NCBI RefSeq assembly: GCF_923079645.1
Contig: NZ_CAKLPY010000003.1
Span: 186,001-250,000, forward strand
Origin: Emticicia aquatica
GTDB taxonomy: Bacteria; Bacteroidota; Bacteroidia; Cytophagales; Spirosomataceae
Length of the DNA stretch: 64,000 nucleotides
Direction of reading: 5' to 3'
In this document: one piece after another, positions 1 to 64,000 of the stretch
How positions within the stretch are numbered: the first letter of the stretch is position 1
Layout of the letters: each line of letters starts with the position of its first letter
Made by a program: the position numbers and the translations under genes
Notes under the pieces: generated by a model
What the model saw: only the letters and a program-made list of their open reading frames with translations
Told to the model about the DNA's origin: nothing
The model's database searches: none

Positions 1-1071
1 GCCCGTATATCTTAAAAAACCTTCACTAATTTCATAATTGAATCCATCTTTTAAAAATTCTTTACTATCATTATAACTTTCGGAATTATATCTTAATTCG
101 TCAAACTCTTTAAGTATTTCAGTATCTATTTTGTCAAAGTCAAATTGTAACTTGTTTTTTAAAAACAAATAGTATTGCTCAATTTTTACTTTATCTAAAT
201 CATAAATATTTAAAAGTATTTCTTCTTCTAATTGCAAATGTAAACGCTCATTATAGGCATACTCTTTTTTCTCACCATTGACTGTAAACTTAACCTCATA
301 GCTATTTTTTTCTACAATGTTATACAACGTTCTAAAAACTACAAAGTTTCGGGGTTCATAAAGATTTCTGAGTTCTTTAAAAAAATACTCAATGTGATAA
401 ATACTATCCTGTTTATATGGAAATGATGTTTCTGATGTTTTTTCTTTTTTTGAAATAGGAGTTGCAGATATTACATATATTTTATAGATTTCTTCAATTC
501 GTTTAAATAAATCAAAATGTTTTATTAACAAGGATTCCCATTCTTTAAAATAATTTTCAAATACGCCTTGAAAGAAGGCACGTTCTTCATCATTTAATTG
601 TCTTTCATAAGAGTCTTTTTCGGCGTCAACCTTTTTCCTAAGTAAAGTCTCTTTCTTGAAAAAACGATTTTGCTCTAATAATAAAAAATCTAACCATAAT
701 TCCCTTCTAAGTTTATCTACAAATTCAAACTTGTCGAAATCATTGATAATCAATCTTATTGGCTCAATATACTTTTTTAATTGAGTATTCAAGAATTGAT
801 AGTAATAGGTTCTTTTATGCTCAAAAAAATCAAAAGAGGCTATATTTTCTAAAATTTCAGATTCAAATTTTATATCTAAATTAATTATGAAAGAACTTAT
901 TAAATTTCTTTCATTCTCATCTGTACTTACATAGTGTTTAGATTTTGTTACAATCAAAAAGAGTTCTTTGAAACTTTTATTGGTATTTGGTTTAAGTAGA
1001 TTAGTAGTTTCTGTAAGAAAGTTAACTACCTGAAAAGTTTTATCAATTTTGAGTTGATTTAATAAATTCAT
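1..1071 (-). CDS. Hypothetical protein, 3' end beyond window edge
   Basis: An uninterrupted frame of 357 codons begins at ATG (1071) and runs off the left edge of the window without a stop. I do not recognise the family. The product is rich in Lys, Glu, Phe, Tyr and Asn, has no signal peptide or membrane segment, and looks mostly alpha-helical with charged stretches (for example around residues 120-180) that could form coils. It lies about 200 bases downstream of the integrase-led genes on the same strand, so it is probably cargo of the same integrated element. The gap upstream contains an inverted repeat. Coding is supported by length and by lack of stops in AT-rich sequence. Confidence 0.7.
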   Translation of the reverse strand, partial: MNLLNQLKIDKTFQVVNFLTETTNLLKPNTNKSFKELFLIVTKSKHYVSTDENERNLISSFIINLDIKFESEILENIASFDFFEHKRTYYYQFLNTQLKKYIEPIRLIINDFDKFEFVDKLRRELWLDFLLLEQNRFFKKETLLRKKVDAEKDSYERQLNDEERAFFQGVFENYFKEWESLLIKHFDLFKRIEEIYKIYVISATPISKKEKTSETSFPYKQDSIYHIEYFFKELRNLYEPRNFVVFRTLYNIVEKNSYEVKFTVNGEKKEYAYNERLHLQLEEEILLNIYDLDKVKIEQYYLFLKNKLQFDFDKIDTEILKEFDELRYNSESYNDSKEFLKDGFNYEISEGFLRYTG

Positions 1072-1151
1072 TTTGGTTTGGTCGATTTAGAATGAATGAA
1101 GGTGGTTTAGTTCTTCAATGTTTTTTATTGAAAATTTATCATTAATTATTC

Positions 1152-1179
1152 ATTTTGTAGTAATGATTTATTACAAAAT
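1152..1179. repeat. Inverted repeat upstream of the partial gene
   Basis: Two 12-base arms (1152-1163 and 1168-1179) match at 11 of 12 positions around a 4-base loop. It sits about 80-110 bases upstream of the ATG at 1071, in the 199-base gap after the 80-residue gene. It could be an operator for the partial gene or a weak terminator of the upstream operon. There is no strong T-run on the minus strand, so an operator-like role is at least as likely. Confidence 0.4.
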
Positions 1180-1270
1180 AATTTTAAAAATTTGTAACCC
1201 TCTCGGCTACTAATAAAAGGTATCTATTTATGTGTTTGGGGGTATCCGAACGGTATTGGTTGGGTTTTTA

Positions 1271-1513
1271 CTATCCTGTATTTTTCAAAGTAGATAAGTG
1301 TACTGATAAACCCATTATTTGCATCAGTTTGTTAAGTTCTACTTTATATCCTTCAAAAAGTTCTTCGTACTGTTTTATGTAAAGTAGCGAGTCGTTCCCC
1401 TCTTTGTGTATCTGAATAGTGCGGTTGGTCATGGCAATTAGTTCCATAAGTCTCGAAACGCTAATGCTCCATTGGTAGTAACTTAAAAATTCTTTTTCTT
1501 CCATCGCAGCCAA
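1271..1513 (-). CDS. Small hypothetical protein, paralogue A (80 aa)
   Basis: Unrecognised 80-residue, predicted all-helical protein. It shares a pattern with the gene immediately upstream (1525-1767): S/A-R-L-x-E-L-I followed by T, an I-x-x-H block, a Q-Y-x-x-L block and an E-L-x-K-L block, so the two look like a tandem duplication. Residues near 31-36 read R-T-I-Q-I-H, an Rx4H spacing like that of HEPN nucleases, but the protein is shorter than a normal HEPN domain and the upstream copy lacks the Arg. The gap to the upstream stop is 11 bases, suggesting one transcript. Confidence 0.6.
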   Translation of the reverse strand: MAAMEEKEFLSYYQWSISVSRLMELIAMTNRTIQIHKEGNDSLLYIKQYEELFEGYKVELNKLMQIMGLSVHLSTLKNTG

Positions 1514-1524
1514 ATTTAATGTTA

Positions 1525-1767
1525 TTAGGCAACTTTATTCGCCTTTGTTTTTGGTAATCTTAGCGTAAAACCATAGGGTTTCAACAATTTTCCTAATTCG
1601 GCACGGTGTTCGGCTAGTAAATCGGTGTATTGGTTGACTGCCAAAAAACTTGGTTTTTCTTGGCTCTGATGTAGTTTTAGAATATTTTCGGTACTCTCAA
1701 TCAATTCAAGTAAACGGGCAATTCTTATACCCCTTTCCTCCACGTTTTTAGGTCTTTCCATTGTCAT
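1525..1767 (-). CDS. Small hypothetical protein, paralogue B (80 aa)
   Basis: Unrecognised 80-residue helical protein, a diverged paralogue of the next gene downstream. Its ATG at 1767 overlaps the stop of the nucleotidyltransferase-fold gene as TAATG, a typical sign of translational coupling. A second ATG two codons later is also possible. It lacks the Arg of the Rx4H motif seen in its neighbour but keeps the His (K-L-H). The sandwich between an NTase-fold gene and a sibling suggests a protein that partners the NTase; this is inferred from position only. Confidence 0.6.
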   Translation of the reverse strand: MTMERPKNVEERGIRIARLLELIESTENILKLHQSQEKPSFLAVNQYTDLLAEHRAELGKLLKPYGFTLRLPKTKANKVA

Positions 1768-2231
1768 TAAGAGTTTATCTGTAAAATCCCTTTGTTTTTT
1801 GTGAGTCTATCTGTACTAAACTGAAATAACCATTTTTTACATTCTATTTCGTAAATACTGCCCAAAGGATGCTCTTTTGGGTAAATAGCAACAAAATAAC
1901 CATCAACTAAACTACCACGTTTTGAGCGTTCGGCACGTAGTTTATCAATTTCAAGTTCTTTGGCATTATATTGCTCAAAATCAATAAAAGTTACCAAATC
2001 AATATCTTTTGGATTTCGTTTTTTGGTTACAAAACTACCGTCAATCCATTGTATAAACCCCGTTGGTATAATCTTTCGGAGTTCTTCGTTATAACTCAAA
2101 TAACTCTCAAAAATAGCCTTTCGGGTGGATGATAATTGCATTTCTTCAACAAATATTTTTTCAATCGTTGTTAAATTAGTCTTTATAATTTCATAGGGTT
2201 TCAAGAAACCGTTTTCATCAAATTCAATCAT
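1767..2231 (-). CDS. Nucleotidyltransferase-fold protein (DUF6932-like)
   Basis: A 154-residue protein with the G-S-F-V-T ... P-K-D-I-D-L-V signature (about residues 65-80), matching the GS and DxD metal-binding motifs of minimal Pol-beta-type nucleotidyltransferases. The layout resembles the small Bacteroidota NTase-like proteins grouped as DUF6932. It starts 11 bases after the integrase stop and its own stop overlaps the next start, so it belongs to the integrase operon. Substrate is unknown. Small NTases next to small helical partners are often toxin-antitoxin or defence modules (MNT-HEPN, AbiE), but the partners here do not clearly match either. Motif call is good; function is open. Confidence 0.7.
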   Translation of the reverse strand: MIEFDENGFLKPYEIIKTNLTTIEKIFVEEMQLSSTRKAIFESYLSYNEELRKIIPTGFIQWIDGSFVTKKRNPKDIDLVTFIDFEQYNAKELEIDKLRAERSKRGSLVDGYFVAIYPKEHPLGSIYEIECKKWLFQFSTDRLTKNKGILQINS

Positions 2232-2242
2232 AGGTTGGTTGT

Positions 2243-3580
2243 TTAGGCTACTCTCATAATTGGTTTTCTGAAATGGTCATGCTCCAGCAATCTTTGGGCG
2301 GTTTCTTCACCCGTAATTTTGATATATTTCAAAAACGAACTTTCGGTTTTGTGCGAGGTAATACGCATAATATCAATCGTTGAGATACCCGCCAAATACG
2401 CATTTGTAGCAAAACTCCTTCGTGCTGTATGCGTACAAAGTTTCTGCCATTTCTCGAAGGTCTTTTTAACTTTTAGCCCTCCAACTGTTTTGGCTATCTG
2501 TACGGAGTCGGTTAGTTCTATTAATTGCCCGATTTCCTTTAAATAATCGTTCATTCGCTGGTTACTTATTGCCCGTGGAGGTACGCCACCGTATTTATTT
2601 AGAATAGCCTGTAATTGCGGGTTAATAGGAATAGAGACTTGTACGCCCGTTTTTTGAGTAAATACTGTCAAGATACGCCCGTCATGCGTAATATTGTCGG
2701 GTGTTAAATGCGAAAAGTCCGAAAACCTCAAACCTGTATAACAGCCTATCAAAAATAAATCTCTTGTTCGGTCGAGACGTGGGTTATTACTAAAGTCGTA
2801 ATCGAATAGCGTTTGGAGTTCCTCATCGTTGAGGTAAATATTAACAACCTCCTCGGAGGTCTTTTTGAAATCGGGGTGGCGAAATATCAAATTAGAGTGC
2901 AAACCATCATTATACGACTCTTTGATAAATATCTTAGTGTTTTTTATGGCTGTGCCTATGCTATTTTTTGCGTAGTTTCTCTTGGTAGTAAGAAAAGTTA
3001 TGAATTTTTTATAAAAATCAATATCTAATTGGTCGAACTTGGTGCGTTTATAAACCTTTGAAAAACCTTGCAGTAGTTTGTACGATGTTTCGTATTGTTT
3101 ACAAGTTCCTAAAGTATAACGGTCGTTGCTCTTACTGAGTCTAATACCGTTTTTGCATTCGTCAATGTATCGTTTTGCATATTCGACCAAATCGGTTTCT
3201 TTTTTGCTCTTTTTCGTTACTTTTTCGGGGTTAAATTCTTTGTCGAGTTCTTTGCGGAAAAATTCTAAATTAGCATTGAGATTTTCACGCTCTACATAAG
3301 AAATGATTTTTGAGATACTGCTATTAAATTTTCCTAATTGGAGGTTTATACTTTTAGCAATACCTTTTTGTTTGGTATTGATTTTATTACCATTGTTATC
3401 TATGCCTGACTCTAAGGCACGCATATTTTTATTATCCCAATGTTCGGTTTTAATTTTTTCGCCCGTAGTGTATTTAAGGCGTTCACCATTTTGCAGCCTA
3501 TAAACTAAATTAATAAGTGTTTCGGAGGTTGCGGAGGAATCTTTGAGGTTGAAACGTACCTCGTTTTTGTTCTTTGCCAT
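2243..3580 (-). CDS. Tyrosine recombinase / integrase of a mobile element
   Basis: Site-specific recombinase of the Bacteroidota type. An N-terminal arm-binding domain (about residues 5-100) is followed by a SAM-like core-binding domain (about 130-235) and a catalytic domain. The full active-site set is visible: R285 (T-G-L-R-F), K310, H384 and R387 (H-T-A-R-R), H410 (S-H-K) and the nucleophile Y419. I chose ATG 3580 rather than the longer frame from TTG 3613 because the latter would fall inside the -7 box of the promoter; 445 aa is a normal length. It leads the operon with the NTase and the two 80-residue genes. It marks one end of an integrated element that extends to the left of the window. 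Confidence 0.92.
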   Translation of the reverse strand: MAKNKNEVRFNLKDSSATSETLINLVYRLQNGERLKYTTGEKIKTEHWDNKNMRALESGIDNNGNKINTKQKGIAKSINLQLGKFNSSISKIISYVERENLNANLEFFRKELDKEFNPEKVTKKSKKETDLVEYAKRYIDECKNGIRLSKSNDRYTLGTCKQYETSYKLLQGFSKVYKRTKFDQLDIDFYKKFITFLTTKRNYAKNSIGTAIKNTKIFIKESYNDGLHSNLIFRHPDFKKTSEEVVNIYLNDEELQTLFDYDFSNNPRLDRTRDLFLIGCYTGLRFSDFSHLTPDNITHDGRILTVFTQKTGVQVSIPINPQLQAILNKYGGVPPRAISNQRMNDYLKEIGQLIELTDSVQIAKTVGGLKVKKTFEKWQKLCTHTARRSFATNAYLAGISTIDIMRITSHKTESSFLKYIKITGEETAQRLLEHDHFRKPIMRVA

Positions 3581-3610
3581 TGGTTTTGATTTGGTTGGTT
3601 TGGTCAATAG

Positions 3611-3640
3611 CAAAGTTAATAAAAAAAATGACCCCTACAA
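3611..3640 (-). promoter_or_regulatory. Promoter of the integrase operon
   Basis: Read on the minus strand, TTG (3640-3638), a 19-base spacer and TAACTTTG (3618-3611) match the Bacteroidota sigma-A consensus. Transcription would start close to 3605, leaving a short leader before ATG 3580. An inverted repeat (3630-3652) overlaps the -33 side. Confidence 0.75.
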
Positions 3641-3665
3641 TTACGGGGGTCGTGCTGGGGGTCGT
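3630..3665. repeat. Inverted and direct repeats at the integrase promoter
   Basis: GACCCC (about 3630-3635) pairs with GGGGTC (about 3647-3652) around an 11-base loop, and the 9-mer GGGGGTCGT occurs twice (3645-3653 and 3657-3665). The repeats overlap and flank the -33 element of the integrase promoter. They are reasonable candidates for arm-type recombinase sites or an autoregulatory operator; this is inference from position. Confidence 0.45.
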
Positions 3666-3778
3666 TATATCTTTATTTTGTTTAATTATTCTTGGTAAAG
3701 TACAATTAGGTATTTTTCATAAGTTATTGATTATTAGTATTTTATGTAAATTTCAAGAAAGTAAGAAATAGATAGTTA

Positions 3779-3795
3779 TGTTCCCTTCGGGAACA
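3779..3795. repeat. Perfect short hairpin between the element and the chromosome
   Basis: TGTTCCC and GGGAACA form a perfect 7-base stem with a TTC loop. It lies between the integrase promoter and the terminator of the downstream-facing operon, in the stretch where the element-chromosome junction should be. It could be part of an attachment site, a REP-like palindrome, or an extension of the adjacent terminator. Confidence 0.4.
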
Positions 3796-3797
3796 CA

Positions 3798-3831
3798 AAA
3801 AGCCTTCAAAATTTAACTTTTGAGGGCTTTT
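3798..3831 (-). terminator. Terminator of the six-gene operon
   Basis: Two 14-base arms (3798-3811 and 3818-3831) with one mismatch and a 6-base loop sit just after the stop of the BtaA-like gene. On the minus strand the stem is followed by a T-run. Confidence 0.75.
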
Positions 3832-3835
3832 GATT

Positions 3836-4924
3836 TTATAAACCTGCTTTCACTTTTCCCACACAAAAAGTATAAATAGCCGAAAGATCTTCGTCGCACA
3901 GTTGTTGCTCTAAAATATTTTCTCTTTCTATCCGCTTGTTTAGTGTTTCTGGGTTTCTTTTTACTAAGAAAAACCGCTCACAAAACTTTATTTCTTGGTT
4001 GGCGTTATTGATGATTTTTGTCCAAATTTCATCATAGATTTGCGTATCGGCATACGACGAAAAATCAGATAATGAGTAGGCGGTTATTGATTCAGAAATT
4101 GTTTTGTCATCGAGTACATTGAGTAATGAATCGGTGATAATTTCAATTTTATGTACTTGATTCTTTATACCTTCAAAGTTTTCTTCTCGGAGATGAATTG
4201 GCAAAAGACAATCAGGTTGATATTCTCCATAAAACAAAAGATTGGCAAAATGATTTTTTCTCAATAAATGAGTATTTGCCAAATGATTCATTCGAGAACT
4301 CATATATTCATACACATCAAATTCTTGTGGAATTAATAATGCTCCTGGCTCTTTTACTATTTTTGTCCATAGAAATCGATTAGAAATGAGTTTTAAAAAG
4401 AAACGCCATACCGCATTATTCCAATGATTTGTCCAAAATACTTGTTGGTCTTTCAATGTTTCGGATGCCATCAATTTTTTTGTTGCTTTTCCTCTGAAGA
4501 AAGCGGCTTTTGCTATTGTTCTGAGAAATAACTCCCAAGTTCCGCAATATAAAAGGCCATTTTCAATCAAATTAAAATGCTTATCCCAGTATGATTTAGC
4601 TTCTATTGACAACAAATTATTTAATTTATTGTATAATTCTTTTCGTGTAAAATTGCTTTCTAAGCCAATAAAAGACTTGAATTCTGCATAATTAAGCGAT
4701 TTATATGCGGCGATTTTCAATAGCAAAAGATAATTTTGTGTAGCATTAAAATCGACACTTAGTATTTTTTTTGGGCTATCAATGAGTAAATCGAGGGGTC
4801 TTGCACCGCTGCCCGTAATACACAAAACAGTGTCATCGGAGGTCAAGCATAAAGCTTTTCTTTCCGATTCGCTGTCTTCATTACAGGCCGAATAATTTAT
4901 TTTTTCAAAAAATGAATTTGCCAA
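3836..4924 (-). CDS. BtaA-like 3-amino-3-carboxypropyl transferase (DUF3419)
   Basis: 362 residues of the BtaA/DUF3419 family. BtaA moves the 3-amino-3-carboxypropyl group of S-adenosylmethionine to the hydroxyl of diacylglycerol in betaine-lipid synthesis. The SAM-binding block is visible at residues 34-63 (C-I-T-G-S-G-A-R-P-L-D-L-L, then V-D-F-N at 57-60, Q-N at 63-64). No BtaB N-methyltransferase is present nearby, so a betaine lipid is not the obvious product. It is the last gene of the operon, 22 bases after the Rieske gene, and is followed by a good terminator. In this setting it may attach a homoserine-type head group to the product of the ketosynthase pathway; that is inference. Family assignment is fairly secure. 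Confidence 0.8.
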   Translation of the reverse strand: MANSFFEKINYSACNEDSESERKALCLTSDDTVLCITGSGARPLDLLIDSPKKILSVDFNATQNYLLLLKIAAYKSLNYAEFKSFIGLESNFTRKELYNKLNNLLSIEAKSYWDKHFNLIENGLLYCGTWELFLRTIAKAAFFRGKATKKLMASETLKDQQVFWTNHWNNAVWRFFLKLISNRFLWTKIVKEPGALLIPQEFDVYEYMSSRMNHLANTHLLRKNHFANLLFYGEYQPDCLLPIHLREENFEGIKNQVHKIEIITDSLLNVLDDKTISESITAYSLSDFSSYADTQIYDEIWTKIINNANQEIKFCERFFLVKRNPETLNKRIERENILEQQLCDEDLSAIYTFCVGKVKAGL

Positions 4925-4946
4925 GTGTAGTGTTAAATTTTATAAT

Positions 4947-5984
4947 TTATAGTGTCAAATCAATTTTTTGAGTAGAAGATTCTTCACGTGATTCTATATT
5001 ATTAATCTTATTGTTTCTTATTTTTTTTACCTTATTGTGCATCGCATCATAATCTATATTCTGGTCGGGTTTCGCTCTGAATAATTGTTGATTTGCGAAC
5101 TGTTTTTGAGTGATAATATAATCTTGTATTAAAACTTTTTTTGCCAGAAAAGGAATAAGCATTTTTATCAAATTATTGAACCATTTGAACTGAAAAGAAA
5201 GCCTAACAAAAGCAATCGTTTGCTCATCTTTTAAAGGTGTACAAGCAATAAATGCTTGAAAACGATGAATTTTATTGATATAATAATTTACTCGCACTAG
5301 GTTTGGAAGTAAAAACTCATCGGTGTGTGAAACCGACAGATTTCCCCCTAACATCCAATCAAGCCCTAAGCCCACTTTTTCGTTGGTTTCCGCATAAGAC
5401 ACATGCACAGTTTCGCTGGTTTGTAAAATCGTAATCGAGTGCTTTACTTTTTTATCATTATCTCTAATCAATTTATCATGAACCATAGGCGTATGGGTGG
5501 CATCCATGAAATTTTCTACTAAAAGTTCTTCATTAGTCTCGAAAATCATGGAAGTTTGGTAATGTTTCCAATTTTTGCCAGCAACTTGTAATAATGGTTC
5601 GGGAGAATGAAAACTTTCATTTTTAGTGTCTAAATATATCCAAATGAAACCATTTTGTTCAATAATTGGGTAAGTGTCAACTTTACATTTCATTTTTTGA
5701 ACCAAATGTTGCGAACTCGGAATATCAATTAAATGGCCATTTTCATTATATTTCCATCCATGATATTGACATAATACATGGTTTTTATCAAAATCACATA
5801 CTTCTAGAGGTGCTTTTTTGTGCGAGCAAACATCCAACAAGGCGTGTATTTGTAAATGCTCATCTCGCCAAATAAGTAAAGGAATTTGGTAAAGGTTTCG
5901 CTTCAAAGATTTGCCTTTTTTTAGCTCGCTCGACAAAGCTATTACATGCCAATATTTTATTAATCCCCCGATTTTATTAAACAT
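4947..5984 (-). CDS. Rieske non-heme iron oxygenase
   Basis: 345-residue aromatic-ring-hydroxylating-type oxygenase alpha subunit. The Rieske 2Fe-2S ligands are C53-x-H55 and C72-x2-H75 (C-S-H and C-Q-Y-H-G-W). The mononuclear iron site is N158-F-M-D161-x2-H164-x4-H169, with the usual later carboxylate not pinned down. Size and layout resemble vanillate demethylase or choline-monooxygenase-like oxygenases that need a separate reductase, and none is encoded nearby. It lies 46 bases after the ketosynthase gene and 22 bases before the BtaA-like gene, in the six-gene operon. It probably hydroxylates or desaturates the pathway intermediate. The C-terminal 40 residues are polar and variable. Confidence 0.9.
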   Translation of the reverse strand: MFNKIGGLIKYWHVIALSSELKKGKSLKRNLYQIPLLIWRDEHLQIHALLDVCSHKKAPLEVCDFDKNHVLCQYHGWKYNENGHLIDIPSSQHLVQKMKCKVDTYPIIEQNGFIWIYLDTKNESFHSPEPLLQVAGKNWKHYQTSMIFETNEELLVENFMDATHTPMVHDKLIRDNDKKVKHSITILQTSETVHVSYAETNEKVGLGLDWMLGGNLSVSHTDEFLLPNLVRVNYYINKIHRFQAFIACTPLKDEQTIAFVRLSFQFKWFNNLIKMLIPFLAKKVLIQDYIITQKQFANQQLFRAKPDQNIDYDAMHNKVKKIRNNKINNIESREESSTQKIDLTL

Positions 5985-6030
5985 TATCTTATCAAAGAAG
6001 GTGTTTTAAAATGATTTTTATACAAAAACT

Positions 6031-7026
6031 CTAAAATTTCAACAAAAGTCCACCAATTGAAAATCCTGCGGCGGTGCCAACAATAAAGCAGATATCGCCT
6101 CTTTTTATTGCACCTGATTCAACTGCATCATGAAAAACAAGCGGAATTGATGCCGCAATACAATTGCCATAAGTTGAAAGATTTCCTAACACTTGATTTT
6201 CTTTCACATGATATAAACTTGACAAAATTGAAACGCCCAATTTGGAAGCTTGATGTGGAATAATAGCATCGGTTTCTTCCATTGAAATAGGTAAATCTTC
6301 GAAAAAGTTATCGATAAATTCGGGCAATTTATTTTTAGCCAAACGCAAGAGTTTTCGACCATTCATGGCAAATGAATGCAGCTCAGGGTCATACGGATTA
6401 TCTTTAAAAAAAAGTTTCATGCCGCCACCTTTAAATGTCGAATCATAAACCCCTTCCGAATACGTTTTCATGTTTCCTTTGATGTACGCAGAATCCGAAT
6501 CTGAGTCGAACTGTAAGATTGCCGCAACTGCTCCATCGCCAAAAAGCGTTAAAGTTTCCCAATTGCTTGGGTTTAAGCCAGTTGAAGCAATTTCACTGCT
6601 GACAATAATAATATTCTTATATTTTTTACCATCAAGCAAACTCGAAGCAATTTCAAAAGCACTCACAAAACTCAAACAACTTGAATCAACATCTAACGCA
6701 GGAATATTGACCGACATTCCATCTTTGAGTTCACTTTTAATGATGCTCGATTGACTCGGCAACGGATAGTCAAAGCCTGCACTTGCCGAAATGAGCAAAT
6801 CAATGTTTTCTAACTTCATTTGGCATTTTTCTAATGCTCGTTCAATGGCCTGAGCTCCCATATAACCAATCGTCTCAAATGTTATATGATGCCTTGATTG
6901 AACACCAGAATATTTTTCAGACCAACCCAACGGGAGGCCATATTTTTGTTCTAAATCAGCTGATAAAACTTCTTGAGGGAGATATTTCCCGAAACCTACT
7001 ATTTTAATTGGTTTTCCTAACATCAT
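6031..7026 (-). CDS. 3-oxoacyl-ACP synthase III (KAS III / OleA-type ketosynthase)
   Basis: 331-residue thiolase-fold condensing enzyme. The catalytic triad is complete: C117 (D-S-S-C-L-S-F), H258 (I-P-H-Q-A) and N288 (Y-G-N-C). It is more like the stand-alone pathway ketosynthases (FabH/OleA group) than the fatty-acid FabH genes found next to plsX. Two ATGs are adjacent at 7026 and 7023; either gives nearly the same protein. Its start overlaps the end of the adenylate-forming-enzyme gene by 23 bases, so the two are translationally linked. In the operon it would make the carbon-carbon bond, joining two acyl chains or extending an acyl primer; the substrate cannot be read from sequence. Confidence 0.9.
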   Translation of the reverse strand: MMLGKPIKIVGFGKYLPQEVLSADLEQKYGLPLGWSEKYSGVQSRHHITFETIGYMGAQAIERALEKCQMKLENIDLLISASAGFDYPLPSQSSIIKSELKDGMSVNIPALDVDSSCLSFVSAFEIASSLLDGKKYKNIIIVSSEIASTGLNPSNWETLTLFGDGAVAAILQFDSDSDSAYIKGNMKTYSEGVYDSTFKGGGMKLFFKDNPYDPELHSFAMNGRKLLRLAKNKLPEFIDNFFEDLPISMEETDAIIPHQASKLGVSILSSLYHVKENQVLGNLSTYGNCIAASIPLVFHDAVESGAIKRGDICFIVGTAAGFSIGGLLLKF

Positions 7027-8296
7027 TCTTTATTCGTCTAAGTTTATTTCCTTTAATGGTATGATTATGAGTGGATTGCGTTATTTTTACTCCAAAAACA
7101 TCGTTTTGATTGAGTAAATAATGTACCGAAGCCAGAGCCAATTGATACGATTTTTCATGCTGACTTTTGATATAAAGTAGCAAATGGTTGAGTTCAGTTT
7201 GAATTAAAGCATAATCATTGATAGCATCATCTGACAGAATAATTGCTCGCCTAAAAAAATCAGGGAAAATTTTAACAGTCTCATTTTTAGTGTTTTTAAA
7301 TACCAAAATATCATCAGACCGACCTTCAATGGCTTCAATGGCAATAAATTTACTGCCACACAAACAGTTTTCCTTTGCTTGAATAATATCATTTAATTCG
7401 TACCTAACAATTGGCTGAGATTGTCTTTTTAAATCAGTAATAATAGGATGAAATCTCTTTTGTTCTTGGTCAATATATTTTTTTTCAATTATCAGAAAAT
7501 CCTCATTGAAGTGAAGTGTGCCGTTTTTACACGAACTAGCCAAAAAACCTTCTGTGCATTGATAAACTTGGTGAATGGTTTGTTTAAAAATGCGGCTTAA
7601 ATAGTCTTTGTCTTCGGGCGTTAAAACTTCAGCTACCGAAATCACTTTGTTGGGTTTTATTACTAATTTATTCGTTTCAATCGCATTTGCTAGCTCAATT
7701 AACATACTTGGTTGTGCTACCAAAATACTTGGCTGTAAGGCATTTAAACGCTTTATATGCTCATCCACAGGATTGAGTAAATCAAAAAAATAAAATTGTA
7801 AGAATTTTGATTTTACCGAGTCATAAAGGTTGCTGTTGGCTCGTAAAAAAAACGCAATACTTCGTTTTTTTAGTGAAAACCCAAGCACTCTATCCAATAT
7901 CAATGCAACCCAATAGGCTCTTTCTTTTTCACTTGCTAAAAAAACGCCTCTATTTCCGCTTGTTCCCGACGATAAACCAACTGTAATGCCCGAAACTTTT
8001 GGTGAAAAATTTCGTGTTTCCTCCGATTTTATAGCTACTTCTAAGGCTTTTTTTAGTTGAATATTAACCATATTAATCGCATCAAAATTGGCCATAAATA
8101 TAGCTTTATTGATGACGGGGAAATCTTCAAAACTACAGTTTTTTTGTGCAAATGGTTTGTAAAATAAAGTGGTCGAACAATGTCTGATAAGCTTTTTTAT
8201 CATGTTATTCCTGACAAAACTCACGTTATGGAGATAAAGCCATTTCGAAAGTTTTATTTCTGCTAAATAATATAAAATGGATAGCTTAAAGAGCAT
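7004..8296 (-). CDS. F390-synthetase-like adenylate-forming enzyme (PaaK/CoF synthetase group)
   Basis: Adenylate-forming (ANL superfamily) enzyme of the phenylacetate-CoA ligase / F390 synthetase-related group. The P-loop-like S-S-G-T-S-G-N-R-G segment at about residue 130 is the AMP-binding signature, followed by the E-K-E-R-A-Y-W block seen in this clade. A later C-L-C-G region and E-G-R-S-D-D fit the hinge. The longest frame opens at TTG 8356 inside the upstream gene; I prefer ATG 8296 (430 aa), which overlaps the upstream stop by 11 bases. It probably activates a carboxylate as an acyl-AMP or thioester for the pathway; OleC, the beta-lactone synthetase of olefin synthesis, is in the same superfamily but a different clade. 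Confidence 0.82.
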   Translation of the reverse strand: MLFKLSILYYLAEIKLSKWLYLHNVSFVRNNMIKKLIRHCSTTLFYKPFAQKNCSFEDFPVINKAIFMANFDAINMVNIQLKKALEVAIKSEETRNFSPKVSGITVGLSSGTSGNRGVFLASEKERAYWVALILDRVLGFSLKKRSIAFFLRANSNLYDSVKSKFLQFYFFDLLNPVDEHIKRLNALQPSILVAQPSMLIELANAIETNKLVIKPNKVISVAEVLTPEDKDYLSRIFKQTIHQVYQCTEGFLASSCKNGTLHFNEDFLIIEKKYIDQEQKRFHPIITDLKRQSQPIVRYELNDIIQAKENCLCGSKFIAIEAIEGRSDDILVFKNTKNETVKIFPDFFRRAIILSDDAINDYALIQTELNHLLLYIKSQHEKSYQLALASVHYLLNQNDVFGVKITQSTHNHTIKGNKLRRIKNDVRKTN

Positions 8297-9134
8297 TGAG
8301 GTCGTAATTATTTGAAACCAGAGCAGTAGTTGTTGCCGAGCAATGCGTCGGTACAATAATTACCTCAGGAAATTTTTTATGAAAAAGGTTTACTTTCAGA
8401 AGACTATCCTTGAAATCTTTCCAAGAATCAAAGAATAATCGCACGATTGATGGCGGAAGCAATAAATCAATATAAGTTTTTTTGTTCCAACAAGCATCTG
8501 CAATCAAAAAGTATTGTTGTTTTTGAGTCTTCAATTCTACGCCAATTTGTCCTGCGGCATGGCCAGGTAAATCATAAATAAATAACGAATCATCGCCAAA
8601 CAAGTCATATTTTTTTCCAAATATATCATCATTGATTGGCGAAGAAAATGTCTCAATGATTTTTAGTTTTTCCTCAAAATTTTGCGGAATAAGGTCTTTC
8701 AAAATAGCTTTTGTAAAGCCCCAAAACGAACTAATTTCTTTATACTGTTTATACGCTGCCTGCGAACAGTAGAATGTTGCGTCATTAAAATCTTTTAAAC
8801 CACCTACGTGGTCAGCATGAAAGTGAGTAATAATTACGTGTTTTATGTCGGAAGGCTCTAAATTAAATTGTTTCAATTGAGCTTTAATTTCGTCTTTTTC
8901 CGTTACAAATACTTTGGTGAGATTAGCGTAAATTTTATTGGGATAAGTTTTTGTGCAGTCATAAAATCTTGTTGTATAACCAGTATCGTATAATATCCAG
9001 CCATATTCTGGGTGTTGAATAAGACCGAATAATGCTTGAAATTTTATTTCTTTATTTGCTCCATTTCTTATGGTATGACTTTCTTTTGATGTGCAGAAAC
9101 CAGCATAACCAAGATATAATTTAACTTCTTTCAT
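8286..9134 (-). CDS. MBL-fold metallo-hydrolase (lactonase-like)
   Basis: 282-residue metallo-beta-lactamase-fold hydrolase. The di-metal motif H104-x-H106-x-D108-H109 is intact (T-H-F-H-A-D-H-V-G-G), with later ligands in L-P-G-H-A-A-G, I-A-D-A-C and P-T-H-C. The overall plan is close to the N-acyl-homoserine lactonase group and to other cytosolic MBL hydrolases; no signal peptide is present. It overlaps the reductase gene upstream by 14 bases and the adenylate-forming enzyme downstream, so it is an integral operon member. It could open a lactone or cleave a thioester made by its neighbours. Fold assignment is secure; substrate is not. Confidence 0.88.
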   Translation of the reverse strand: MKEVKLYLGYAGFCTSKESHTIRNGANKEIKFQALFGLIQHPEYGWILYDTGYTTRFYDCTKTYPNKIYANLTKVFVTEKDEIKAQLKQFNLEPSDIKHVIITHFHADHVGGLKDFNDATFYCSQAAYKQYKEISSFWGFTKAILKDLIPQNFEEKLKIIETFSSPINDDIFGKKYDLFGDDSLFIYDLPGHAAGQIGVELKTQKQQYFLIADACWNKKTYIDLLLPPSIVRLFFDSWKDFKDSLLKVNLFHKKFPEVIIVPTHCSATTTALVSNNYDLNAL

Positions 9135-10110
9135 TTTGAATATACCAGTTTACAAATTCTTCGATTGCTTCATTAGTTGATATTTTAGGCGTATAACCTA
9201 ATAATTTTTGTGCCTTTGAAATATCCATCGTAAATGATTTTGCTAAAATGCCTACACCGTAAGTTGTAAGAGCGGGTTCAGCATAGTTTGTCAATTTTGC
9301 TTTTAATTCCATTATTTGAGAAACCAATTTCACAATTGAATAAGGGACTCTTTGGTTAGACATTCTGTAGCCCAAAAGCGAAAGTACTTTATCAATTGTC
9401 TCCCAAAGTTTCACAGGTTGACCATTTGTGATATTATATGTTTGATTAATACCTTCAAAACCCACAAATAATGATAACTCAATTGCATCTGCCACATTGG
9501 CGAGCGAAGTCAAATCTACAATATTTTTTCCATCGCCAATTATTTTTAGTTTTCCTTCTTGAAATGCCCGAATTAATCGAGGCATAATGATGGTATCTCC
9601 TCGACCAATCAATGCTCGTGGTCGTAAAATAATGAATGGAATGCCCGAATTTTCTATTTCTATTTCGGCTTCGTATTTTGTTTTGGAATAAGCGTTAATG
9701 AATTTTTTTGGCAATTCGTCCGATTCGCTCACATCAAATCTATCTTTACCATTAAAATATAAACTTGGCGTCGAAACATATACAAAACGCTTGATATGAT
9801 GTTTCTTTGCTGCCTTTATAAGGTTTTTCATGGTAAATAAATTAGCTTTTTCAAAGGCCGAATACTTTCCCCAAGGCGATGAAAGTGCCGCTGCATGAAC
9901 AATACAATCTACTTGTTTGACTAATTCTGAAACAAAATTCTCCTCTTCTAATTCTCCAAGTTCATAGCTTACTTTGGAATGTTCAACAAAATGTGTTGGT
10001 CTAATAATTCGTCCAGTTGCAATAATTTTCTCTATTTGAACATTCGAAATCAACTGCTCTAACGTTCGATAACCCAAGCCTCCAGTTGCTCCTGTAAGAA
10101 GAATTTTCAT
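9121..10110 (-). CDS. NAD-dependent epimerase/dehydratase, OleD-like (3-beta-HSD family)
   Basis: 329-residue extended short-chain dehydrogenase. The nucleotide-binding motif T-G-A-T-G-G-L-G spans residues 6-13, the V-S-T-P-S block covers about 112-116, and the catalytic pair is Y141-x3-K145 (Y-S-K-T-K). The V-S-T-P-S-L-Y-F segment and the late F-T-M-D-I-S-K-A motif are typical of the 3-beta-hydroxysteroid-dehydrogenase-like group that includes OleD, which reduces 2-alkyl-3-ketoacids. The longer frame starts at TTG 10128; I prefer ATG 10110 because the protein then begins directly with the first beta strand. First gene of the six-gene operon, overlapping the MBL gene by 14 bases. Confidence 0.85.
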   Translation of the reverse strand: MKILLTGATGGLGYRTLEQLISNVQIEKIIATGRIIRPTHFVEHSKVSYELGELEEENFVSELVKQVDCIVHAAALSSPWGKYSAFEKANLFTMKNLIKAAKKHHIKRFVYVSTPSLYFNGKDRFDVSESDELPKKFINAYSKTKYEAEIEIENSGIPFIILRPRALIGRGDTIIMPRLIRAFQEGKLKIIGDGKNIVDLTSLANVADAIELSLFVGFEGINQTYNITNGQPVKLWETIDKVLSLLGYRMSNQRVPYSIVKLVSQIMELKAKLTNYAEPALTTYGVGILAKSFTMDISKAQKLLGYTPKISTNEAIEEFVNWYIQNERS

Positions 10111-10185
10111 AATAATGTTAAGTGCCAATTCAATTTAATTGAACCAATTTTTTAGCTAAAAACCTTGTTTTTTCAGAATGAAACA

Positions 10186-10193
10186 CAAAAATA
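10186..10193 (-). promoter_or_regulatory. Possible -7 element of the six-gene operon
   Basis: On the minus strand this reads TATTTTTG, matching TAnnTTTG, about 76 bases upstream of ATG 10110. No well-spaced TTTG -33 element is obvious, so this is a weak call. The rest of the 303-base gap (10111-10413) is very AT-rich with no gene. Confidence 0.35.
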
Positions 10194-10413
10194 TACTTTT
10201 ATTTTACCAAATCGACCACTAAAATTCAATCGTTCTTTGGTTTTCATCAAGAATGCTCTAAAAATATAATTTTGAAAGCATTTTTGATGAAAATAAATCA
10301 AAATAAGTAAGAATTTAATAAACTATTTTTTATAATTTAGTGTTGTTATTCGTGGAAAAGTAATATTTTTTATGAATATTGTATTATTATAGTCGTGTTA
10401 CAAAAAAATAGCT

Positions 10414-11682
10414 ATGGAAAATTTATACAAACTCCGTTTGATAGCTATCTTATTGGTAGTAAGCCAAATAGCTTTTGCCCAAAAAGACAGAAAAAAAGAT
10501 GACCGTTATGGTTATCACTTCCAAGGTAAACATCAGAAATCTGCCAAATTTTCTTTTGACCTTCACGCTAATCTTATTGTACTGAAAGCAACTCTTGATG
10601 ACTCAGATACTTTGCGTTTTATTTTAGATACAGGTGTAACTTCAACCATTGTTACAGACCCGAAACGAGCTTTGACTCTTGGTGTAAGATATGTTCGACG
10701 CGTAAAAATTTCGGGGGCAGGCGAAGGAGCGGCTCTTATGGCAAATGTGTCGGTTGGACATACAATCAGAATTGGCGACATGGTAGCCAGACAGCAAAGC
10801 TTAGTTGTTTTAGACGAAGATGTATTGCAACTTTCAGAGTTTTTGGGCGTTCCGATTCATGGTATTTTTGGGCATGATATTTTCAACAATTTTGTCGTAA
10901 CGATTGATTTTGAAAATAAAATGCTCACGCTCACCGAACCCAAGAAATTTAAATATAAAAAATCAATGGGAACACAATATCCGATTGTTTTGACTGCTTC
11001 AAAGCCTTATACGGATGCAATTGCGATGGTGAGTAATGAAAAAGTGATACCAATGAGATTGGTTATTGATACGGGGGCTGGACATGCTCTGTTGCTGAAT
11101 GCAGGCGAAAAAGAGCCAATTCATCTACCTGATAAAGTGATGAGAGCCAATTTAGGGCGAGGGCTCAACGGTGAAATCAATGGCAATATCGGTCGGGTCG
11201 ATAAAATACGAATGGGAAGTGTAGAAATGAAAAATATTTTGGCTTCATTCCCAGATAGTCTTTCGTTTAGTATGAAATTTACAACCGACGATGACAAAAG
11301 ACAAGGGAGCATTGGTTGTGAATTATTGAGAAGATTTACGGTTACGCTCAATTATCGAGAAGGATACATGATTTTGAAACCGTTAAAAAACCGATTGAAG
11401 GAATCATTTGAGCATGATATGAGTGGCTTAGATGTACGTGCAAAAGGCAACAATTATAATCAATATTTTATCAATAGAGTGATTGAAAACTCGCCTGCAG
11501 ACCAAGCTGGTTTGCAAGAAGGCGATGAACTGATTTTTGTTAATAACCAAAACGTAAAGGATTTGACAATCAGTGAAATTTACAAAATTTTATCTCGGAA
11601 AGAAGGAAAAGAAGTTGAGTTTTTCTTCAGAAGACAAGGAGAATTAAAGTTTACAAGTTTTAGTTTGAAAAGAATGATTTGA
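10414..11682 (+). CDS. Secreted retropepsin-like aspartic protease with C-terminal PDZ domain
   Basis: 422 residues with a Sec signal peptide ending at about A22 (I-A-F-A-Q). Two homologous beta domains each carry an aspartic-protease active-site triad: D72-T-G (L-D-T-G-V) and D219-T-G (I-D-T-G-A), so a single chain can form the whole active site. A PDZ domain follows at about residues 335-415 (N-S-P-A-D-Q-A-G-L-Q-E-G-D). This architecture is common in Bacteroidota periplasmic proteins, whose substrates are mostly unknown. It is monocistronic: divergent from the six-gene operon and followed by a strong terminator. Confidence 0.9.
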   Translation: MENLYKLRLIAILLVVSQIAFAQKDRKKDDRYGYHFQGKHQKSAKFSFDLHANLIVLKATLDDSDTLRFILDTGVTSTIVTDPKRALTLGVRYVRRVKISGAGEGAALMANVSVGHTIRIGDMVARQQSLVVLDEDVLQLSEFLGVPIHGIFGHDIFNNFVVTIDFENKMLTLTEPKKFKYKKSMGTQYPIVLTASKPYTDAIAMVSNEKVIPMRLVIDTGAGHALLLNAGEKEPIHLPDKVMRANLGRGLNGEINGNIGRVDKIRMGSVEMKNILASFPDSLSFSMKFTTDDDKRQGSIGCELLRRFTVTLNYREGYMILKPLKNRLKESFEHDMSGLDVRAKGNNYNQYFINRVIENSPADQAGLQEGDELIFVNNQNVKDLTISEIYKILSRKEGKEVEFFFRRQGELKFTSFSLKRMI

Positions 11683-11704
11683 AACGTAAATGATTAAGTT
11701 TTGT

Positions 11705-11736
11705 GGCATGGTTTATAGAAACCATGCCATTTTTTT
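11705..11736 (+). terminator. Rho-independent terminator
   Basis: Perfect 10-base arms (11705-11714 and 11719-11728), ATAG loop, then a T-run. It ends the aspartic protease gene and can also serve the convergent endonuclease gene. Confidence 0.9.
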
Positions 11737-11740
11737 GCTT

Positions 11741-12799
11741 TTACTGTATTTTTGTCCAGTCTGTCCAGCTACTTTTTGCTTCCAGTTTGGTTTGAATGTC
11801 ATTCGGTAATTTTGCAAAAAAATCTAAACCCGTTGCCTTTTCAACTTCATCAATTGAAACAACATAGCTGTTCATTCTTTTGCCAAAAAGTGGTTCATTT
11901 GGCAGCAAAAAGGCAATCGCACGTGGCGTTTTCCCTGATTTTGGTTGGTAAAATAAAGCAATTTTATAGAAAAATTCAGGAACAGCTACATTATTGTATC
12001 TGCCAATGGTTGGTAATCCTTTTCGTAGAACAGGCCCCGTTACGATGTATAATTCTTCGTCTCTCACTGCCCAGCCACGTACTCGCTCTTCGATATTTTC
12101 CCAAATTCCACGATTAAAATCAGGTGCTTGCGGAGAAATATTACTCATATAAAATGTTTCATTCATCAAATCTTGACAACATTTAAAATCACCTGCTGGA
12201 ACCATGTGTCCGCGGTCGAAACCAGTATTGCTATAATCACCTGAAAGAGCCGAATTATTCTTTACTTTTTTGTCTGGAATAAACTGATTTCCTGCTCTAC
12301 TTGCTCGCCCTTGGGTATATTCACCTCTTAATTTATGCACAACCCATGCAGGAATTTCATAGTCTTCTTCGTAGCGGAGTGTATAATTTTTATGTTCAAT
12401 AATTTCATCTCCTCGATTGATAGCTGGCAGTGCAAAATCTGGAATTTCTCCATTATCAGAAGTTTCTGTTTCGGGGTCAGTATTAAAAACCTTGTCTTTT
12501 ATTTTATCAAAAATAGAAGATTCTTCTTTTGTAGTTTCCTGTTTATCGTTGTTTGGGGAATTTTTTTTATTTGTAGCGGTCGCAATATCGTCATATTTTT
12601 CATCACCTTTAGTAGCTGTTGCTTCTACATCGGGTTCGGGAGCTTTATATGGGTTTTTATCTGAAACTGATTCCTTTGACTTGAAAACGCCACTAACTGT
12701 TTGCCAAAAACTGCCAATTGGCCCAGCTTTGTCTTTATAATAGAGAATATAGCCAATACCAAAAAAAATTAAAATTAGAATAATACGGTTTGATTTCAT
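11741..12799 (-). CDS. DNA/RNA non-specific endonuclease (NucA/EndA type), membrane-anchored
   Basis: 352 residues. A single N-terminal hydrophobic helix (about 4-20) acts as signal or anchor, followed by a long polar, Lys/Glu/Thr-rich linker to about residue 115, then the His-Me finger nuclease domain. The active-site D-R-G-H motif is at 195-198 (F-D-R-G-H-M), with the metal-binding Asn in the N-I-S-P-Q ... N-R-G-I-W-E block after it. The family cleaves DNA and RNA with Mg2+, usually outside the cytoplasm, for nutrient gain or DNA turnover. The longer frame starts at TTG 12847; ATG 12799 places the signal helix at the N-terminus and is preferred. Confidence 0.9.
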   Translation of the reverse strand: MKSNRIILILIFFGIGYILYYKDKAGPIGSFWQTVSGVFKSKESVSDKNPYKAPEPDVEATATKGDEKYDDIATATNKKNSPNNDKQETTKEESSIFDKIKDKVFNTDPETETSDNGEIPDFALPAINRGDEIIEHKNYTLRYEEDYEIPAWVVHKLRGEYTQGRASRAGNQFIPDKKVKNNSALSGDYSNTGFDRGHMVPAGDFKCCQDLMNETFYMSNISPQAPDFNRGIWENIEERVRGWAVRDEELYIVTGPVLRKGLPTIGRYNNVAVPEFFYKIALFYQPKSGKTPRAIAFLLPNEPLFGKRMNSYVVSIDEVEKATGLDFFAKLPNDIQTKLEAKSSWTDWTKIQ

Positions 12800-12963
12800 G
12801 AAAATTGTTTTGAACGAATAAATATATTTTGTGGTATAATTCAGCAAATAGGGTTACTTTCCTGCAAGTTTACAACAAAACGAAAAACTATACTTGATAA
12901 TATGCCTTTTCTTGAAATATTAAATTTTTTTAAAAAGTCCATTTCAATTTACTCTTTTGCATC

Positions 12964-12971
12964 TATCTTTG
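12964..12971 (+). promoter_or_regulatory. -7 element of the DUF1080 gene
   Basis: TATCTTTG matches the Bacteroidota TAnnTTTG box, 26 bases before ATG 12997. The -33 region is only partly conserved. Confidence 0.5.
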
Positions 12972-12996
12972 TTTTCTAAATCTTAATTTATTAATA

Positions 12997-14820
12997 ATGA
13001 CGAAAAACTTCATTAAAAACCTCATTTTTTGTGGTCTTTGGGCAAGTGCCGCTTATGCCCAACAAACCCTTCCTCTCAACGATATGTCGGCTTTTAGACC
13101 AATCAAAGAGAATTGGAGCATCGTTGGAAGTGTTGTATCGAATATTGACCAATTAAATGCCATGACTACTGAAAGTGGTTCTGGAATATTGGTTTGCAAA
13201 AACGAAATTGGCAAATATGGTATTGAAAAGGATTTATTGACGCTCATGGAGCATGGCGATTTAGATATCGAACTTGACTTTATGATGGCAAAAGGCTCAA
13301 ATTCAGGGATTTACCTACAAGGTCGTTATGAAATTCAATTATTTGATAGTTGGGGCAAAAAAATGGCTAAATACAATGATTTAGGTGGAATTTATGAGCG
13401 TTGGGACGAATCAAAACCAGAAGGTTCAAAAGGTTATGAAGGAATAGCTCCAAGAATAAACGTAGCAAAAGCACCAGGTTTATGGCAAAATATCAAAATT
13501 TCGTTCCAAGCTCCACGCTTTGATACCAATGGCAAAAAAATTAGCAATGCTAAGATTTTATCAATCATTTTAAACAATATTTTGATTCACGAAAATGTTG
13601 AAATCACAGGGCCTACGCGTGGAGCATTGGTTGACAATGAAGTTTCACAAGGGCCATTGCGTTTTCAAGGTGACCACGGAAATGTGGCTTTTCGTAACAT
13701 CAAGTATAAAAGTTTTAACCAAAAAACACTTGCTTTTAGTGATTTGAAATTTGGTGTTTACAAAGGGAACTTTCGTACAGTAGCTGATATTGAAAAAATA
13801 AAGCCTGAAACAAGTGGCAATGTTGCTCTTTTGAACTGGAATGTAAGCAATGCCGAAAATGAGTTTGCCGTAAAATATGTAGGAAAAATAAAAGTACCAG
13901 TAGCAGGAAAATATACTTTCACAACAGTTCATGGTGGAAATTCGCAAATGAAAATCAATGGACAAGAAGCTTTCAAAAATGGCTGGCTAAACTCTGGAGA
14001 AGACCGCCAAATGACAATTGATTTACCAGCAGGCGATGTTGATTTTGAAATGTATTATTGGAAAGCCGATGGTTGGTTACAACCGTCTTTGGGCCTTTAT
14101 GCTGAGTCTGAAACGATTCGTAAACATGCACTTCACTATGCCAATTCGGCCTTAGTGGCTAATCCTACGTCACCAATTTTATTGACGTCTGCTATTGAAC
14201 CAGTTATTTTGCGTTCATTCATGGATATAAAAGAAGATGGAAAAGCTAAACGTATAGTTCATGCCGTTTCAGTGGGAAACAAAGAAAATATCCATTTTAC
14301 TTATGATTTAGATAATGGAGCATTATTCCAGATTTGGAAAGGTGGATTTTTGAACACAACGCCAATGTGGAATGATAGGGGAGATGGTAGTTCAAAGCCA
14401 ATGGGAAGTGTTATTTCATTGAGTGATTCTCCTTTACTAAATGTGCTTGCATCACCAACCAACTCGTGGGGAAATTTAGATGAATCTTATCGTCCAAGAG
14501 GTTATGAATTGGATGAAAATGGTCAGCCAACTTTTAAATATGATTTCGCAGGAGGGTTTATTTCTGATAAAATCACACCAAGCGAAGACGGAAAATTATT
14601 TAAACGTGAAATCGCAGTGAAAGGCTCAGTTACTAATCTTTATGCAAGATTGGCTGTTGCAAAAAATATTACTAAAACTCCTGAAGGACTGTATATCATT
14701 GGTGATAACGCTTATTATTTGAAAGTAATCGAAGGGACTCCAAGTATCCGAGAATCAAATGGGCAAAAGGAACTAATCGCTCCGTTGAGCGAAAAAATTA
14801 CGTATTCAATTATTTTTTAG
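12997..14820 (+). CDS. Secreted DUF1080 (3-keto-disaccharide hydrolase-like) protein with PA14-like domain
   Basis: 607 residues, Sec signal ending near A21 (A-A-Y-A-Q-Q). Residues about 30-230 form a DUF1080 / 3-keto-disaccharide hydrolase concanavalin-like domain (G-S-N-S-G-I-Y-L-Q-G-R-Y-E and the F-R-N-I-K-Y end strand are typical). A PA14-like beta domain follows at about 245-375 (G-K-Y-T-F-T-T-V-H-G-G ... W-L-Q-P-S-L-G-L-Y), then a further beta region of unknown type. Domains of this kind bind or cleave sugars in the periplasm. It is followed on the same strand by a beta-propeller/cytochrome c gene, suggesting oxidative sugar processing. Confidence 0.85.
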   Translation: MTKNFIKNLIFCGLWASAAYAQQTLPLNDMSAFRPIKENWSIVGSVVSNIDQLNAMTTESGSGILVCKNEIGKYGIEKDLLTLMEHGDLDIELDFMMAKGSNSGIYLQGRYEIQLFDSWGKKMAKYNDLGGIYERWDESKPEGSKGYEGIAPRINVAKAPGLWQNIKISFQAPRFDTNGKKISNAKILSIILNNILIHENVEITGPTRGALVDNEVSQGPLRFQGDHGNVAFRNIKYKSFNQKTLAFSDLKFGVYKGNFRTVADIEKIKPETSGNVALLNWNVSNAENEFAVKYVGKIKVPVAGKYTFTTVHGGNSQMKINGQEAFKNGWLNSGEDRQMTIDLPAGDVDFEMYYWKADGWLQPSLGLYAESETIRKHALHYANSALVANPTSPILLTSAIEPVILRSFMDIKEDGKAKRIVHAVSVGNKENIHFTYDLDNGALFQIWKGGFLNTTPMWNDRGDGSSKPMGSVISLSDSPLLNVLASPTNSWGNLDESYRPRGYELDENGQPTFKYDFAGGFISDKITPSEDGKLFKREIAVKGSVTNLYARLAVAKNITKTPEGLYIIGDNAYYLKVIEGTPSIRESNGQKELIAPLSEKITYSIIF

Positions 14821-14906
14821 GAAGTAGAGTTAAGTAAATGGTTTCAGTTAAAAACTGCTCAAGCCTGAATCTTAAAATCTATTCTAAATTTCTAAAATCA
14901 AAAAAA

Positions 14907-16829
14907 ATGAAAAACATAATAAAAATATTCATTTCATTATTGACATTTTCGAGTGTTTTTGCTCAAAATGCTGCCGAAAATGACTATTACCGTATCATCA
15001 CTTTACCTGTGGCTGAAGGAATGCTTTTGGAAGTTGGAGGAATAACAACCTTGCCAAACGGCGATGTTGCATTGGCTACTCGTCGAGGCGATATTTGGGT
15101 GATTAACAATGCTTATATGAATGGTGGCTCTGCACCATATTATCGGAAATTTGCAAGTGGTTTGCACGAAATTTTGGGACTTATCTACAAAAATGGTTCG
15201 TTTTATTGTGCTCAACGTGGTGAATTAACAAAATTGACAGATAAAAATGGCGACGGAAAAGCAGATTCGTATGAAACTGTTTGTAATTTACCAATTTCAG
15301 GACATTACCATGAATATACTTTTGGTCCTAAATTAATGCCTGATGGCTCAATGATTGTTACAGGAAATGTTGCTTTTGGTGATGAAGAATGGTGGAGAGG
15401 CGAAAGCCGCCGACCATGGAGAGGTTGGGCCGTGAAAATAACAGAAGATGGAAAACTTGAACCTTATGCAACGGGTATGCGTTCGCCATGCGGAATTGGA
15501 GCAATTGATGGCGAGTTTTGGTACGGTGATAATCAAGGCGATTGGATGGGGTCTGGCTTTATCGCTCAAGTAAATAAAGGAGATTTTATGGGTCATCCAG
15601 CGGGTTTGCGTTGGACTGGCGAGCCAAATTCACCAGTGAAGTTAACAACAGAACAATTATATGCTAAGATTGACCCTCGCAAAACTAAGGATGCGAATGG
15701 TTATTATATAAAGCCAGAAAATATTGAAAGCGAGCGAGGTAAATATCTTTTTGAAATGAAAAAAGACATTCCAGAACTAAAATTACCTGCTGTTTGGTTG
15801 CCTCATGGCGTTTTGGGAATTTCAACTTCAGAGATTATTAAAGATGAAACTAACGGAGCTTTCGGCCCATTTACTGGACAACTTTTCGTTGGTGATGAAG
15901 GAAAAAGTAATCTTACAAGGGTTTTTATTGAAAAAATAAACGGTCAATATCAAGGTGCAGCTTTTCCATTTAAAGAAGGCTTTCAATCTGGTACACTTCG
16001 CATGGTTTTTGGCAATGATGGGTCAATGTTCGTTGGTGAAACGAATCGTGGTTGGGGTTCGGCAGGAACTACTACCGCTGGCGTTGAGCGTTTAGTTTGG
16101 ACTGGAAAAATGCCTTTTGAAATGAAAACGGTTAAAGCTACTCCCGATGGTTTTGAAGTAGAATTTACTAAGCCTGTCAATAAAGCAACGGCGGCAGATT
16201 TTAAAAACTACCAAATTCGTAGCTTTATTTATAAATATCAACCTGTTTATGGCAGCCCAACGGTTGATGAGAAATTTTTGAACATAAAAGGCTTGAAACT
16301 TTCAGATGATGGCTTAAAAGTAAGATTATTAGTTGATGGTTTAAGAGAACATTATATTCATGAATTAAAAGCGGATGGTGTGAAAGATATTGATAACAAA
16401 ACCCTTTTGCATAATACAGCTTATTATACACTCAATAATATTCCGAGTGGCGAAAAAATGACAAATTATACGCCACGACCAGCAAATTTGAAAGTAAATG
16501 CTACTGCAACAGCCGAAGTAAAACTCACCACTCCTGATGATGTTTCGGCAAAGAAAGTGGTAGCAAAAGCACCAACTTTTGAAGAAGTTAAGCCACTTTT
16601 ACAAAAACACACTTGTTTGGCGTGTCACCAAGTTGATAAACGTCAAGTTGGGCCAGCCTATAAAGATGTTGCTAAAAGAGGTTATTCGGATGCAAAAATT
16701 GTATCATTGATTTACAAACCACAGCCTAAAAACTGGCCAGAATACGCTACCGAAATGGCTCCAATGCCGCAAGTTCCGCAAGCTGATGCACTTAAAATTG
16801 CTGCTTGGATAAATTCTTTAAAGAAATAA
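14907..16829 (+). CDS. Secreted beta-propeller protein with C-terminal cytochrome c domain
   Basis: 640 residues from ATG 14907, chosen because a Sec signal (M-K-N-I-I-K-I-F ... F-A-Q-N) begins there; the longer frame adds 23 polar residues. Residues about 25-430 look like a six-bladed propeller of the glucose/sorbosone-dehydrogenase or PVC-type heme-binding kind (D-K-N-G-D-G-K-A-D calcium-like loop, repeated G-x-D/N-G segments). A single c-type heme site C570-x2-C-H574 (C-L-A-C-H) and a distal M-A-P-M-P methionine form a cytochrome c at about 555-640. It may pass electrons from sugar or aldose oxidation. It starts 86 bases after the DUF1080 gene, likely the same operon. Confidence 0.85.
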   Translation: MKNIIKIFISLLTFSSVFAQNAAENDYYRIITLPVAEGMLLEVGGITTLPNGDVALATRRGDIWVINNAYMNGGSAPYYRKFASGLHEILGLIYKNGSFYCAQRGELTKLTDKNGDGKADSYETVCNLPISGHYHEYTFGPKLMPDGSMIVTGNVAFGDEEWWRGESRRPWRGWAVKITEDGKLEPYATGMRSPCGIGAIDGEFWYGDNQGDWMGSGFIAQVNKGDFMGHPAGLRWTGEPNSPVKLTTEQLYAKIDPRKTKDANGYYIKPENIESERGKYLFEMKKDIPELKLPAVWLPHGVLGISTSEIIKDETNGAFGPFTGQLFVGDEGKSNLTRVFIEKINGQYQGAAFPFKEGFQSGTLRMVFGNDGSMFVGETNRGWGSAGTTTAGVERLVWTGKMPFEMKTVKATPDGFEVEFTKPVNKATAADFKNYQIRSFIYKYQPVYGSPTVDEKFLNIKGLKLSDDGLKVRLLVDGLREHYIHELKADGVKDIDNKTLLHNTAYYTLNNIPSGEKMTNYTPRPANLKVNATATAEVKLTTPDDVSAKKVVAKAPTFEEVKPLLQKHTCLACHQVDKRQVGPAYKDVAKRGYSDAKIVSLIYKPQPKNWPEYATEMAPMPQVPQADALKIAAWINSLKK

Positions 16830-16835
16830 GTAACT

Positions 16836-16877
16836 AACGAAAAAAGCTCTTTTAATAATAAAAGAGCTTTTTTCGTT
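16836..16877. terminator. Bidirectional terminator
   Basis: Perfect 19-base arms (16836-16854 and 16859-16877) with a 4-base loop and A/T runs on both sides. It ends the cytochrome fusion gene and the convergent DUF1080 gene. Confidence 0.9.
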
Positions 16878-16892
16878 GATTCATTTGATAAT

Positions 16893-17753
16893 TTACTTCT
16901 TTTTCTTCTTATAAATACAAGTAGTATTATCAGATTTAACAAAGTAAGGTTTATAATTACTTGCTTTTTTATCGGTACAGCCGCAAAGATTTACAATCTC
17001 AACTTTACGAAAATCTACAGGGTGACTTTCACTTTGTAACGAAATGTAACCTTCTTTTAAAAGTTTTACTTCTGCCATCAATTTCTCGTCATGTCCGCTA
17101 ACATTGCCACCACCAATTTGCGGTTTTTGGTATTCTAGAACTTTTTCACCATTCACATAATGACGAACCACCGAATCTCCCAAAACAGTCACTTCTGCTC
17201 TTACCCATTGGTCGCCATCATAAGTTTTTGAAGTCGAATTGATACAATGACGCTTGTCAAGTTTATTCTCATAAACAATATTTGTTCCAGGCGTGCATAC
17301 ATTACAAGTCGAGCGAGAACCTTTTCCTAAACCACCCAATAACTGAACTTCAATAGAAATTGGAAAATCTTGGTCTTTGCCCATACTTTCTGGACTTTGA
17401 CAATGAAGCATAATGCCACTATTTCGAGTTGCCCAATCTGGTCCTTCAATTGCTTGGTTGCCCATAAATCTATATTCCACTGCAACTGTGTAATAGGAAA
17501 ATTTATCTTTATAAAAAATATGACCGAAACGTTCATCATATTTCTGATAAGCATCGGCATCATATCGTACTTTCATTAATCCATCTTCTACTCGAAACGT
17601 ATGACCATAATTATTGTTTAGCTCATAATTTCTTATTTTTACTTTCCATCCATCTAAATTTTTGCCATTAAAAAGCTGTTTCCATTCTTTTTTGTCAATT
17701 TCTTGAGCGAATGTTAATAATGGAAATAACAGAAAAACAAGGAGTTTTTTCAT
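16893..17753 (-). CDS. Secreted DUF1080 protein with C-terminal GCTD cysteine motif
   Basis: 286 residues, Sec signal ending at about A16 (L-L-T-F-A-Q). Single DUF1080 (3-keto-disaccharide hydrolase-like) domain: W-K-Q-L-F-N-G-K-N-L-D-G-W-K is the family's opening signature, with N-S-G-I-M-L-H-C in the core. The last 30 residues are unusual: a G-C-T-D ... A-S-N-Y ... T-T-C-I-Y motif, as found singly or in repeats at the ends of Bacteroidota secreted proteins, and then six lysines at the C-terminus. It is convergent with the other DUF1080/cytochrome genes and probably works on the same class of sugar substrate. Confidence 0.85.
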   Translation of the reverse strand: MKKLLVFLLFPLLTFAQEIDKKEWKQLFNGKNLDGWKVKIRNYELNNNYGHTFRVEDGLMKVRYDADAYQKYDERFGHIFYKDKFSYYTVAVEYRFMGNQAIEGPDWATRNSGIMLHCQSPESMGKDQDFPISIEVQLLGGLGKGSRSTCNVCTPGTNIVYENKLDKRHCINSTSKTYDGDQWVRAEVTVLGDSVVRHYVNGEKVLEYQKPQIGGGNVSGHDEKLMAEVKLLKEGYISLQSESHPVDFRKVEIVNLCGCTDKKASNYKPYFVKSDNTTCIYKKKKK

Positions 17754-17923
17754 AGAAGATGTTTTTTATTAGAGTTGATAATCTAGACTTAATTAAGATT
17801 TTTTTTGACTGGAAAGATACAAAAGAAAAGTAAAATGAAGAAATACTATCAATAGAAACGCGTGAAGATTTTACCTAAGTATAATTATTTATCCTTAGAA
17901 ATGAAGTTTAAACAAACGGATAA

Positions 17924-19474
17924 TTATCCAATTTCAATTTCATCGCCCAATTTATTGAGGAAATGAAACTCGGTGATACCGATTGAAGAATCTTTGATGA
18001 GTTTTACCCAAACACGGTATTTGAAGAACCATTTCATTTGTTTTGAAATAATTCCTTCACGGTAGTATGCGTAAATAAAAGGATGAAGTACAATACTCAT
18101 ACCGCTTTCATTTTGTTTTGAAAGGATATAGTCTAAGTTGTTTTCAATTAAATCTGTAACAACGATACTTGCCTGAATTGTACCCGTTCCGCTACAAGTT
18201 GGACAAGTTTCACGGGTTACGATATTCATTTCTGGACGAACACGTTGTCGGGTAATTTGGAGTAAACCAAATTTAGAAATAGGTAAAATGGTATATTTCG
18301 ACCTATCGCCTTTCATCTCTTCTTTCATTGCTTCTTGAATCAAACGACGATTTTCGTTTTTCTTCATATCAATGAAATCGACTACAATTATTCCGCCCAT
18401 ATCTCGCATTCGTAGCTGGCGACAAAGCTCTTTGGCTGCTTCTAAATTTACTGCTAAAGCTGTTGACTCTTGGTCGTCTTCCTGCGTTGATTTATTACCG
18501 CTGTTTACATCAATTACATGTAAAGCCTCTGTATGCTCAATAATCAAGTAACCGCCATTTGGTAAACTTACCGAACGCCCAAACAACGATTTGATTTGTT
18601 TTTCGATACCAAATTGCTCAAAAAGTTTATTTTTGCCCGTATGGAGTTTAAGGATTTTCTCTTTATCGGGTGCAATGGTATGCAAGAAAGTTTTTACGCT
18701 CTCAAAGTTTTCTTTCGAATCAACATAAATATTGTCGAAATCGTCATTGAGCATGTCACGTAAAATAGATGATGCACGGCCCATTTCACTAATAATGCGG
18801 TCACGAGGTTTGGCCTCACGCAAAGTTTTCATTCCTTCTTCCCACTTCTCAACGCAAAACTCAATATCACGGCTCAATTCTTCCATATCTTTTCCTTCGG
18901 CAACTGTTCTAACAATCACTGCAAAGTTTTCTGGTTTCACCGATGACACCATTTTGTGTAATCTTTGACGTTCTTGCTTATTAGTGATTTTCTTAGAAAT
19001 ATTGACCGAATTTCCGAAAGGAACTAAAACGACATTTCGTCCTGCAATAGAAATATCGCAAGAAAGTCTTGGGCCTTTAGTTGAAATAGGTTCTTTTACA
19101 ACTTGTACAAGTACAGGCGTATTTTTGGTAATGACATCATTGATTTTCCCAAATTTTTCAATGTCTTTCTCTAATTGAAAACCTTTCAATCGGAGATTCA
19201 CTGGGCGTTTGGCAATAACGTCTTTTACAAACTTATTGAGAGAATTGTACGAAATGATTTCGTTGTAGTGAAGAAATCCATCTTTGTCGTAGCCAACATC
19301 TACAAAAGCTGCGTTATTTCCTTGCACAACTTTTTTGACTACCCCCAAATAAATATCCCCGACGGAGAACTGATGTTCCGTCTCGTCAAAGTGATACTCA
19401 ATAAGCCTCTTGTCTTGAACAAGGGCTATTCTATCACCTTTCTGTGTGGTACTGATATATAATTCGTTACTCAA
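17924..19474 (-). CDS. rng: Ribonuclease G (RNase E/G family)
   Basis: 516-residue RNase E/G-type endoribonuclease, which cuts single-stranded AU-rich RNA from 5'-monophosphate ends and matures 16S rRNA. An S1 RNA-binding domain occupies about 38-125 (F-S-V-G-D-I-Y-L-G-V-V). The catalytic Mg2+ aspartates are D322 (I-D-V-N-S-G-N) and D366 (V-V-D-F-I-D-M), and the Zn-link cysteines are in C-P-T-C-S-G-T-G at about 428-435. No long RNase E scaffold tail is present, so rng rather than rne. It follows the 29-residue COX24-domain gene on the same strand after 141 bases, a pairing that suggests co-expression with ribosome synthesis. Confidence 0.95.
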   Translation of the reverse strand: MSNELYISTTQKGDRIALVQDKRLIEYHFDETEHQFSVGDIYLGVVKKVVQGNNAAFVDVGYDKDGFLHYNEIISYNSLNKFVKDVIAKRPVNLRLKGFQLEKDIEKFGKINDVITKNTPVLVQVVKEPISTKGPRLSCDISIAGRNVVLVPFGNSVNISKKITNKQERQRLHKMVSSVKPENFAVIVRTVAEGKDMEELSRDIEFCVEKWEEGMKTLREAKPRDRIISEMGRASSILRDMLNDDFDNIYVDSKENFESVKTFLHTIAPDKEKILKLHTGKNKLFEQFGIEKQIKSLFGRSVSLPNGGYLIIEHTEALHVIDVNSGNKSTQEDDQESTALAVNLEAAKELCRQLRMRDMGGIIVVDFIDMKKNENRRLIQEAMKEEMKGDRSKYTILPISKFGLLQITRQRVRPEMNIVTRETCPTCSGTGTIQASIVVTDLIENNLDYILSKQNESGMSIVLHPFIYAYYREGIISKQMKWFFKYRVWVKLIKDSSIGITEFHFLNKLGDEIEIG

Positions 19475-19615
19475 AGTTGAGATAGAATCAAAGGGGTTAG
19501 TGACTAATTTTTAGATGAAAAAGGGTGGGTTAGCAGTTAGGGATTTATACAAAAACTAAAATTAATATTTTATATAAATGTTTGGATTCATTCTAACTGC
19601 TACCCCTAAGAAAAA

Positions 19616-19705
19616 TTATTTTTTCTTGTGACGATTCTTTCTAAGACGCTTCTTTCTTTTGTGCGTTGACATCTTGTGTCCTTTTCTTTTCTTTCCGCAA
19701 GGCAT
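19616..19705 (-). CDS. 29-residue COX24/AURKAIP1-domain ribosomal-type protein
   Basis: A very short gene of 30 codons with stop. The product starts M-P-C-G-K-K-R-K and ends R-K-N-R-H-K-K-K; more than half the residues are Lys or Arg. This matches the tiny COX24/AURKAIP1-domain proteins of Bacteroidota. The mitochondrial member of that family, mS38, binds the small ribosomal subunit, and mycobacterial bS22 is comparably short and basic, so a ribosomal-subunit role is likely; that step is family inference. A good promoter lies upstream, overlapping the end of the TPR gene, and rng follows on the same strand. Confidence 0.85.
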   Translation of the reverse strand: MPCGKKRKGHKMSTHKRKKRLRKNRHKKK

Positions 19706-19803
19706 GATAGTAAATGATTTATTCTCCCGAAGGAGTATTTTGAAATTTATTTTCTAATTACAAACGCAAATTTAACTTAGCGTTTTCCCTTTTAATCGAA
19801 CCG

Positions 19804-19835
19804 CAAAGATAACAAATTATTTTAAACTCTCCAAA
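19804..19835 (-). promoter_or_regulatory. Promoter of the 29-residue gene
   Basis: On the minus strand TTTG (19835-19832), 20 bases, then TATCTTTG (19811-19804): a full Bacteroidota promoter about 100 bases before ATG 19705. It overlaps the 3' end of the TPR gene. It may also drive rng. Confidence 0.75.
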
Positions 19836-20641
19836 GCCTTATTTACTTCTTCTAATAAAGTTGGTTCTTTTACTTTTTTCTTGAGGTCTTCAAAGATTGT
19901 TTTTGCTTGTGCTTTTTCGCCCATTTCAACTAAACTATAACCCAAACCCAACAAGGCGTTGAGGTTTGCTGGATTAAGTCTAACCACTTGTTTGAAGCGG
20001 TCAGCCGCTTTTGCATATTGACCTGATTGCATCGAAAGAACGCCCAAATTCATTAAAGCTGGCTCAAAACTTGGTTCTTCTGTAATGACTTCTCGCAACA
20101 TCATGATGGCCTGCATTGGCGAATCTGATTGTACGTAAGTCATTGCAATATTGGTTTTTGCTTGCAGTTGATGTGGGTTTTTATCTAATACTTTTTGATA
20201 ACATTCACGGGTTTTCTCGGCATAATTACTTACGTTTTCTTGACGAAAAGCCAACGTAAATGCTTGATAATAAGTGTCTCCCGCTTGCATCCAATTGGCT
20301 GTACTTGGGTCGGCTAAAGCAATTTTTTCTGCATACGTAGCGGCACTGTCAAAACGATTAGCAGCTAAAAAAACTTGAGCTATTTGTTCGTACAACGCAT
20401 TTTTGTTGCTTGCTGAAGCTAGTTTTTGCTTTAGGTCGCTCAACTGTTTCTCTTGCTCGGCAGATAACTTAGGAGCTTGGGTGCTTTCTTGATGCTCGGT
20501 ATCTTTAGCTGCAGTTTTTGTTTCCGAAACTTTGTCTCTATTTGCCTTGGCTTCGTCTTTCACAACTACCTTTGGGCGAGAATAAAGAAAGCCCGTGAGG
20601 GCTACCGCAATGACAATCAGAATTATGAAGTTTTTTTTCAT
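19817..20641 (-). CDS. TPR-repeat protein, membrane-anchored
   Basis: 274 residues. A single hydrophobic helix at about 4-20 (F-I-I-L-I-V-I-A-V-A-L-T-G-F-L-Y) is a signal anchor, followed by a charged linker to about 65. At least four tetratricopeptide repeats run from about 75 to the end (for example A-L-M-N-L-G-V-L-S-M-Q-S-G-Q-Y-A and A-L-L-G-L-G-Y-S-L-V-E-M-G). TPR proteins act as protein-protein scaffolds; the partner is unknown. It sits downstream of HU after a 92-base gap that contains a hairpin, so it may be transcribed partly from the HU promoter. Confidence 0.85.
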   Translation of the reverse strand: MKKNFIILIVIAVALTGFLYSRPKVVVKDEAKANRDKVSETKTAAKDTEHQESTQAPKLSAEQEKQLSDLKQKLASASNKNALYEQIAQVFLAANRFDSAATYAEKIALADPSTANWMQAGDTYYQAFTLAFRQENVSNYAEKTRECYQKVLDKNPHQLQAKTNIAMTYVQSDSPMQAIMMLREVITEEPSFEPALMNLGVLSMQSGQYAKAADRFKQVVRLNPANLNALLGLGYSLVEMGEKAQAKTIFEDLKKKVKEPTLLEEVNKALESLK

Positions 20642-20671
20642 GTTTTTTTTAATTGTTAGTTTTAAAAGAAT

Positions 20672-20703
20672 ATCATGGATAGTTTTTTTTGGCTATCCAT
20701 GAT
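20672..20703. terminator. Hairpin between HU and the TPR gene
   Basis: Perfect 11-base arms (20672-20682 and 20693-20703) with a 10-base loop rich in T on the plus strand. On the minus strand it follows the HU stop and is trailed by a weak T-rich stretch, so it is probably a partial terminator or mRNA-stabilising hairpin. Confidence 0.6.
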
Positions 20704-20733
20704 TTATCAAGTAAAACCACAATTTTTTCAAGA

Positions 20734-21018
20734 TTATTTTACTGATTCTTTTACTTGTTCAGTAAATTCTTTTGCTGGTTTAAAGCCTGGAACAGAGTGA
20801 GCAGGAACCATAACGGTAGTTTTTGCCGAAATATTACGAGCCTTTTTAGCGGCTCTGTGTTTATTTACAAAACTTCCGAAACCTCTCACATAAACTGCAT
20901 CTCCATGAGCCAATGTGTCTTTTACAATATCAAAAAATGATTCTAGTGTTGTGGATACACTTGCTTTGTCCACGCCAGTTTTGTCGGCAATTGCAACGAT
21001 TACTTCTGCTTTAGTCAC
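20734..21018 (-). CDS. HU family DNA-binding protein
   Basis: 94 residues, normal HU/IHF length. The signature block G-F-G-S-F-V-N-K-H-R-A-A-K-K-A-R-N (about 46-62) with the beta-arm leading to the conserved P (V-P-G-F-K-P-A-K near the C-terminus) is clear. HU dimers bind and bend DNA non-specifically and compact the nucleoid. It has its own promoter in the long upstream gap. A second HU elsewhere in the genome is usual for the phylum. Confidence 0.93.
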   Translation of the reverse strand: MTKAEVIVAIADKTGVDKASVSTTLESFFDIVKDTLAHGDAVYVRGFGSFVNKHRAAKKARNISAKTTVMVPAHSVPGFKPAKEFTEQVKESVK

Positions 21019-21157
21019 GATTTAAAACGTTTATTTAAATTATCAATTAACTTTCAAAAAAAATACCAAAAGAAGAGATGCTACTTTTACACCTAAAAGA
21101 AGGTCATTAAAATTTCAATTCGATATATTCAAACTCTTTGGTTTATTTTTGGGTTTG

Positions 21158-21190
21158 CAAAGATAGGTGTTTTATAAAGATTCTGCCAAA
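21158..21190 (-). promoter_or_regulatory. Promoter of the HU gene
   Basis: On the minus strand TTTG (21190-21187), 21 bases, TATCTTTG (21165-21158), matching the Bacteroidota consensus. Transcription would start about 130 bases before the HU ATG, leaving a long leader. Nothing else is visible in the 293-base gap 21019-21311. Confidence 0.75.
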
Positions 21191-21311
21191 AAGATTTAAA
21201 CATTTTTTTTGTAATTGCTTAATAATTAGTGAGTTACAAAATTTTTTATAGCTAAATGGGCCTTTTAGGGTAATAAATTTGTCATAATTCAACACAAAAC
21301 GGTTATAAAAA

Positions 21312-22376
21312 TTGGAAAGAGAAACATTTTCCGAAGTTCTAATAAATTGGTATCACATAAAAAAGCGTGATTTACCTTGGCGAAAAACGAAGTCTCCTTA
21401 TCAAATTTGGCTTTCAGAAGTAATTTTGCAGCAGACAAGGGTGGCTCAAGGATTGCCTTATTATGAAAAATTTGTAGAAAATTTTCCTACAATTATTGAT
21501 TTAGCAGCAGCTGACGAACAGGAAGTTTTGCGACTTTGGCAAGGGCTAGGCTATTATTCTCGGGCTAGAAACATGCACGCAACTGCCAAGATTATTGTTG
21601 AAAATTTCGATGGAAAATTCCCGAATACTTATGTAGATTTATTGAAATTAAAAGGAATCGGGCCTTATACAGCAGCGGCCATTGCTTCGTTTGCATTTGA
21701 TGAAAAAGTAGCTGTAGTTGATGGCAATGTGTATCGGGTTTTGGCTAGAGTTTTTGGTGTAGAAACTGATATTTCGAGCCACGAAGCAAAGAAAATTTTT
21801 AGTGAATTGGCCAATAACTTGATTTCGGAAGAAAGCCCAAGTGTTTATAATCAGGCGATTATGGAGTTTGGGGCAATTCATTGTACTCCTGCTAATCCAG
21901 ATTGTATGTTTTGTGTATTTGCTGATTCCTGCGAAGCAAATGCCAAAGGGAAACAAGCTATTTTACCTATAAAATCGAAAAAAATAAAAGTAAAAAATCG
22001 CTTTTTTGATTATTTTGTGGTTGAACAGAATGGCAATTTTCTGATGCATCAACGAAACGAGGGAGATATTTGGGCTGGACTTTTTGATTTTTATTTGGTC
22101 GAAAGTGAAACAAAACTTTTAGAATTGGATGAAATTGAAGATGCTTTTTTGCGTGAAGTCTTATCCAAGTCAATCATTAAAGGTTCTTCGGAAACAATGA
22201 AACACATCTTGACGCATCAGCGAATTGAGGCAAGATTTTGGTATATTGTGTTGAATGAAAAAATAGCATTGAGCAAAAACTATCAATTTTATTCTCTGGA
22301 AGAAATTGAAGCATTGCCAAAACCAATATTAATTGAAAAATACTTGAAAAATACAACATTTTCAATCAAAAAGTAG
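21312..22376 (+). CDS. mutY: A/G-specific adenine glycosylase
   Basis: 354-residue MutY, which removes adenine mispaired with 8-oxoguanine in base-excision repair. HhH-GPD domain: E36 in S-E-V-I-L-Q-Q-T-R, helix-hairpin-helix L-K-G-I-G-P-Y-T at about 113-120 and the catalytic D137 (V-V-D-G-N-V). The 4Fe-4S cluster cysteines C191-x6-C198-x2-C201-x5-C207 are all present. A NUDIX-like 8-oxoG recognition domain follows at about 230-350. No in-frame ATG exists near the start; the first possible codon giving a complete domain is TTG at 21312, so a TTG start is likely. ssb follows after 70 bases. Confidence 0.93.
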   Translation: MERETFSEVLINWYHIKKRDLPWRKTKSPYQIWLSEVILQQTRVAQGLPYYEKFVENFPTIIDLAAADEQEVLRLWQGLGYYSRARNMHATAKIIVENFDGKFPNTYVDLLKLKGIGPYTAAAIASFAFDEKVAVVDGNVYRVLARVFGVETDISSHEAKKIFSELANNLISEESPSVYNQAIMEFGAIHCTPANPDCMFCVFADSCEANAKGKQAILPIKSKKIKVKNRFFDYFVVEQNGNFLMHQRNEGDIWAGLFDFYLVESETKLLELDEIEDAFLREVLSKSIIKGSSETMKHILTHQRIEARFWYIVLNEKIALSKNYQFYSLEEIEALPKPILIEKYLKNTTFSIKK

Positions 22377-22446
22377 GTGTTTTTATTGTTTATTTTTCAG
22401 TTTCTTTTTAGATTTACTTAACAATTACAAAAAACAATTTTCAAAA

Positions 22447-22920
22447 ATGGCTGGAGTAAATAAAGTGATTTTGTTGGGCAGATTAGGTTCAGACCCAGAA
22501 GTTCGGAATTTGCCAAGTGGCGGAAAAGTGGTGACTTTTAGCATTGCTACTTCGGAAAATTATAATAATAAAAATGGCGAAAAAGTAGAGCAAACTGAGT
22601 GGCATCGCATCGAATTGTGGGAAGGTTTAGCAAATATTGCTGAACAATACCTAAAAAAAGGCGATATGGCTTATGTGGAAGGTAGAATCAGAACTGAAAA
22701 ATGGACAGATAAAGAAGGTATAGAACGCAACACAGTAAAAATTCGTGGAAATGCCTTGCAATTAGTTGGAGGAAGAGGTGCTGGCAATGATGGAGCTACG
22801 GAAAGTTCATCTACATATTCGGGTAATAGCGGTGGAGGCTATGCTCCTAAATCTGCTCCGATTCCGATGCCACCTCCTGCCGAGATGGCTGGAAGTGGTA
22901 GTGATGATTTGCCCTTTTGA
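22447..22920 (+). CDS. ssb: Single-stranded DNA-binding protein
   Basis: 157-residue SSB. The OB fold covers about 3-105 (N-K-V-I-L-L-G-R-L-G-S-D-P-E at the start, E-W-H-R-I-E in the middle). A Gly/Pro/Ser-rich flexible tail leads to the acidic tip D-D-L-P-F that recruits replication and repair proteins. It is the second gene after mutY and is followed by a strong bidirectional terminator. Confidence 0.96.
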   Translation: MAGVNKVILLGRLGSDPEVRNLPSGGKVVTFSIATSENYNNKNGEKVEQTEWHRIELWEGLANIAEQYLKKGDMAYVEGRIRTEKWTDKEGIERNTVKIRGNALQLVGGRGAGNDGATESSSTYSGNSGGGYAPKSAPIPMPPPAEMAGSGSDDLPF

Positions 22921-22939
22921 GCAATCAATACCTCATTTC

Positions 22940-22980
22940 AAAACAAAACCCGCCTTCGTTTACAGGGCGGGTTTTGTTTT
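22940..22980. terminator. Bidirectional terminator between ssb and uvrB
   Basis: Perfect 15-base arms (22940-22954 and 22966-22980) with an 11-base loop and A/T runs on both ends. It ends ssb, and its right arm reaches into the stop codon of convergent uvrB. Confidence 0.9.
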
Positions 22981-25003
22981 ATCCCAATTTGGCAATTTTT
23001 TCTCGTAATTGCCCAATTTCATCTCGGAAACGAGCTGCTTCCAAGAAGTCCAAATCTTTGGCTGCACGTTCCATTTTTCGTTGAGTTTCTTCCATTAATT
23101 TTTCTAATTGTGATTTGGACATATATCCAACAATTGGGTCGGCAGCAATTGAAATTTGTTCAGGTTCATTATAATACATTTTTGTAGTAGCCTTACTATC
23201 AGCAATCGAAGTTTGTTCCATAATGGCTTCTCTTGATTTGAAAATAGTTTTTGGCGTAATACCATTATCTGCATTATATTCCATCTGGATGGCTCGGCGA
23301 CGGTTTGTTTCATCAATTGCTTTTGCCATTGAACCCGTTATTCTATCGGCATACATCAAAACCTTGCCGTTTTCGTTACGAGCGGCACGCCCAATAGTTT
23401 GGATTAATGAGCGAATATCACGTAAAAAACCTTCTTTATCGGCATCCATAATAGCAACAAGCGAAACTTCAGGTAAATCTAAGCCTTCTCGAAGTAAGTT
23501 TACGCCAACCAACACATCAAAAACGCCCAAACGTAATTCACGCAAAATCTCTACACGGTCAAAAGTTTTTACTTCTGAGTGAATGTAACGCCCTTTGATG
23601 CCTACTTTATCTAAATATTTACTCAATTCTTCGGCCATCCTCTTGGTGAGTGTTGTAATCAAAACTCGCTCTTTACGTTTTACCCGAATATTTATTTCTT
23701 CCAGTAAATCATCAATTTGGTTAATGCTGGGTCGCACCTCAATTTCGGGGTCGAGTAAGCCAGTTGGACGAATAATTTGCTCAATAACTACACCATCTGT
23801 CAAACGAATTTCATAGTCGGCGGGCGTTGCACTGACGAAAACCGTTTGACCAACCATTTCTTCAAATTCTTGAAATTTCAACGGTCGATTATCCATCGCC
23901 GAAGGCAAGCGAAATCCGTATTCAACCAATGATTCTTTACGAGAGCGGTCGCCACCCCACATGGCCCTGATTTGTGGCATTGAAGCATGGCTTTCATCAA
24001 CAACCATTAAATAATCTTCGGGAAAATAGTCTAATAAACAGAATGGTCTTTGCCCAGGTTGACGATTATCAAAATACCTTGAATAGTTTTCAATTCCTGA
24101 ACAATAACCTAATTCTCGCATCATTTCAAGGTCAAATTCGGTTCGTTCTTGGATTCGTTGAGCTTCCATTACTCTGCCATCTGACTCAAAATATTTTATT
24201 TGTTTCACCATTTCATCCTGAATTTGGTGCATGGCGTTGGTCATAACATCTCGACCAGTTACAAATAGGTTAGCGGGGAAAATAGCAATTTGTTTCTCCG
24301 AACTTAGTTTTTTGCCATTATTTGGGTCAATGCGTTGAATTTCTTCAATTTCGTCACCAAAGAAAATAAAGCGAAAAGCGAAGTCGGCGTAACTTGGATA
24401 TAAATCAACGGTATCGCCTTTTACTCGAAAATTTCCTCGCATAAATTCACCTTCTGTTCGTGAATAAAGAATTTCAACCAAACGAAAAAGAAACTGATTG
24501 CGACTGATTGTGAGTCCAACACCAACTTGAATAATGCTTCGTTTCATTTCGGTCGGATTTCCTGCACCATAAATGCACGAAACCGAGGCAATTACAATTA
24601 CATCTCGACGACCCGACATCAATGATGAAACCGTTGAAAGGCGTAATTTGTCAATTTCCTCATTAATCATCAAATCTTTTTCGATGTAAGTATTGGTAGT
24701 GGCGATGTACGCTTCGGGTTGGTAATAATCGTAGTATGAAATGAAATATTCGACGGCATTTTCAGGAAAAAAACTTTTAAACTCGCCATAAAGTTGTGCA
24801 GCCAAAGTTTTATTATGACTCAAAATCAAAACTGGGCGGTCGAGTTGGGCAATCATATTGGCAATCGTAAACGTTTTACCAGAGCCAGTTACGCCCAATA
24901 AAACCTGTGATTGTTCACCTTTCTTGATTCCTTCAACGAGTTTGGCGATTGCCTGTGGCTGGTCGCCAGTTGGTTTGTAGTCAGAAACGAGTTTGTATGC
25001 CAT
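22979..25003 (-). CDS. uvrB: UvrABC excision nuclease subunit B
   Basis: 674 residues from ATG 25003, the normal UvrB length; the longer frame adds 15 residues upstream and lacks family support. Walker A is G-V-T-G-S-G-K-T, the beta-hairpin Y-Y-D-Y-Y-Q-P-E-A-Y region is intact, and helicase motifs include V-D-E-S-H and Q-T-I-G-R-A-A-R. The C-terminal UVR domain (M-E-R-A-A-K-D-L-D-F-L-E-A-A-R-F-R-D-E-I) binds UvrC. UvrB checks DNA damage delivered by UvrA and loads UvrC in nucleotide excision repair. Confidence 0.97.
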   Translation of the reverse strand: MAYKLVSDYKPTGDQPQAIAKLVEGIKKGEQSQVLLGVTGSGKTFTIANMIAQLDRPVLILSHNKTLAAQLYGEFKSFFPENAVEYFISYYDYYQPEAYIATTNTYIEKDLMINEEIDKLRLSTVSSLMSGRRDVIVIASVSCIYGAGNPTEMKRSIIQVGVGLTISRNQFLFRLVEILYSRTEGEFMRGNFRVKGDTVDLYPSYADFAFRFIFFGDEIEEIQRIDPNNGKKLSSEKQIAIFPANLFVTGRDVMTNAMHQIQDEMVKQIKYFESDGRVMEAQRIQERTEFDLEMMRELGYCSGIENYSRYFDNRQPGQRPFCLLDYFPEDYLMVVDESHASMPQIRAMWGGDRSRKESLVEYGFRLPSAMDNRPLKFQEFEEMVGQTVFVSATPADYEIRLTDGVVIEQIIRPTGLLDPEIEVRPSINQIDDLLEEINIRVKRKERVLITTLTKRMAEELSKYLDKVGIKGRYIHSEVKTFDRVEILRELRLGVFDVLVGVNLLREGLDLPEVSLVAIMDADKEGFLRDIRSLIQTIGRAARNENGKVLMYADRITGSMAKAIDETNRRRAIQMEYNADNGITPKTIFKSREAIMEQTSIADSKATTKMYYNEPEQISIAADPIVGYMSKSQLEKLMEETQRKMERAAKDLDFLEAARFRDEIGQLREKIAKLG

Positions 25004-25177
25004 AATTTTGGGTAGAGATAGAAATAGCTTATCTGAATATAAACACAACTTTTTGGAAGAGAGTTTCTTTTGTTTGAAGAAATGTTAAGTTTGAAGAACA
25101 GAAGATTGGTATTAAGATTTTACTTATAATTGTAAATTTATTGTATGATTCAATTCTTTATAAATAAGGCTATTCAA

Positions 25178-26695
25178 ATGAAAAAAACAATATGCTTCCT
25201 TGTGTTGATTACTCAAATAAGTTTTTCTCAAAAACTAAAAATAGACACAAAAACTACCTACCAAACTATTCACAGTTTTGGAGCTTCCGATTGTTGGTCG
25301 ATGCAAATGGTGGGTGAAAATTATCCTATTGAAAAGCGAGAAAAAATTGCGAGCCTATTGTTTAGTAAAGAACTCGACAAAGCAGGAAATCCGAAAGGAA
25401 TTGGGCTTTCGATGTGGAGATTTAACATCGGTGCAGGAAGTACAGAACAAGGAATTGACAGCAAAATCATGAACGAATGGCGTAGAGCAGAATGTTTTTT
25501 AGAGAATGGAAAATACAACTGGAATAAACAACGTGGTCAACAATGGTTTTTGGATGCAGCCAAACGAAATGGCGTAGATTTTACGTTGGGTTTCTTGAAT
25601 TCTGCCCCAGTTTCAATGACAAAAAATGGTTTGGCGATTGGTAGCGGAAAGCTGGGCGACTGGAATTTCGATAAAAACAAAATTGATGATTTTACTGGTT
25701 TTCTGGCGGAGGTTTCGGCAAAATTGGAATTCGATTATATCAGTCCATTTAACGAACCTCAGTGGGATTGGGGGCCAAAATCAAAATCGGGGTTTGGCTC
25801 GCAGGAAGGAACTCCTATTAATGATGAAGATTTGGCTTGGGCAGTGCGAAAGCTCGACACAAAAATGACCGAACGAAAGCTAAACACCAAGGTTGTAATT
25901 ACGGATGCCGCACAGATTGATTATTTGTACAAATCGAAGAGTAACCGTAGCGAAGTTGGACAAGATAATCAGATTGAAAGTTTCTTTTCGGAATCGAGTA
26001 AAAACTACGTTGGCAACTTAAATTCGGTCGAAAAACTGATTTGTGGACATAGCTATTTTACAACTTCGCCGAGTAGCGAACTAATTGGCAAACGCCAAGA
26101 TTTATCGGCAAAAATTCAGCAACAAAAAATCAATTATTGGCAGTCGGAATATTGTGTTTTGGGCGATAATGCTGGCGAAATTGAAGGTGGCGGACAAGAT
26201 TTGGGCATGAAAACCGCTTTATATGTGGCTAAAGTTATTCATGCCGATTTAACTTATGCCAATGCTTCGGCGTGGCATTGGTGGCTTTCGGTCAGTGCCA
26301 ATGACTATAAAGACGGCTTGATTTATGTTTCCAATAATGGCGTAAAAGGCGAAAACGACAATAATAAATTTGATGCTGAAATTTATGATTCAAAACTTCT
26401 TTGGGCGTTTGGTAATTTTTCAAGATTCGTAAGGCCACAAATGCAGCGAATAAAAATCGAAACCGCTAATAAAGATTTGATGGTTTCGGCCTATAAAAGT
26501 GCAAAAGAATTAGTGGTCGTAATTGTAAATCCTGCCCAAAATCAGCGAATCGAACTGCCAAATCTTACAGAAAATCAAGTAATTAACACCTACACTACAT
26601 CAAAAGACAAGAATTTAGCTCATAGTAAAATCAAGGGTACAAGCATTGAAATACCTACTGATGCTGTGGTTACTTTGGTGATAAAGTTAAAATAA
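25178..26695 (+). CDS. Secreted GH30-like glycoside hydrolase (endo-beta-1,6-galactanase type)
   Basis: 505 residues from ATG 25178, where a Sec signal (M-K-K-T-I-C-F-L ... F-S-Q-K) begins. TIM-barrel glycosidase of clan A: the acid/base E193 is in S-P-F-N-E-P-Q-W and the nucleophile E324 in W-Q-S-E-Y-C. The opening I-H-S-F-G-A-S-D-C-W and L-S-M-W-R-F-N-I-G-A-G match GH30-type galactanases, and a C-terminal beta-sandwich occupies about 405-505. Likely cuts beta-1,6-linked plant or algal polysaccharide outside the cytoplasm. It appears monocistronic. Confidence 0.8.
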   Translation: MKKTICFLVLITQISFSQKLKIDTKTTYQTIHSFGASDCWSMQMVGENYPIEKREKIASLLFSKELDKAGNPKGIGLSMWRFNIGAGSTEQGIDSKIMNEWRRAECFLENGKYNWNKQRGQQWFLDAAKRNGVDFTLGFLNSAPVSMTKNGLAIGSGKLGDWNFDKNKIDDFTGFLAEVSAKLEFDYISPFNEPQWDWGPKSKSGFGSQEGTPINDEDLAWAVRKLDTKMTERKLNTKVVITDAAQIDYLYKSKSNRSEVGQDNQIESFFSESSKNYVGNLNSVEKLICGHSYFTTSPSSELIGKRQDLSAKIQQQKINYWQSEYCVLGDNAGEIEGGGQDLGMKTALYVAKVIHADLTYANASAWHWWLSVSANDYKDGLIYVSNNGVKGENDNNKFDAEIYDSKLLWAFGNFSRFVRPQMQRIKIETANKDLMVSAYKSAKELVVVIVNPAQNQRIELPNLTENQVINTYTTSKDKNLAHSKIKGTSIEIPTDAVVTLVIKLK

Positions 26696-26781
26696 TTTAT
26701 ATAGCTTTTGTTTTTTTTGATTTATTTATAAATAATCCTTAAAATTACATGTATTTGTAAATAAATTTATCCCTATATGCT

Positions 26782-28008
26782 ATGAAAATAAAATTAAAAC
26801 TTCAAAAGTATTTGTGTCTGTTTGGCATTATCTTATTGTCGATGGATGGCTTTTCCCAAACTAAAAAAAACGTAACAATACCGCCTAAGCAGACAGAAAC
26901 CCTTCTTAAATCGACGCTTGATAAGTCAATTTATAGGGATGTTCAGAAAATTCTCAATGAGAAGAGCGTAATGGACCAAGTGATTCCTGATGATTTAATC
27001 GTTCAAGGAAGTGGTTGCTTTGGCTTTGATTGTGTAGATAACGAGTCTTTTAGTTTCGATACGATTCGGCTCAAAGAAAATAATACAAGATTTGCATTTG
27101 ATGATACAAGTGTTGGAACTTTTCCTGCAAATGATTGGCAAATAGAAGCTAATGAAAGTGCATCTGGTGGAAAAAATGCCTTCTCGATATTAGATATAAC
27201 GGGCAGTAAAACTCCTTTTAGAATAGAAGCAGGAGCTCGAACCAACGCACTTTATGTATCAAGTGGTGGTAAAATTGGTATCGGAACGAATACCCCTGTT
27301 ATGGATGTAAACATTTCAACAGGAGATACACCAGGAGTACGATTGGAACAAAATGCAAGCGGCGGATTTACAGCTCAAACATGGGATATGGCAGGCAATG
27401 AAGCCAATTTTTTTATAAGAGATGTAACGGGCGGAAGTCGATTACCTTTCAGAATTAGACCAGGAGCTCCAACAAGTAGTATTGATATTGCCGCCAGTGG
27501 AAATGTGGGAATTGGTATAGCATCGCCGACAGTAAAACTCCATGTTATGGGAGATGGTTTTTTCTCTGGAAGTATTTATGCCACAAATGCTATTTTGCCA
27601 GGAGCTTCTTCGCCATCGGATAGAAACCTAAAGAAAAATATCCAAAATCTTACTGGAGCTACTTCTATTCTAAAGCAATTATATCCGAAAACTTTTTTGT
27701 ATGATATCGAAAAATATCCCAATGCTGGTTTACCAAAAAAAATGCAGTTTGGTCTAATTGCTCAAGAGTTGGAGGATGTTCTGCCAAATTTGGTAGAAAA
27801 TAATACGCATCCAACAGGGTTAACATTTAAAAGCGTTAATTACACTGGTTTGATTCCAATACTAATAAAAGCTATGCAGGAACAACAAACCGAAATAGAA
27901 AGTTTGAAACGAAAACTCGGAGAATATGAGTCTCTAAACACCCGCCTCAGCCAACTTGAAGCGATGCTCAATAATGACGAAAAATTAAAACAAACTGATA
28001 AAAAATAG
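26782..28008 (+). CDS. Secreted protein with C-terminal S74 (endosialidase chaperone) domain
   Basis: 408 residues, signal peptide ending near S25-Q26. The middle carries two beta-rich repeats (each with R-I/R-x-G-A-x-T followed by V/I-G-I-G-x-x-x-P/T-P), as in tail-fibre-like stalks. The C-terminal intramolecular chaperone domain begins with S-D-R-N-L-K-K-N-I and contains F-G-L-I-A-Q-E-L-E, the S74 hallmark; such domains trimerise a beta stalk and may cleave themselves off. A predicted coiled coil with many Q/E/L residues closes the protein. It lies 10 bases upstream of a small secreted protein gene. Confidence 0.85.
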   Translation: MKIKLKLQKYLCLFGIILLSMDGFSQTKKNVTIPPKQTETLLKSTLDKSIYRDVQKILNEKSVMDQVIPDDLIVQGSGCFGFDCVDNESFSFDTIRLKENNTRFAFDDTSVGTFPANDWQIEANESASGGKNAFSILDITGSKTPFRIEAGARTNALYVSSGGKIGIGTNTPVMDVNISTGDTPGVRLEQNASGGFTAQTWDMAGNEANFFIRDVTGGSRLPFRIRPGAPTSSIDIAASGNVGIGIASPTVKLHVMGDGFFSGSIYATNAILPGASSPSDRNLKKNIQNLTGATSILKQLYPKTFLYDIEKYPNAGLPKKMQFGLIAQELEDVLPNLVENNTHPTGLTFKSVNYTGLIPILIKAMQEQQTEIESLKRKLGEYESLNTRLSQLEAMLNNDEKLKQTDKK

Positions 28009-28018
28009 AAGCTACCTC

Positions 28019-28402
28019 ATGAAAAATATATTTACATCATTCTTATTTTCAATGATTGCCTTTGTTTCTTTCGGGCAGAATATTGATGAAAATGGCAGAA
28101 CTCCAAATCAAAGAAATGCTACAATAACACCACCAGAGCCAGCGACGTATTTGACTGAAAATAAAGCAATAAAATCGCTCACTTCCTTCACATTAAATTT
28201 TTCGCTTCCCGAAGGAAAAAATAGTGGAGAAATTAAGTTTTTTAATCCAAACAAAGATGAGGAATTAAAAAGCGTAAAAGTAAGCCAACGTAAAGGTTCG
28301 ATGCAATTTTCAGCAACTGATTTTACTGTTAAAGGAGTTATTGTTGGATTATATGCCGATGGTATTTTAGTAGAAACCTCAAAAGTGACTATTTCCCAAT
28401 AA
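28019..28402 (+). CDS. Small secreted protein, sorting-domain-like
   Basis: 127 residues with a Sec signal ending near G19-Q20. The rest is a single beta-rich module whose strand pattern (N-F-S-L-P-E-G ... G-x-Y/V-x-x-G-x-L-V-E-T-S-K-V-T-I) recalls type IX secretion sorting domains, here standing almost alone. It is 10 bases after the S74 gene and probably co-made with it. The function is not known; a stalk partner or surface anchor is the positional guess. Confidence 0.65.
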   Translation: MKNIFTSFLFSMIAFVSFGQNIDENGRTPNQRNATITPPEPATYLTENKAIKSLTSFTLNFSLPEGKNSGEIKFFNPNKDEELKSVKVSQRKGSMQFSATDFTVKGVIVGLYADGILVETSKVTISQ

Positions 28403-28444
28403 GACTTTACTTATTTGATTGAGACTTTCAAAACGTCAGAGCAA

Positions 28445-28488
28445 TATAAAGTCTCCTCTTATTTTTGTAAATTAGGGGAGACTTTATA
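28445..28488. terminator. Terminator after the S74 operon
   Basis: Perfect 12-base arms (28445-28456 and 28477-28488) around a 20-base loop between the convergent small-protein and amidohydrolase genes. Confidence 0.75.
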
Positions 28489-28509
28489 AAAGAAATTCAC
28501 CATTACGAT

Positions 28510-29796
28510 TTACTTCTTCTCAAAATAATCAACAGTCAAGTGGCAAAGGGCTTTTACGCCGAGACCTAAACCGCTATCATCTATAAAGAAATCAGGCGTA
28601 TGGTGCGGAGCTGCCGCTGTGCTTCCGATGGGTTTTCCACCCAAAAAGAAGAAAAATGCAGGTACTTTTTTTCCAAAAAAACTAAAATCTTCAGCACCAG
28701 TAGCCAACGGAGCTTGAAGAAGATTTTCTTTGCCCGCCAAAGCAGTTAATGTCGGAATCATTTTTTCGGTCAAAGTTGGGTCATTATAAGTGACAGGAAC
28801 GCCAATATTGATTTTCAAATCGGCAGTTGCACCTGCACTTTCGGCAATATTGGTTGCAATTTCTTGCATTCTTTTGTGAATGAGTTTTTGTTGCGTTTCG
28901 CTGAAAGTTCTGATTGTGCCAATCATCGTTGCTTCTTCGGGAATAATATTGCTTCTGATTCCCGCATTAAAAGCTCCAATCGTTACAATAGCTGGGTTTT
29001 CTGTAATGTCCACATTTCGGCTGATAATTGTTTGGTACGCCATCACGATTTGTGAGCCAGTCACAATCGGGTCAACACCGCTCCATGGGCTTGCTCCATG
29101 CGTTTGTTTTCCTTTGATTTTGAGCGTATAAGTATCGGCAGCGGCCATTTCTGGGCCAGAACGGTATCTTATTTGTCCGACATTTGTCTGTGAATTAATG
29201 TGCAATCCAAAAGCTACATCTACTTTCGGGTTTTCCATTACACCTTGTTTTATCATTAAATCTGCACCACCTTCTTCGCCCGCTGGAGCTCCTTCTTCGG
29301 CTGGTTGGAAACAAAATTTCACCGTTCCTGCCAAATCATTTTTCATTGACGAAAGCACTTCGGCCACGCCCATCAAAATCGCCACGTGCGTATCGTGTCC
29401 GCAAGCGTGCATAACGCCAGTTTTTTGGTTATTATATTCGGTCACAACATTCGATTTGAAAGCCAATTCGCCTCTTTCTGTAACTGGAAGTGCGTCCATA
29501 TCAGCTCTTAATAATACAACAGGGCCTGGTTTTCCACCTTTCAACACTCCTACAACGCCTGTGTAAGCTACTTTTTCTTGGACTTCAATTCCGAGCGATT
29601 TTAGGTGAGCTGCAATTTTTTCGGCAGTTTTAAACTCACGATTCCCGAGTTCGGGGTTTTGATGAATATCTTTACGCCAAGCTACTACTTTTTGGTCGAT
29701 AGATTCGGCTTTTAAATTGATTTTTGGTTTCAACGAACTTTGCCCGAAAACATAAGTTGCTGATAATGAGAGGAGTAAAAACAGGGTTCTTTTCAT
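28510..29796 (-). CDS. Secreted M20D family amidohydrolase
   Basis: 428 residues with a Sec signal ending near G18-Q19. M20D (hippurate/IAA-amino-acid hydrolase-like) metallopeptidase: metal ligands in H130-A-C132-G-H134-D135-T-H, the glutamates of P-A-E-E-G-A, a lid domain with H-G-A-S-P-W, and the late T-G-A-E-D-F-S-F-F. It hydrolyses N-acyl or N-aminoacyl amides with two divalent metal ions. The signal peptide places it in the periplasm, which is unusual for the cytosolic Gram-positive members but common in Bacteroidota. Confidence 0.9.
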   Translation of the reverse strand: MKRTLFLLLSLSATYVFGQSSLKPKINLKAESIDQKVVAWRKDIHQNPELGNREFKTAEKIAAHLKSLGIEVQEKVAYTGVVGVLKGGKPGPVVLLRADMDALPVTERGELAFKSNVVTEYNNQKTGVMHACGHDTHVAILMGVAEVLSSMKNDLAGTVKFCFQPAEEGAPAGEEGGADLMIKQGVMENPKVDVAFGLHINSQTNVGQIRYRSGPEMAAADTYTLKIKGKQTHGASPWSGVDPIVTGSQIVMAYQTIISRNVDITENPAIVTIGAFNAGIRSNIIPEEATMIGTIRTFSETQQKLIHKRMQEIATNIAESAGATADLKINIGVPVTYNDPTLTEKMIPTLTALAGKENLLQAPLATGAEDFSFFGKKVPAFFFFLGGKPIGSTAAAPHHTPDFFIDDSGLGLGVKALCHLTVDYFEKK

Positions 29797-30057
29797 TGGA
29801 TAAATTTTGTTGATAAATTTTTGCTGTTAATGTAAGTGTATTTTATAAAATAATTGCGTTTCAATCGTTCGAAGATAGTACTTTATGAAAAGTATAAATT
29901 TCGAACAATTTGAACCTTCAAACTTAACGATTCTAAGAATACCTTAAAACTACTTATCAAATTTAATTTATTATTTTTTTCAGTTGATTATTACGCATTT
30001 TTGTACTTGTCAAATCATTCTGAATTGTGTTTCTTTGTTGAAAAATAAATTTTGATT

Positions 30058-30675
30058 ATGAAACCAGTTTACAAAGCACACCCTTGGCATGGAATTCCGG
30101 TGGGAGACAAAGCCCCAGAAAGAGTAACCGTATTTATTGAAATTGTAGCTTCGGATACCATTAAATATGAAGTAGATAAAGAATCGGGTTATTTAAAAAT
30201 CGACCGCCCGCAAAAATATTCAAATATTATTCCTTCGTTGTATGGTTTTATTCCACAAACATATTGTGGCGAAGAAGTAGCAAAATTAGCTCGTGAGCGT
30301 GGCTCTGATAAAGTACAAGAAGGTGATGGCGACCCACTTGATATTTGCGTACTTTCGAGTCATCATATTCCGCATGGAGATATTTTATTACAAGCTATTC
30401 CGATTGGTGGTCTTTGTTTGCTAGATAAAGGCGAAGCGGATGATAAAATTATTGCAGTTTTAGTTGACGACCCGATTTATCAAAAATTTGCAGATATTAG
30501 CGAGCTTCCAGAAGCAATTCTTACTCGTTTGAAACATTATTTCTTGACGTATAAGAGTTTGCCAGATGAAAAAAATGCTATCGAAATATCAAATGTTTAT
30601 GGTAGAGAAGATGCCCACGAAGTAATCCGTAAATCAATGATGGACTACCGTGATTTGATTTTCAAGCCAATATAA
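30058..30675 (+). CDS. ppa: Inorganic pyrophosphatase, family I
   Basis: 205 residues from ATG 30058 (a TTG two codons earlier is not needed). Soluble family I pyrophosphatase: the metal-binding core E-G-D-G-D-P-L-D-I-C-V-L at about 95-106 holds the conserved aspartates, with Y-G-F-I-P-Q-T-Y-C before it and the K-H-Y-F-L-T-Y-K block near the end. It splits PPi to drive biosynthetic reactions. Monocistronic, with a terminator hairpin after it. Confidence 0.95.
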   Translation: MKPVYKAHPWHGIPVGDKAPERVTVFIEIVASDTIKYEVDKESGYLKIDRPQKYSNIIPSLYGFIPQTYCGEEVAKLARERGSDKVQEGDGDPLDICVLSSHHIPHGDILLQAIPIGGLCLLDKGEADDKIIAVLVDDPIYQKFADISELPEAILTRLKHYFLTYKSLPDEKNAIEISNVYGREDAHEVIRKSMMDYRDLIFKPI

Positions 30676-30701
30676 ATAGAAAAAAATATTTGTGAAGGAG
30701 T

Positions 30702-30745
30702 AAAAAATGGATTTATGAAATATTGATTTTCTAAATCCATTTTTT
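30702..30745 (+). terminator. Terminator of ppa
   Basis: Perfect 14-base arms (30702-30715 and 30732-30745) ending in a T-run. Confidence 0.8.
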
Positions 30746-30762
30746 ATTTCCTGTAAAAACTT

Positions 30763-30770
30763 TACCTTTG
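30763..30770 (+). promoter_or_regulatory. -7 element of the RluB-like gene
   Basis: TACCTTTG matches TAnnTTTG, 51 bases before ATG 30822. It lies just downstream of the ppa terminator. The -33 region is T-rich without a clear TTTG. Confidence 0.5.
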
Positions 30771-30821
30771 TGCTTGATAATCAATTAATTAAGTAATTAC
30801 AGCAGTGATGCTGCAAATCCA

Positions 30822-32348
30822 ATGAGGAATACAGATAGACCAAAAAAAGACGATAACCGTGGTGGTTTCGGCGAAAAAAAACAAGATGCTGCATGCAAAC
30901 CATTTGGCGATAAGCCTGCTTTCAAGAAAAGAGAAAATGGCGTTGGTGGTTTTGGAGAAAGAAAGCGAATAGCAAGTAGCGAAACTAAAAATTATGGCGA
31001 CCGTCGCTCAGATGACAAAAAAACCTTTGGCGAACGCAAGCCATTTAACAGCGACCGTCCTTACCAAAAGCGAGAAGAAAGCAACGATAGAAAACCATTT
31101 GGCGAACGCAAACCATTTAACAGCGACCGTCCTTACCAAAAGCGAGAAGAAGGCAACGATAGAAAAACCTTTGGCGAACGCAAACCATTTAGCAGCGACC
31201 GTCCTTACCAAAAGCGAGAAGAAGGCAACGATAGAAAAACCTTTGGCGAACGCAAACCATTTAGCAGCGACCGTCCTTACCAAAAGCGAGAAGAGGCAAG
31301 TGAAAGAAGTTTTGCCCCAAAATCTTTTGAGGACAAGCCAAAAACATTTTCTGACGAAAGACCAGCACATCCTTTCCGAAAAAGAGATGAAAGTGGTAGA
31401 GCAACTTCCAACGACAGAAAAAATGCTTACTCAGCCGACAAACCTCGATTTCAAAAAAACGAGACATATAAACCATTCGACAGAGATTCAAAGCCAAAAA
31501 ATAAATTTGAACCGAAAGAAAATCAAGCCAATTCTTCACGAGTAGATGCTCCCAATTATGATTTGGAGCGAATGAAAAGTAAACTTCCTGAGAAAATTCA
31601 GAAAAAGGTTATAAAAGAAGAGAAAGAATCGTCGAAAGATGATACAATAAGATTGAATCGCTACATTTCTAACGCAGGAATTGCGTCACGTCGTGATGCT
31701 GATGAACTTATTGCTTCGGGACAAATAACTGTAAATGGTAAAGAAGTTACGGAAATGGGCTACAAAGTAAAGCCAAATGACGTAGTAAAATATGGTAAGA
31801 AAATCCTGAATCGTGAAAAATTGGTTTATTTATTATTGAACAAACCAAAAGACTTTATCACAACAACCGAAGACCCAGACGAACGCAGAACCGTAATGGA
31901 TTTGGTGAAAAATGCTTGTCAAGAAAGAATTTATCCAGTTGGTCGTTTGGATAGAAATACGACAGGCTTATTACTCTTGACGAATGATGGAGAATTAGCC
32001 GAAAAACTTTCGCATCCATCGCACGAAATCAAAAAAATATATCAAGTAGAGTTGGATAAGCCAATCACAACCGAAGATTTTGAGGCAATCGTGAATGGTG
32101 TAGAATTAGAAGATGGCTTTATTAAACCTGACGAATTAGCTCTTGTAACGCCCGATGCCGAAGTAGTAGGAATCAAGATTCATAGTGGTAAAAATCGTAT
32201 TGTTAGACGTATTTTTGAAAGTTTAGGGTATGAAGTTTTGAAACTCGACCGAACTACTTACGCTGGTCTTGATAAAAAAGATTTACCACGTGGAAAATGG
32301 CGTTTCTTGACTGAAAAAGAAGTAATTCGTCTGAAATTTATGATATAA
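30822..32348 (+). CDS. RluB/RsuA-family pseudouridine synthase with repeat-rich N-terminus
   Basis: 508 residues. The C-terminal half is a normal large-subunit-type pseudouridine synthase: S4 RNA-binding domain at about 275-325 (R-L-N-R-Y-I-S-N-A-G-I-A-S-R-R), then the catalytic G-R-L-D-R-N-T-T-G-L-L-L-L-T-N-D-G with the active-site Asp. The first ~250 residues are disordered, very rich in Arg, Lys, Glu, Asp and Phe-Gly, and include four 24-residue repeats. Such basic tails are common in Bacteroidota rRNA-modifying and helicase proteins and probably bind RNA. The enzyme isomerises a uridine, most likely in 23S rRNA. Confidence 0.92.
   Translation: MRNTDRPKKDDNRGGFGEKKQDAACKPFGDKPAFKKRENGVGGFGERKRIASSETKNYGDRRSDDKKTFGERKPFNSDRPYQKREESNDRKPFGERKPFNSDRPYQKREEGNDRKTFGERKPFSSDRPYQKREEGNDRKTFGERKPFSSDRPYQKREEASERSFAPKSFEDKPKTFSDERPAHPFRKRDESGRATSNDRKNAYSADKPRFQKNETYKPFDRDSKPKNKFEPKENQANSSRVDAPNYDLERMKSKLPEKIQKKVIKEEKESSKDDTIRLNRYISNAGIASRRDADELIASGQITVNGKEVTEMGYKVKPNDVVKYGKKILNREKLVYLLLNKPKDFITTTEDPDERRTVMDLVKNACQERIYPVGRLDRNTTGLLLLTNDGELAEKLSHPSHEIKKIYQVELDKPITTEDFEAIVNGVELEDGFIKPDELALVTPDAEVVGIKIHSGKNRIVRRIFESLGYEVLKLDRTTYAGLDKKDLPRGKWRFLTEKEVIRLKFMI
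31026..31313 (+). repeat. Four tandem 72-bp repeats in coding sequence
   Basis: Four consecutive 72-base units encode residues 69-164 of the pseudouridine synthase. Each codes F-G-E-R-K-P-F-(N/S)-S-D-R-P-Y-Q-K-R-E-E then a short N-D-R-K-like tail, with only a few changes between units; the last unit decays at its end. Near-identity at DNA level implies recent expansion by slippage or unequal exchange. The unit is a multiple of three, so copy changes keep the frame. Confidence 0.92.
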
Positions 32349-32393
32349 AAACGGCCAATCATCAGCCATAATTATTTCAAATGATGATTTAGC

Positions 32394-32428
32394 AAAAAAA
32401 CCTGCGAGAGACACTCACAGGTTTTTTT
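32394..32428 (+). terminator. Terminator of the pseudouridine synthase gene
   Basis: 11-base perfect outer arms (32394-32404 and 32418-32428), an inner GAG/CTC pairing, and a long T-run on the plus strand. Confidence 0.85.
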
Positions 32429-32555
32429 GTTTTTTGTATAAAAAAATATTCTTAATTGATTGATAATAAGGAACTTGTGAATTCATTATTTGTCATTTAA
32501 TATTCATCATCTATCATTGCATGATTTCGATTACAACTCACTGACCAAAATTTAT

Positions 32556-32563
32556 TATATTTG
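32556..32563 (+). promoter_or_regulatory. -7 element of comA
   Basis: TATATTTG fits TAnnTTTG, 28 bases before the comA start. No obvious -33 TTTG at the right distance. Confidence 0.45.
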
Positions 32564-32590
32564 CCCTTGATTCAAATAAAAGATAAATAG

Positions 32591-33418
32591 ATGATGAATT
32601 ATAGTTTAAACCATGTCCCGAAACGTACAGCGAAACCTCGTGAGTCTGGACTAACGATGGTAATGGATAAAGGTCTCAGTATCAGAGAAGTAGAAGATAT
32701 GTTGTCTATTTCTGCCCCACATATTGATATTGTAAAACTTGGCTGGGCAACGTCATTTGTTACCCCTAATCTCAAAGATAAAGTAAAAGTTTACCAAGAT
32801 GCTGGTATTCCAATTTATTTTGGCGGAACACTTTTTGAAGCTTTTGTAGCTCGTGACCAATTTGAAGATTATTTACGTGTATTAGACCAATACAAACTCG
32901 AACATGCCGAAGTTTCGGATGGTTCTATTGAAATTCCTAGTGACGAAAAATGTGAATATATTCGTCGTTTGGCTACTCGTGTAAAAGTGCTTTCGGAGGT
33001 TGGGTCAAAAGATGCAGAAAAGATTTTCGCTCCTTACAAATGGATTGAAATGATGCAATCAGAGCTTGATGCAGGTGCTTGGAAAGTAATTGGCGAAGCC
33101 CGTGAAGGAGGAAATGTTGGGCTTTTCCGAAGCAGCGGAGAAGTACGTCAAGGATTAGTTGATGAAATTATTCATGCCATTCCTGCCGAAAAAATTATTT
33201 GGGAAGCACCCCAAAAATCGCAACAAGTTTATTTCGTAAAATTGGTTGGAACAAATGTGAATCTAGGAAATATTGCTCCAAACGAAGTGATTCCACTCGA
33301 AACAATCCGTATTGGTTTACGTGGTGATACTTTTGCTCATTTCTTGCCAGAAAAAACAAAAAAACGCTTCAAACTCGGTAAATATAGTGGTGATAAACGC
33401 ATCACACAAGACGAATAA
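32591..33418 (+). CDS. comA: Phosphosulfolactate synthase
   Basis: 275 residues of the ComA family, which adds sulfite to phosphoenolpyruvate to give (2R)-phospho-3-sulfolactate. Typical blocks are K-L-G-W-A-T-S-F (about 50-57), P-I-Y-F-G-G-T-L-F-E (about 75-85), E-V-S-D-G-S-I-E-I-P (about 106-115) and G-E-A-R-E-G-G-N-V-G (about 166-175). In methanogens this starts coenzyme M synthesis, which is not expected here; in other bacteria it gives sulfolactate. In Bacteroidota a C3-sulfonate could feed sulfonolipids. A dedA gene follows 77 bases later. No other sulfonate gene is visible in the window. Confidence 0.9.
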   Translation: MMNYSLNHVPKRTAKPRESGLTMVMDKGLSIREVEDMLSISAPHIDIVKLGWATSFVTPNLKDKVKVYQDAGIPIYFGGTLFEAFVARDQFEDYLRVLDQYKLEHAEVSDGSIEIPSDEKCEYIRRLATRVKVLSEVGSKDAEKIFAPYKWIEMMQSELDAGAWKVIGEAREGGNVGLFRSSGEVRQGLVDEIIHAIPAEKIIWEAPQKSQQVYFVKLVGTNVNLGNIAPNEVIPLETIRIGLRGDTFAHFLPEKTKKRFKLGKYSGDKRITQDE

Positions 33419-33495
33419 TGAACAAATGAGGTATGTTTCTACCTCATATTTTTTGCTTGATAAAACCACATTTTTCCACATCTTATGCTTAAAAA

Positions 33496-34140
33496 ATGGA
33501 AATTATACATTTTATTTTAGATTTTTTGAAAGACCCATTGACTACACTTCAATGGTTTTTGTCGGAATTTGATACGCTTACTTATGCTATTTTGTTTTTG
33601 ATTATTTTTGTAGAAACAGGCCTAATTATCATGCCTCTTCTACCTGGCGATTCATTGCTTTTTGCAGTTGGATTGTTGGCCTCAACAACTGGAAAAATAG
33701 ATATTGCTTTTGTGATTCCTTTATTAATTTTAGCGGCTCTTTTAGGCGATAATGTTAATTATTTTGTTGGGAAAAACTTTAGTAATTTCATCAAATCTCG
33801 TGATAAAATCTTGTTCTTGAAGCGAGAATATATCACTAAAACAGAAGAGTTCTACGAAAAACATGGTGGAAAAGCGGTAATTATTGCTCGTTTTATGCCA
33901 ATTATTCGCACAATCGCTCCATTTGTAGCGGGTGCGGGTAGTATGAAATATGGTAAATATATTACTTTCTGCGTAGTAGGTGCGGTTTTGTGGGTAACAA
34001 GTATTACGCTTTTGGGATATTTTTTAGGCTCAAATGAATGGGTAAAACACAATTTTGAGAAAGTAGTTTTAGGCATTGTTTTCATTTCGATTCTTCCAAT
34101 GATTGTGGGAATATTGAAAGCAAGATTTGCGAAAGCTTAA
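33496..34140 (+). CDS. DedA family membrane protein
   Basis: 214-residue DedA/VTT-domain inner-membrane protein with about five to six hydrophobic helices. The family marks are E-T-G-L-I-I-M-P-L-L-P-G-D-S-L-L-F near residue 35-52, the basic Y-x3-G-G-K-A-V-I-I-A-R-F-M-P-I-I-R-T segment at about 120-137, and G-A-G-S-M-K-Y. DedA proteins include flippases for undecaprenyl phosphate and phosphatidylethanolamine and support envelope homeostasis. The next gene begins one base after its stop. Confidence 0.92.
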   Translation: MEIIHFILDFLKDPLTTLQWFLSEFDTLTYAILFLIIFVETGLIIMPLLPGDSLLFAVGLLASTTGKIDIAFVIPLLILAALLGDNVNYFVGKNFSNFIKSRDKILFLKREYITKTEEFYEKHGGKAVIIARFMPIIRTIAPFVAGAGSMKYGKYITFCVVGAVLWVTSITLLGYFLGSNEWVKHNFEKVVLGIVFISILPMIVGILKARFAKA

Positions 34141-34141
34141 C

Positions 34142-34624
34142 ATGAAGTTTTTCTGTAAAATATTGTTAATCAGTCTTTTGGCTATGCAAGTAAACGCCCA
34201 AAATTTATTGACTTCAGCTACCCAAAGCTATGCTTTTCGCTTGCGACCAAACCAAGATTTAAAGAAAGAACTTCAACGTTTTATTGACGAAAAACACATT
34301 TCAGCTGCTAGTATAATTACTTGTGTTGGCAGTTTGACAACAGTAAATATTAGATTTGCCAACCAAGAAAAATACGAAATGCTTAAAGGACATTTTGAAA
34401 TAGTTTCTTTGGTTGGCATTTTGTCGAAAAATGGTTCACATATTCATATTTCTGTGAGCGATTCGACAGGAAAAACAATTGGTGGCCATTTGGGCGATGA
34501 AAGTTTGATTTATACAACGGCTGAAATTGTACTTGGAATTATGCCAAACTACGATTTTGTGCGTGAACCCGACCCAACATTCGGCTATAAAGAATTGATT
34601 GTGTATCCTAAAAAAAATGAGTAA
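34142..34624 (+). CDS. Secreted PPC (DUF296) domain protein
   Basis: 160 residues from ATG 34142, just after the dedA stop; a longer frame from TTG 34127 would overlap dedA and delay the signal. A Sec signal ends at about A20-Q21 (V-N-A-Q-N). The rest is one PPC/DUF296 domain (residues about 28-150: Y-A-F-R-L-R-P-N-Q-D-L ... G-S-H-I-H-I-S-V-S-D ... G-G-H-L). The domain is best known from plant AT-hook proteins and from cytosolic bacterial proteins, where a His-rich site can bind metal. Export of this version is noteworthy. Probably co-transcribed with dedA. Confidence 0.85.
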   Translation: MKFFCKILLISLLAMQVNAQNLLTSATQSYAFRLRPNQDLKKELQRFIDEKHISAASIITCVGSLTTVNIRFANQEKYEMLKGHFEIVSLVGILSKNGSHIHISVSDSTGKTIGGHLGDESLIYTTAEIVLGIMPNYDFVREPDPTFGYKELIVYPKKNE

Positions 34625-34689
34625 ATCTGCCTTAAATACATACTAATAAAGTAAAAGTTTAAATTTATTCAACCCTATAAAACTCAATA

Positions 34690-35439
34690 ATGAACTGCTT
34701 CGGACTCATCGGTTTTCCGCTTGGACATTCGTTCTCGAAAAAATATTTTACTGAAAAATTTGAACAAATGGGGCTTTCTGAAAGTCATATTTATAAATTA
34801 TTTGAATTGTCTGACATTCAAAAATTTCCTGAATTATTAAAATCTGAGCCAAATCTGAAAGGAATTAATGTAACAATTCCTCACAAACAAGCCATTATGC
34901 CTTTTTTGGATGGATTGGATGCTTCGGCCGAAAAAGTTGGAGCGGTAAATGTTATCAAATTTGCTGAAAATGGAAAGCTAATAGGTTATAATTCAGATTA
35001 TTATGGTTTTAAAACCTCATTGGAGACTTTTTTGACAAACCTAAATCTTAACAATATCAAATCACTTGTTTTGGGTAATGGCGGTGCAGGAAAAGCTGTT
35101 GTTGCAGCTTTAAAAGATTTGGGGATTTCTTACAAAACGGTTTCTCGTACAAAATCTGAGGAAAATATTTGTTATGATGAAATACCAGCGTTAATTGCTG
35201 ATTATCAGTTGATTATTAATTGTTCACCTGTTGGTACCTATCCAAAATCTGACCAATGTCCTAATATTCCTTACGAATCTTTGACAGAAAATCATTATTT
35301 GTACGATTTGGTTTATAATCCTTTAGAAACACTTTTTTTGCAAAAAGGCAAAGAAAAAGGAGCAAAAACGCATAATGGACTTCCGATGCTTCATTTGCAA
35401 GCCGAAAAAGCTTGGGAAATTTGGAATACACCACAATAA
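34690..35439 (+). CDS. aroE: Shikimate dehydrogenase
   Basis: 249 residues, slightly short for AroE. It reduces 3-dehydroshikimate with NADPH in aromatic amino acid synthesis. The substrate-binding G-F-P-L-G-H-S-F-S (about 8-16), the catalytic K and D in N-V-T-I-P-H-K-Q and N-S-D-Y-Y-G-F, and the cofactor loop G-N-G-G-A-G-K-A are all present. It follows the PPC gene after 65 bases on the same strand. Confidence 0.95.
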   Translation: MNCFGLIGFPLGHSFSKKYFTEKFEQMGLSESHIYKLFELSDIQKFPELLKSEPNLKGINVTIPHKQAIMPFLDGLDASAEKVGAVNVIKFAENGKLIGYNSDYYGFKTSLETFLTNLNLNNIKSLVLGNGGAGKAVVAALKDLGISYKTVSRTKSEENICYDEIPALIADYQLIINCSPVGTYPKSDQCPNIPYESLTENHYLYDLVYNPLETLFLQKGKEKGAKTHNGLPMLHLQAEKAWEIWNTPQ

Positions 35440-35564
35440 AAATAGGGGATTTGCCTGACTTAAATGTCATATATGTGGGAATAAGTTATGCAACGTTTTG
35501 ACAAATAATAGCATCTTGTAAATATCCATTAAATTATAAACCACTAATCAATTTTAAATTTCTT

Positions 35565-35990
35565 ATGAAGACTAAAGTAACTTTTTTGCTCTTTTTAATG
35601 TCATTAATTGTCAGTACATCTTTTGCTGCCAATCCTGATTTGGATTTTAAAACCGTAACCGTTGAGGATGAATTTGCTAAGGTAAATAAGCTAGAAGAAT
35701 ACCTTGCTACCCATCCAAACATGACTTTGGAGCAAGTAAAACAGGCCAAACCCGAACTTTTAGAAGGCATTGATTTGATTTCAAGCACAAACACTAACTT
35801 TGCTCCAACAAAAGATATGCCTTTAGTTGGTGGTTTTTGGTGGGGATGTTGCCTCGGTGTAGTAGGCTTGGCATTGGTATATTTTATTACCGACCACGAC
35901 AAAGACCAAGTACGTAAAGCATTTTGGGGTTGCGTAATCGCCACAATTGTTTGGGGTGTTGGAGGTTTCTGGAATCCGTTTGGATGGTGA
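35565..35990 (+). CDS. Hypothetical exported membrane protein
   Basis: 141 residues, not recognised. A Sec signal ends near A21 (S-F-A-A-N). A polar middle is followed by two hydrophobic segments, about 88-108 (G-G-F-W-W-G-C-C-L-G-V-V-G-L-A-L-V-Y-F) and about 119-137 (A-F-W-G-C-V-I-A-T-I-V-W-G-V-G-G-F-W). The paired hydrophobic G-rich helices resemble other small Bacteroidota inner-membrane proteins of unknown role. It is bounded by a terminator and appears monocistronic. Confidence 0.7.
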   Translation: MKTKVTFLLFLMSLIVSTSFAANPDLDFKTVTVEDEFAKVNKLEEYLATHPNMTLEQVKQAKPELLEGIDLISSTNTNFAPTKDMPLVGGFWWGCCLGVVGLALVYFITDHDKDQVRKAFWGCVIATIVWGVGGFWNPFGW

Positions 35991-36010
35991 TACTATTAAA
36001 AAAAAGACGT

Positions 36011-36051
36011 AAACGCCACGAAGTTTTCTTAACTTTGTGGCGTTTCTTTTT
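36011..36051 (+). terminator. Terminator after the small membrane protein
   Basis: 15-base arms (36011-36025 and 36031-36045) with one mismatch, a 5-base loop and a following T-run. Confidence 0.85.
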
Positions 36052-36078
36052 TATAATTGATTTTAAAAAATAGTGATA

Positions 36079-36399
36079 ATGAAATTCAAAAAACACGTAT
36101 TTGTTTGTACAAATGATAAAGATGCTCCTAAAAAATGTTGTGGAAGTGAGCGAGGAATGGTATTAGTTGAGGCTTTTAAGGAAGAATTGAAAGACCGAAA
36201 TTTGTTAACCGAAATTAGGGCTCAAAAATCTGGCTGTTTAGACGTTTGTGCGTTTGGGCCATCGGTGGTAGTTTATCCAGAAGGGATTTGGTACGGAAAT
36301 GTACAACCATCGGATATTAAAGAAATCGTAGAAAGTCATTTGGTAAATAACCAACCAGTGGAGCGTTTGCAATTAAAATTTGCTCCTAAAGAAGCATAA
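36079..36399 (+). CDS. Thioredoxin-like 2Fe-2S ferredoxin
   Basis: 106 residues from ATG 36079; a GTG two codons earlier is less likely. Thioredoxin-fold 2Fe-2S ferredoxin: first cysteines in F-V-C-T-N and K-C-C-G, second pair in S-G-C-L-D-V-C-A-F-G-P, then V-V-Y-P-E-G-I-W-Y-G, the family's usual end. It shuttles electrons; the partner is not evident. The HAD-hydrolase gene follows 4 bases after the stop. Confidence 0.9.
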   Translation: MKFKKHVFVCTNDKDAPKKCCGSERGMVLVEAFKEELKDRNLLTEIRAQKSGCLDVCAFGPSVVVYPEGIWYGNVQPSDIKEIVESHLVNNQPVERLQLKFAPKEA

Positions 36400-36403
36400 A
36401 TAT

Positions 36404-37099
36404 ATGGCGTACAAACACCTGTTTTTTGACCTTGACCATACACTTTGGGATTTTGAGAAAAATTCTTCCGAATGTTTGGCCGATATTTATGATGTTTTCG
36501 AGTTTAAATCTTTGAATATTAGTACTTTAGCCGAATTTCAAAGCGAGTTTTCGATAGTCAATAAACGCTATTGGACAATGCTTGAGAATAACGAAATTAC
36601 CCACGAAGAGCTTCGCAGACGTAGGTTTCGTGATACCTTGAATAATTTAGGGGTAGTGGCGGATGATTCATTTGGGTTGAAGATAAACGAATATTTTCTC
36701 GGACTTTTACCTCAGAAAGCTCATTTAATCGAAGGGGCTGTTGAAGTATTAGAGTACTTATTACCCAATTACGAACTTCATATCATTAGTAATGGTTGGC
36801 AGGATATTCAGGTAAATAAAATGAAAAGCTCCGAAATACACCATTATTTCGGAGAAGTAATTACCAACGAATTGGCAGGAACTCGCAAACCGAATCGCCG
36901 AATTTTTGATTATGCCATTGAAATCACGAATGCAAATATTGCTGAAAGTTTAATGATTGGAGATAATTATGAAGCGGATATTTTAGGTGCTATTAATGCA
37001 AATATGGATACCGTTTTTTATAATCCCGATGGGATTCCAACAACCGAAAAACCCACATTTGACATAAAAAGACTGGTTGAATTGAAGAATATTTTGTAA
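36404..37099 (+). CDS. YjjG-family HAD hydrolase (5'-nucleotidase-like)
   Basis: 231 residues from ATG 36404, 4 bases after the ferredoxin stop. HAD superfamily phosphatase: nucleophile Asp in F-F-D-L-D-H-T-L-W-D, the Ser of I-I-S-N-G, the Lys of G-T-R-K-P and the acidic M-I-G-D-N-Y-E-A-D. The L-D-H-T-L-W-D-F signature is that of the YjjG subgroup, noncanonical pyrimidine 5'-nucleotidases that clean the nucleotide pool. Likely operon with ferredoxin and the DUF1905 gene (15-base gap). Confidence 0.9.
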   Translation: MAYKHLFFDLDHTLWDFEKNSSECLADIYDVFEFKSLNISTLAEFQSEFSIVNKRYWTMLENNEITHEELRRRRFRDTLNNLGVVADDSFGLKINEYFLGLLPQKAHLIEGAVEVLEYLLPNYELHIISNGWQDIQVNKMKSSEIHHYFGEVITNELAGTRKPNRRIFDYAIEITNANIAESLMIGDNYEADILGAINANMDTVFYNPDGIPTTEKPTFDIKRLVELKNIL

Positions 37100-37114
37100 A
37101 AAAACGCCAAATCC

Positions 37115-37570
37115 ATGAAAATTGAATACGAAGCAATTATCCAAAAAGACGAAGAACACAATGGTTCTTATTGCGATATTCCTTTCAATGTACTTGAAAC
37201 TTTCGGCAAGAAAAGGGTAAAAATAAAGGCAATCATTGATGCTGTTGAGTATCGTGGACTACTTACGCCTATGGGTGGTAAATATGGTCTTTTTATGAAT
37301 AAAGAAATTCGTGATAAAGTTGGTAAAACTTATGGTGATTCGGTACATATTTCAATCGAAGAAGATACTGAGCCAAGAGTTGTTGAAGTGCCACAAGATT
37401 TGCTCGAAGCAATGTTGGCGGCCGATGTAAAAGTATTTTTTGATAGTTTATCGTTTACACATCAAAAAGAGTATGTTCAATGGATTTTGGATGCTAAAAG
37501 AGAAGAAACTCGTCAAAATCGCTTGATAAAAGCCATCGAAATGATGCAGAATAAGGTAAAAACGAGATAA
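37115..37570 (+). CDS. DUF1905 / YdeI-like protein
   Basis: 151 residues. DUF1905 beta-barrel domain at about 1-85 (V-K-I-K-A-I-I-D-A-V-E-Y-R-G-L-L-T-P-M-G-G) followed by a C-terminal helical OmpD-associated/YdeI-type segment (F-F-D-S-L-S-F-T-H-Q-K-E-Y-V-Q-W-I). Function of the family is unclear; the fold may bind small molecules. It is 15 bases after the HAD gene and 11 bases before the DinB gene. Confidence 0.85.
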   Translation: MKIEYEAIIQKDEEHNGSYCDIPFNVLETFGKKRVKIKAIIDAVEYRGLLTPMGGKYGLFMNKEIRDKVGKTYGDSVHISIEEDTEPRVVEVPQDLLEAMLAADVKVFFDSLSFTHQKEYVQWILDAKREETRQNRLIKAIEMMQNKVKTR

Positions 37571-37581
37571 ATGTTTTTAAA

Positions 37582-38064
37582 ATGAAAATTATTGCTCAAA
37601 GTTTACTTCAAATAATAGACCAAGTATTGCCTTTTTTACAGCAAATAACAGAAGAAGAAGCTACAATAAAACCATTGCCAAACAAATGGTCGAAGAAAGA
37701 AGTTTTAGGTCATTTGATTGATTCAGCTTGTAATAATCAGCAAAAATTTGTTAGAATGATGGAAAAGGAACACCTAGATTTTGTTGGTTATGCTCAGGAT
37801 TTTTGGGTAAATGAACAACATTATACCAAAACTAAGTGGCAAGAGTTGATTAGTTTTTGGTATGCCTATAATACCCATATTGCTCATATAATCGAACACG
37901 TAAATCCAGATTATTTACAAAATACAATTACAATTGAAGGAACGGGCCTATTTACGTTAGAATTTATTATGCAAGATTACACCGAGCATTTAAAGCATCA
38001 TTTAAAAGCTATTTTACCCGAAATTGGTTTAGAAAGTAAGTTCCAAAATATTTATAATGCTTAA
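37582..38064 (+). CDS. DinB-family protein
   Basis: 160-residue DinB-like four-helix bundle. Metal-type histidines occur in G-H-L-I-D-S-A-C-N-N (about 47-56) and in the late Y-T-E-H-L-K-H-H, as in bacillithiol-transferase-like and DinB_2 proteins. Family members are metal-dependent thiol transferases or stress proteins; the substrate here is unknown. Last gene of the ferredoxin-HAD-DUF1905-DinB run. Confidence 0.88.
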   Translation: MKIIAQSLLQIIDQVLPFLQQITEEEATIKPLPNKWSKKEVLGHLIDSACNNQQKFVRMMEKEHLDFVGYAQDFWVNEQHYTKTKWQELISFWYAYNTHIAHIIEHVNPDYLQNTITIEGTGLFTLEFIMQDYTEHLKHHLKAILPEIGLESKFQNIYNA

Positions 38065-38072
38065 ATATAATA

Positions 38073-38109
38073 TTGAAAGGGGAAATTTTGTAAAAATTCC
38101 CCCTTTCAA
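38073..38109. terminator. Bidirectional terminator
   Basis: 17-base arms (38073-38089 and 38093-38109) with one mismatch and a 3-base loop, between convergent DinB and FMN-reductase genes. Confidence 0.85.
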
Positions 38110-38658
38110 TTAATGAGATACAACCAATCTATCAGCCAACCACAAATATTCCTTTACAAATACCTCAACTTGTTTCTGAAAAGACTCATCTAACAAATTA
38201 CCTTCGGCATCAAATTTTTTGTCAACAAGTGGCGTAATTAACATTTGTGGTGATGCAATGCCAAACAACGCTGCAACTAATAATTGCATTTGAAGACTTG
38301 CCCTCATACCGCCCATAGCACCAGTGGATGCTGTTGCAATACCAAATGGTTTATGACTTTGTTTGGGGAAATGGTCGAGTAAATTTTTCATTGCAGGCGA
38401 ATATCCACCATTAAACTCTGGTGTAACAAGGATGAACGCATCTGCTGAAAACATTCTTTCACCTAAATGTTTCCATTCTTCTGGAACAGCTTCGAGTGAA
38501 GTCCACACTTTTTGAATATTTTGTAATGGGAAATCTCTTACATCCAATAAGTTAACTTCATGCGTGGTGGTTTCTGATAAATATTTACGTAAAAACTTTG
38601 CCACTCTCACTGTCACACTTTCGTGTCGGGGGCTTCCCGAAATAATTTCAATTTTCAT
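38110..38658 (-). CDS. NAD(P)H-dependent FMN reductase
   Basis: 182-residue flavodoxin-fold reductase. The FMN-phosphate loop is G-S-P-R-H-E-S near residues 8-14, and T-P-E-F-N-G-G-Y-S-P-A-M-K-N-L-L-D shows the family's P-E-Y-N-G region. It reduces FMN, quinones or azo compounds with NAD(P)H. It starts 8 bases after the pirin gene, with which it must form an operon; pirins and flavin reductases are a common stress-linked pairing. Confidence 0.92.
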   Translation of the reverse strand: MKIEIISGSPRHESVTVRVAKFLRKYLSETTTHEVNLLDVRDFPLQNIQKVWTSLEAVPEEWKHLGERMFSADAFILVTPEFNGGYSPAMKNLLDHFPKQSHKPFGIATASTGAMGGMRASLQMQLLVAALFGIASPQMLITPLVDKKFDAEGNLLDESFQKQVEVFVKEYLWLADRLVVSH

Positions 38659-38666
38659 AATATTAA

Positions 38667-39383
38667 TTAAAAACTCATTGGTATATCCATCAATAAAACT
38701 TCTGCATCGCTGCTTGCTTTGATTTGAATAGCATCCACTTCGCTGATGCCTAATGCGTCACGACGACCTAATTTTTGTCCATTTATTTCAATTTCACCTT
38801 CCAAAACAAAAGCATAAACACCATTATTTTTATGTTTAATTTGATAGGAAGTTTCAATACCACTATCCAAGTTTCCAAGCGAAAACCACGCATCTTGGTT
38901 AATTCCTACACCGCCATCTTGTGTTCCTAATGGAGATACAACGGTCTGAAAAGTATTTTTTCGCTCTTCAACCGAAAAAGCTTTTTGGTCGTAACGAGGC
39001 TCAATATTTCGTAATTTTGGAAATACCCAAATTTGCAAAAACTTCACGGCTTCTCCATGATTTTTGTTTTTTTCGGAATGATAAATGCCAGTTCCAGCCG
39101 ACATTATTTGTACTTCACCTTTTTTGATAACAGCAGTGTTTCCCATGCTGTCTTTGTGTTCCAAATCGCCTGAAAGCGGTATTGAGATAATCTCCATATT
39201 GTCGTGAGGATGTGTACCGAATCCCATTCCACCTGAAACGGTATCATCATTTAAGACCCTTAATGCCCCAAAATGAATTTTTGAAGGGTCGTGGAAACCC
39301 GCAAAACTAAATGAATGATAGCTATTTAACCAACCATGATTGGCATGTCCACGTTTGTCGGCTTTGTGCAATATTGTTTTCAT
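38667..39383 (-). CDS. Pirin family protein
   Basis: 238-residue bicupin of the pirin family. The N-terminal metal site is visible in H-F-G-A-L-R-V-L-N-D-D, G-F-G-T-H-P-H-D-N-M-E and E-K-N-K-N-H-G-E; these are the His and Glu ligands. Bacterial pirins can oxidise quercetin or act as redox regulators. First gene of a two-gene operon with the FMN reductase. Confidence 0.93.
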   Translation of the reverse strand: MKTILHKADKRGHANHGWLNSYHSFSFAGFHDPSKIHFGALRVLNDDTVSGGMGFGTHPHDNMEIISIPLSGDLEHKDSMGNTAVIKKGEVQIMSAGTGIYHSEKNKNHGEAVKFLQIWVFPKLRNIEPRYDQKAFSVEERKNTFQTVVSPLGTQDGGVGINQDAWFSLGNLDSGIETSYQIKHKNNGVYAFVLEGEIEINGQKLGRRDALGISEVDAIQIKASSDAEVLLMDIPMSF

Positions 39384-39461
39384 AATTATAATACATTTAC
39401 ATTTAATGTATATACATATTTATTACTTAGAAAGTTCAAAAATCATATTGATTGTTAAAAA

Positions 39462-40133
39462 TCAACTATCAATTGCTCGATTCATAAATTGAATATAAGG
39501 CAGCAAGGCTTTGAAACCGTCTAAAATGTAGTTGATGAAATTTGGTTCCAAAATTATTTTTGAATCAATATGGTTAGAAACAGTAAAACTTTTGAGTTTA
39601 ATTAACTCAATGGCAGGATTTGATTCTTCATAACCTTTGGGTGGACGAACCGTGAAGGCTTCTCTATCAAGTCCATTTGGGAACTGTTTTTTAAAACTTT
39701 CTTCAGTTAAAATTTGGCTGAATTCCGCAAAATTATAGTCGATTTCAGTGCGAATCTTCTTTAAATCTTCCGATTCTGGCATCCAAATTCCACCTGCCAA
39801 GAAACATTCTGAGGGATCTATGTGGAGATAATAACCCGCAGAATGAGCTTTTTTGCCACCCTTACTAAACGACGCTCCAAAATTGGTTTTGTAAGGGTCT
39901 TTGTTTTTAGAAAAACGAACATCCCGATTAATTCTAAAAGTACAATCTTTTGCTTGCAAATGAGCTTCATCAATACTTTGGTCGAATTGACCGATGCCTT
40001 TGATAACTGTTTCAACTATTTCACCAAAATTTTTTTTGGCAGCCTCATATGTTTTACGATTGGCATCAAACCAAGGTTTATTATTGTTTTCCTTGAGGTC
40101 TTTGAGAAATTGGAGGGTTTGAGATTGAAGCAT
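39462..40133 (-). CDS. DUF2461 family protein
   Basis: 223 residues from ATG 40133; the longer frame adds 28 hydrophobic residues that do not fit the family. The opening F-L-K-D-L-K-E-N-N-N-K-P-W-F-D and the core F-R-I-N-R-D-V-R-F-S-K-N-K-D-P-Y-K-T-N are the DUF2461 (TIGR02453) signatures. No function is established. It lies alone between the pirin operon and the dehydrogenase gene. Confidence 0.9.
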   Translation of the reverse strand: MLQSQTLQFLKDLKENNNKPWFDANRKTYEAAKKNFGEIVETVIKGIGQFDQSIDEAHLQAKDCTFRINRDVRFSKNKDPYKTNFGASFSKGGKKAHSAGYYLHIDPSECFLAGGIWMPESEDLKKIRTEIDYNFAEFSQILTEESFKKQFPNGLDREAFTVRPPKGYEESNPAIELIKLKSFTVSNHIDSKIILEPNFINYILDGFKALLPYIQFMNRAIDS

Positions 40134-40237
40134 TTTAATTAAATTCTTAGTGATGAATGACAACTTACAAACTATTTTCAGCGTATAAAAGGTCAATAAT
40201 GCCAAAATATTTATCAAAAGATAGCTTTTTGGGATAA

Positions 40238-41218
40238 TTACACTTCGTTTCCTGATTTTTTTCCTTCTTCAAATGCCGAAATATTATTGAGCGTAATGAT
40301 AGCAATTTGAGTTAGTGCTTCTTCGGTTAAAAAGCCTTGATGCGAGGTTATGAGTACATTCGGAAATGTCATCAATCGAGCGAGTGTGTCATCAATCAAA
40401 ATTTCTTCAGAAAGGTCGTTGAAAAAAATATTACTTTCCTGCTCGTAAACGTCTAAGCCCAAATAACCTATTTTTTTATTTTTTAAAGCTTCTACTACCG
40501 CTTGCGTATCAATCAACGCACCACGACTCGTGTTGATGAGCATTACACCCGTTTTCATTTTTTCAAGAGCCTCATTATCAATCAAATGTATCGTTTTATC
40601 TGTTAATGGACAGTGTAGAGAAATGATATCAGATTGACTCAGAACATCATCAAGGGAGCTGTATGTAACGCCCAAATCTATTAAGTTTTGGTTTTTAAAA
40701 ATATCATAAGCAATAACTTTACAGCCAAATCCGAGCATAATTTTGGCAAATGCTTCGCCGATTTTTCCAGTGCCTATTACACCAATTGTTTTTTGGAATA
40801 AGTCAAAACCAATGAGTTTTTCGAGTGAAAAATTTCCTTCTCTCACCCTATTGTAGGCTTTATGTGTTTTACGATTGAGCGTCATTATCAACGATACGGC
40901 GTGTTCGGCTACAGCGTGAGGAGAGTAAGCAGGTACACGTACGACACTTATATTCAATTTTTTTGCTACTTCAAAATCTACATTATTGAAACCAGCACAC
41001 CGAAGAGCAATGAGTTTGATGCCTAATTGTGCGAGTTTTTCAAGAATTGTAGCATTGACAATATCATTAACAAATACGCAAATTGCGTCAAATCCTTCGG
41101 CTAAACGAACCGAAGATTCATTGAGTGAAACGTCATAAAATGCTAATTCATGGGTTTGTTTATTTTTTTCAAAAAACTCTTTGTCATAAGGTTTTGTGCT
41201 AAAAAAGGCTATTTTCAT
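40238..41218 (-). CDS. D-2-hydroxyacid dehydrogenase (D-lactate dehydrogenase type)
   Basis: 326 residues. NAD-binding loop G-V-I-G-T-G-K-I-G at about 145-153. Active-site residues are the Arg in N-T-S-R-G-A-L-I-D, the Glu in G-L-D-V-Y-E-Q-E and the His in I-T-S-H-Q-G-F-L-T. The E-Q-E and H-Q-G-F-L-T-E-E-A-L blocks are those of fermentative D-lactate dehydrogenase (LdhA), which reduces pyruvate to D-lactate. Monocistronic in appearance. Confidence 0.92.
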   Translation of the reverse strand: MKIAFFSTKPYDKEFFEKNKQTHELAFYDVSLNESSVRLAEGFDAICVFVNDIVNATILEKLAQLGIKLIALRCAGFNNVDFEVAKKLNISVVRVPAYSPHAVAEHAVSLIMTLNRKTHKAYNRVREGNFSLEKLIGFDLFQKTIGVIGTGKIGEAFAKIMLGFGCKVIAYDIFKNQNLIDLGVTYSSLDDVLSQSDIISLHCPLTDKTIHLIDNEALEKMKTGVMLINTSRGALIDTQAVVEALKNKKIGYLGLDVYEQESNIFFNDLSEEILIDDTLARLMTFPNVLITSHQGFLTEEALTQIAIITLNNISAFEEGKKSGNEV

Positions 41219-41270
41219 GCTAAAATTTATTTTCTATGCTAATTAAATGAATCTGTGAAGGTACGAATAA

Positions 41271-42125
41271 TTACTGGGCTTTACTTTTACTGATTTGATA
41301 GCTAATTGTTAAATAATGCGAAAATCCCAAGGCCGAATGACTACTAACGGCATAGTCAAAAATAAACTGTTTTGACCGTAAACCAAAACCAAAATGGGCA
41401 TTATTTATCTTGGACGTAATGCCAGTTCGACAATAAAAGTTTTTCACAATTTGGTATTCTAAGCCTATTTTGATGAACAACGGAAAATTGAGGTTTTTTT
41501 CAGCTTCAGCAACTATTAATATTTGTTTGGTTGGTGTAAATGCGAAACCCAATCGTAACACAGTTGGGATGTATTGCGAAGCAAATAATTTTGCTCCAGT
41601 GAGGTTATACGCATGAAAGCCGATGTTTAGTTTTGAATTCAATTTTGCCACGATTCCGAATTCGGTTAAGGCAGTTTTTTTAGAAATAAAATGCTCAATT
41701 GCTGCTTGAAAATAGCTAACCTTTATGCCTAGTGAAACTCGGTTGGTATTTTTTGCAAGAGCAATTCCAAACTTTTGTTCGTTATAAAGTTTATCGCCAA
41801 AACGTTCGGAATTAAATCCAAAATTGCAATATTTTCCGTTATAATTGCCTGAAAATGAAAGTGTTTGTAGACCAGAAATGCTATATCGTGCATGATAAGA
41901 CGTACTTACATAATTGTCTTTAAGAAAACCCAAACTTGCAGGGTTATTTGAAACCGAATTTTGGTCAGAAATAGCAACATTAGCATTGGCGATTCCCCAG
42001 CTTCTTGCACCAATTGGAAATGGCTCGCTTGATGCGAAAATTAAATTTGGACGAAAAATGTTGATTGTGAAGCAGAAAACAACATATTTCCACTGAGATG
42101 AATCTATAGGGATTAATTTTAGCAT
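41271..42125 (-). CDS. Outer-membrane beta-barrel protein, PorV/PorQ-like
   Basis: 284 residues with an N-terminal hydrophobic signal, although the first 12 residues are polar. The mature start G-A-R-S-W-G-I-A-N-A-N-V-A-I-S-D and S-N-N-P-A-S-L-G-F-L is the opening of PorV/PorQ and FadL-like Bacteroidota barrels, and alternating beta strands fill the rest, ending in an aromatic-rich strand. Members of this group include type IX secretion parts; this one has no T9SS neighbours and may simply be a small porin or transporter. Confidence 0.75.
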   Translation of the reverse strand: MLKLIPIDSSQWKYVVFCFTINIFRPNLIFASSEPFPIGARSWGIANANVAISDQNSVSNNPASLGFLKDNYVSTSYHARYSISGLQTLSFSGNYNGKYCNFGFNSERFGDKLYNEQKFGIALAKNTNRVSLGIKVSYFQAAIEHFISKKTALTEFGIVAKLNSKLNIGFHAYNLTGAKLFASQYIPTVLRLGFAFTPTKQILIVAEAEKNLNFPLFIKIGLEYQIVKNFYCRTGITSKINNAHFGFGLRSKQFIFDYAVSSHSALGFSHYLTISYQISKSKAQ

Positions 42126-42177
42126 TTGTGTGGGGATTTGGAGTAAAATAGGTGAATTATTATGAAAATGGCAAATA

Positions 42178-42211
42178 AAAAAGGAGAAGGTCGGCTGACC
42201 TTCTCCTTTTT
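42178..42211. terminator. Bidirectional terminator
   Basis: Perfect 15-base arms (42178-42192 and 42197-42211) with a 4-base loop and A/T runs on both sides. On the minus strand it follows the stop of the 419-residue gene. Confidence 0.9.
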
Positions 42212-42231
42212 GCTAAAACTCAAGTTTTATA

Positions 42232-43491
42232 TCAATTAAATCTACGTTTTACAATGTCAATAAATTCTTCGGCTTCTGCACCAGTAATGTCCCATAAATA
42301 GCGTGGAACGTACTTTTTCAGAATTAACTCTTTTGCTTCGCCAAAATCTTTACAAAGTTCGAGTTCTTCGAGGGCGTGCGAAAATGCCTGAATATTACCA
42401 CCAAAAAGGTTATTTGTAAATAAAAAGCGTTGATTCAACGAAATTACTCCAGTAATACCTTCAATTCGTGAATTTTGATGAAAATCCAAAACAGTTTTGC
42501 TCGATTGTGCCTGGTCATTTACAGACTTTTGTTCGCTCGCTAGCTTTTCATTAAGTCTGATATTTTCAGGGTCTTTCGGAGCATTTTTTTCTGCTATTGC
42601 TTCAGAAATTTTAGGAGCAAGTGCTTCAACTTTCTGCTCGTAAACAGGCATTGGCTCTGGTTTTTGTACAACTGGAATTACCTCGACGGGTTTTTCAATC
42701 ACTGGTGTTGGCTCGAAAGTTTTTTCAATTATTGGCGGTGTAACTTCCACGATACGCTCCACAACAGGTTCAACTTTCGGTGGTGGCTGTGGTGCCTCAA
42801 CTCTACGCTGTGGCGTTTGAGCGGGCATTTCAAAATCAAAGAAAGATTTATTTGAATCAGTTGCTTGTTCTTGTGTTTTGGTAGATAATAATTCTTCAGG
42901 AATCGCAACTATTTCGCCAAATTGAGCCAAATAATTATCTGGACTTTCTGCGGCAAGCGGTGTTTCATCAAGCCAAAGCATAGCTTGGTTCGCAAAAACA
43001 AATTCTTGACCATTCAGTTTTTGAGCTATTTTTGGCAAAAAATCTTTATTAATCAAAATATATTTTGTGAGCGGTTTGATATTTTCTTGACTAAATTTAA
43101 AGCTTGGCAAATCTCTCATCAATTCTTTATAAAAGGTTTGCGGTTCGAGAATCAAAACTAGGGTTTCACCCACCGAATCAATAAAAAGTGGCTCAAAATG
43201 CTCTCTTTTTACGGAAATATGTTGAGAAACCGTATTCATAAAAGTTTTTAGAGCCGTTTGAACTTCATTGGCACTAAAATCAAAATATGGACTTCGAAGA
43301 CGTTGCGTATCAGCTTGCCATTTCTCAAATAAAGCTTTGATAGTCAGCATGTTTACTTGTTGGATTGTACTTAAAGAAAGAATTTGCTTCCCCGTAATAC
43401 TACTGTTTACGGCGAAAAAATCATCACATACCTTTGCTGCATACGCCTTACTGTACCTTTCGACAGCGGACAAATTCAATTTGTTCGACAT
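42232..43491 (-). CDS. Hypothetical protein with Pro/Glu/Val-rich linker
   Basis: 419 residues, family not recognised. The N-terminal ~200 residues look like a globular helical domain (L-S-T-I-Q-Q-V-N-M-L-T-I-K-A-L-F-E-K-W), then about 215-300 is a low-complexity P-x-x-E-K-P-V-E-V-type linker, then a short C-terminal domain of about 75 residues (F-L-F-T-N-N-L-F-G-G-N ... P-R-Y-L-W-D-I-T-G-A-E-A). No signal peptide, so cytoplasmic. It is divergent from tdk. A similar two-domain plan with a Pro-rich linker is seen in other Cytophagales proteins of unknown function. Confidence 0.7.
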   Translation of the reverse strand: MSNKLNLSAVERYSKAYAAKVCDDFFAVNSSITGKQILSLSTIQQVNMLTIKALFEKWQADTQRLRSPYFDFSANEVQTALKTFMNTVSQHISVKREHFEPLFIDSVGETLVLILEPQTFYKELMRDLPSFKFSQENIKPLTKYILINKDFLPKIAQKLNGQEFVFANQAMLWLDETPLAAESPDNYLAQFGEIVAIPEELLSTKTQEQATDSNKSFFDFEMPAQTPQRRVEAPQPPPKVEPVVERIVEVTPPIIEKTFEPTPVIEKPVEVIPVVQKPEPMPVYEQKVEALAPKISEAIAEKNAPKDPENIRLNEKLASEQKSVNDQAQSSKTVLDFHQNSRIEGITGVISLNQRFLFTNNLFGGNIQAFSHALEELELCKDFGEAKELILKKYVPRYLWDITGAEAEEFIDIVKRRFN

Positions 43492-43655
43492 TAGTAAATT
43501 CGTTTTTTTTGTATTTTATTAGCGGTTGGCTATTTTTCAGGAATTAGATAGGTAAATTTTAGAAAAATATCTTAAAAAATAAGCCCTAATTACTACTGCA
43601 AAACTAACGCAACTTTGTTGCCAGTTTTTACTAGAACGAAAAAAATAATAAAATA

Positions 43656-44231
43656 ATGTTTATCGAACCAAAAAGAGGAAGGGGACAAGGGCAAAAAACT
43701 GGCTGGATAGAGGTAGTGTGTGGGTCAATGTTTTCGGGAAAAACGGAAGAATTGATTCGTCGGCTTAATCGAGCAAAAATTGCAAAGCAACAAGTAGAAA
43801 TTTTCAAACCTTCGATTGATGTGCGTTACCACGATATTGATATTGTTTCGCATAACCAGACTTCTATTCGTTCTACTCCAGTCAATGCTTCCGATGAAAT
43901 TTTACTAATGACTTCTGATTGTGAAGTAGTAGGTATTGACGAAGCTCAGTTCTTTGACGCAGGAATTGTGGAAGTGGCTAATAAATTGGCTGAAAATGGG
44001 AAAAGAGTCATTATTGCTGGTTTGGATATGGATTCAAAAGGTGTGCCTTTCGGACCAATGCCAGCTTTGATGGCTATTGCCGAGTATGTAACCAAAGTAC
44101 ATGCAATTTGTGTAGTTTGTGGCGATATTGCTCATTATTCATACAGAAAAGTACCAAATGAGCAGCAAGTTATGCTCGGAGAATCCGATACGTATGAAGC
44201 TCGCTGCCGTAAGTGTTTTATTGCAGGATAA
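43656..44231 (+). CDS. tdk: Thymidine kinase
   Basis: 191-residue type II thymidine kinase. P-loop G-S-M-F-S-G-K-T (about 28-35), D-E-A-Q-F-F with the catalytic Glu, and zinc cysteines in C-V-V-C-G and C-R-K-C. It phosphorylates thymidine with ATP in nucleotide salvage. Divergent from the 419-residue gene and followed by a terminator. Confidence 0.96.
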
Positions 44232-44251
44232 AAGATGATTTATATTGATTA

Positions 44252-44299
44252 AAAAAGGCATCTAGAAGTACAATATTTTGTTCTTTTAGATGCCTTTTT
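44252..44299. terminator. Terminator between tdk and the xylulokinase gene
   Basis: Arms of about 16 bases (44252-44267 and 44281-44297) with one mismatch, loop of 13 bases and T/A runs on both sides; convergent genes flank it. Confidence 0.8.
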
Positions 44300-44318
44300 A
44301 TGAGTGAAACTGTTGGTT

Positions 44319-45797
44319 TTAGGCTTCTAAAATCTTTTTCCACTTCTCATAAACTACTTGATAATCAGCCACTTGTGAAGTGTTTGGCTCGATTACTTTT
44401 AGTTTGGTTAATTTGCTCATTGCTTCTTTTGGAGAATTATAAAATCCTACACCAAAACCTGCTCCGAGTGCAGCTCCTTTCGCTCCGTCTGTGTCGTATA
44501 ATTCAACAGGAGTATTGGTTACATTGACCAAAGCATTGCTGAAAATATCACTCAAAAACATGTTTGCATATCCTGCACGAATTACTTTTGGTTGAACACC
44601 ATTAGCTTGCATGATTTCAAATCCATATTGCAACGAAAATGCAATTCCTTCTTGGGCTGCACGGAAAATATGATTTCTTGAATGAATATTAAAATCAAGA
44701 TTTTGGAACGACGCTCCTAAAATTCGGTTATTGAGCATTCGTTCAGCACCATTTCCAAACGGCATTACCAAAAGTCCATTACTTCCGATTGGAGCTTGAG
44801 TTGCTAATTGATTCATGTCAGCGTAGCTCAAATTTTCACCAAAATTTTCTTTTACCCAACGGTTTAAAATTCCCGTTCCATTGATGCAAAGTAAAATTCC
44901 AATACGAGAATCACCATTTAACTGATGGTTTACATGTGCAAATGAATTGATACGAGATTTAGGGTCGTAAGAAACTTGGTCACTCACCGCATAAACCACA
45001 CCCGAAGTACCAGCTGTAGCCGCAATTTCACCAGGGTTTAAAACATCCAAAGAAAGAGCATTGTTTGGTTGGTCGCCTGCTTTATATGTTACGGGTGTTC
45101 CAGCTTTTATGCCTAAAAGACTAGCAATTTCACTTGTTACTTCGCCATGATTACTAAAAACTGGCTTTATTTCAGGAATTAAATCGTCATCAAAACCATA
45201 ATAATCCATCACATCAACAGAAACTTCATTGGTTTGGAAATCCCAAAAAATACCTTCAGAAAGACCCGAATTTGAAGTCGTTATCGCATCTGTAAGCATC
45301 ATCGCAATGTAATCACCAGGAAGCATGATTTTGTCACATTGCTCATAAATATGCGGTTCGTTAGCTTTTACCCAAGCTAATTTTGAAGCGGTAAAATTAC
45401 CTGGCGAATTGAGTAAATGATTCAAACAAATGTTTTCACCGATGTCAGAAAAAGCTTTTGATCCAATTTCAACGGCACGGCTATCGCACCAAATAATCGA
45501 CGGACGAAGCACTTTTTTGTTTTTATCGACCATCACCAAGCCGTGCATTTGATAGGCGATACCAATCGCACCGATTTCTTTTGGGTCAAATTTACCCGAA
45601 GCATTGACTCTTTTGATGGCTTCGATGGTGTTGTTCCACCACATTTCTGGGTCTTGTTCTGCCCATCCTGCATGTGGAGAAGAAATGCTCGCCTCAATGT
45701 CAGGATACTGAGCCGAAGCGATAAATGTTTGTGTATCAGCATCTACAACCGATGCCTTGATTGAAGAAGTGCCAATGTCTATGCCGAGTAATAACAT
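44319..45797 (-). CDS. xylB: Xylulokinase (FGGY carbohydrate kinase)
   Basis: 492 residues of the FGGY family. N-terminal phosphate loop G-I-D-I-G-T-S-S-I-K (about 5-14), catalytic Asp in P-S-I-I-W-C-D-S-R and the later Y-K-A-G-D-Q-P-N-N-A-L and G-A-A-L-G-A-G blocks are as in xylulokinases. It phosphorylates D-xylulose for the pentose phosphate pathway. No xylose isomerase or transporter is nearby; it stands alone with its own strong promoter. A related FGGY specificity cannot be excluded. Confidence 0.88.
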   Translation of the reverse strand: MLLLGIDIGTSSIKASVVDADTQTFIASAQYPDIEASISSPHAGWAEQDPEMWWNNTIEAIKRVNASGKFDPKEIGAIGIAYQMHGLVMVDKNKKVLRPSIIWCDSRAVEIGSKAFSDIGENICLNHLLNSPGNFTASKLAWVKANEPHIYEQCDKIMLPGDYIAMMLTDAITTSNSGLSEGIFWDFQTNEVSVDVMDYYGFDDDLIPEIKPVFSNHGEVTSEIASLLGIKAGTPVTYKAGDQPNNALSLDVLNPGEIAATAGTSGVVYAVSDQVSYDPKSRINSFAHVNHQLNGDSRIGILLCINGTGILNRWVKENFGENLSYADMNQLATQAPIGSNGLLVMPFGNGAERMLNNRILGASFQNLDFNIHSRNHIFRAAQEGIAFSLQYGFEIMQANGVQPKVIRAGYANMFLSDIFSNALVNVTNTPVELYDTDGAKGAALGAGFGVGFYNSPKEAMSKLTKLKVIEPNTSQVADYQVVYEKWKKILEA

Positions 45798-45816
45798 GAT
45801 TGAGGGTTTTAATTGT

Positions 45817-45847
45817 CAAAGTTACAATTATTTTTTATTGGTGCAAA
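45817..45847 (-). promoter_or_regulatory. Promoter of the xylulokinase gene
   Basis: On the minus strand TTTG (45847-45844), 19 bases, TAACTTTG (45824-45817): an excellent Bacteroidota promoter about 20 bases before the ATG. Confidence 0.8.
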
Positions 45848-45919
45848 GTCGAGCTGAAGCACCGAATTGGTTCTTCCCCACAAAATACCGTAATTTGTAT
45901 TCAATATTAAAATGAACTC

Positions 45920-47476
45920 GTGCAGAATAATTATTATTTTCTTCGTCAGCTTACAAAACAAGTCGAAACCAAGATTTTAGGTTTGAAGTTGATGGAATGT
46001 TTTAGCCAAGAAAAAGACGAATTGGTGTTTGGATTTGCGGCAGCTCGTGGCAAAAATCGCAATTATAAAGAGTTTTACATCAAAGCGGTTATTTTGCCTG
46101 ACTTTTCGGCTTTATATTTTACTGATAAATTTGAGCGTGCCAGACGAAATAGTGTTGATTTATTTGAACAACTAATGGATTTGGAGGTTACTGACGTTCG
46201 TCAATTTCAGAATGAACGCTGTTTTGCTATTGATTTTGAACAGAATTTTTCCATTGTTTTCAAAATGTATGGTACTCGCTCGAATATTATTTTATTTCAC
46301 AATCAAGTTGTAATAGAACTTTTTCATAACAGAATAGTTAGTGATAAAAATCTGATAATCAATCAATTAGACCGAACAATTGACCAGTCTTATGAGCGTT
46401 TTTTGAGCGAAGGAAAAGATTTTCGTAAACTATTCCCAACATTCGGGAAAGTTGTAAATGCTCAACTCAACGTAGGTTCTACCACTTGGGAAGCAACTCA
46501 AAAGATAGTTGAGCAATTAGAAAATCCTCATTATTATTTAGTGAGATGGGAGCATCAATTGCATCTTTCTTTACTGCCTGTTGGCGAAATTATTCAAGAA
46601 TTTGAGCAGCCAATTGAGGCAATGAATGCGTTCTATATTGCCTATAATAAGGTAAATACGCTCGACGATGAAAAAGTTGAGGTGCTGCGAAGATTGACCA
46701 AAGAAAAAAAACAAACAGAGGTTTATTTGCAGAATTCTTATCAACGGATGGAGTCGCTTGATTCGGAGGTGAAGAATGAAGAAATTGGTCATATTTTGAT
46801 GGCAAATTTACACCAAATCGAAGAACGTGCTGAGCGAGTAGAATTGTTTGATTTTTATCGAAATACCACTATTTCAATCAAACTTCGGTCGGACCTTTCA
46901 CCCCAAAAAAATGCCGAAAATTTTTACCGAAAATCGAAAAATGAAAAGATTGAACTAGAAAAAATTGTTGAAAATATCGAAAGTAGAGAACAATTGTTAG
47001 CAATAATCAATGGCCATATCGAAAATATAGAAGCTGCTGAAAATCTTAAAAACTTACGTAGTTATTTGAAAGCCAATGGTTTAGCTCCGAATACAAAACT
47101 AAAAATACAGTCTTATCGAGAGTTATTTAAACGTTTTGAAGTAGAAGGTTTTGAAATTTTGGTCGGAAAAAACTCTAAAAATAACGATTTACTTACACAA
47201 CAATATGCCTATAAAGAAGACCTTTGGTTACACGCCCGTGATGCGACGGGTTCGCATGTGGTGGTGAAATATAAAGCAGGAAAAAAATTTCCAAATGCGG
47301 TGATTGAAGCAGCGGCATCATTAGCAGCTTATTTTTCCAAACGCCGCAACGAAACGCTTGCTCCCGTAATTGTAACACCAAAGAAATTTGTAAGAAAACC
47401 CAAAGGTTTTGCCGATGGACAGGTAATCGTAGAAAAAGAAGAAGTAGTGATGATTGAGCCAAAATTACTATCATAA
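45920..47476 (+). CDS. NFACT-family (RqcH/FbpA-like) ribosome quality-control protein
   Basis: 518 residues. NFACT-N domain at the start (L-K-L-M-E-C-F-S-Q-E-K-D-E-L), a long coiled-coil middle (about 240-370, rich in E/K/L) and NFACT-R at the end (D-L-W-L-H-A-R-D-A-T-G-S-H-V-V-V). RqcH homologues bind peptidyl-tRNA-blocked large subunits and help add alanine tails to stalled chains. The start is unusual: GTG 45920 is the only in-frame start giving the full N-terminus, and the nearby ATG at 45912 is in another frame. Confidence 0.85.
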   Translation: MQNNYYFLRQLTKQVETKILGLKLMECFSQEKDELVFGFAAARGKNRNYKEFYIKAVILPDFSALYFTDKFERARRNSVDLFEQLMDLEVTDVRQFQNERCFAIDFEQNFSIVFKMYGTRSNIILFHNQVVIELFHNRIVSDKNLIINQLDRTIDQSYERFLSEGKDFRKLFPTFGKVVNAQLNVGSTTWEATQKIVEQLENPHYYLVRWEHQLHLSLLPVGEIIQEFEQPIEAMNAFYIAYNKVNTLDDEKVEVLRRLTKEKKQTEVYLQNSYQRMESLDSEVKNEEIGHILMANLHQIEERAERVELFDFYRNTTISIKLRSDLSPQKNAENFYRKSKNEKIELEKIVENIESREQLLAIINGHIENIEAAENLKNLRSYLKANGLAPNTKLKIQSYRELFKRFEVEGFEILVGKNSKNNDLLTQQYAYKEDLWLHARDATGSHVVVKYKAGKKFPNAVIEAAASLAAYFSKRRNETLAPVIVTPKKFVRKPKGFADGQVIVEKEEVVMIEPKLLS

Positions 47477-47582
47477 GTGATGAATGAAACAATAGTAATT
47501 TCGGCGTATCTTTGTATCAATTACGTGTCTTTTTGCTCAAAATCTAATATTATTCCGACCTTTATAAACAAAAATAGTCAAG

Positions 47583-47861
47583 ATGTCAAACAACGATATT
47601 TTAAAAAAATTGAGAGTTGCCTTGCAATTGCGAGATGACCAAATTGTAGAAATTTTAAAATTATCCAATTTTAATGCTTCGAAAGCTGAAATTGGAGCGT
47701 TTTTTAGAGATAAAGAACATCCAAGTTTTAAACCTTGTGGGGACCAAATTCTTAGAAATTTTTTGGATGGACTCATCATTCATTTGCGTGGCCCGAAAGA
47801 AGATAAAAAACCTTCGATAATTAAGAATATTATTTCGCAAGAACCGAAATCTAATAAGTAA
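47583..47861 (+). CDS. DUF1456 (YehS-like) protein
   Basis: 92 residues. Opening N-N-D-I-L-K-K-L-R-V-A-L-Q-L-R-D-D-Q-I and F-L-D-G-L-I-I-H-L-R-G-P-K are the DUF1456/YehS hallmarks. Typical members are about 150 residues with two repeats; this one holds a shorter version. The function is not established. It lies 9 bases upstream of the pseudouridine synthase gene. Confidence 0.85.
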   Translation: MSNNDILKKLRVALQLRDDQIVEILKLSNFNASKAEIGAFFRDKEHPSFKPCGDQILRNFLDGLIIHLRGPKEDKKPSIIKNIISQEPKSNK

Positions 47862-47870
47862 TTTGCAGGC

Positions 47871-48542
47871 ATGACTTTCAGAAATCGCTTGCAATATTTA
47901 TTGGTTGTTAGACTTCAGATTTCTAATAAAGAGGCGTTAAATTTGATTTTTTCGGGAAGTATTTTTGTAAATGGTATTTCGATAAAATCAAATTGTGAAC
48001 TCACCCAAACTGATGAAGTAAGGTATCAAGGAAAGATTTTGCAGGAAGCTAAGAAGTTGATTTATATAGCATTTTACAAGCCTCGTGGCATCGAAACGAC
48101 ACTAAATACTGAAATTTTAGATAATTTAAAAGATATTTTACCTTTTGAATATGACGTTTTTCCAGTAGGACGGCTTGATAAAGAATCGGAAGGTTTATTG
48201 CTGTTGACCAACGATGGAACTGTTTATGACAAGATTCTTCGCAATGAGAATAAAACCGAAAAAGACTATATTGTAAAGGTAGATAAAGAGATTTCGGAAG
48301 TTTTTTTGGAAAATATGTCGAGCGGAATTACGATTATGGGTAAAAAAACACTTCCTAGTAAAATCACTAAAATAGATGATTATTCTTTTAAAATTACGTT
48401 GATTCAAGGACTCAATCGGCAAATTCGGCGAATGTGTTACAAACTCAATTATGAAGTTTTGAGCCTCAAACGTATCCGCATTGGAAATGTAAAACTAGGC
48501 GATTTGAAATCGGGAGAATATGAGGTTTTAACAAAGTTTTGA
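47871..48542 (+). CDS. RsuA/RluF-family pseudouridine synthase
   Basis: 223 residues. An S4-like N-terminal region (R-L-Q-Y-L-L-V-V-R-L-Q-I-S-N-K-E-A-L) is followed by the catalytic V-G-R-L-D-K-E-S-E-G-L-L-L-L-T-N-D-G with the active-site Asp, and G-L-N-R-Q-I-R-R-M-C near the end, the RluE/F-RsuA signature. It modifies rRNA. The second such enzyme in the window, without the repeat-rich tail of the first. Co-transcribed with the DUF1456 gene. Confidence 0.92.
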   Translation: MTFRNRLQYLLVVRLQISNKEALNLIFSGSIFVNGISIKSNCELTQTDEVRYQGKILQEAKKLIYIAFYKPRGIETTLNTEILDNLKDILPFEYDVFPVGRLDKESEGLLLLTNDGTVYDKILRNENKTEKDYIVKVDKEISEVFLENMSSGITIMGKKTLPSKITKIDDYSFKITLIQGLNRQIRRMCYKLNYEVLSLKRIRIGNVKLGDLKSGEYEVLTKF

Positions 48543-48545
48543 TTA

Positions 48546-48574
48546 CTATCAGCAGAAATCCATTCTGCTGATAG
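48546..48574. terminator. Hairpin terminator between convergent genes
   Basis: Perfect 12-base arms (48546-48557 and 48563-48574) with a 5-base loop between the pseudouridine synthase and helicase stops. The T-run is weak on the plus strand. Confidence 0.75.
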
Positions 48575-48584
48575 CGTAAGATTT

Positions 48585-49928
48585 TTAATTTCTTCCTTTG
48601 GGTTTGTTTCCAACTTTTTTTATTGGTCGTCCATACTTTAACATCTTTTCTTCTTTGATATTTCTACGGACATTCACTTTTTGATTTTTTTCTAGTTTTT
48701 CGTGAAAAGCTGGTCCAACTGCCTCTTTTTTCGGTACTTTCACCAAGATATTCTTCATTTTCACCTGTGGCATTTCGGCTTCGGTGAGTTTTTCTGAAAT
48801 CGTAAGGTTTTCGGGTAAATCCAACACAGGAATAGTATATTTCATCAATTCCTCAATATTTGCTAGGTTTTCTTTCTCTTTTTCGGTGACAAAAGTGATT
48901 GAAACACCTTTTTTATCAACTCTACCCGTTCGACCAATACGATGTACGTAGTTTTCGGGAATTTCGGGAACATCAAAATTGATAACGTGTGAAACTTCAA
49001 TAATATCAATTCCACGTGCAATAATATCGGTTGCAATCAACATCTTGCAAGTGCCAGCTTGAAATTGTCGAACGGTATTGAAACGATTATTTTGTGCCTT
49101 ATTTGAGTGAATAACGCCTACTTTTTCGCCATATTTTTTGGCTAATTGGTCATAAAGTTGGTCAGCTAATTCTTTGGTTGCAGCAAAAATCAGAACTTTA
49201 CTCATGCTTTCATCTTCAATAAGAAGCAGCTCGAGCAAATTTACTTTCGTATAAAAATTCGGAACATTGTAAAGCGTTTGCGAAATATTATCTAAAGGCG
49301 AACCAGCTGGGGCGGCTTCAATCCTGACTGGCTCGTTGAAGTAAGTTTGAATCAATTGTTCAACTTCATCAGTAATCGTAGCCGAAAAGAGTAAATTTTG
49401 TCTTTTTGTAGGCAGTAAGTCGAGAATGTTTTTGAGTTGAACCCTAAAACCCAAATTTAACATTTCATCAACTTCATCAATAACTAGGCGTTTGAGGGCT
49501 TTTGTTTTAATAAAACCGCTTGTAAGCAAGTCGATCAGTCGCCCAGGAGTAGCTACTAACACATCTACGCCATTTGAAATTTCAAGAATTTGTGGCTTGA
49601 TATTTACACCGCCATAGACCCCAACCGTAACCACACTCATGTAAGTAGTGAGTTTTTGGATAGATTCCACTACCTGTACAACCAGCTCACGCGTGGGAAC
49701 GATGATTAATATCTGCGGATTTTTTTCTTTTGAAAATTGGTATTGTCGCAAACTTGGCAGCAAATAAGCAAAGGTTTTTCCTGTACCCGTTTGAGCGATT
49801 CCACATACATCTTTGCCCGACATTACTACCGAAAAAACTTTTTGCTGAATGGTAGTTGGAGTCGTATAACCCAAATATTCGAGGGCGTTGAGGAGCGGTT
49901 TATTGAGATTTAATTCGTCGAAAGTCAT
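48585..49928 (-). CDS. DEAD-box family RNA helicase
   Basis: 447 residues. Motif I A-Q-T-G-T-G-K-T (about 42-49), Ia P-T-R-E-L, motif II reads D-E-V-D rather than DEAD, motif III S-A-T, motif VI H-R-I-G-R-T-G-R. The Q-motif F and Q (P-T-T-I-Q-Q) is present. The last ~75 residues are basic and disordered, typical of Bacteroidota RhlE-like helicases. It remodels RNA, probably in ribosome assembly or mRNA decay. Confidence 0.93.
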   Translation of the reverse strand: MTFDELNLNKPLLNALEYLGYTTPTTIQQKVFSVVMSGKDVCGIAQTGTGKTFAYLLPSLRQYQFSKEKNPQILIIVPTRELVVQVVESIQKLTTYMSVVTVGVYGGVNIKPQILEISNGVDVLVATPGRLIDLLTSGFIKTKALKRLVIDEVDEMLNLGFRVQLKNILDLLPTKRQNLLFSATITDEVEQLIQTYFNEPVRIEAAPAGSPLDNISQTLYNVPNFYTKVNLLELLLIEDESMSKVLIFAATKELADQLYDQLAKKYGEKVGVIHSNKAQNNRFNTVRQFQAGTCKMLIATDIIARGIDIIEVSHVINFDVPEIPENYVHRIGRTGRVDKKGVSITFVTEKEKENLANIEELMKYTIPVLDLPENLTISEKLTEAEMPQVKMKNILVKVPKKEAVGPAFHEKLEKNQKVNVRRNIKEEKMLKYGRPIKKVGNKPKGRN

Positions 49929-50015
49929 AATTTTATTAGTCGAAATTTGACGGTATTACTACTTTTTATCAATGAGTAATAACAAAAATTCCTTATTTAT
50001 GCTAAAAATAGCCTA

Positions 50016-50023
50016 CAAAGGTA
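50016..50023 (-). promoter_or_regulatory. -7 element of the helicase gene
   Basis: On the minus strand TACCTTTG, about 88 bases before the helicase ATG. The -33 position reads TTTA, one mismatch, at about 15 bases, so spacing is short. Confidence 0.4.
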
Positions 50024-50082
50024 ATGCTATTTTGGCAGTAAATAAGGAATATGTTAATGATAGCTACTTTTATATGCTTGAA

Positions 50083-51165
50083 TTATTCCATTTTTTTCAA
50101 TTCTTTCAAAAGCATATCAATTTGTTCCATTGTGTTGGATGGAAAATTAGAAATTCTGATTTGAGTATCTTTATTTGGGCCGTAACCGCTTCCAACAATC
50201 ATGTTTTTGGTTTTCAAAGTTTCAATAATTGCCTTTGATGATTTTTTGGTATCGGCTACAACAACTGTTTTTGAACGATGCTCAGGATTTTTTACCGCAA
50301 TGCTACATAAACTGCTAGTTTCGAGATACTTATAAATCTTCTTGGCTTTTTCGTCCGTTTCCTTTCTGATATTGTCGATGCCTGTTTTATTCATTTCTTC
50401 GGCAACTTTTCCGAGTAAATATATTCCCAAAACATTTGGTGTAGCAGGCGTTTCGTATGTTTCATAATTTTTCCAAAGTACGGGCAAATTATGATGAGCT
50501 CCGATAGTTAAACCTTCATATTTCGACAATCTTTTTGCTTTTTCTAGGCACTTTTCGTTGGCAATCCAAACGCCCAAACCTGCTGGTAAACCAAAGGCTT
50601 TTTGTACTGAAAAGAAAGCAGTATCAATCAACTCTAGGTCTAATTCAGGAATTGGAGCTGAAGAAACCATATCAACTGCCATCAAACGCTTTTGGTTGCT
50701 GCGTTTGAGTTTATGAATATCTGCTTCACGCATTTGCACGCCTGTGCTAGTTTCGTTTTGGGTTACACAGATAAGTTCGGCGTATTCGGGAACTTCAATT
50801 TCTCCGTAACTGAAACCTTCGCCAATCGGTTTCTCAAATTTATGAGCAAACTTTTGTGCTGAAACGGCGTATTTATAAAACTTGTCTGAAAAAGAACCAT
50901 TTACTAAGTGAAAACTTTCGTGTTCGACCAAATTTAATAGAATTCGTTCCCAAACTTCCGATGCCGAACCTGTAAAGAAAATACCCGATGATTCAGGAAT
51001 ATTCATTAATATACGTAGATTTTCAACGCAATGTTGATAAATTTTACGAAATTGTCCGCTTCGATGTGAAATTGAACCGATTTGCTCGTCAATTGCTTGA
51101 CGCATAAAATCTTCAAATTTTGGATTCAACTCAGCGGGGCCGGCAGTGAAATAAATGTTTTTCAT
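50083..51165 (-). CDS. Class V aminotransferase, phosphoserine-aminotransferase-like
   Basis: 360 residues, PLP-dependent class V fold. T-A-G-P-A-E-L opens the chain, S-H-R-S-G-Q-F follows at about 33-39 and the PLP-binding Lys is in F-F-S-V-Q-K-A-F-G-L-P. The R-I-S-N-F-P end block suits the SerC/alanine-glyoxylate group. The opening differs from typical Bacteroidota SerC (S-A-G-P-C-I-L), so the exact substrate is uncertain. No serA neighbour is present. Confidence 0.82.
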   Translation of the reverse strand: MKNIYFTAGPAELNPKFEDFMRQAIDEQIGSISHRSGQFRKIYQHCVENLRILMNIPESSGIFFTGSASEVWERILLNLVEHESFHLVNGSFSDKFYKYAVSAQKFAHKFEKPIGEGFSYGEIEVPEYAELICVTQNETSTGVQMREADIHKLKRSNQKRLMAVDMVSSAPIPELDLELIDTAFFSVQKAFGLPAGLGVWIANEKCLEKAKRLSKYEGLTIGAHHNLPVLWKNYETYETPATPNVLGIYLLGKVAEEMNKTGIDNIRKETDEKAKKIYKYLETSSLCSIAVKNPEHRSKTVVVADTKKSSKAIIETLKTKNMIVGSGYGPNKDTQIRISNFPSNTMEQIDMLLKELKKME

Positions 51166-51308
51166 GAATTGTTTTGTTTCGGAGAATTCAAAATTAAAAA
51201 AAGTCAGCGAAAGCGTTATCTTGATTGTTATAAATGCTTTAAAAAATATAATTCTTTCTTGAATAGTTATTATAATGTTAAGTCATTTCCTAATTCAATC
51301 ATCAAAAT

Positions 51309-52541
51309 TTATTCGGGCAAAAATGTAAGATAACTCAATTGTGATTCGTCAAACATATCGTGCGTAATCTCTTGAAGCTCAGCCGCTTCAATACTTTTTA
51401 TTTCGGAGAAAATATTTTCGAGTGATTCTACTTTTCCAACGTCCAAAATACTTTTTGCCATCATCAACATAAAACTCTGATTACTTTCTTCTGACATGGC
51501 CAATTGTCCCATTAATTGCTCCTTGACAGTGTGTAATTGTAGTTTTCCAAGTGGTTTTTCTTTCAAAATTTGCATTTCCTTCAAAATCAACGCATTGGCT
51601 TTTTCAAGATTTGATTTATCGGTTGCGAAATAAATACCTAAAAAACCAGTATCTGTAAATGGCGAATAAGTAGCGTCAATGCCGTAAACCAATCCATATT
51701 TTTCTCGCAAAGTCATGTTAAGGCGAGAATTCATGCCTGGCCCGCCAAAAAGATTAATGAGCATAAAAAATGGCAAACGTCGCTCGTCTAGCATGGCATA
51801 AGAAGGGCGGCCGATGGCACAATGAGCTTGTGTGATTTTTTTCGGAATCGTGATTCTTTGTGCTTGATAATCATTCGGCGGAATTCGCTTCAAATCAGAT
51901 TTTTTTGCAGGAATATCTTTCAAATATTTTTCTGCAATTTTTATGGCTTTGTTAAAAGGAATATTGCCAACGATTGACATGACAATTTTTTCAGTGTCCA
52001 TATTTTCGGCAATAAAATCTTGTAACTCCTTGCGAGTAAAGCCTTTAACGCTTTCTTGAGTGCCCAAAATATTCGCTCCTAGTTGGTGATTTGCAAATAC
52101 AATTTCATCAAAATCATCTTGCAAAGCATCTTCAGGCGAATCTTGATACATCGACATTTCTTCCAAAATTACGCCTCGTTCTTTCTCAATTTGGTTTTCA
52201 GGAAAAACCGAATCGAAGGTAATATCAGCCAATAATTCTACTGATTTCTCGAAGTGAGCGTCAAGAACGGATGCGTAGAAACATATCTTTTCTTTGGTTG
52301 TATAGGCGTTTAATTCGCCACCAACAGACTCTAATCTATTAATAATATGGTAAGATTTCCGCTTTTTCGTACCTTTGAACGCCATGTGTTCCCAAAAGTG
52401 AGCAAGGCCAAGTTGATTCGGTTTTTCGTCACGGCTACCCATATCAAGCATGAGTCCGCAATGAACGACTTGCGTATAAGGCACTTGTCGGTGAGCAATT
52501 CGGATGCCGTTGGGCAATGTATGTATTTGATATTCGGTCAT
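51309..52541 (-). CDS. M16 family zinc peptidase
   Basis: 410 residues, processing-peptidase type. The inverted zinc motif H-x2-E-H is in A-H-F-W-E-H-M-A-F-K-G-T at about 47-58, with the third ligand Glu in V-I-L-E-E-M-S about 76 residues on. The G-P-G-M-N-S-R-L and Y-G-L-V-Y pattern of the C-terminal half is also typical. No signal peptide is evident. It would cleave small proteins or peptides. Confidence 0.93.
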   Translation of the reverse strand: MTEYQIHTLPNGIRIAHRQVPYTQVVHCGLMLDMGSRDEKPNQLGLAHFWEHMAFKGTKKRKSYHIINRLESVGGELNAYTTKEKICFYASVLDAHFEKSVELLADITFDSVFPENQIEKERGVILEEMSMYQDSPEDALQDDFDEIVFANHQLGANILGTQESVKGFTRKELQDFIAENMDTEKIVMSIVGNIPFNKAIKIAEKYLKDIPAKKSDLKRIPPNDYQAQRITIPKKITQAHCAIGRPSYAMLDERRLPFFMLINLFGGPGMNSRLNMTLREKYGLVYGIDATYSPFTDTGFLGIYFATDKSNLEKANALILKEMQILKEKPLGKLQLHTVKEQLMGQLAMSEESNQSFMLMMAKSILDVGKVESLENIFSEIKSIEAAELQEITHDMFDESQLSYLTFLPE

Positions 52542-52680
52542 AAACTCCTCGCAATAGGCTCTTGTGGTAGGGTTTTAGGCTTTATTTATTGATTTAAGGC
52601 ATAAATTGTACCGCATAAAGCATATAGCCAAATAATGATAGTCTAATATTTATTGACAAAATTAAGCAAAAGATAGTTCA

Positions 52681-53769
52681 ATGCGAATAGGATTTGATGC
52701 AAAAAGGGCTTTTAATAACCAAACTGGTTTAGGCAATTACAGCAGGTTTATTATTGAAGCCTTGCTAAAATATGCCCCCGAAAACGAATTTTTGGCATAT
52801 ACGCCAAAACCGCCAAAGTCTGAAAACAATAGTTTACGTTTACCAATTAAAACGCCAACATCGCTGATTGGCGGTGGATTATGGCGTAGTTGGCTCATTA
52901 ATGATGATTTGAGAAGAGATAAGATTAGGATTTATCACGGGTTAAGTAACGAAATCCCTTACAGAATTCAGCAATCGGGTGTAAAATCAGTAGTGACAAT
53001 TCATGATTTGATTTTTTTGCGTTATCCAGAGTTATATCCTGCGATTGATAGATTCTTTTATCAAAAAAAGTTTCGGTATGCTTGCGAAAATGCTGATGCA
53101 ATTGTGGCAATAAGCCAACAAACGAAAGATGATATTATGGAATTCTACAAAATTCCGTCGGAACGCATCAAAATAATTTATCAAGATTGCCAGTCAATAT
53201 TTCATCAGAAGCTTGATAGTCAATTGATTAATGAAACAAAATATAAATATTTACTCAAAAAACCGTACTTGATTTGTGTGTCTTCATTCAGTGAAAGAAA
53301 AAATCAAAAACGCTTTATTGAAGCTTTTTTATCCTTAAATCTGAAAGAGTATGAGTTGGTGCTGGTTGGAGGAAAATCGAAATATGCGGAAGAAATAGCG
53401 AAAGAATCCCCTGAAGGCGTAAAATTTTTATTTGGTGTTCCTTCGGCAGATTTGCCTGCTTTGTACCAAGGTGCTTCATTGTGTGTTTATCCTTCTTTTT
53501 TTGAAGGTTTTGGCATTCCGATCGTTGAAGCTTTGCACAGTGGTGTTTCGGTTGTAGCAGCTACTGGCTCATGTTTGGAAGAGGCTGGCGGAAACGGTGC
53601 GTTGTATGCTAATCCGTTGAATGTGAGTGATTTAGCAAGTAAAATACAACAAGTTTTGAGTAATGAATCTTTGAGAAATAAATTGATTTTGAAAGGAAAA
53701 GAACATATCAAACAGTTTTCGGCTGAACGAATTGCGGGACAATTAGTAGAACTTTATAAAGCAATATAA
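52681..53769 (+). CDS. Glycosyltransferase family 4 protein
   Basis: 362-residue GT-B glycosyltransferase. The N-terminal G-x-G-N-Y loop is in N-Q-T-G-L-G-N-Y-S-R, the donor site E-x7-E is in F-F-E-G-F-G-I-P-I-V-E-A, and C-V-S-S-F-S-E-R-K-N opens the C-terminal half. It uses a nucleotide sugar and is probably involved in cell-surface glycans; no sugar cluster surrounds it. Its stop directly abuts the stop of the convergent LysE gene. Confidence 0.92.
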   Translation: MRIGFDAKRAFNNQTGLGNYSRFIIEALLKYAPENEFLAYTPKPPKSENNSLRLPIKTPTSLIGGGLWRSWLINDDLRRDKIRIYHGLSNEIPYRIQQSGVKSVVTIHDLIFLRYPELYPAIDRFFYQKKFRYACENADAIVAISQQTKDDIMEFYKIPSERIKIIYQDCQSIFHQKLDSQLINETKYKYLLKKPYLICVSSFSERKNQKRFIEAFLSLNLKEYELVLVGGKSKYAEEIAKESPEGVKFLFGVPSADLPALYQGASLCVYPSFFEGFGIPIVEALHSGVSVVAATGSCLEEAGGNGALYANPLNVSDLASKIQQVLSNESLRNKLILKGKEHIKQFSAERIAGQLVELYKAI

Positions 53770-54399
53770 TTAGTTTTTCAATGCAATTTGTAAGCCTAAA
53801 CCAATCAAAACTGCTCCTGAGATTTTGTTTTGGATTTTCCAGAATTGTTGGAAATTGCTGAGTTTAGCAACGATTTTACTGAAAAGTAAAGCAATCAGAA
53901 TATTGACAACTGTTCCCGAAAAATTAAACCAAAGTCCTAAAAAAAGGATTTGATTAGTAATATCTGCTGAATGGTTATTGATAAACTGAGGTAAAAAAGC
54001 CAAGAAAAAAAGCGACACTTTTGGATTTAAAACGTTTGTTATTGCTCCTTGTTGCAGGGTTTTGAGATTCGTTTTTGTATCACTTTTATTTTGACTAAAA
54101 ATCATCGTCGAAGGTTTTTCTATAAAACTTCTAAAACCAATATAAATCAGATAAGCCGCTCCTGCATATCGAATGATATTAAACAAAATTTCTGACTGTC
54201 GAATAATTACTGAAAGCCCTACAACAGAAGCAAAAATATGCACAAAACAACCCAAACCGATACCAAATGCAGCGAAAATGCCCGCTTTTGTGCCATAACT
54301 TAAACTTCTAGAAATAACAAAAACCATGTCGTTTCCTGGTGTGATATTAAGCATTAAAGCTGCTAAAACAAAGAGAGTAAATTGTTGAAAATCAGGCAT
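53770..54399 (-). CDS. LysE/RhtB-family amino acid exporter
   Basis: 209-residue inner-membrane protein with about six hydrophobic helices. The family opening L-N-I-T-P-G-N-D-M-V-F-V-I-S-R-S (about 18-33), the G-A-A-Y-L-I-Y-I-G block and N-V-L-N-P-K-V-S-L-F-F-L-A-F-L-P-Q-F are all diagnostic. It exports amino acids or analogues. It leads to, or overlaps transcript with, the GNAT gene 12 bases upstream. Confidence 0.93.
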   Translation of the reverse strand: MPDFQQFTLFVLAALMLNITPGNDMVFVISRSLSYGTKAGIFAAFGIGLGCFVHIFASVVGLSVIIRQSEILFNIIRYAGAAYLIYIGFRSFIEKPSTMIFSQNKSDTKTNLKTLQQGAITNVLNPKVSLFFLAFLPQFINNHSADITNQILFLGLWFNFSGTVVNILIALLFSKIVAKLSNFQQFWKIQNKISGAVLIGLGLQIALKN

Positions 54400-54411
54400 T
54401 TGTTTGATATT

Positions 54412-54864
54412 TTAAATCTCTTTTTTCATGCAAATACTTTTATCCAAACCAATATATGGGCCATAGTTTTGGATGATTTGGAAGCCTTGTTTTTGGTACA
54501 AAGCAATGGCAGAAGCTTGTTTATAAAGCGTTTCCAGCACTAAAGCTTTGAAGCCCAATTCAGCGGCCCATTTTTCTAATTCACTCAAAATCAAAGGAGC
54601 AATGCCCAATCCACGACTTTCTGGTTTGACAAACATTCGCTTGATTTCGGCGGTTTCAGTATCCAATTTTTTAAAACACCCACAGCCAACGGCTTGATGC
54701 TCGATATAAGCAATTACAACTGTATTATTTTTGTCGATTACATTATAAGTGTCATATTCGGCTTGAGTTTCAGGATATTGCTCCCATAAATGAGCATCTA
54801 ACAATGCCACCAAAGGAGCAAAATCTGGATTTTCGCTTGTAGTTCGGATAGTTTTTACCATCAA
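54412..54864 (-). CDS. GNAT N-acetyltransferase
   Basis: 150-residue GCN5-related acetyltransferase. The acetyl-CoA loop is in V-K-P-E-S-R-G-L-G-I-A (about 83-93), after the E-I-K-R-M-F strand, and Y-K-Q-A-S-A-I-A-L-Y-Q-K-Q-G-F closes the fold. Substrate unknown. Starts 5 bases after the YciI-like stop, 12 bases before LysE, so the three form an operon. Confidence 0.9.
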   Translation of the reverse strand: MMVKTIRTTSENPDFAPLVALLDAHLWEQYPETQAEYDTYNVIDKNNTVVIAYIEHQAVGCGCFKKLDTETAEIKRMFVKPESRGLGIAPLILSELEKWAAELGFKALVLETLYKQASAIALYQKQGFQIIQNYGPYIGLDKSICMKKEI

Positions 54865-54869
54865 TATTA

Positions 54870-55160
54870 TTAGATATTTGCTACTCTAAATGGCATTACT
54901 TCGACAAATTTCCAAACTCCTTCTTTAATATAAGGCTCATTATCATACCATTCTTGCATTTTTTCGTCGTTTTCAAATTGCAGAATCATCACTGAGCCAA
55001 TCATTTTTTCGTTATCGTCAAGCATTGCTCCACCAACTATAAAATTATTATTGGCTTTTAATGCTTTTGCTCCAGCCAAATGCTCTGGTCGAGCTGACAT
55101 TCTGCGATCAAGTGCTGCTTCATCTTTGCCATCTTGAGCAACTACTACGTATTGTTTCAT
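54870..55160 (-). CDS. YciI-like protein
   Basis: 96 residues of the YciI/dimeric ferredoxin-like fold. The R-x-x-H of A-R-P-E-H and the G-G-A-M-L-D ... I-G-S-V-M-I-L-Q-F strand pattern with D-P/N-E-P-Y near the end are the family marks. Role uncertain; many are small hydrolase-like or stress proteins. First gene of the YciI-GNAT-LysE operon. Confidence 0.9.
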   Translation of the reverse strand: MKQYVVVAQDGKDEAALDRRMSARPEHLAGAKALKANNNFIVGGAMLDDNEKMIGSVMILQFENDEKMQEWYDNEPYIKEGVWKFVEVMPFRVANI

Positions 55161-55302
55161 AAGATTTGTTTTTATTGTAATAATGCAAAGAAAACAGTTT
55201 TTTATATTCTTTTGATTAGCTGATTATTTTAAATTTATTTATTTTTTAAAAAATGTGACTTCATTAGATATTTTTAGTCTAAGCGGTTTTTAATAAATAA
55301 AA

Positions 55303-55332
55303 AAAGCGTTGCCAAAACTTTGGCAACGCTTT
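55303..55332 (-). terminator. Terminator of the lipoprotein gene
   Basis: Perfect 14-base arms (55303-55316 and 55319-55332) followed on the minus strand by a long T-run. It lies in the 285-base gap 55161-55445, in which no gene is visible. Confidence 0.9.
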
Positions 55333-55445
55333 CCGACGAAATAAACGTGTTACTAACCTTTTTCTATTATTTCCGAGAAAAATTGAAAAATTAACATTCA
55401 GTTTAGCTATTATCTAGCTTTTTATATGATAACAGGCCTTTGATT

Positions 55446-56387
55446 TTATTTGCTGCCTTTACCACCTTTTCCTCTCTTTCTTTCTTTTTCAACTGTTACA
55501 CCGTCGGTAGTTTCAGTATATTTTAAATCACAAGTGCCATCGCCATAATCTACTATGGTTTTAACACCAGCAGCTGTTATAATTTCTTCCGTTCCGCTCA
55601 CTGGGAAACCCTTTGAACAAGTGTTTTTTGATACCAATGCTTTCGTAATATTGCTAGAAAACGAAGTTCCATCGCTTGATTTTCCAGTTGTTGAGCCTGT
55701 TACTGACGACTCGTCATCGCTACGGTCGGAAGTTCCTTTATTATCAATACTTCTGATGCGTGAACTCGTATAAGTAATCGTTTTGTTTGTATTTGAATTC
55801 AAAACTGTAATAGTAGCCAATTTTTCGCTGGCAGTTGCTTTACCATTTACAACTGTTGTAGTGATGGTATGTGTGCCATTGACTGTAAGTGAATCACGCT
55901 TTAAATTATCATAAGTAACTGTTCTAACCAATGTTCCCGAAAAAGTAGAATCAGGTTTAACAGGCATCGTAATGGTCATTTTTCCGCCTACTTCTTTATC
56001 TCCGCATACGCCACCAGCAACCGCAGTGAAGTCATAAACGATAGAAATTACATTATTTGTAACTGTTTTTGTAACAGTAGCACAATTGCCATCTTTTCCT
56101 TTCCAAGGTTTGTCCCATCCCAATCCTAGCATCGGGAAATGTCCGTTTCCACCTTTATCAAGTGTTTCGCCAGTTTCACGGAAGTTTCTACCACCAAAAG
56201 GCAAAAATGTGGCATCATCGGCCAATTGATACGCTGATTCTGATTGTTCGTTTACCGTTTGATTGTCAGAAACTACGTTTGCGGCTTGATTACTAGAAGT
56301 TACATTTGTGTCATTTTTATCGCAAGAAACAACTGCGATCCCAAGAGCGATACTTAATGTTACAATTTTGAAAAAATTGGTTTTCAT
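55446..56387 (-). CDS. Lipoprotein of unknown function
   Basis: 313 residues with a lipoprotein signal: hydrophobic helix and lipobox V-V-S-C22, followed by acidic D-K-N-D, which resembles the Bacteroidota surface-lipoprotein export tag. A Ser/Asn/Thr-rich linker leads to a beta-rich domain with two Cys (C-A-T-V-T, G-V-C-G-D) and Thr-rich repeated strands. The end is highly basic (K-R-G-K-G-G-K-G-S-K). Not a family I recognise. Long 327-base divergent upstream region shared with the MFS gene. Confidence 0.75.
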   Translation of the reverse strand: MKTNFFKIVTLSIALGIAVVSCDKNDTNVTSSNQAANVVSDNQTVNEQSESAYQLADDATFLPFGGRNFRETGETLDKGGNGHFPMLGLGWDKPWKGKDGNCATVTKTVTNNVISIVYDFTAVAGGVCGDKEVGGKMTITMPVKPDSTFSGTLVRTVTYDNLKRDSLTVNGTHTITTTVVNGKATASEKLATITVLNSNTNKTITYTSSRIRSIDNKGTSDRSDDESSVTGSTTGKSSDGTSFSSNITKALVSKNTCSKGFPVSGTEEIITAAGVKTIVDYGDGTCDLKYTETTDGVTVEKERKRGKGGKGSK

Positions 56388-56714
56388 TTCGGTTTTTTTA
56401 GTTTAAGAGTAATACAGAATAATTATTGTGTACACATCTTTTCATAGAAATAGAACAGTAAGGATTTGAAATTATGGTTATTTTGAGATTAATGACGCTG
56501 GGTTTGACAAAAAAGGTTGCACAAGGTTTAAAAGAAAAAATAAAAACTTTTTCACTCAAGATTAATCGGAGAGATTTTATCGTATAATATTTTAGCTGAG
56601 AAAACCCTTTCGCTTTTAAAAAAATGACTCTATTTTTGTGAAAAATCTCCTAAAACATTCGCAAAAACCTTATCAAAATAAATATCTCCCTTCGGAGTCG
56701 GAGGTTTTTGAATT
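56388..56714. other. Divergent intergenic region with MFS promoter
   Basis: 327 bases between the lipoprotein gene and the MFS gene. On the plus side there is a promoter-like pair (see separate entry) and a short GC-rich stem (about 56686-56703) just before the MFS start. No gene or larger repeat was seen. Confidence 0.6.
56608..56638 (+). promoter_or_regulatory. Promoter of the MFS gene
   Basis: TTTC (56608-56611, one mismatch to TTTG), 19 bases, TATTTTTG (56631-56638): good spacing and a matching -7 box, about 76 bases before ATG 56715. Confidence 0.6.
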
Positions 56715-57899
56715 ATGAAACAACAATCCACCAGTATTTTTTCGCTTCAATTTTGGCTACTCTGTATCAGTTCGTTTGTGTTTTTTTCAAGCTTCAATAT
56801 GCTGATTCCCGAACTACCTGATTATCTGACAAGTTTGGGGGGAGAAGATTATAAAGGTTTGATAATCAGCCTTTTTACGTTGACAGCAGGATTGTCAAGA
56901 CCATTTAGTGGACGATTAACCGACCGTATTGGGAGAGTTCCTGTGATGGCTTTTGGCTCGTTGGTGTGTTTTGTTTGTGGTTTTTTTTATCCAATAGTTA
57001 CAACGGTTTATCCATTTTTATTTTTGCGTTTGGTACATGGGTTTTCAACTGGTTTTAAACCAACAGGAACGGCCGCTTATATTGCCGATATTGTTCCAAT
57101 CAATCGAAGAGGTGAGGCAATGGGCATGCACGGTTTATTGGGTGGACTAGGAATGGCTTTCGGCCCAGCGTTGGGTAGCTGGATTGCTGATACTTTTTCG
57201 ATAAATGTGCTATTTTATGTTTCATCGATGTTTGCACTTATTTCGATTGCTATTCTATATAATATTAAGGAAACATTACCGAAAACTCATCAGGAAAAGT
57301 TTACGATAAATTCGCTTAAAATCAAACGGGAAGACATGTTTGACCCAATGGTTTTACCCGCCGCAATTGTTATTTTTTTGACATCGTTTAGTTTTGGCTC
57401 AATCGTAACGCTTACTCCCGATTTAAGTAAAAGTATTGGGTTAAAAAACAAGGGTTTTTATTTCTTGGTATATACGTTAGCATCGCTTTTTATTAGGGTT
57501 GTTGCAGGAAAGTTTTCTGATAAAAATGGTCGAATTTCGGTTTTACGCTGGGGTTGTATGACTTTGTTGGTAGCGATGACACTGACTACTTTTGCCAGTA
57601 ATATTTATATTTTTGTAGCAGCGGCTATTTTTTTTGGTTTAGGAATGGGCGTTGTTTCGCCGATTACGCAAGCTTGGACTGTCGATTTGTGCGAAGAAGA
57701 AAATCGTGGTCGAGCTTTAGCAACTATGTATATTTCTCTTGAAGCGGGTATTGGTTTGGGAGCTTTGTTTTCTGCATGGATTTACCAAAATGATGCTTCT
57801 CGCTTCCCGATTGCTTTTGCTTCAATGGGTAGTTTAACAATTCTTGCCTTGATTTATTTATACTCGCCTAAAATTCGTCGTATGAAAGCCAATGATTAA
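56715..57899 (+). CDS. MFS transporter
   Basis: 394 residues with about 12 hydrophobic helices. Motif A of the major facilitator superfamily is G-R-L-T-D-R-I-G-R-V-P (about 66-76), repeated as G-K-F-S-D-K-N-G-R in the second half. Such carriers often export drugs or import small organic compounds; the substrate is not readable. Its stop overlaps the stop of the convergent Nudix gene in TTAA. Confidence 0.92.
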   Translation: MKQQSTSIFSLQFWLLCISSFVFFSSFNMLIPELPDYLTSLGGEDYKGLIISLFTLTAGLSRPFSGRLTDRIGRVPVMAFGSLVCFVCGFFYPIVTTVYPFLFLRLVHGFSTGFKPTGTAAYIADIVPINRRGEAMGMHGLLGGLGMAFGPALGSWIADTFSINVLFYVSSMFALISIAILYNIKETLPKTHQEKFTINSLKIKREDMFDPMVLPAAIVIFLTSFSFGSIVTLTPDLSKSIGLKNKGFYFLVYTLASLFIRVVAGKFSDKNGRISVLRWGCMTLLVAMTLTTFASNIYIFVAAAIFFGLGMGVVSPITQAWTVDLCEEENRGRALATMYISLEAGIGLGALFSAWIYQNDASRFPIAFASMGSLTILALIYLYSPKIRRMKAND

Positions 57900-58342
57900 A
57901 ACCACGCTTGGTCAATTTTTCCGATATACTTATTAGATAAATTTCCTGTTAAAAAGGCTTTTATCTGATTTGAAATATTGGGATACAAGTTTACTTTTTC
58001 AATTGCGTCAATTTCAAGCCATTTTATTGCTAAAGCCGATGTTTCTTTTGGATTTAAAATAGGTTGTCCTTCTATTATTTTTCCTTCAAAAAGTAAGTGC
58101 AATGTTTGCTTTTTTTGTTCGCCATCAGCGTGTATTTCTCCTACTAAAATCAATTCACCGACAGAAACCTCGATGCCTAGCTCTTCAACCATTTCACGAG
58201 CTAAGGCATTGCTCAGGTATTCTCCTAATTCTAAATTCCCGCCAGGCAAATTATAAACATCCTGACCGCCGTAATTATACTGCATCGTTAGGATTTTTTG
58301 GTTTACTATTATCAGAATTGCTGGTCGTATTTTGATTGCCAT
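57896..58342 (-). CDS. Nudix hydrolase
   Basis: 148 residues. The Nudix box G-x5-E-x7-R-E-U-x-E-E-x-G-U is complete in N-L-P-G-G-N-L-E-L-G-E-Y ... R-E-M-V-E-E-L-G-I. It hydrolyses nucleoside diphosphates linked to other groups with Mg2+. Convergent with the MFS gene, sharing four bases. Confidence 0.94.
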   Translation of the reverse strand: MAIKIRPAILIIVNQKILTMQYNYGGQDVYNLPGGNLELGEYLSNALAREMVEELGIEVSVGELILVGEIHADGEQKKQTLHLLFEGKIIEGQPILNPKETSALAIKWLEIDAIEKVNLYPNISNQIKAFLTGNLSNKYIGKIDQAWF

Positions 58343-58528
58343 TGCAGAAGTTTTATTGAATAAAAAAACAGTGTTTCATCTAAGCAAAAATAAGCATAAT
58401 TTTCCAAAATTTGTTTTGGCACGCCTTTTGATACCGCTTAATAACAAAATAAAACTTTTTGCTAAAATTTTGATACCTACAAATGTTCAATTTTTAAATA
58501 ATTAACTTAGAAAAAAATTGCTGTAAAA

Positions 58529-59059
58529 ATGAAAAATTCACCAAATTATAAACTTAATGTAATCGTATTAGTATTAAGTTTATCGCCAGTGCTAGGCTTT
58601 TCACAATGTACAAAAGAGCCTCCTGAAATACAATTACCACAAGAAGAAAAGAAAAAAATCATCAAGATTCAGTGTATAATTAATGGAAAAATTGCTCCGC
58701 CAAATTTGGCACTTGGTCGAAAAGATATTGATTTAACTCTGAAAACTTTTCCATTTTATGAGCAAGACCGTAAAGAACACAAAGAATTAGTCGTGAAAGA
58801 ATTTGATGTTTCATTGCTTCGAGACGGAAAAAGAGTTGCCAATCAGGTTATTTTTGGGAATGGTTCGATTGCTTTTTTGGCATCGATGGCAAAAAATGAA
58901 GATACATATTTAATACAAGTAAGAGAGGTTTTTGAAAAAACCAAGGAAGGCGATTTGAAACCTTACGCTAAAGGAGTAATCAAATTGGCATACTTATTTT
59001 ACGACCTTGATGTTTTTAAGCCCGTTGGAAATGCAATTAGTGCTGTTGAAGTGAAATAA
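58529..59059 (+). CDS. Secreted hypothetical protein
   Basis: 176 residues with a Sec signal ending near F24-S-Q. A charged, Pro-rich start of the mature chain (P-P-E-I-Q-L-P-Q-E-E-K-K-K) is followed by a beta-rich domain (I-Q-C-I-I-N-G-K-I-A-P, D-V-S-L-L-R-D-G-K-R-V). I do not recognise the family. Monocistronic, followed by a terminator. Confidence 0.7.
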   Translation: MKNSPNYKLNVIVLVLSLSPVLGFSQCTKEPPEIQLPQEEKKKIIKIQCIINGKIAPPNLALGRKDIDLTLKTFPFYEQDRKEHKELVVKEFDVSLLRDGKRVANQVIFGNGSIAFLASMAKNEDTYLIQVREVFEKTKEGDLKPYAKGVIKLAYLFYDLDVFKPVGNAISAVEVK

Positions 59060-59075
59060 TAACTGTTTGAATTGG

Positions 59076-59107
59076 AAAAAGCGTCGGTTGAAAAACTGAC
59101 GCTTTTT
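59076..59107. terminator. Terminator between the secreted protein and the peptidase gene
   Basis: Arms of about 13 bases (59076-59089 and 59094-59107) with one mismatch and flanking A/T runs; serves both convergent genes. Confidence 0.8.
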
Positions 59108-59128
59108 TTATGTATTTATTGGATAAAA

Positions 59129-62100
59129 TTAGTTTTCACATCCTTTGATTTCTGCTTTGAAAACGCTATTTGAGTCAGTTTGAAAACCAGCATTGAGTAA
59201 AATAGCACTTCCTGCTTGGTAATTTACTTTGGCAGAAGATACGATTTTGTTGGTTGCCACGATTCTACGATTTGCACTTTTGGTGGTTGTTCCGCTCAAA
59301 TAATCGTCCGAAGGACTAGCCAACGTCAAATCAAGGTTACCCAGATTAAGTGTCGTTCCATTTGAGTTGCCATCAATAACGGGGTTGGTTGATACAACCC
59401 TAATTTTATAGCCTGTTCCTTCGATGATGCTAACGGGAATCGTAGAAGGAATGATTCCTATTGAAGATGAAGAACCAATTACGATTGGGTTATCAAATGA
59501 AGCAAATGGGTCAGAAAGTTGAACTTGAAATTGATTATTCAGAGCAAAAGAGCCTATTGCAGTAAAATTAACATCAAAACTGCTACCAACACAAGGCGAA
59601 GTTTTAGTAAAAGTTGGTGTACTGATAGTTGCTGAATTTGCAACAATAGAGAAGTTAACGACAGTTGGGCCATATAAAATTGACCCTAAAGCATTGTCTT
59701 GGCTGTAACCAGTTATAGTAAGAGCATAATTTCCCACAGGAAGGTTTCGACCCAAAATATAATCACCAGTATTGTTGAAGAGACTAAAAAATGCTAGGTT
59801 TTCAGTTGTTTCGTAGTTTTCAAATGGAGTTGGCCCCTGTAGTTTCATTCGGAAACTCTCAATTGTTACAGCATTGCAAATAGGTTTTACCAAAATTGAT
59901 GTTTCGTAAGGTACTTGGGCAATGACCATATTGTTACTTAATGGAAATTTATAATTAAACGGATTACCTGCTTTTACATAGTCAAACTCAACATTTAAGC
60001 ACGGAACAATGGTTAAAATTGCAGCTTTTCTAAAACTTGTTGGACAAGGTAAATTACTGCCAATGCAACTTGCTTCGGCATAATATGTATAAGTGCCGAT
60101 ATTAGTGTTGGTAGGAATGTATTCAGAGCCAGTTCCAACTTGATTTCCGCCCGACGGAGCATCCCACCAAGTAATCGAACTAGCTCCACTTGAAGCGTCA
60201 GTGTAAATGTTTATTGTAAAGCTTTCTACACAGAGAGGGTCTAATCGACCATTATCATTGGCTAAAAGTTTCCAAATTCCATTCGGATTTTTGCCTATTA
60301 AAGTTGAAAGCTTTTGAGCGGGTTTAAAAATGCCTGAGCTTGGTGTTAAACCAATTTGAGTGCCTCCATCGTCAAAAACAGTTGTTACTAAACCGCTTGA
60401 AACCGTACCAACGTTATATGTTTCGGCATTCAATAAGTTAATGATTGTATTGTCAGGAGCAACGATTTTGAATGAAACTTCATTGTTATAAGGATAACTA
60501 TTTCCTCCTGCTGTTCCACAATCATTGATTGTGCCACCATTTCTTTTTCGCCATTTAACCGAAACAGTCACAAATTTAATAATACCGTTGAGGGCTGCTA
60601 AAGTAACGGTTGGGTCTGGGCCGCTTTTGGTATTGCCATCGTAACCAATTGTTGGGCCTGTGTAGCTTGCACTTTGTTGTTCAGGACAAAATGAACTTGC
60701 CTGTAAACCATTTCCTGTTATTACAATATCACCTAAAGCGATGGTTCGATTTACTGTTGTTGGTACTGAAACAGCCAATTTTTGAGTAACATCAAATGAT
60801 AATGAGGGAAGCGTACAATTGATATTTGTAATTTCAACATTATAAGTTCCAGATGTTTTGGCAATCAAGCGAGCCTGCGTTGCACCATCAATATTATTGC
60901 CATCAAGTTTCCATTGAAACGTATAACCTGCGGCTGTGGTGGCATCAAAAATAACGGAATCGCCTTCACAAAATATCAAAGACCGTGTAACTGTAATTGT
61001 CGTTGAAGGACAATTTGGATTTAAAGTTGCCAACACCGCCGCATCAGCTTTGATTAATCCTGCACCAGAGGCGTAGTCAAAACCAGTGTCAAAAACGGGT
61101 GTAGTAGGGTCATCCATATCTACACATGAAGCAATGAGAGCAGTTTTTATAGCACTTGTAGTTAGCGATGGATTACCTTGTAGCATTAAACCTGCTACTG
61201 CGGCAGCGTGAGGTGCAGCGGCAGATGTACCTGCAAAATTTGGAATTCCATCTGGTTCATAGTCATAACCCGCAATAAAAAAAGAGGTGTTAGCTCTATC
61301 AGGAGCAACAATTTCAGGTTTTAATCTATCATCGGGAGTAGCTAAGCGACCTCCAGCAGTAGTAAGATAGATTGGCGTGCCACCTCTTGATGAAAAACTT
61401 TCTAAAATGGGAGAATTTACTCCATAAGCAGGCGTTTTATCGTAACTAGCAGCCCCAACCGCAATTGCTCCTTTGGCATTAGCGTGGCCAATAGTAGTTC
61501 CAGCTTTGATTCCAATAATATCGGCGGGTGTATCTGTCCAAGCAAGTCGAGCGTAATCAACAAATTTGATATTACTTGGGTTCGTTCCTCTAAACTTGGT
61601 TATCATTATATATTTTTTGCCAGTCGAGGAGGTTGATAATATCTCGAAAGGGTCTCCTCCAATATTAGCATCAAAAGAAGCTGCTTCAATGGTGTAGTTG
61701 ATTTCATCAGTTGTGGTAAGCACATAAATATCAAGGTCTGAAGCCGAGCCAGGAGAGCCATTTCCAACCGATAAATAGGGTTCATCCCATTGAAAAGCCA
61801 TCAATAATCCTCTACTTCCAGCCGTTACGGGTAAAAAGTAAACAGGATTAGCAACTGTTCCAAAATTATGGGCAATAGCACCATCACCAAAAGGCTCAAA
61901 TGTTGATGCTTGAAAAGGAGCTTCATACGAATAATGAAATTGATTACCCGCCGATGAAAAATATGTTGCACCTTTTACATTTACGGCATAATCAACCGCT
62001 TGAGCAATAACTCCATCTTGAAAATAAGGTTCATTAAAATAAATCACATCATCGACAATTACTTTACAACCAGCATCAGCTAAAGCCCTGATTCCATTGG

Positions 62101-62836
62101 CAAAGTCAATGTCAGAATTGAATGCTGTATAAAAGTAAAGTTTAGCACCGGGAGCAACATCATGAATAATTTCTAGCATTGCTCGACCTTCATCATCGCC
62201 AGTACCATCATTCAAATCGCTGAGTACAGTTACAGGAACCGTAAACCCATTTGGATTGCCAGTTCCTGGGAGTTCTCCCGCTGTTATACTTGTTGAAGCC
62301 CCATTTAAGTGATCATAACTGTCCGAAAGAACACCAATTTTTACACCAGTTCCATTCAAACCTGTAAGCTGACGAGCAATATTAGACCGTTGGGCCGCAT
62401 CTCCTTGCGAAAGTACTGGGCCAGAATTGTGAATAGGTTTTAAAACAGGTTGCATCCAATTGATGCTTTTACTTGATGTTAACCCCAAAATTTTATTTAT
62501 TTCCAACCAACAAGTAATTGTTGTTTCATGTGTTGCAATAATTTCAGCACCTACATTTGTTAGCTCTTTTTTTGAACCAGCATTATTGACAATTACATTA
62601 ACCAAGATTTTTTGATTATTGTCTTTGAAAGAAAACAAAGAATAATTTAAAATATTGAAAGTATTATTGGGTGCTTGAAGCAAATTTACCCCATCTACTA
62701 CAGCCGATAATCCTAATTTTAATTTAGGGTTTTTGGTGTTTTGATTGAGAGAAGAAACAATTTTTTGTGCATTTCCAACAAAGGAAAGGCAACAAAAAAC
62801 TACTCCCCAAGCAAATAATAGGAATTGTTTTTTCAT
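59129..62836 (-). CDS. Large secreted S8/S53-like serine peptidase with Ig, P-like and GCX C-terminal domains
   Basis: 1235 residues, Sec signal ending near N22-A-Q. A propeptide-like region leads to a subtilase-fold domain at about 160-600: D172 (L-S-D-S), the oxyanion Asn298 (S-S-A-G-N) and the nucleophile S538 (A-G-T-S-A-A-A-P-H). The usual HGT block is replaced by D-D-E-G-R-A-M-L-E-I-I-H-D at 214-226, with an acidic residue where subtilisins carry His, as in sedolisin-like (S53) sets. Beyond are an Ig-like module (about 610-690), a proprotein-convertase P-like domain (about 715-880), further beta domains, and a C-terminus with F-K-A-E-I-K-G-C-E-N, resembling the GCX sorting-type ending. 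Secreted or surface protease. Confidence 0.85.
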   Translation of the reverse strand: MKKQFLLFAWGVVFCCLSFVGNAQKIVSSLNQNTKNPKLKLGLSAVVDGVNLLQAPNNTFNILNYSLFSFKDNNQKILVNVIVNNAGSKKELTNVGAEIIATHETTITCWLEINKILGLTSSKSINWMQPVLKPIHNSGPVLSQGDAAQRSNIARQLTGLNGTGVKIGVLSDSYDHLNGASTSITAGELPGTGNPNGFTVPVTVLSDLNDGTGDDEGRAMLEIIHDVAPGAKLYFYTAFNSDIDFANGIRALADAGCKVIVDDVIYFNEPYFQDGVIAQAVDYAVNVKGATYFSSAGNQFHYSYEAPFQASTFEPFGDGAIAHNFGTVANPVYFLPVTAGSRGLLMAFQWDEPYLSVGNGSPGSASDLDIYVLTTTDEINYTIEAASFDANIGGDPFEILSTSSTGKKYIMITKFRGTNPSNIKFVDYARLAWTDTPADIIGIKAGTTIGHANAKGAIAVGAASYDKTPAYGVNSPILESFSSRGGTPIYLTTAGGRLATPDDRLKPEIVAPDRANTSFFIAGYDYEPDGIPNFAGTSAAAPHAAAVAGLMLQGNPSLTTSAIKTALIASCVDMDDPTTPVFDTGFDYASGAGLIKADAAVLATLNPNCPSTTITVTRSLIFCEGDSVIFDATTAAGYTFQWKLDGNNIDGATQARLIAKTSGTYNVEITNINCTLPSLSFDVTQKLAVSVPTTVNRTIALGDIVITGNGLQASSFCPEQQSASYTGPTIGYDGNTKSGPDPTVTLAALNGIIKFVTVSVKWRKRNGGTINDCGTAGGNSYPYNNEVSFKIVAPDNTIINLLNAETYNVGTVSSGLVTTVFDDGGTQIGLTPSSGIFKPAQKLSTLIGKNPNGIWKLLANDNGRLDPLCVESFTINIYTDASSGASSITWWDAPSGGNQVGTGSEYIPTNTNIGTYTYYAEASCIGSNLPCPTSFRKAAILTIVPCLNVEFDYVKAGNPFNYKFPLSNNMVIAQVPYETSILVKPICNAVTIESFRMKLQGPTPFENYETTENLAFFSLFNNTGDYILGRNLPVGNYALTITGYSQDNALGSILYGPTVVNFSIVANSATISTPTFTKTSPCVGSSFDVNFTAIGSFALNNQFQVQLSDPFASFDNPIVIGSSSSIGIIPSTIPVSIIEGTGYKIRVVSTNPVIDGNSNGTTLNLGNLDLTLASPSDDYLSGTTTKSANRRIVATNKIVSSAKVNYQAGSAILLNAGFQTDSNSVFKAEIKGCEN

Positions 62837-63252
62837 TTTTTAAGTGTGTCCTTTATAATATTTTAAATAGTATAGCTATAATAATAACGAGTTTCTGTTT
62901 TTAGAACGTATGGTTACTCAAAAAAATAGAATAATTGTACAAGTTGCTTTAAAAATGGAATTATAACAATTATTGTGCAATAGTTTTACTTAACGGAAAC
63001 ATTTTTTCGACCATAGATTGAATAAAATTCAACAAAGAATCATAATTATTGAGATTAAATTAAGTTGACAAAATAAGTGTTTTTTGCGTAAATGCTTGTC
63101 TATCAGTAAATTAGGGTATTTATTTGCTTCGCTTTTTTGGGGATAATAACTATCACTCTTTTGAAACCTCAATTCTTGAACCGAATTGTTTTGAGTTTAG
63201 AAGTAGATATACTAATTTTACATCCGCAAAAATGCAAAATTCTAAGCGAAAA
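62837..63252. other. Intergenic region upstream of pdhB
   Basis: 416 bases between the divergent peptidase and pdhB genes. Very AT-rich, with no open frame, repeat or clear hairpin. A possible weak promoter for pdhB (TTG near 63188 and TAATTTTA near 63213-63220) lies close to the gene but does not match well. Confidence 0.5.
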
Positions 63253-64000
63253 ATGAGAGAGATACAATTTAGAGAAGCCCTACGTGAAGCCTTATCAGAA
63301 GAAATGCGTCGTGATGAAAACGTATTCTTGATGGGCGAAGAAGTAGCCGAATATAACGGTGCTTATAAAGTAAGTCAAGGTATGTTGGATGAATTCGGTG
63401 CAAAACGAGTTATCGACACACCAATCGCTGAGTTAGGTTTCGGTGGAATCGGTGTCGGTGCAGCTGTAAACGGTTTGCGTCCAGTTATCGAATTTATGAC
63501 CTTCAACTTTTCATTGGTTGCTATTGACCAAATCATCAATTCTGCGGCCAAATTTATGGCAATGTCGGCAGGGCAATATTCTTGTCCAATCGTATTTCGT
63601 GGCCCAACTGGAAATGCAGGTCAATTAGGTGCTCAACACTCACAAAACTTTGAAAACTGGTTTGCTAATACACCAGGTTTGAAAGTAGTAGTACCATGTA
63701 GCCCTTATGAAGCTAAAGGTTTATTGAAAGCCTCAATTCGTGACAGTGACCCTACTATCTTTATGGAGTCAGAGCAAATGTATGGCGATAAAGGTGAAGT
63801 TCCAGAAGGCGAATATATCATTCCATTGGGTAAAGCCAATGTAGTAAAAGAAGGTTCAAACGTAACAATCGTTTCGTTTGGAAAAATGATTCCGAGAGTT
63901 GTTCTTCCTGCCATTGCTGAATTAGAAAAGGATGGAATCAGTGTTGAATTAATCGACTTACGTACCGTTCGTCCGATTGATTATGCAACCGTTATCAATT
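63253..64000 (+). CDS. pdhB: Pyruvate dehydrogenase E1 component, beta subunit (5' part)
   Basis: 249 codons of the E1-beta subunit (transketolase-like pyrimidine domain and start of the C-terminal domain), running off the right edge. [15 protein letters not shown] at the start, [19 protein letters not shown] (thiamine-site Glu), D-T-P-I-A-E-L-G-F and G-Q-L-G-A-Q-H-S-Q are all diagnostic of the pyruvate form. The enzyme decarboxylates pyruvate to feed acetyl-CoA. The ATG at 63253 gives the family's usual start; an in-frame ATG at 63232 adds seven residues. Confidence 0.95.

Follow-up and report, generated by a model that had tools for sequence, protein, structure and literature searches.

In the window, i.e. 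the entire 64-kb stretch of Emticicia aquatica DNA analysed here, ORF calls and profile searches place a tight six-gene operon on the minus strand at 3836-10128. It begins with an extended SDR, a 3beta-HSD/OleD-like reductase (9121..10128; TTG start, with a likely ATG start at 10110), which is followed by a metallo-beta-lactamase-fold (MBL) hydrolase (8286..9134; Lactamase_B), a PaaK-like adenylate-forming enzyme of the TIGR02304 'F390 synthetase-related' family (7004..8356; TTG start, possible ATG at 8296) and a KAS III-type ketosynthase on the MxnB/CorB side of its family (6031..7026; ACP_syn_III). These four core genes are accompanied by two accessory genes, encoding a Rieske non-haem iron oxygenase, probably a hydroxylase (4947..5984; Rieske plus VanA_C domains), and a DUF3419 (BtaA-like) protein, a probable aminocarboxypropyl transferase and the 'head' gene of the operon (3836..4924; TTG start). 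The compact arrangement described in the original prediction was reproduced by the ORF calls: from SDR to DUF3419, neighbouring genes overlap by 14, 11 (counted from the ATG) and 23 bases and are then separated by gaps of 46 and 22 bases. The proposed families were also upheld, TIGR02304 scoring 447.2 bits against a curated cut-off of 251.9 and DUF3419 211 bits against 28.2 (E 3e-62), alongside the Rieske, VanA_C, ACP_syn_III and Lactamase_B domains; as judged from these families, the operon encodes lipid-type enzymology.

Terminator-like inverted repeats lie directly 3' of the DUF3419 gene (3776..3831, minus strand), where a single terminator had been proposed; as the scan found 4 such sites where shuffles average 3.6, no excess over chance, a terminator at the operon end is plausible rather than demonstrated. 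Outside the pathway, the flank carries a tyrosine recombinase gene (2243..3613, minus strand), and an M16 peptidase gene occupies the same place in congeneric carriers. No tRNA gene was found in a scan of the whole window. A function in anti-phage defence was rejected, as the sole match of the PADLOC models to the operon genes was a weak one to the MBL hydrolase (LmuA, 26.8 bits).

Active-site residues are intact across the aligned relatives, in row counts that include four loci twice (the contigs of L017-L020 and L028-L031 are identical). Y147 and K151 of the SDR are invariant in 84/84 rows, H104, H106, D108 and H109 of the MBL hydrolase in 82/82, and C53, H55, C72, H75, H164 and H169 of the Rieske enzyme in 18/18, while the F390-like enzyme has G131, T132, E269 and K438 in 93/93 rows and D308 in 92/93. 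The nearest named relatives of the SDR, OleD and sterol-4-carboxylate dehydrogenase, have branched beta-keto or beta-hydroxy acids as substrates; the best NCBIfam model of the SDR is OleD, as the label 'OleD-like' implied, although at 165.7 bits it falls far under the cut-off of 580. The closest solved relatives of the MBL hydrolase are AHL lactonases, and an Abhydrolase family is present in the operon stretch of five other loci, the hydrolase of the Emticicia operon being the MBL. The relatives of the F390-like enzyme, a member of the ANL group, are PaaK-type; F390-synthetase genes appear in tables within PMC9823363 and PMC5467263.

The ketosynthase was predicted to be a KAS III enzyme of OleA type with an intact C/H/N triad. 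The triad is indeed invariant (C117-H258-N288, 83/83 rows), whereas the OleA affiliation was rejected: the nearest solved relatives are MxnB (E 2e-61) and CorB (E 1.5e-60), and the row of 3s23, which is named as OleA in a portion of PMC5724707, reaches E 1.5e-13. A catalytic Glu (E117 of OleA, E105 of PpyS) lets these enzymes condense two plain acyl chains, according to a passage of PMC4578411, and this position, located via V94 of MxnB in an alignment that holds no OleA sequence, is I in 44, L in 38 and V in 1 of the 83 rows. In a tree built from 26 of these rows, with MxnB/CorB stretches taken from the search alignment and the window's own genome as the sole source of FabH rows, the core ketosynthases group with the two-chain condensers MxnB/CorB and apart from the genome's own KAS rows (support 99/99); with the same FabH sampling, they are closer to MxnB/CorB than to FabH, possess the CHN triad and lack the catalytic Glu. 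Such an enzyme would either take a beta-ketoacyl thioester as one substrate, as MxnB/CorB do, or use malonyl like FabH.

The DUF3419 protein was likewise found to differ from its presumed model. Core-type and canonical BtaA proteins separate with 100/100 support in a tree of 8 against 29 rows that excludes four duplicates and the fused row L160; a further tree with the Rhizobiaceae rows omits ten of the canonical rows and includes L160, L199 and L200 as 'other'. The two groups differ at 17 switched positions, and 25 positions invariant in the core type, the presumed SAM loop included, recur in 90% or more of the canonical rows. A BtaB-like methyltransferase gene adjoins 29/30 canonical loci and 0/8 distinct core-type loci (the window and seven others); the 14 entries without a BtaB-like ORF comprise these eight, four duplicates, and L016 and L033, which have no BtaA-like gene. 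A search for an unlinked BtaB in the window's genome (94% complete) gave weak matches only (best 31% over 114 residues, 44.5 bits). A PDB sequence search with the DUF3419 protein returned no credible match, and its AlphaFold model (pLDDT 79.6) matches solved SAM-enzyme folds weakly (best E 9.5e-3). Membership of canonical BtaA was rejected on the separate clade, the switched positions, the missing BtaB neighbour and the weak BtaB matches in its own genome, and on these alignments the term 'BtaA-type' is valid at the superfamily level only.

The same six genes in the same order occur in 4/10 other Emticicia genomes (74-90% identity), so the scattering among relatives that would have spoken against the original prediction was not seen within the genus, and the operon is a real, conserved one. 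Of 11 Emticicia genomes, five have both DUF3419 and a TIGR02304 member over the cut-off and six have neither; flanks were read in five of these six (all except G002). Across the phylum the distribution is patchy, with 6/395 sampled genomes positive, the window's own counted; in one genome of this sample, G103, both families are present on different contigs. The four-gene core was found in Bacteroidota, Bacillota, Campylobacterota and Pseudomonadota, and a relative occurs in 671/5,426 complete E. coli genomes (about 12%) and in 72 plasmid records.

The locus set comprised the best 80 of 302 relatives found and is therefore tilted towards the query. In one scan of this set, the SDR-MBL-F390-KAS core was complete in 71/80 loci, five of which belong to Emticicia. 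The nine others include three that run to contig ends near the match (L041, L044 and L054), three with the F390-like gene and no other core gene (L062, L078 and L095) and three that each miss one labelled core gene (L066, L073 and L105). Distances of the four core proteins correlate (r 0.85-0.91 over 72 loci, with five near-duplicate loci dropped and no species-tree control). A chance neighbourhood was rejected on the kept order in four other genomes of the genus, the paired presence and absence of the markers and the full core in 71 of these best 80 of 302 relatives.

Beside the core in the 71 full-core loci from this set, an ATP-grasp gene was found in 41, a sulfotransferase in 10, a BtaA-like gene in 7 and none of the three in 13. 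Co-occurrence of these modules was seen in 0/71 loci, against a mean of 9.68 in shuffles, and within Bacteroidota/Balneolota in 0/31 against 4.29; when a single Emticicia locus was kept, 123/20,000 shuffles were as low, and as the loci are phylogenetically clustered, these shuffles overstate independence. Co-occurrence remained 0/80 in the best 80 of 302 when both strands of the fetched loci were searched with no limit on distance (BtaA-like 7, ATP-grasp 44, sulfotransferase 14). The 13 loci without a counted module on the core strand within 6.5 kb include eight with no labelled accessory gene of any kind, L036 and L060 with a sulfotransferase-like ORF elsewhere in the locus, and L053 with an Acyl_transf_3 gene. 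Among Pseudomonadota, a sulfotransferase adjoins the core in Ketogulonicigenium and Paracoccus and an ATP-grasp gene plus a GNAT gene in Paraburkholderia; a BtaA-like gene adjoins it on three Rhizobiaceae plasmids (Rhizobium/Shinella), none of which has a BtaB-like gene in the core locus. ATP-grasp versions often also carry protein X, an MprF/FemX-like tandem-GNAT transferase that occurs together with the BtaA-like gene in Rhizobiaceae, so these two are not alternatives. Protein X has no credible sequence match in PDB, and its model, taken from other versions, matches A-PGS, L-PGS and MprF (Foldseek E 2.5e-7), enzymes that aminoacylate lipids. The E. coli version carries a PAP2_3 enzyme, which may act in head transfer or as a phosphatase. 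Among the accessory genes that were annotated, lipid-type functions predominate (fatty-acid hydroxylase, desaturase, PAP2_3, MprF-like fold). Judging from gene content, SDR-MBL-F390-KAS is the core of a wider unit with exchangeable modules, in which relatives seem to swap the aminocarboxypropyl-type head for other heads.

We give about an even chance to the reading that this operon represents one form of a modular pathway for polar lipids, in which the fixed core would build an acyl backbone and the heads would be exchangeable. What the sequences themselves show is the core, whose four proteins diverge in a correlated way, together with modules that exclude one another, intact active-site residues and the pattern of presence and absence within the genus; substrates, reactions, step order and product are what we infer. 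The ketosynthase would condense two acyl units and the SDR would reduce the resulting beta-keto group to a hydroxyl, while the MBL hydrolase and the adenylating enzyme, in either order, would release and re-activate the carboxyl end. The Rieske enzyme would add or alter a hydroxyl, and the DUF3419 enzyme would take the 3-amino-3-carboxypropyl group from SAM and place it on a hydroxyl as an amino-acid-type head; in relatives, this position would be filled by an ATP-grasp ligase, often with the MprF/FemX-like transferase, or by a sulfotransferase. In Emticicia, the Rieske enzyme probably hydroxylates the product and an aminocarboxypropyl cap is probably added, capping by the DUF3419 enzyme being the likeliest last step. 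An MBL hydrolase beside an adenylating enzyme seems partly futile, which counts against a polar-lipid pathway, as do the replaced Glu of the ketosynthase, the module-less core loci, the joint occurrence of the BtaA-like gene and protein X in Rhizobiaceae, the phylogenetic clustering of the loci, the separate contigs of G103 and the weak fold match of the DUF3419 protein.

The kinship of the ketosynthase also suits a core whose product would be small and diffusible, pyrone-like or otherwise, and would serve as a signal or antibiotic, with accessory enzymes decorating that molecule instead of a membrane lipid. MxnB and CorB make pyrone antibiotics (a passage of PMC4578411), patchy distribution and plasmid carriage fit secondary metabolism, and the MBL hydrolase resembles AHL lactonases. 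However, MxnB/CorB condense chains held on carrier proteins (part of PMC5724707) and the Emticicia operon has no PKS, though other loci, whose accessory genes are partly annotated, may have one; the core reductase would moreover take away a keto group, and the lipid-type accessory genes fit poorly, so that we regard this explanation as possible but rather improbable. If the DUF3419 enzyme instead used diacylglycerol like BtaA, the other genes supplying or modifying acyl chains, the product would be an ordinary betaine/homoserine lipid. The strong domain assignment and the 25 shared positions agree with this, but the separate clade, the switched positions, the absence of BtaB from core-type loci and its weak matches in the genome, as well as the tie of the gene to the same core in two phyla, make it unlikely.

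Two further routes appear still less probable. The Ole pathway comprises a thiolase-fold ketosynthase, an SDR, an ANL enzyme and a hydrolase, and these parallel classes, together with OleD as top model of the SDR, recall a variant in which two chains would be condensed head to head and the product reduced, the ANL enzyme would close a beta-lactone, and decarboxylation or hydrolysis would follow, yielding an olefin or a free beta-lactone. This we consider very unlikely in view of the replaced Glu and distant 3s23 match, the low OleD score, the TIGR02304 identity of the ANL enzyme with its PaaK-type relatives and the different hydrolase fold, and an olefin route offers the head modules no evident place; as the original prediction held, the product is probably other than an olefin. 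The least probable route is a FabH-like elongation, with the ketosynthase using a malonyl thioester and an F390-activated fatty acid, and the SDR and MBL hydrolase leading to a free 3-hydroxy fatty acid as the substrate for capping. It would use all four core enzymes in a simple order, the PpyS-type Glu is missing, and MxnB/CorB are placed within the FabH clade in part of PMC4578411. The genome nevertheless has two FabH rows over the cut-off, and the nearest named relatives of the SDR act on branched acids. Since fatty-acid synthesis already provides 3-hydroxyacyl chains, such a cassette would be redundant.

Returning to the modular polar-lipid reading, the original prediction recognised a conserved lipid-type operon, but its Ole and Bta labels required correction, and it missed the wider core with exchangeable modules. 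Its statement that no characterised pathway has this set agrees with our search of open-licence PubMed Central papers, in which no description of the cluster was found. We tentatively suggest, well short of favouring it, an undescribed polar-lipid class in which one core, spread over four or more phyla and carried by about 12% of the complete genomes of E. coli, would make a common hydroxyl-bearing, glycerol-free backbone bearing lineage-specific heads (aminocarboxypropyl, amino acid, sulfate, perhaps phosphoryl), parallel to glycerophospholipids and sphingolipids; the Emticicia head would be a homoserine-ether made by a second, BtaB-independent DUF3419 family. If true, a lipid class overlooked in many bacteria, E. 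coli among them, is given its genes; TIGR02304, an orphan adenylating family known just as 'F390 synthetase-related', gains a pathway; and DUF3419 divides in two, the betaine-lipid enzyme on one side and on the other a second family that uses a different acceptor. As some Emticicia genomes have the cluster and others lack it, the genus offers a natural comparison for a product search.

Four known systems come closest. OleABCD has similar enzyme classes and the SDR nearest to that of the operon, but the operon ketosynthase lacks the OleA Glu and groups with MxnB/CorB, its ANL enzyme is TIGR02304, its hydrolase is an MBL and not the alpha/beta-hydrolase OleB, and polar-head genes are attached. 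The MxnB/CorB systems (myxopyronin, corallopyronin) provide the nearest solved ketosynthases by sequence, which join two beta-ketoacyl chains into an alpha-pyrone, share the CHN triad and have a hydrophobic residue where OleA has its Glu, whereas the Emticicia operon has a reductase, a hydrolase and a ligase instead of a PKS. BtaA/BtaB betaine-lipid synthesis shares the DUF3419 domain and conserved positions, the presumed SAM loop among them, but the Emticicia protein belongs to a separate clade with switched conserved positions, has no BtaB neighbour and sits within a KAS cassette. Finally, MprF, the aminoacyl-PG synthases and FemX are the best match to the predicted fold of protein X, which differs from them in having no credible PDB sequence match and is absent from the Emticicia operon.

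On examination of the ORF calls, all six minus-strand ORFs of the original prediction were found in their places, encoding an SDR (9121-10128, ATG at 10110), an MBL protein (8286-9134), an F390-like adenylate-forming enzyme of the TIGR02304 family (7004-8356, ATG at 8296), a KAS (6031-7026), a Rieske protein (4947-5984) and a DUF3419 protein (3836-4924), with adjacent genes overlapping by 14, 11 and 23 bases and then separated by gaps of 46 and 22 bases. NCBIfam and Pfam assign the class of each, except that the F390-like protein is matched in NCBIfam and has no match in Pfam. Residues whose catalytic role we assume from family knowledge are kept in every row, namely Y147/K151 of the SDR (84/84), H104/H106/D108/H109 of the MBL (82/82), K438 of the F390-like enzyme (93/93) and C53/H55/C72/H75 with H164/H169 of the Rieske protein (18/18), four genomes being entered twice in each count. 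The KAS triad C117/H258/N288 is likewise kept (83/83 rows, again with four genomes entered twice), and such a triad is described for MxnB in a passage of PMC5724707.

A search of genome contigs for relatives of the F390-like protein gave 302, and in 71 of the best 80, which were kept, the SDR, MBL, F390-like and KAS genes share a strand and fall within 6.5 kb. Most Bacteroidota loci arrange this four-gene core as SDR-MBL-F390-KAS, and most Bacillota loci as KAS-(ATP-grasp)-SDR-MBL-F390. Across 72 loci the four proteins diverge in step, their pairwise distances being correlated at 0.85-0.91, with 0/500 permutations as high for each pair, although common species history by itself would raise such values too. 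TIGR02304 is patchy in the phylum, being found at E 1e-50 or better in 6 of 395 sampled genomes, the window's own included. At four loci (L025 and L195 on Pseudomonas plasmids, L078 and L095) an F390-like gene occurs with the remaining core not nearby, L195 having the MBL only; the family may also work outside the core pathway, or these isolated genes may be remnants.

The same six genes occur in the same order in four other Emticicia genomes, with identities to the window operon ranging from 74-77% for DUF3419 up to 87-90% for the KAS. Scored on two families, TIGR02304 (over its cut-off) and DUF3419, both are present in 5 and neither in 6 of 11 genomes of the genus, one of the latter (G003) showing a weak TIGR02304 match of 26 bits. 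The cluster of the other four carriers is flanked by an aspartyl-protease-like gene on one side and an M16 peptidase gene on the other. Amongst the cluster-free genomes whose flanks were examined, these two genes adjoin in G010 with 580 bases between them, G007 has the genes that follow on that side and lacks the M16 ortholog, and the aspartyl-protease-like gene lies in a different neighbourhood in G001, G003 and G008. An M16 ortholog was not found in the window's genome (best match 27% identity). Directly downstream of the operon, at the position of the M16 peptidase in congeneric carriers, is a tyrosine recombinase (2243-3613), and the gene next to it (1767-2231) matches the PADLOC candidate PDC-M63A (E 2e-19).

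Additional genes accompany the core as modules: the 71 full-core loci (from the best 80 of 302) carry ATP-grasp (41), sulfotransferase (10), BtaA-like (7) or none of these (13), and two of the three never occur in one locus (0/71). Shuffling gave a mean of 9.68 expected doubles, with 0/20,000 shuffles as low as observed; for the 31 Bacteroidota/Balneolota loci the mean was 4.29 (8/20,000 as low), and within this group with a single Emticicia kept, 3.11 (123/20,000). When the search was widened to all distances and both strands, the 80 loci had 7 BtaA-like, 44 ATP-grasp and 14 sulfotransferase-like, again with no locus having two. The modules are seen again in Pseudomonadota. Three Rhizobium/Shinella plasmids have the order KAS-SDR-MBL-F390-BtaA-X, where X is a tandem-GNAT/MprF-like accessory protein absent from the window operon; their BtaA-like gene occupies the position of ATP-grasp in Paraburkholderia, with X behind in both. 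A Sulfotransfer_3 gene adjoins the core on the opposite strand in Paracoccus and Ketogulonicigenium, Rhizobium sp. BT03 has X, Rieske and ATP-grasp, and Pseudomonas sp. FeN3W combines the core with a 530-residue protein having no Pfam match.

The E. coli relative, KAS-SDR-MBL-F390-PAP2_3-fatty-acid hydroxylase-desaturase, was matched in 672 of 5,426 complete E. coli genomes, with at least 80% of the seven-gene stretch covered in 671. It adjoins narI in both records examined (one chromosome, one plasmid), and in E. coli ABU 83972 (L108:3001-9882) it sits between narI and tRNA-Tyr. Its PAP2_3 protein shows weak NCBIfam matches, among them both a phosphoinositol-dihydroceramide synthase and undecaprenyl-diphosphatases, and fatty-acid hydroxylase and desaturase genes also occur beside non-E. 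coli cores. A targeted literature search found no description of this relative.

For X, the G049 version has no Pfam match and the Paenibacillus version a weak GNAT match. A model of the X protein of locus L048 (pLDDT 85.9) gave 130 structure matches at E 0.001 or better, the best being aminoacyl-phosphatidylglycerol synthases, MprF and FemX (E 2.5e-7), a likeness not found by sequence. A hydroxyl is commonly the acceptor for BtaA-like, sulfotransferase and MprF-like enzymes, which leads us to infer a hydroxyl-bearing lipid backbone.

The closest solved structures to the KAS are MxnB (4v2p, E 2e-61) and CorB (4yuc, 1.5e-60), followed by FabH entries; the row holding 3s23, which PMC5724707 identifies as OleA, has E 1.5e-13. 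A tree was built from 26 core KAS, MxnB, CorB and four KAS-like proteins of the window's genome (two over the FabH cut-off), with OleA, PpyS and FabH from other genomes left out. In it the core KAS group with MxnB/CorB and away from the window-genome rows (99/99), and they form a clade of their own (88/93). Besides the KAS of the operon, two KAS III-like genes lie close together elsewhere in the window's genome (G000:C7:73043-75948; L179, L177), one over the FabH cut-off. According to passages of PMC4578411, a Glu from the partner subunit deprotonates the acyl chain in OleA and PpyS, and MxnB/CorB have V94 at this position; core KAS are likewise hydrophobic there (I 44, L 38, V 1 in 83 rows). 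By this key residue the KAS is therefore not an OleA, contrary to the original prediction. An Ole-type product appears improbable. Kinship to MxnB/CorB suggests that the KAS condenses two chains; it may alternatively use malonyl. A simple 3-hydroxy-acid product seems similarly improbable.

In the mechanism that we favour, the KAS would condense, the SDR reduce, the MBL hydrolyse, the F390-like enzyme adenylate, the Rieske enzyme hydroxylate and the DUF3419 enzyme add an aminocarboxypropyl cap, giving a putative lipid. We put the chance that the operon is a version of a modular polar-lipid pathway at about even, and a small diffusible metabolite is a possible, less probable product. In DUF3419, 25 of the positions that do not vary within the core type, among them G40, D58 and N60 in the presumed SAM loop, show the same residue in 90% or more of the canonical rows; at 17 further such positions, 90% or more of the canonical rows have a different one. 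These shared and switched positions fit an enzyme that would retain the canonical donor chemistry with a different acceptor; an ordinary homoserine lipid is a doubtful alternative to the polar-lipid reading. The AlphaFold model of the DUF3419 protein weakly supports a SAM-enzyme fold.

Amongst the 395 sampled genomes DUF3419 is far commoner (46) than TIGR02304 and mostly occurs unaccompanied by it; the two families coincide only in the window's genome and, on different contigs, in G103. Other DUF3419 settings include a 620-residue fusion with a PEMT-like methyltransferase domain, followed by a GNAT-like gene (L160:365-3294, G187), possibly a one-protein betaine-lipid enzyme, a Deefgea plasmid (L199) with an iron-containing redox enzyme and speD, and a Roseinatronobacter plasmid (L200) with UbiA, a PEP-binding and an AMP-binding protein.

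No recognisable description of the cluster or core was found in full-text literature, a search mostly outside subscription journals, so one may exist. All enzyme classes of the operon are known; the novelty appears to lie in the gene arrangement and in the second DUF3419 family. In the DUF3419 tree the core type (8 rows) splits from the canonical (29 rows) at 100/100; with Rhizobiaceae added, these join the core type (86/75), and the canonical rows stand apart with two other rows (96/92). Searched for a BtaB-like protein, the window's genome (94% complete) gives only weak matches, of which the best is 31% over 114 residues, and no such neighbour was found in three Rhizobiaceae loci. Nor was it found in 8 distinct core-type loci, the window's included, whereas canonical Bacteroidota DUF3419 genes are accompanied in 29 of 30 fetched loci by a Methyltransf_25 protein (Pfam) that we take to be BtaB-like.
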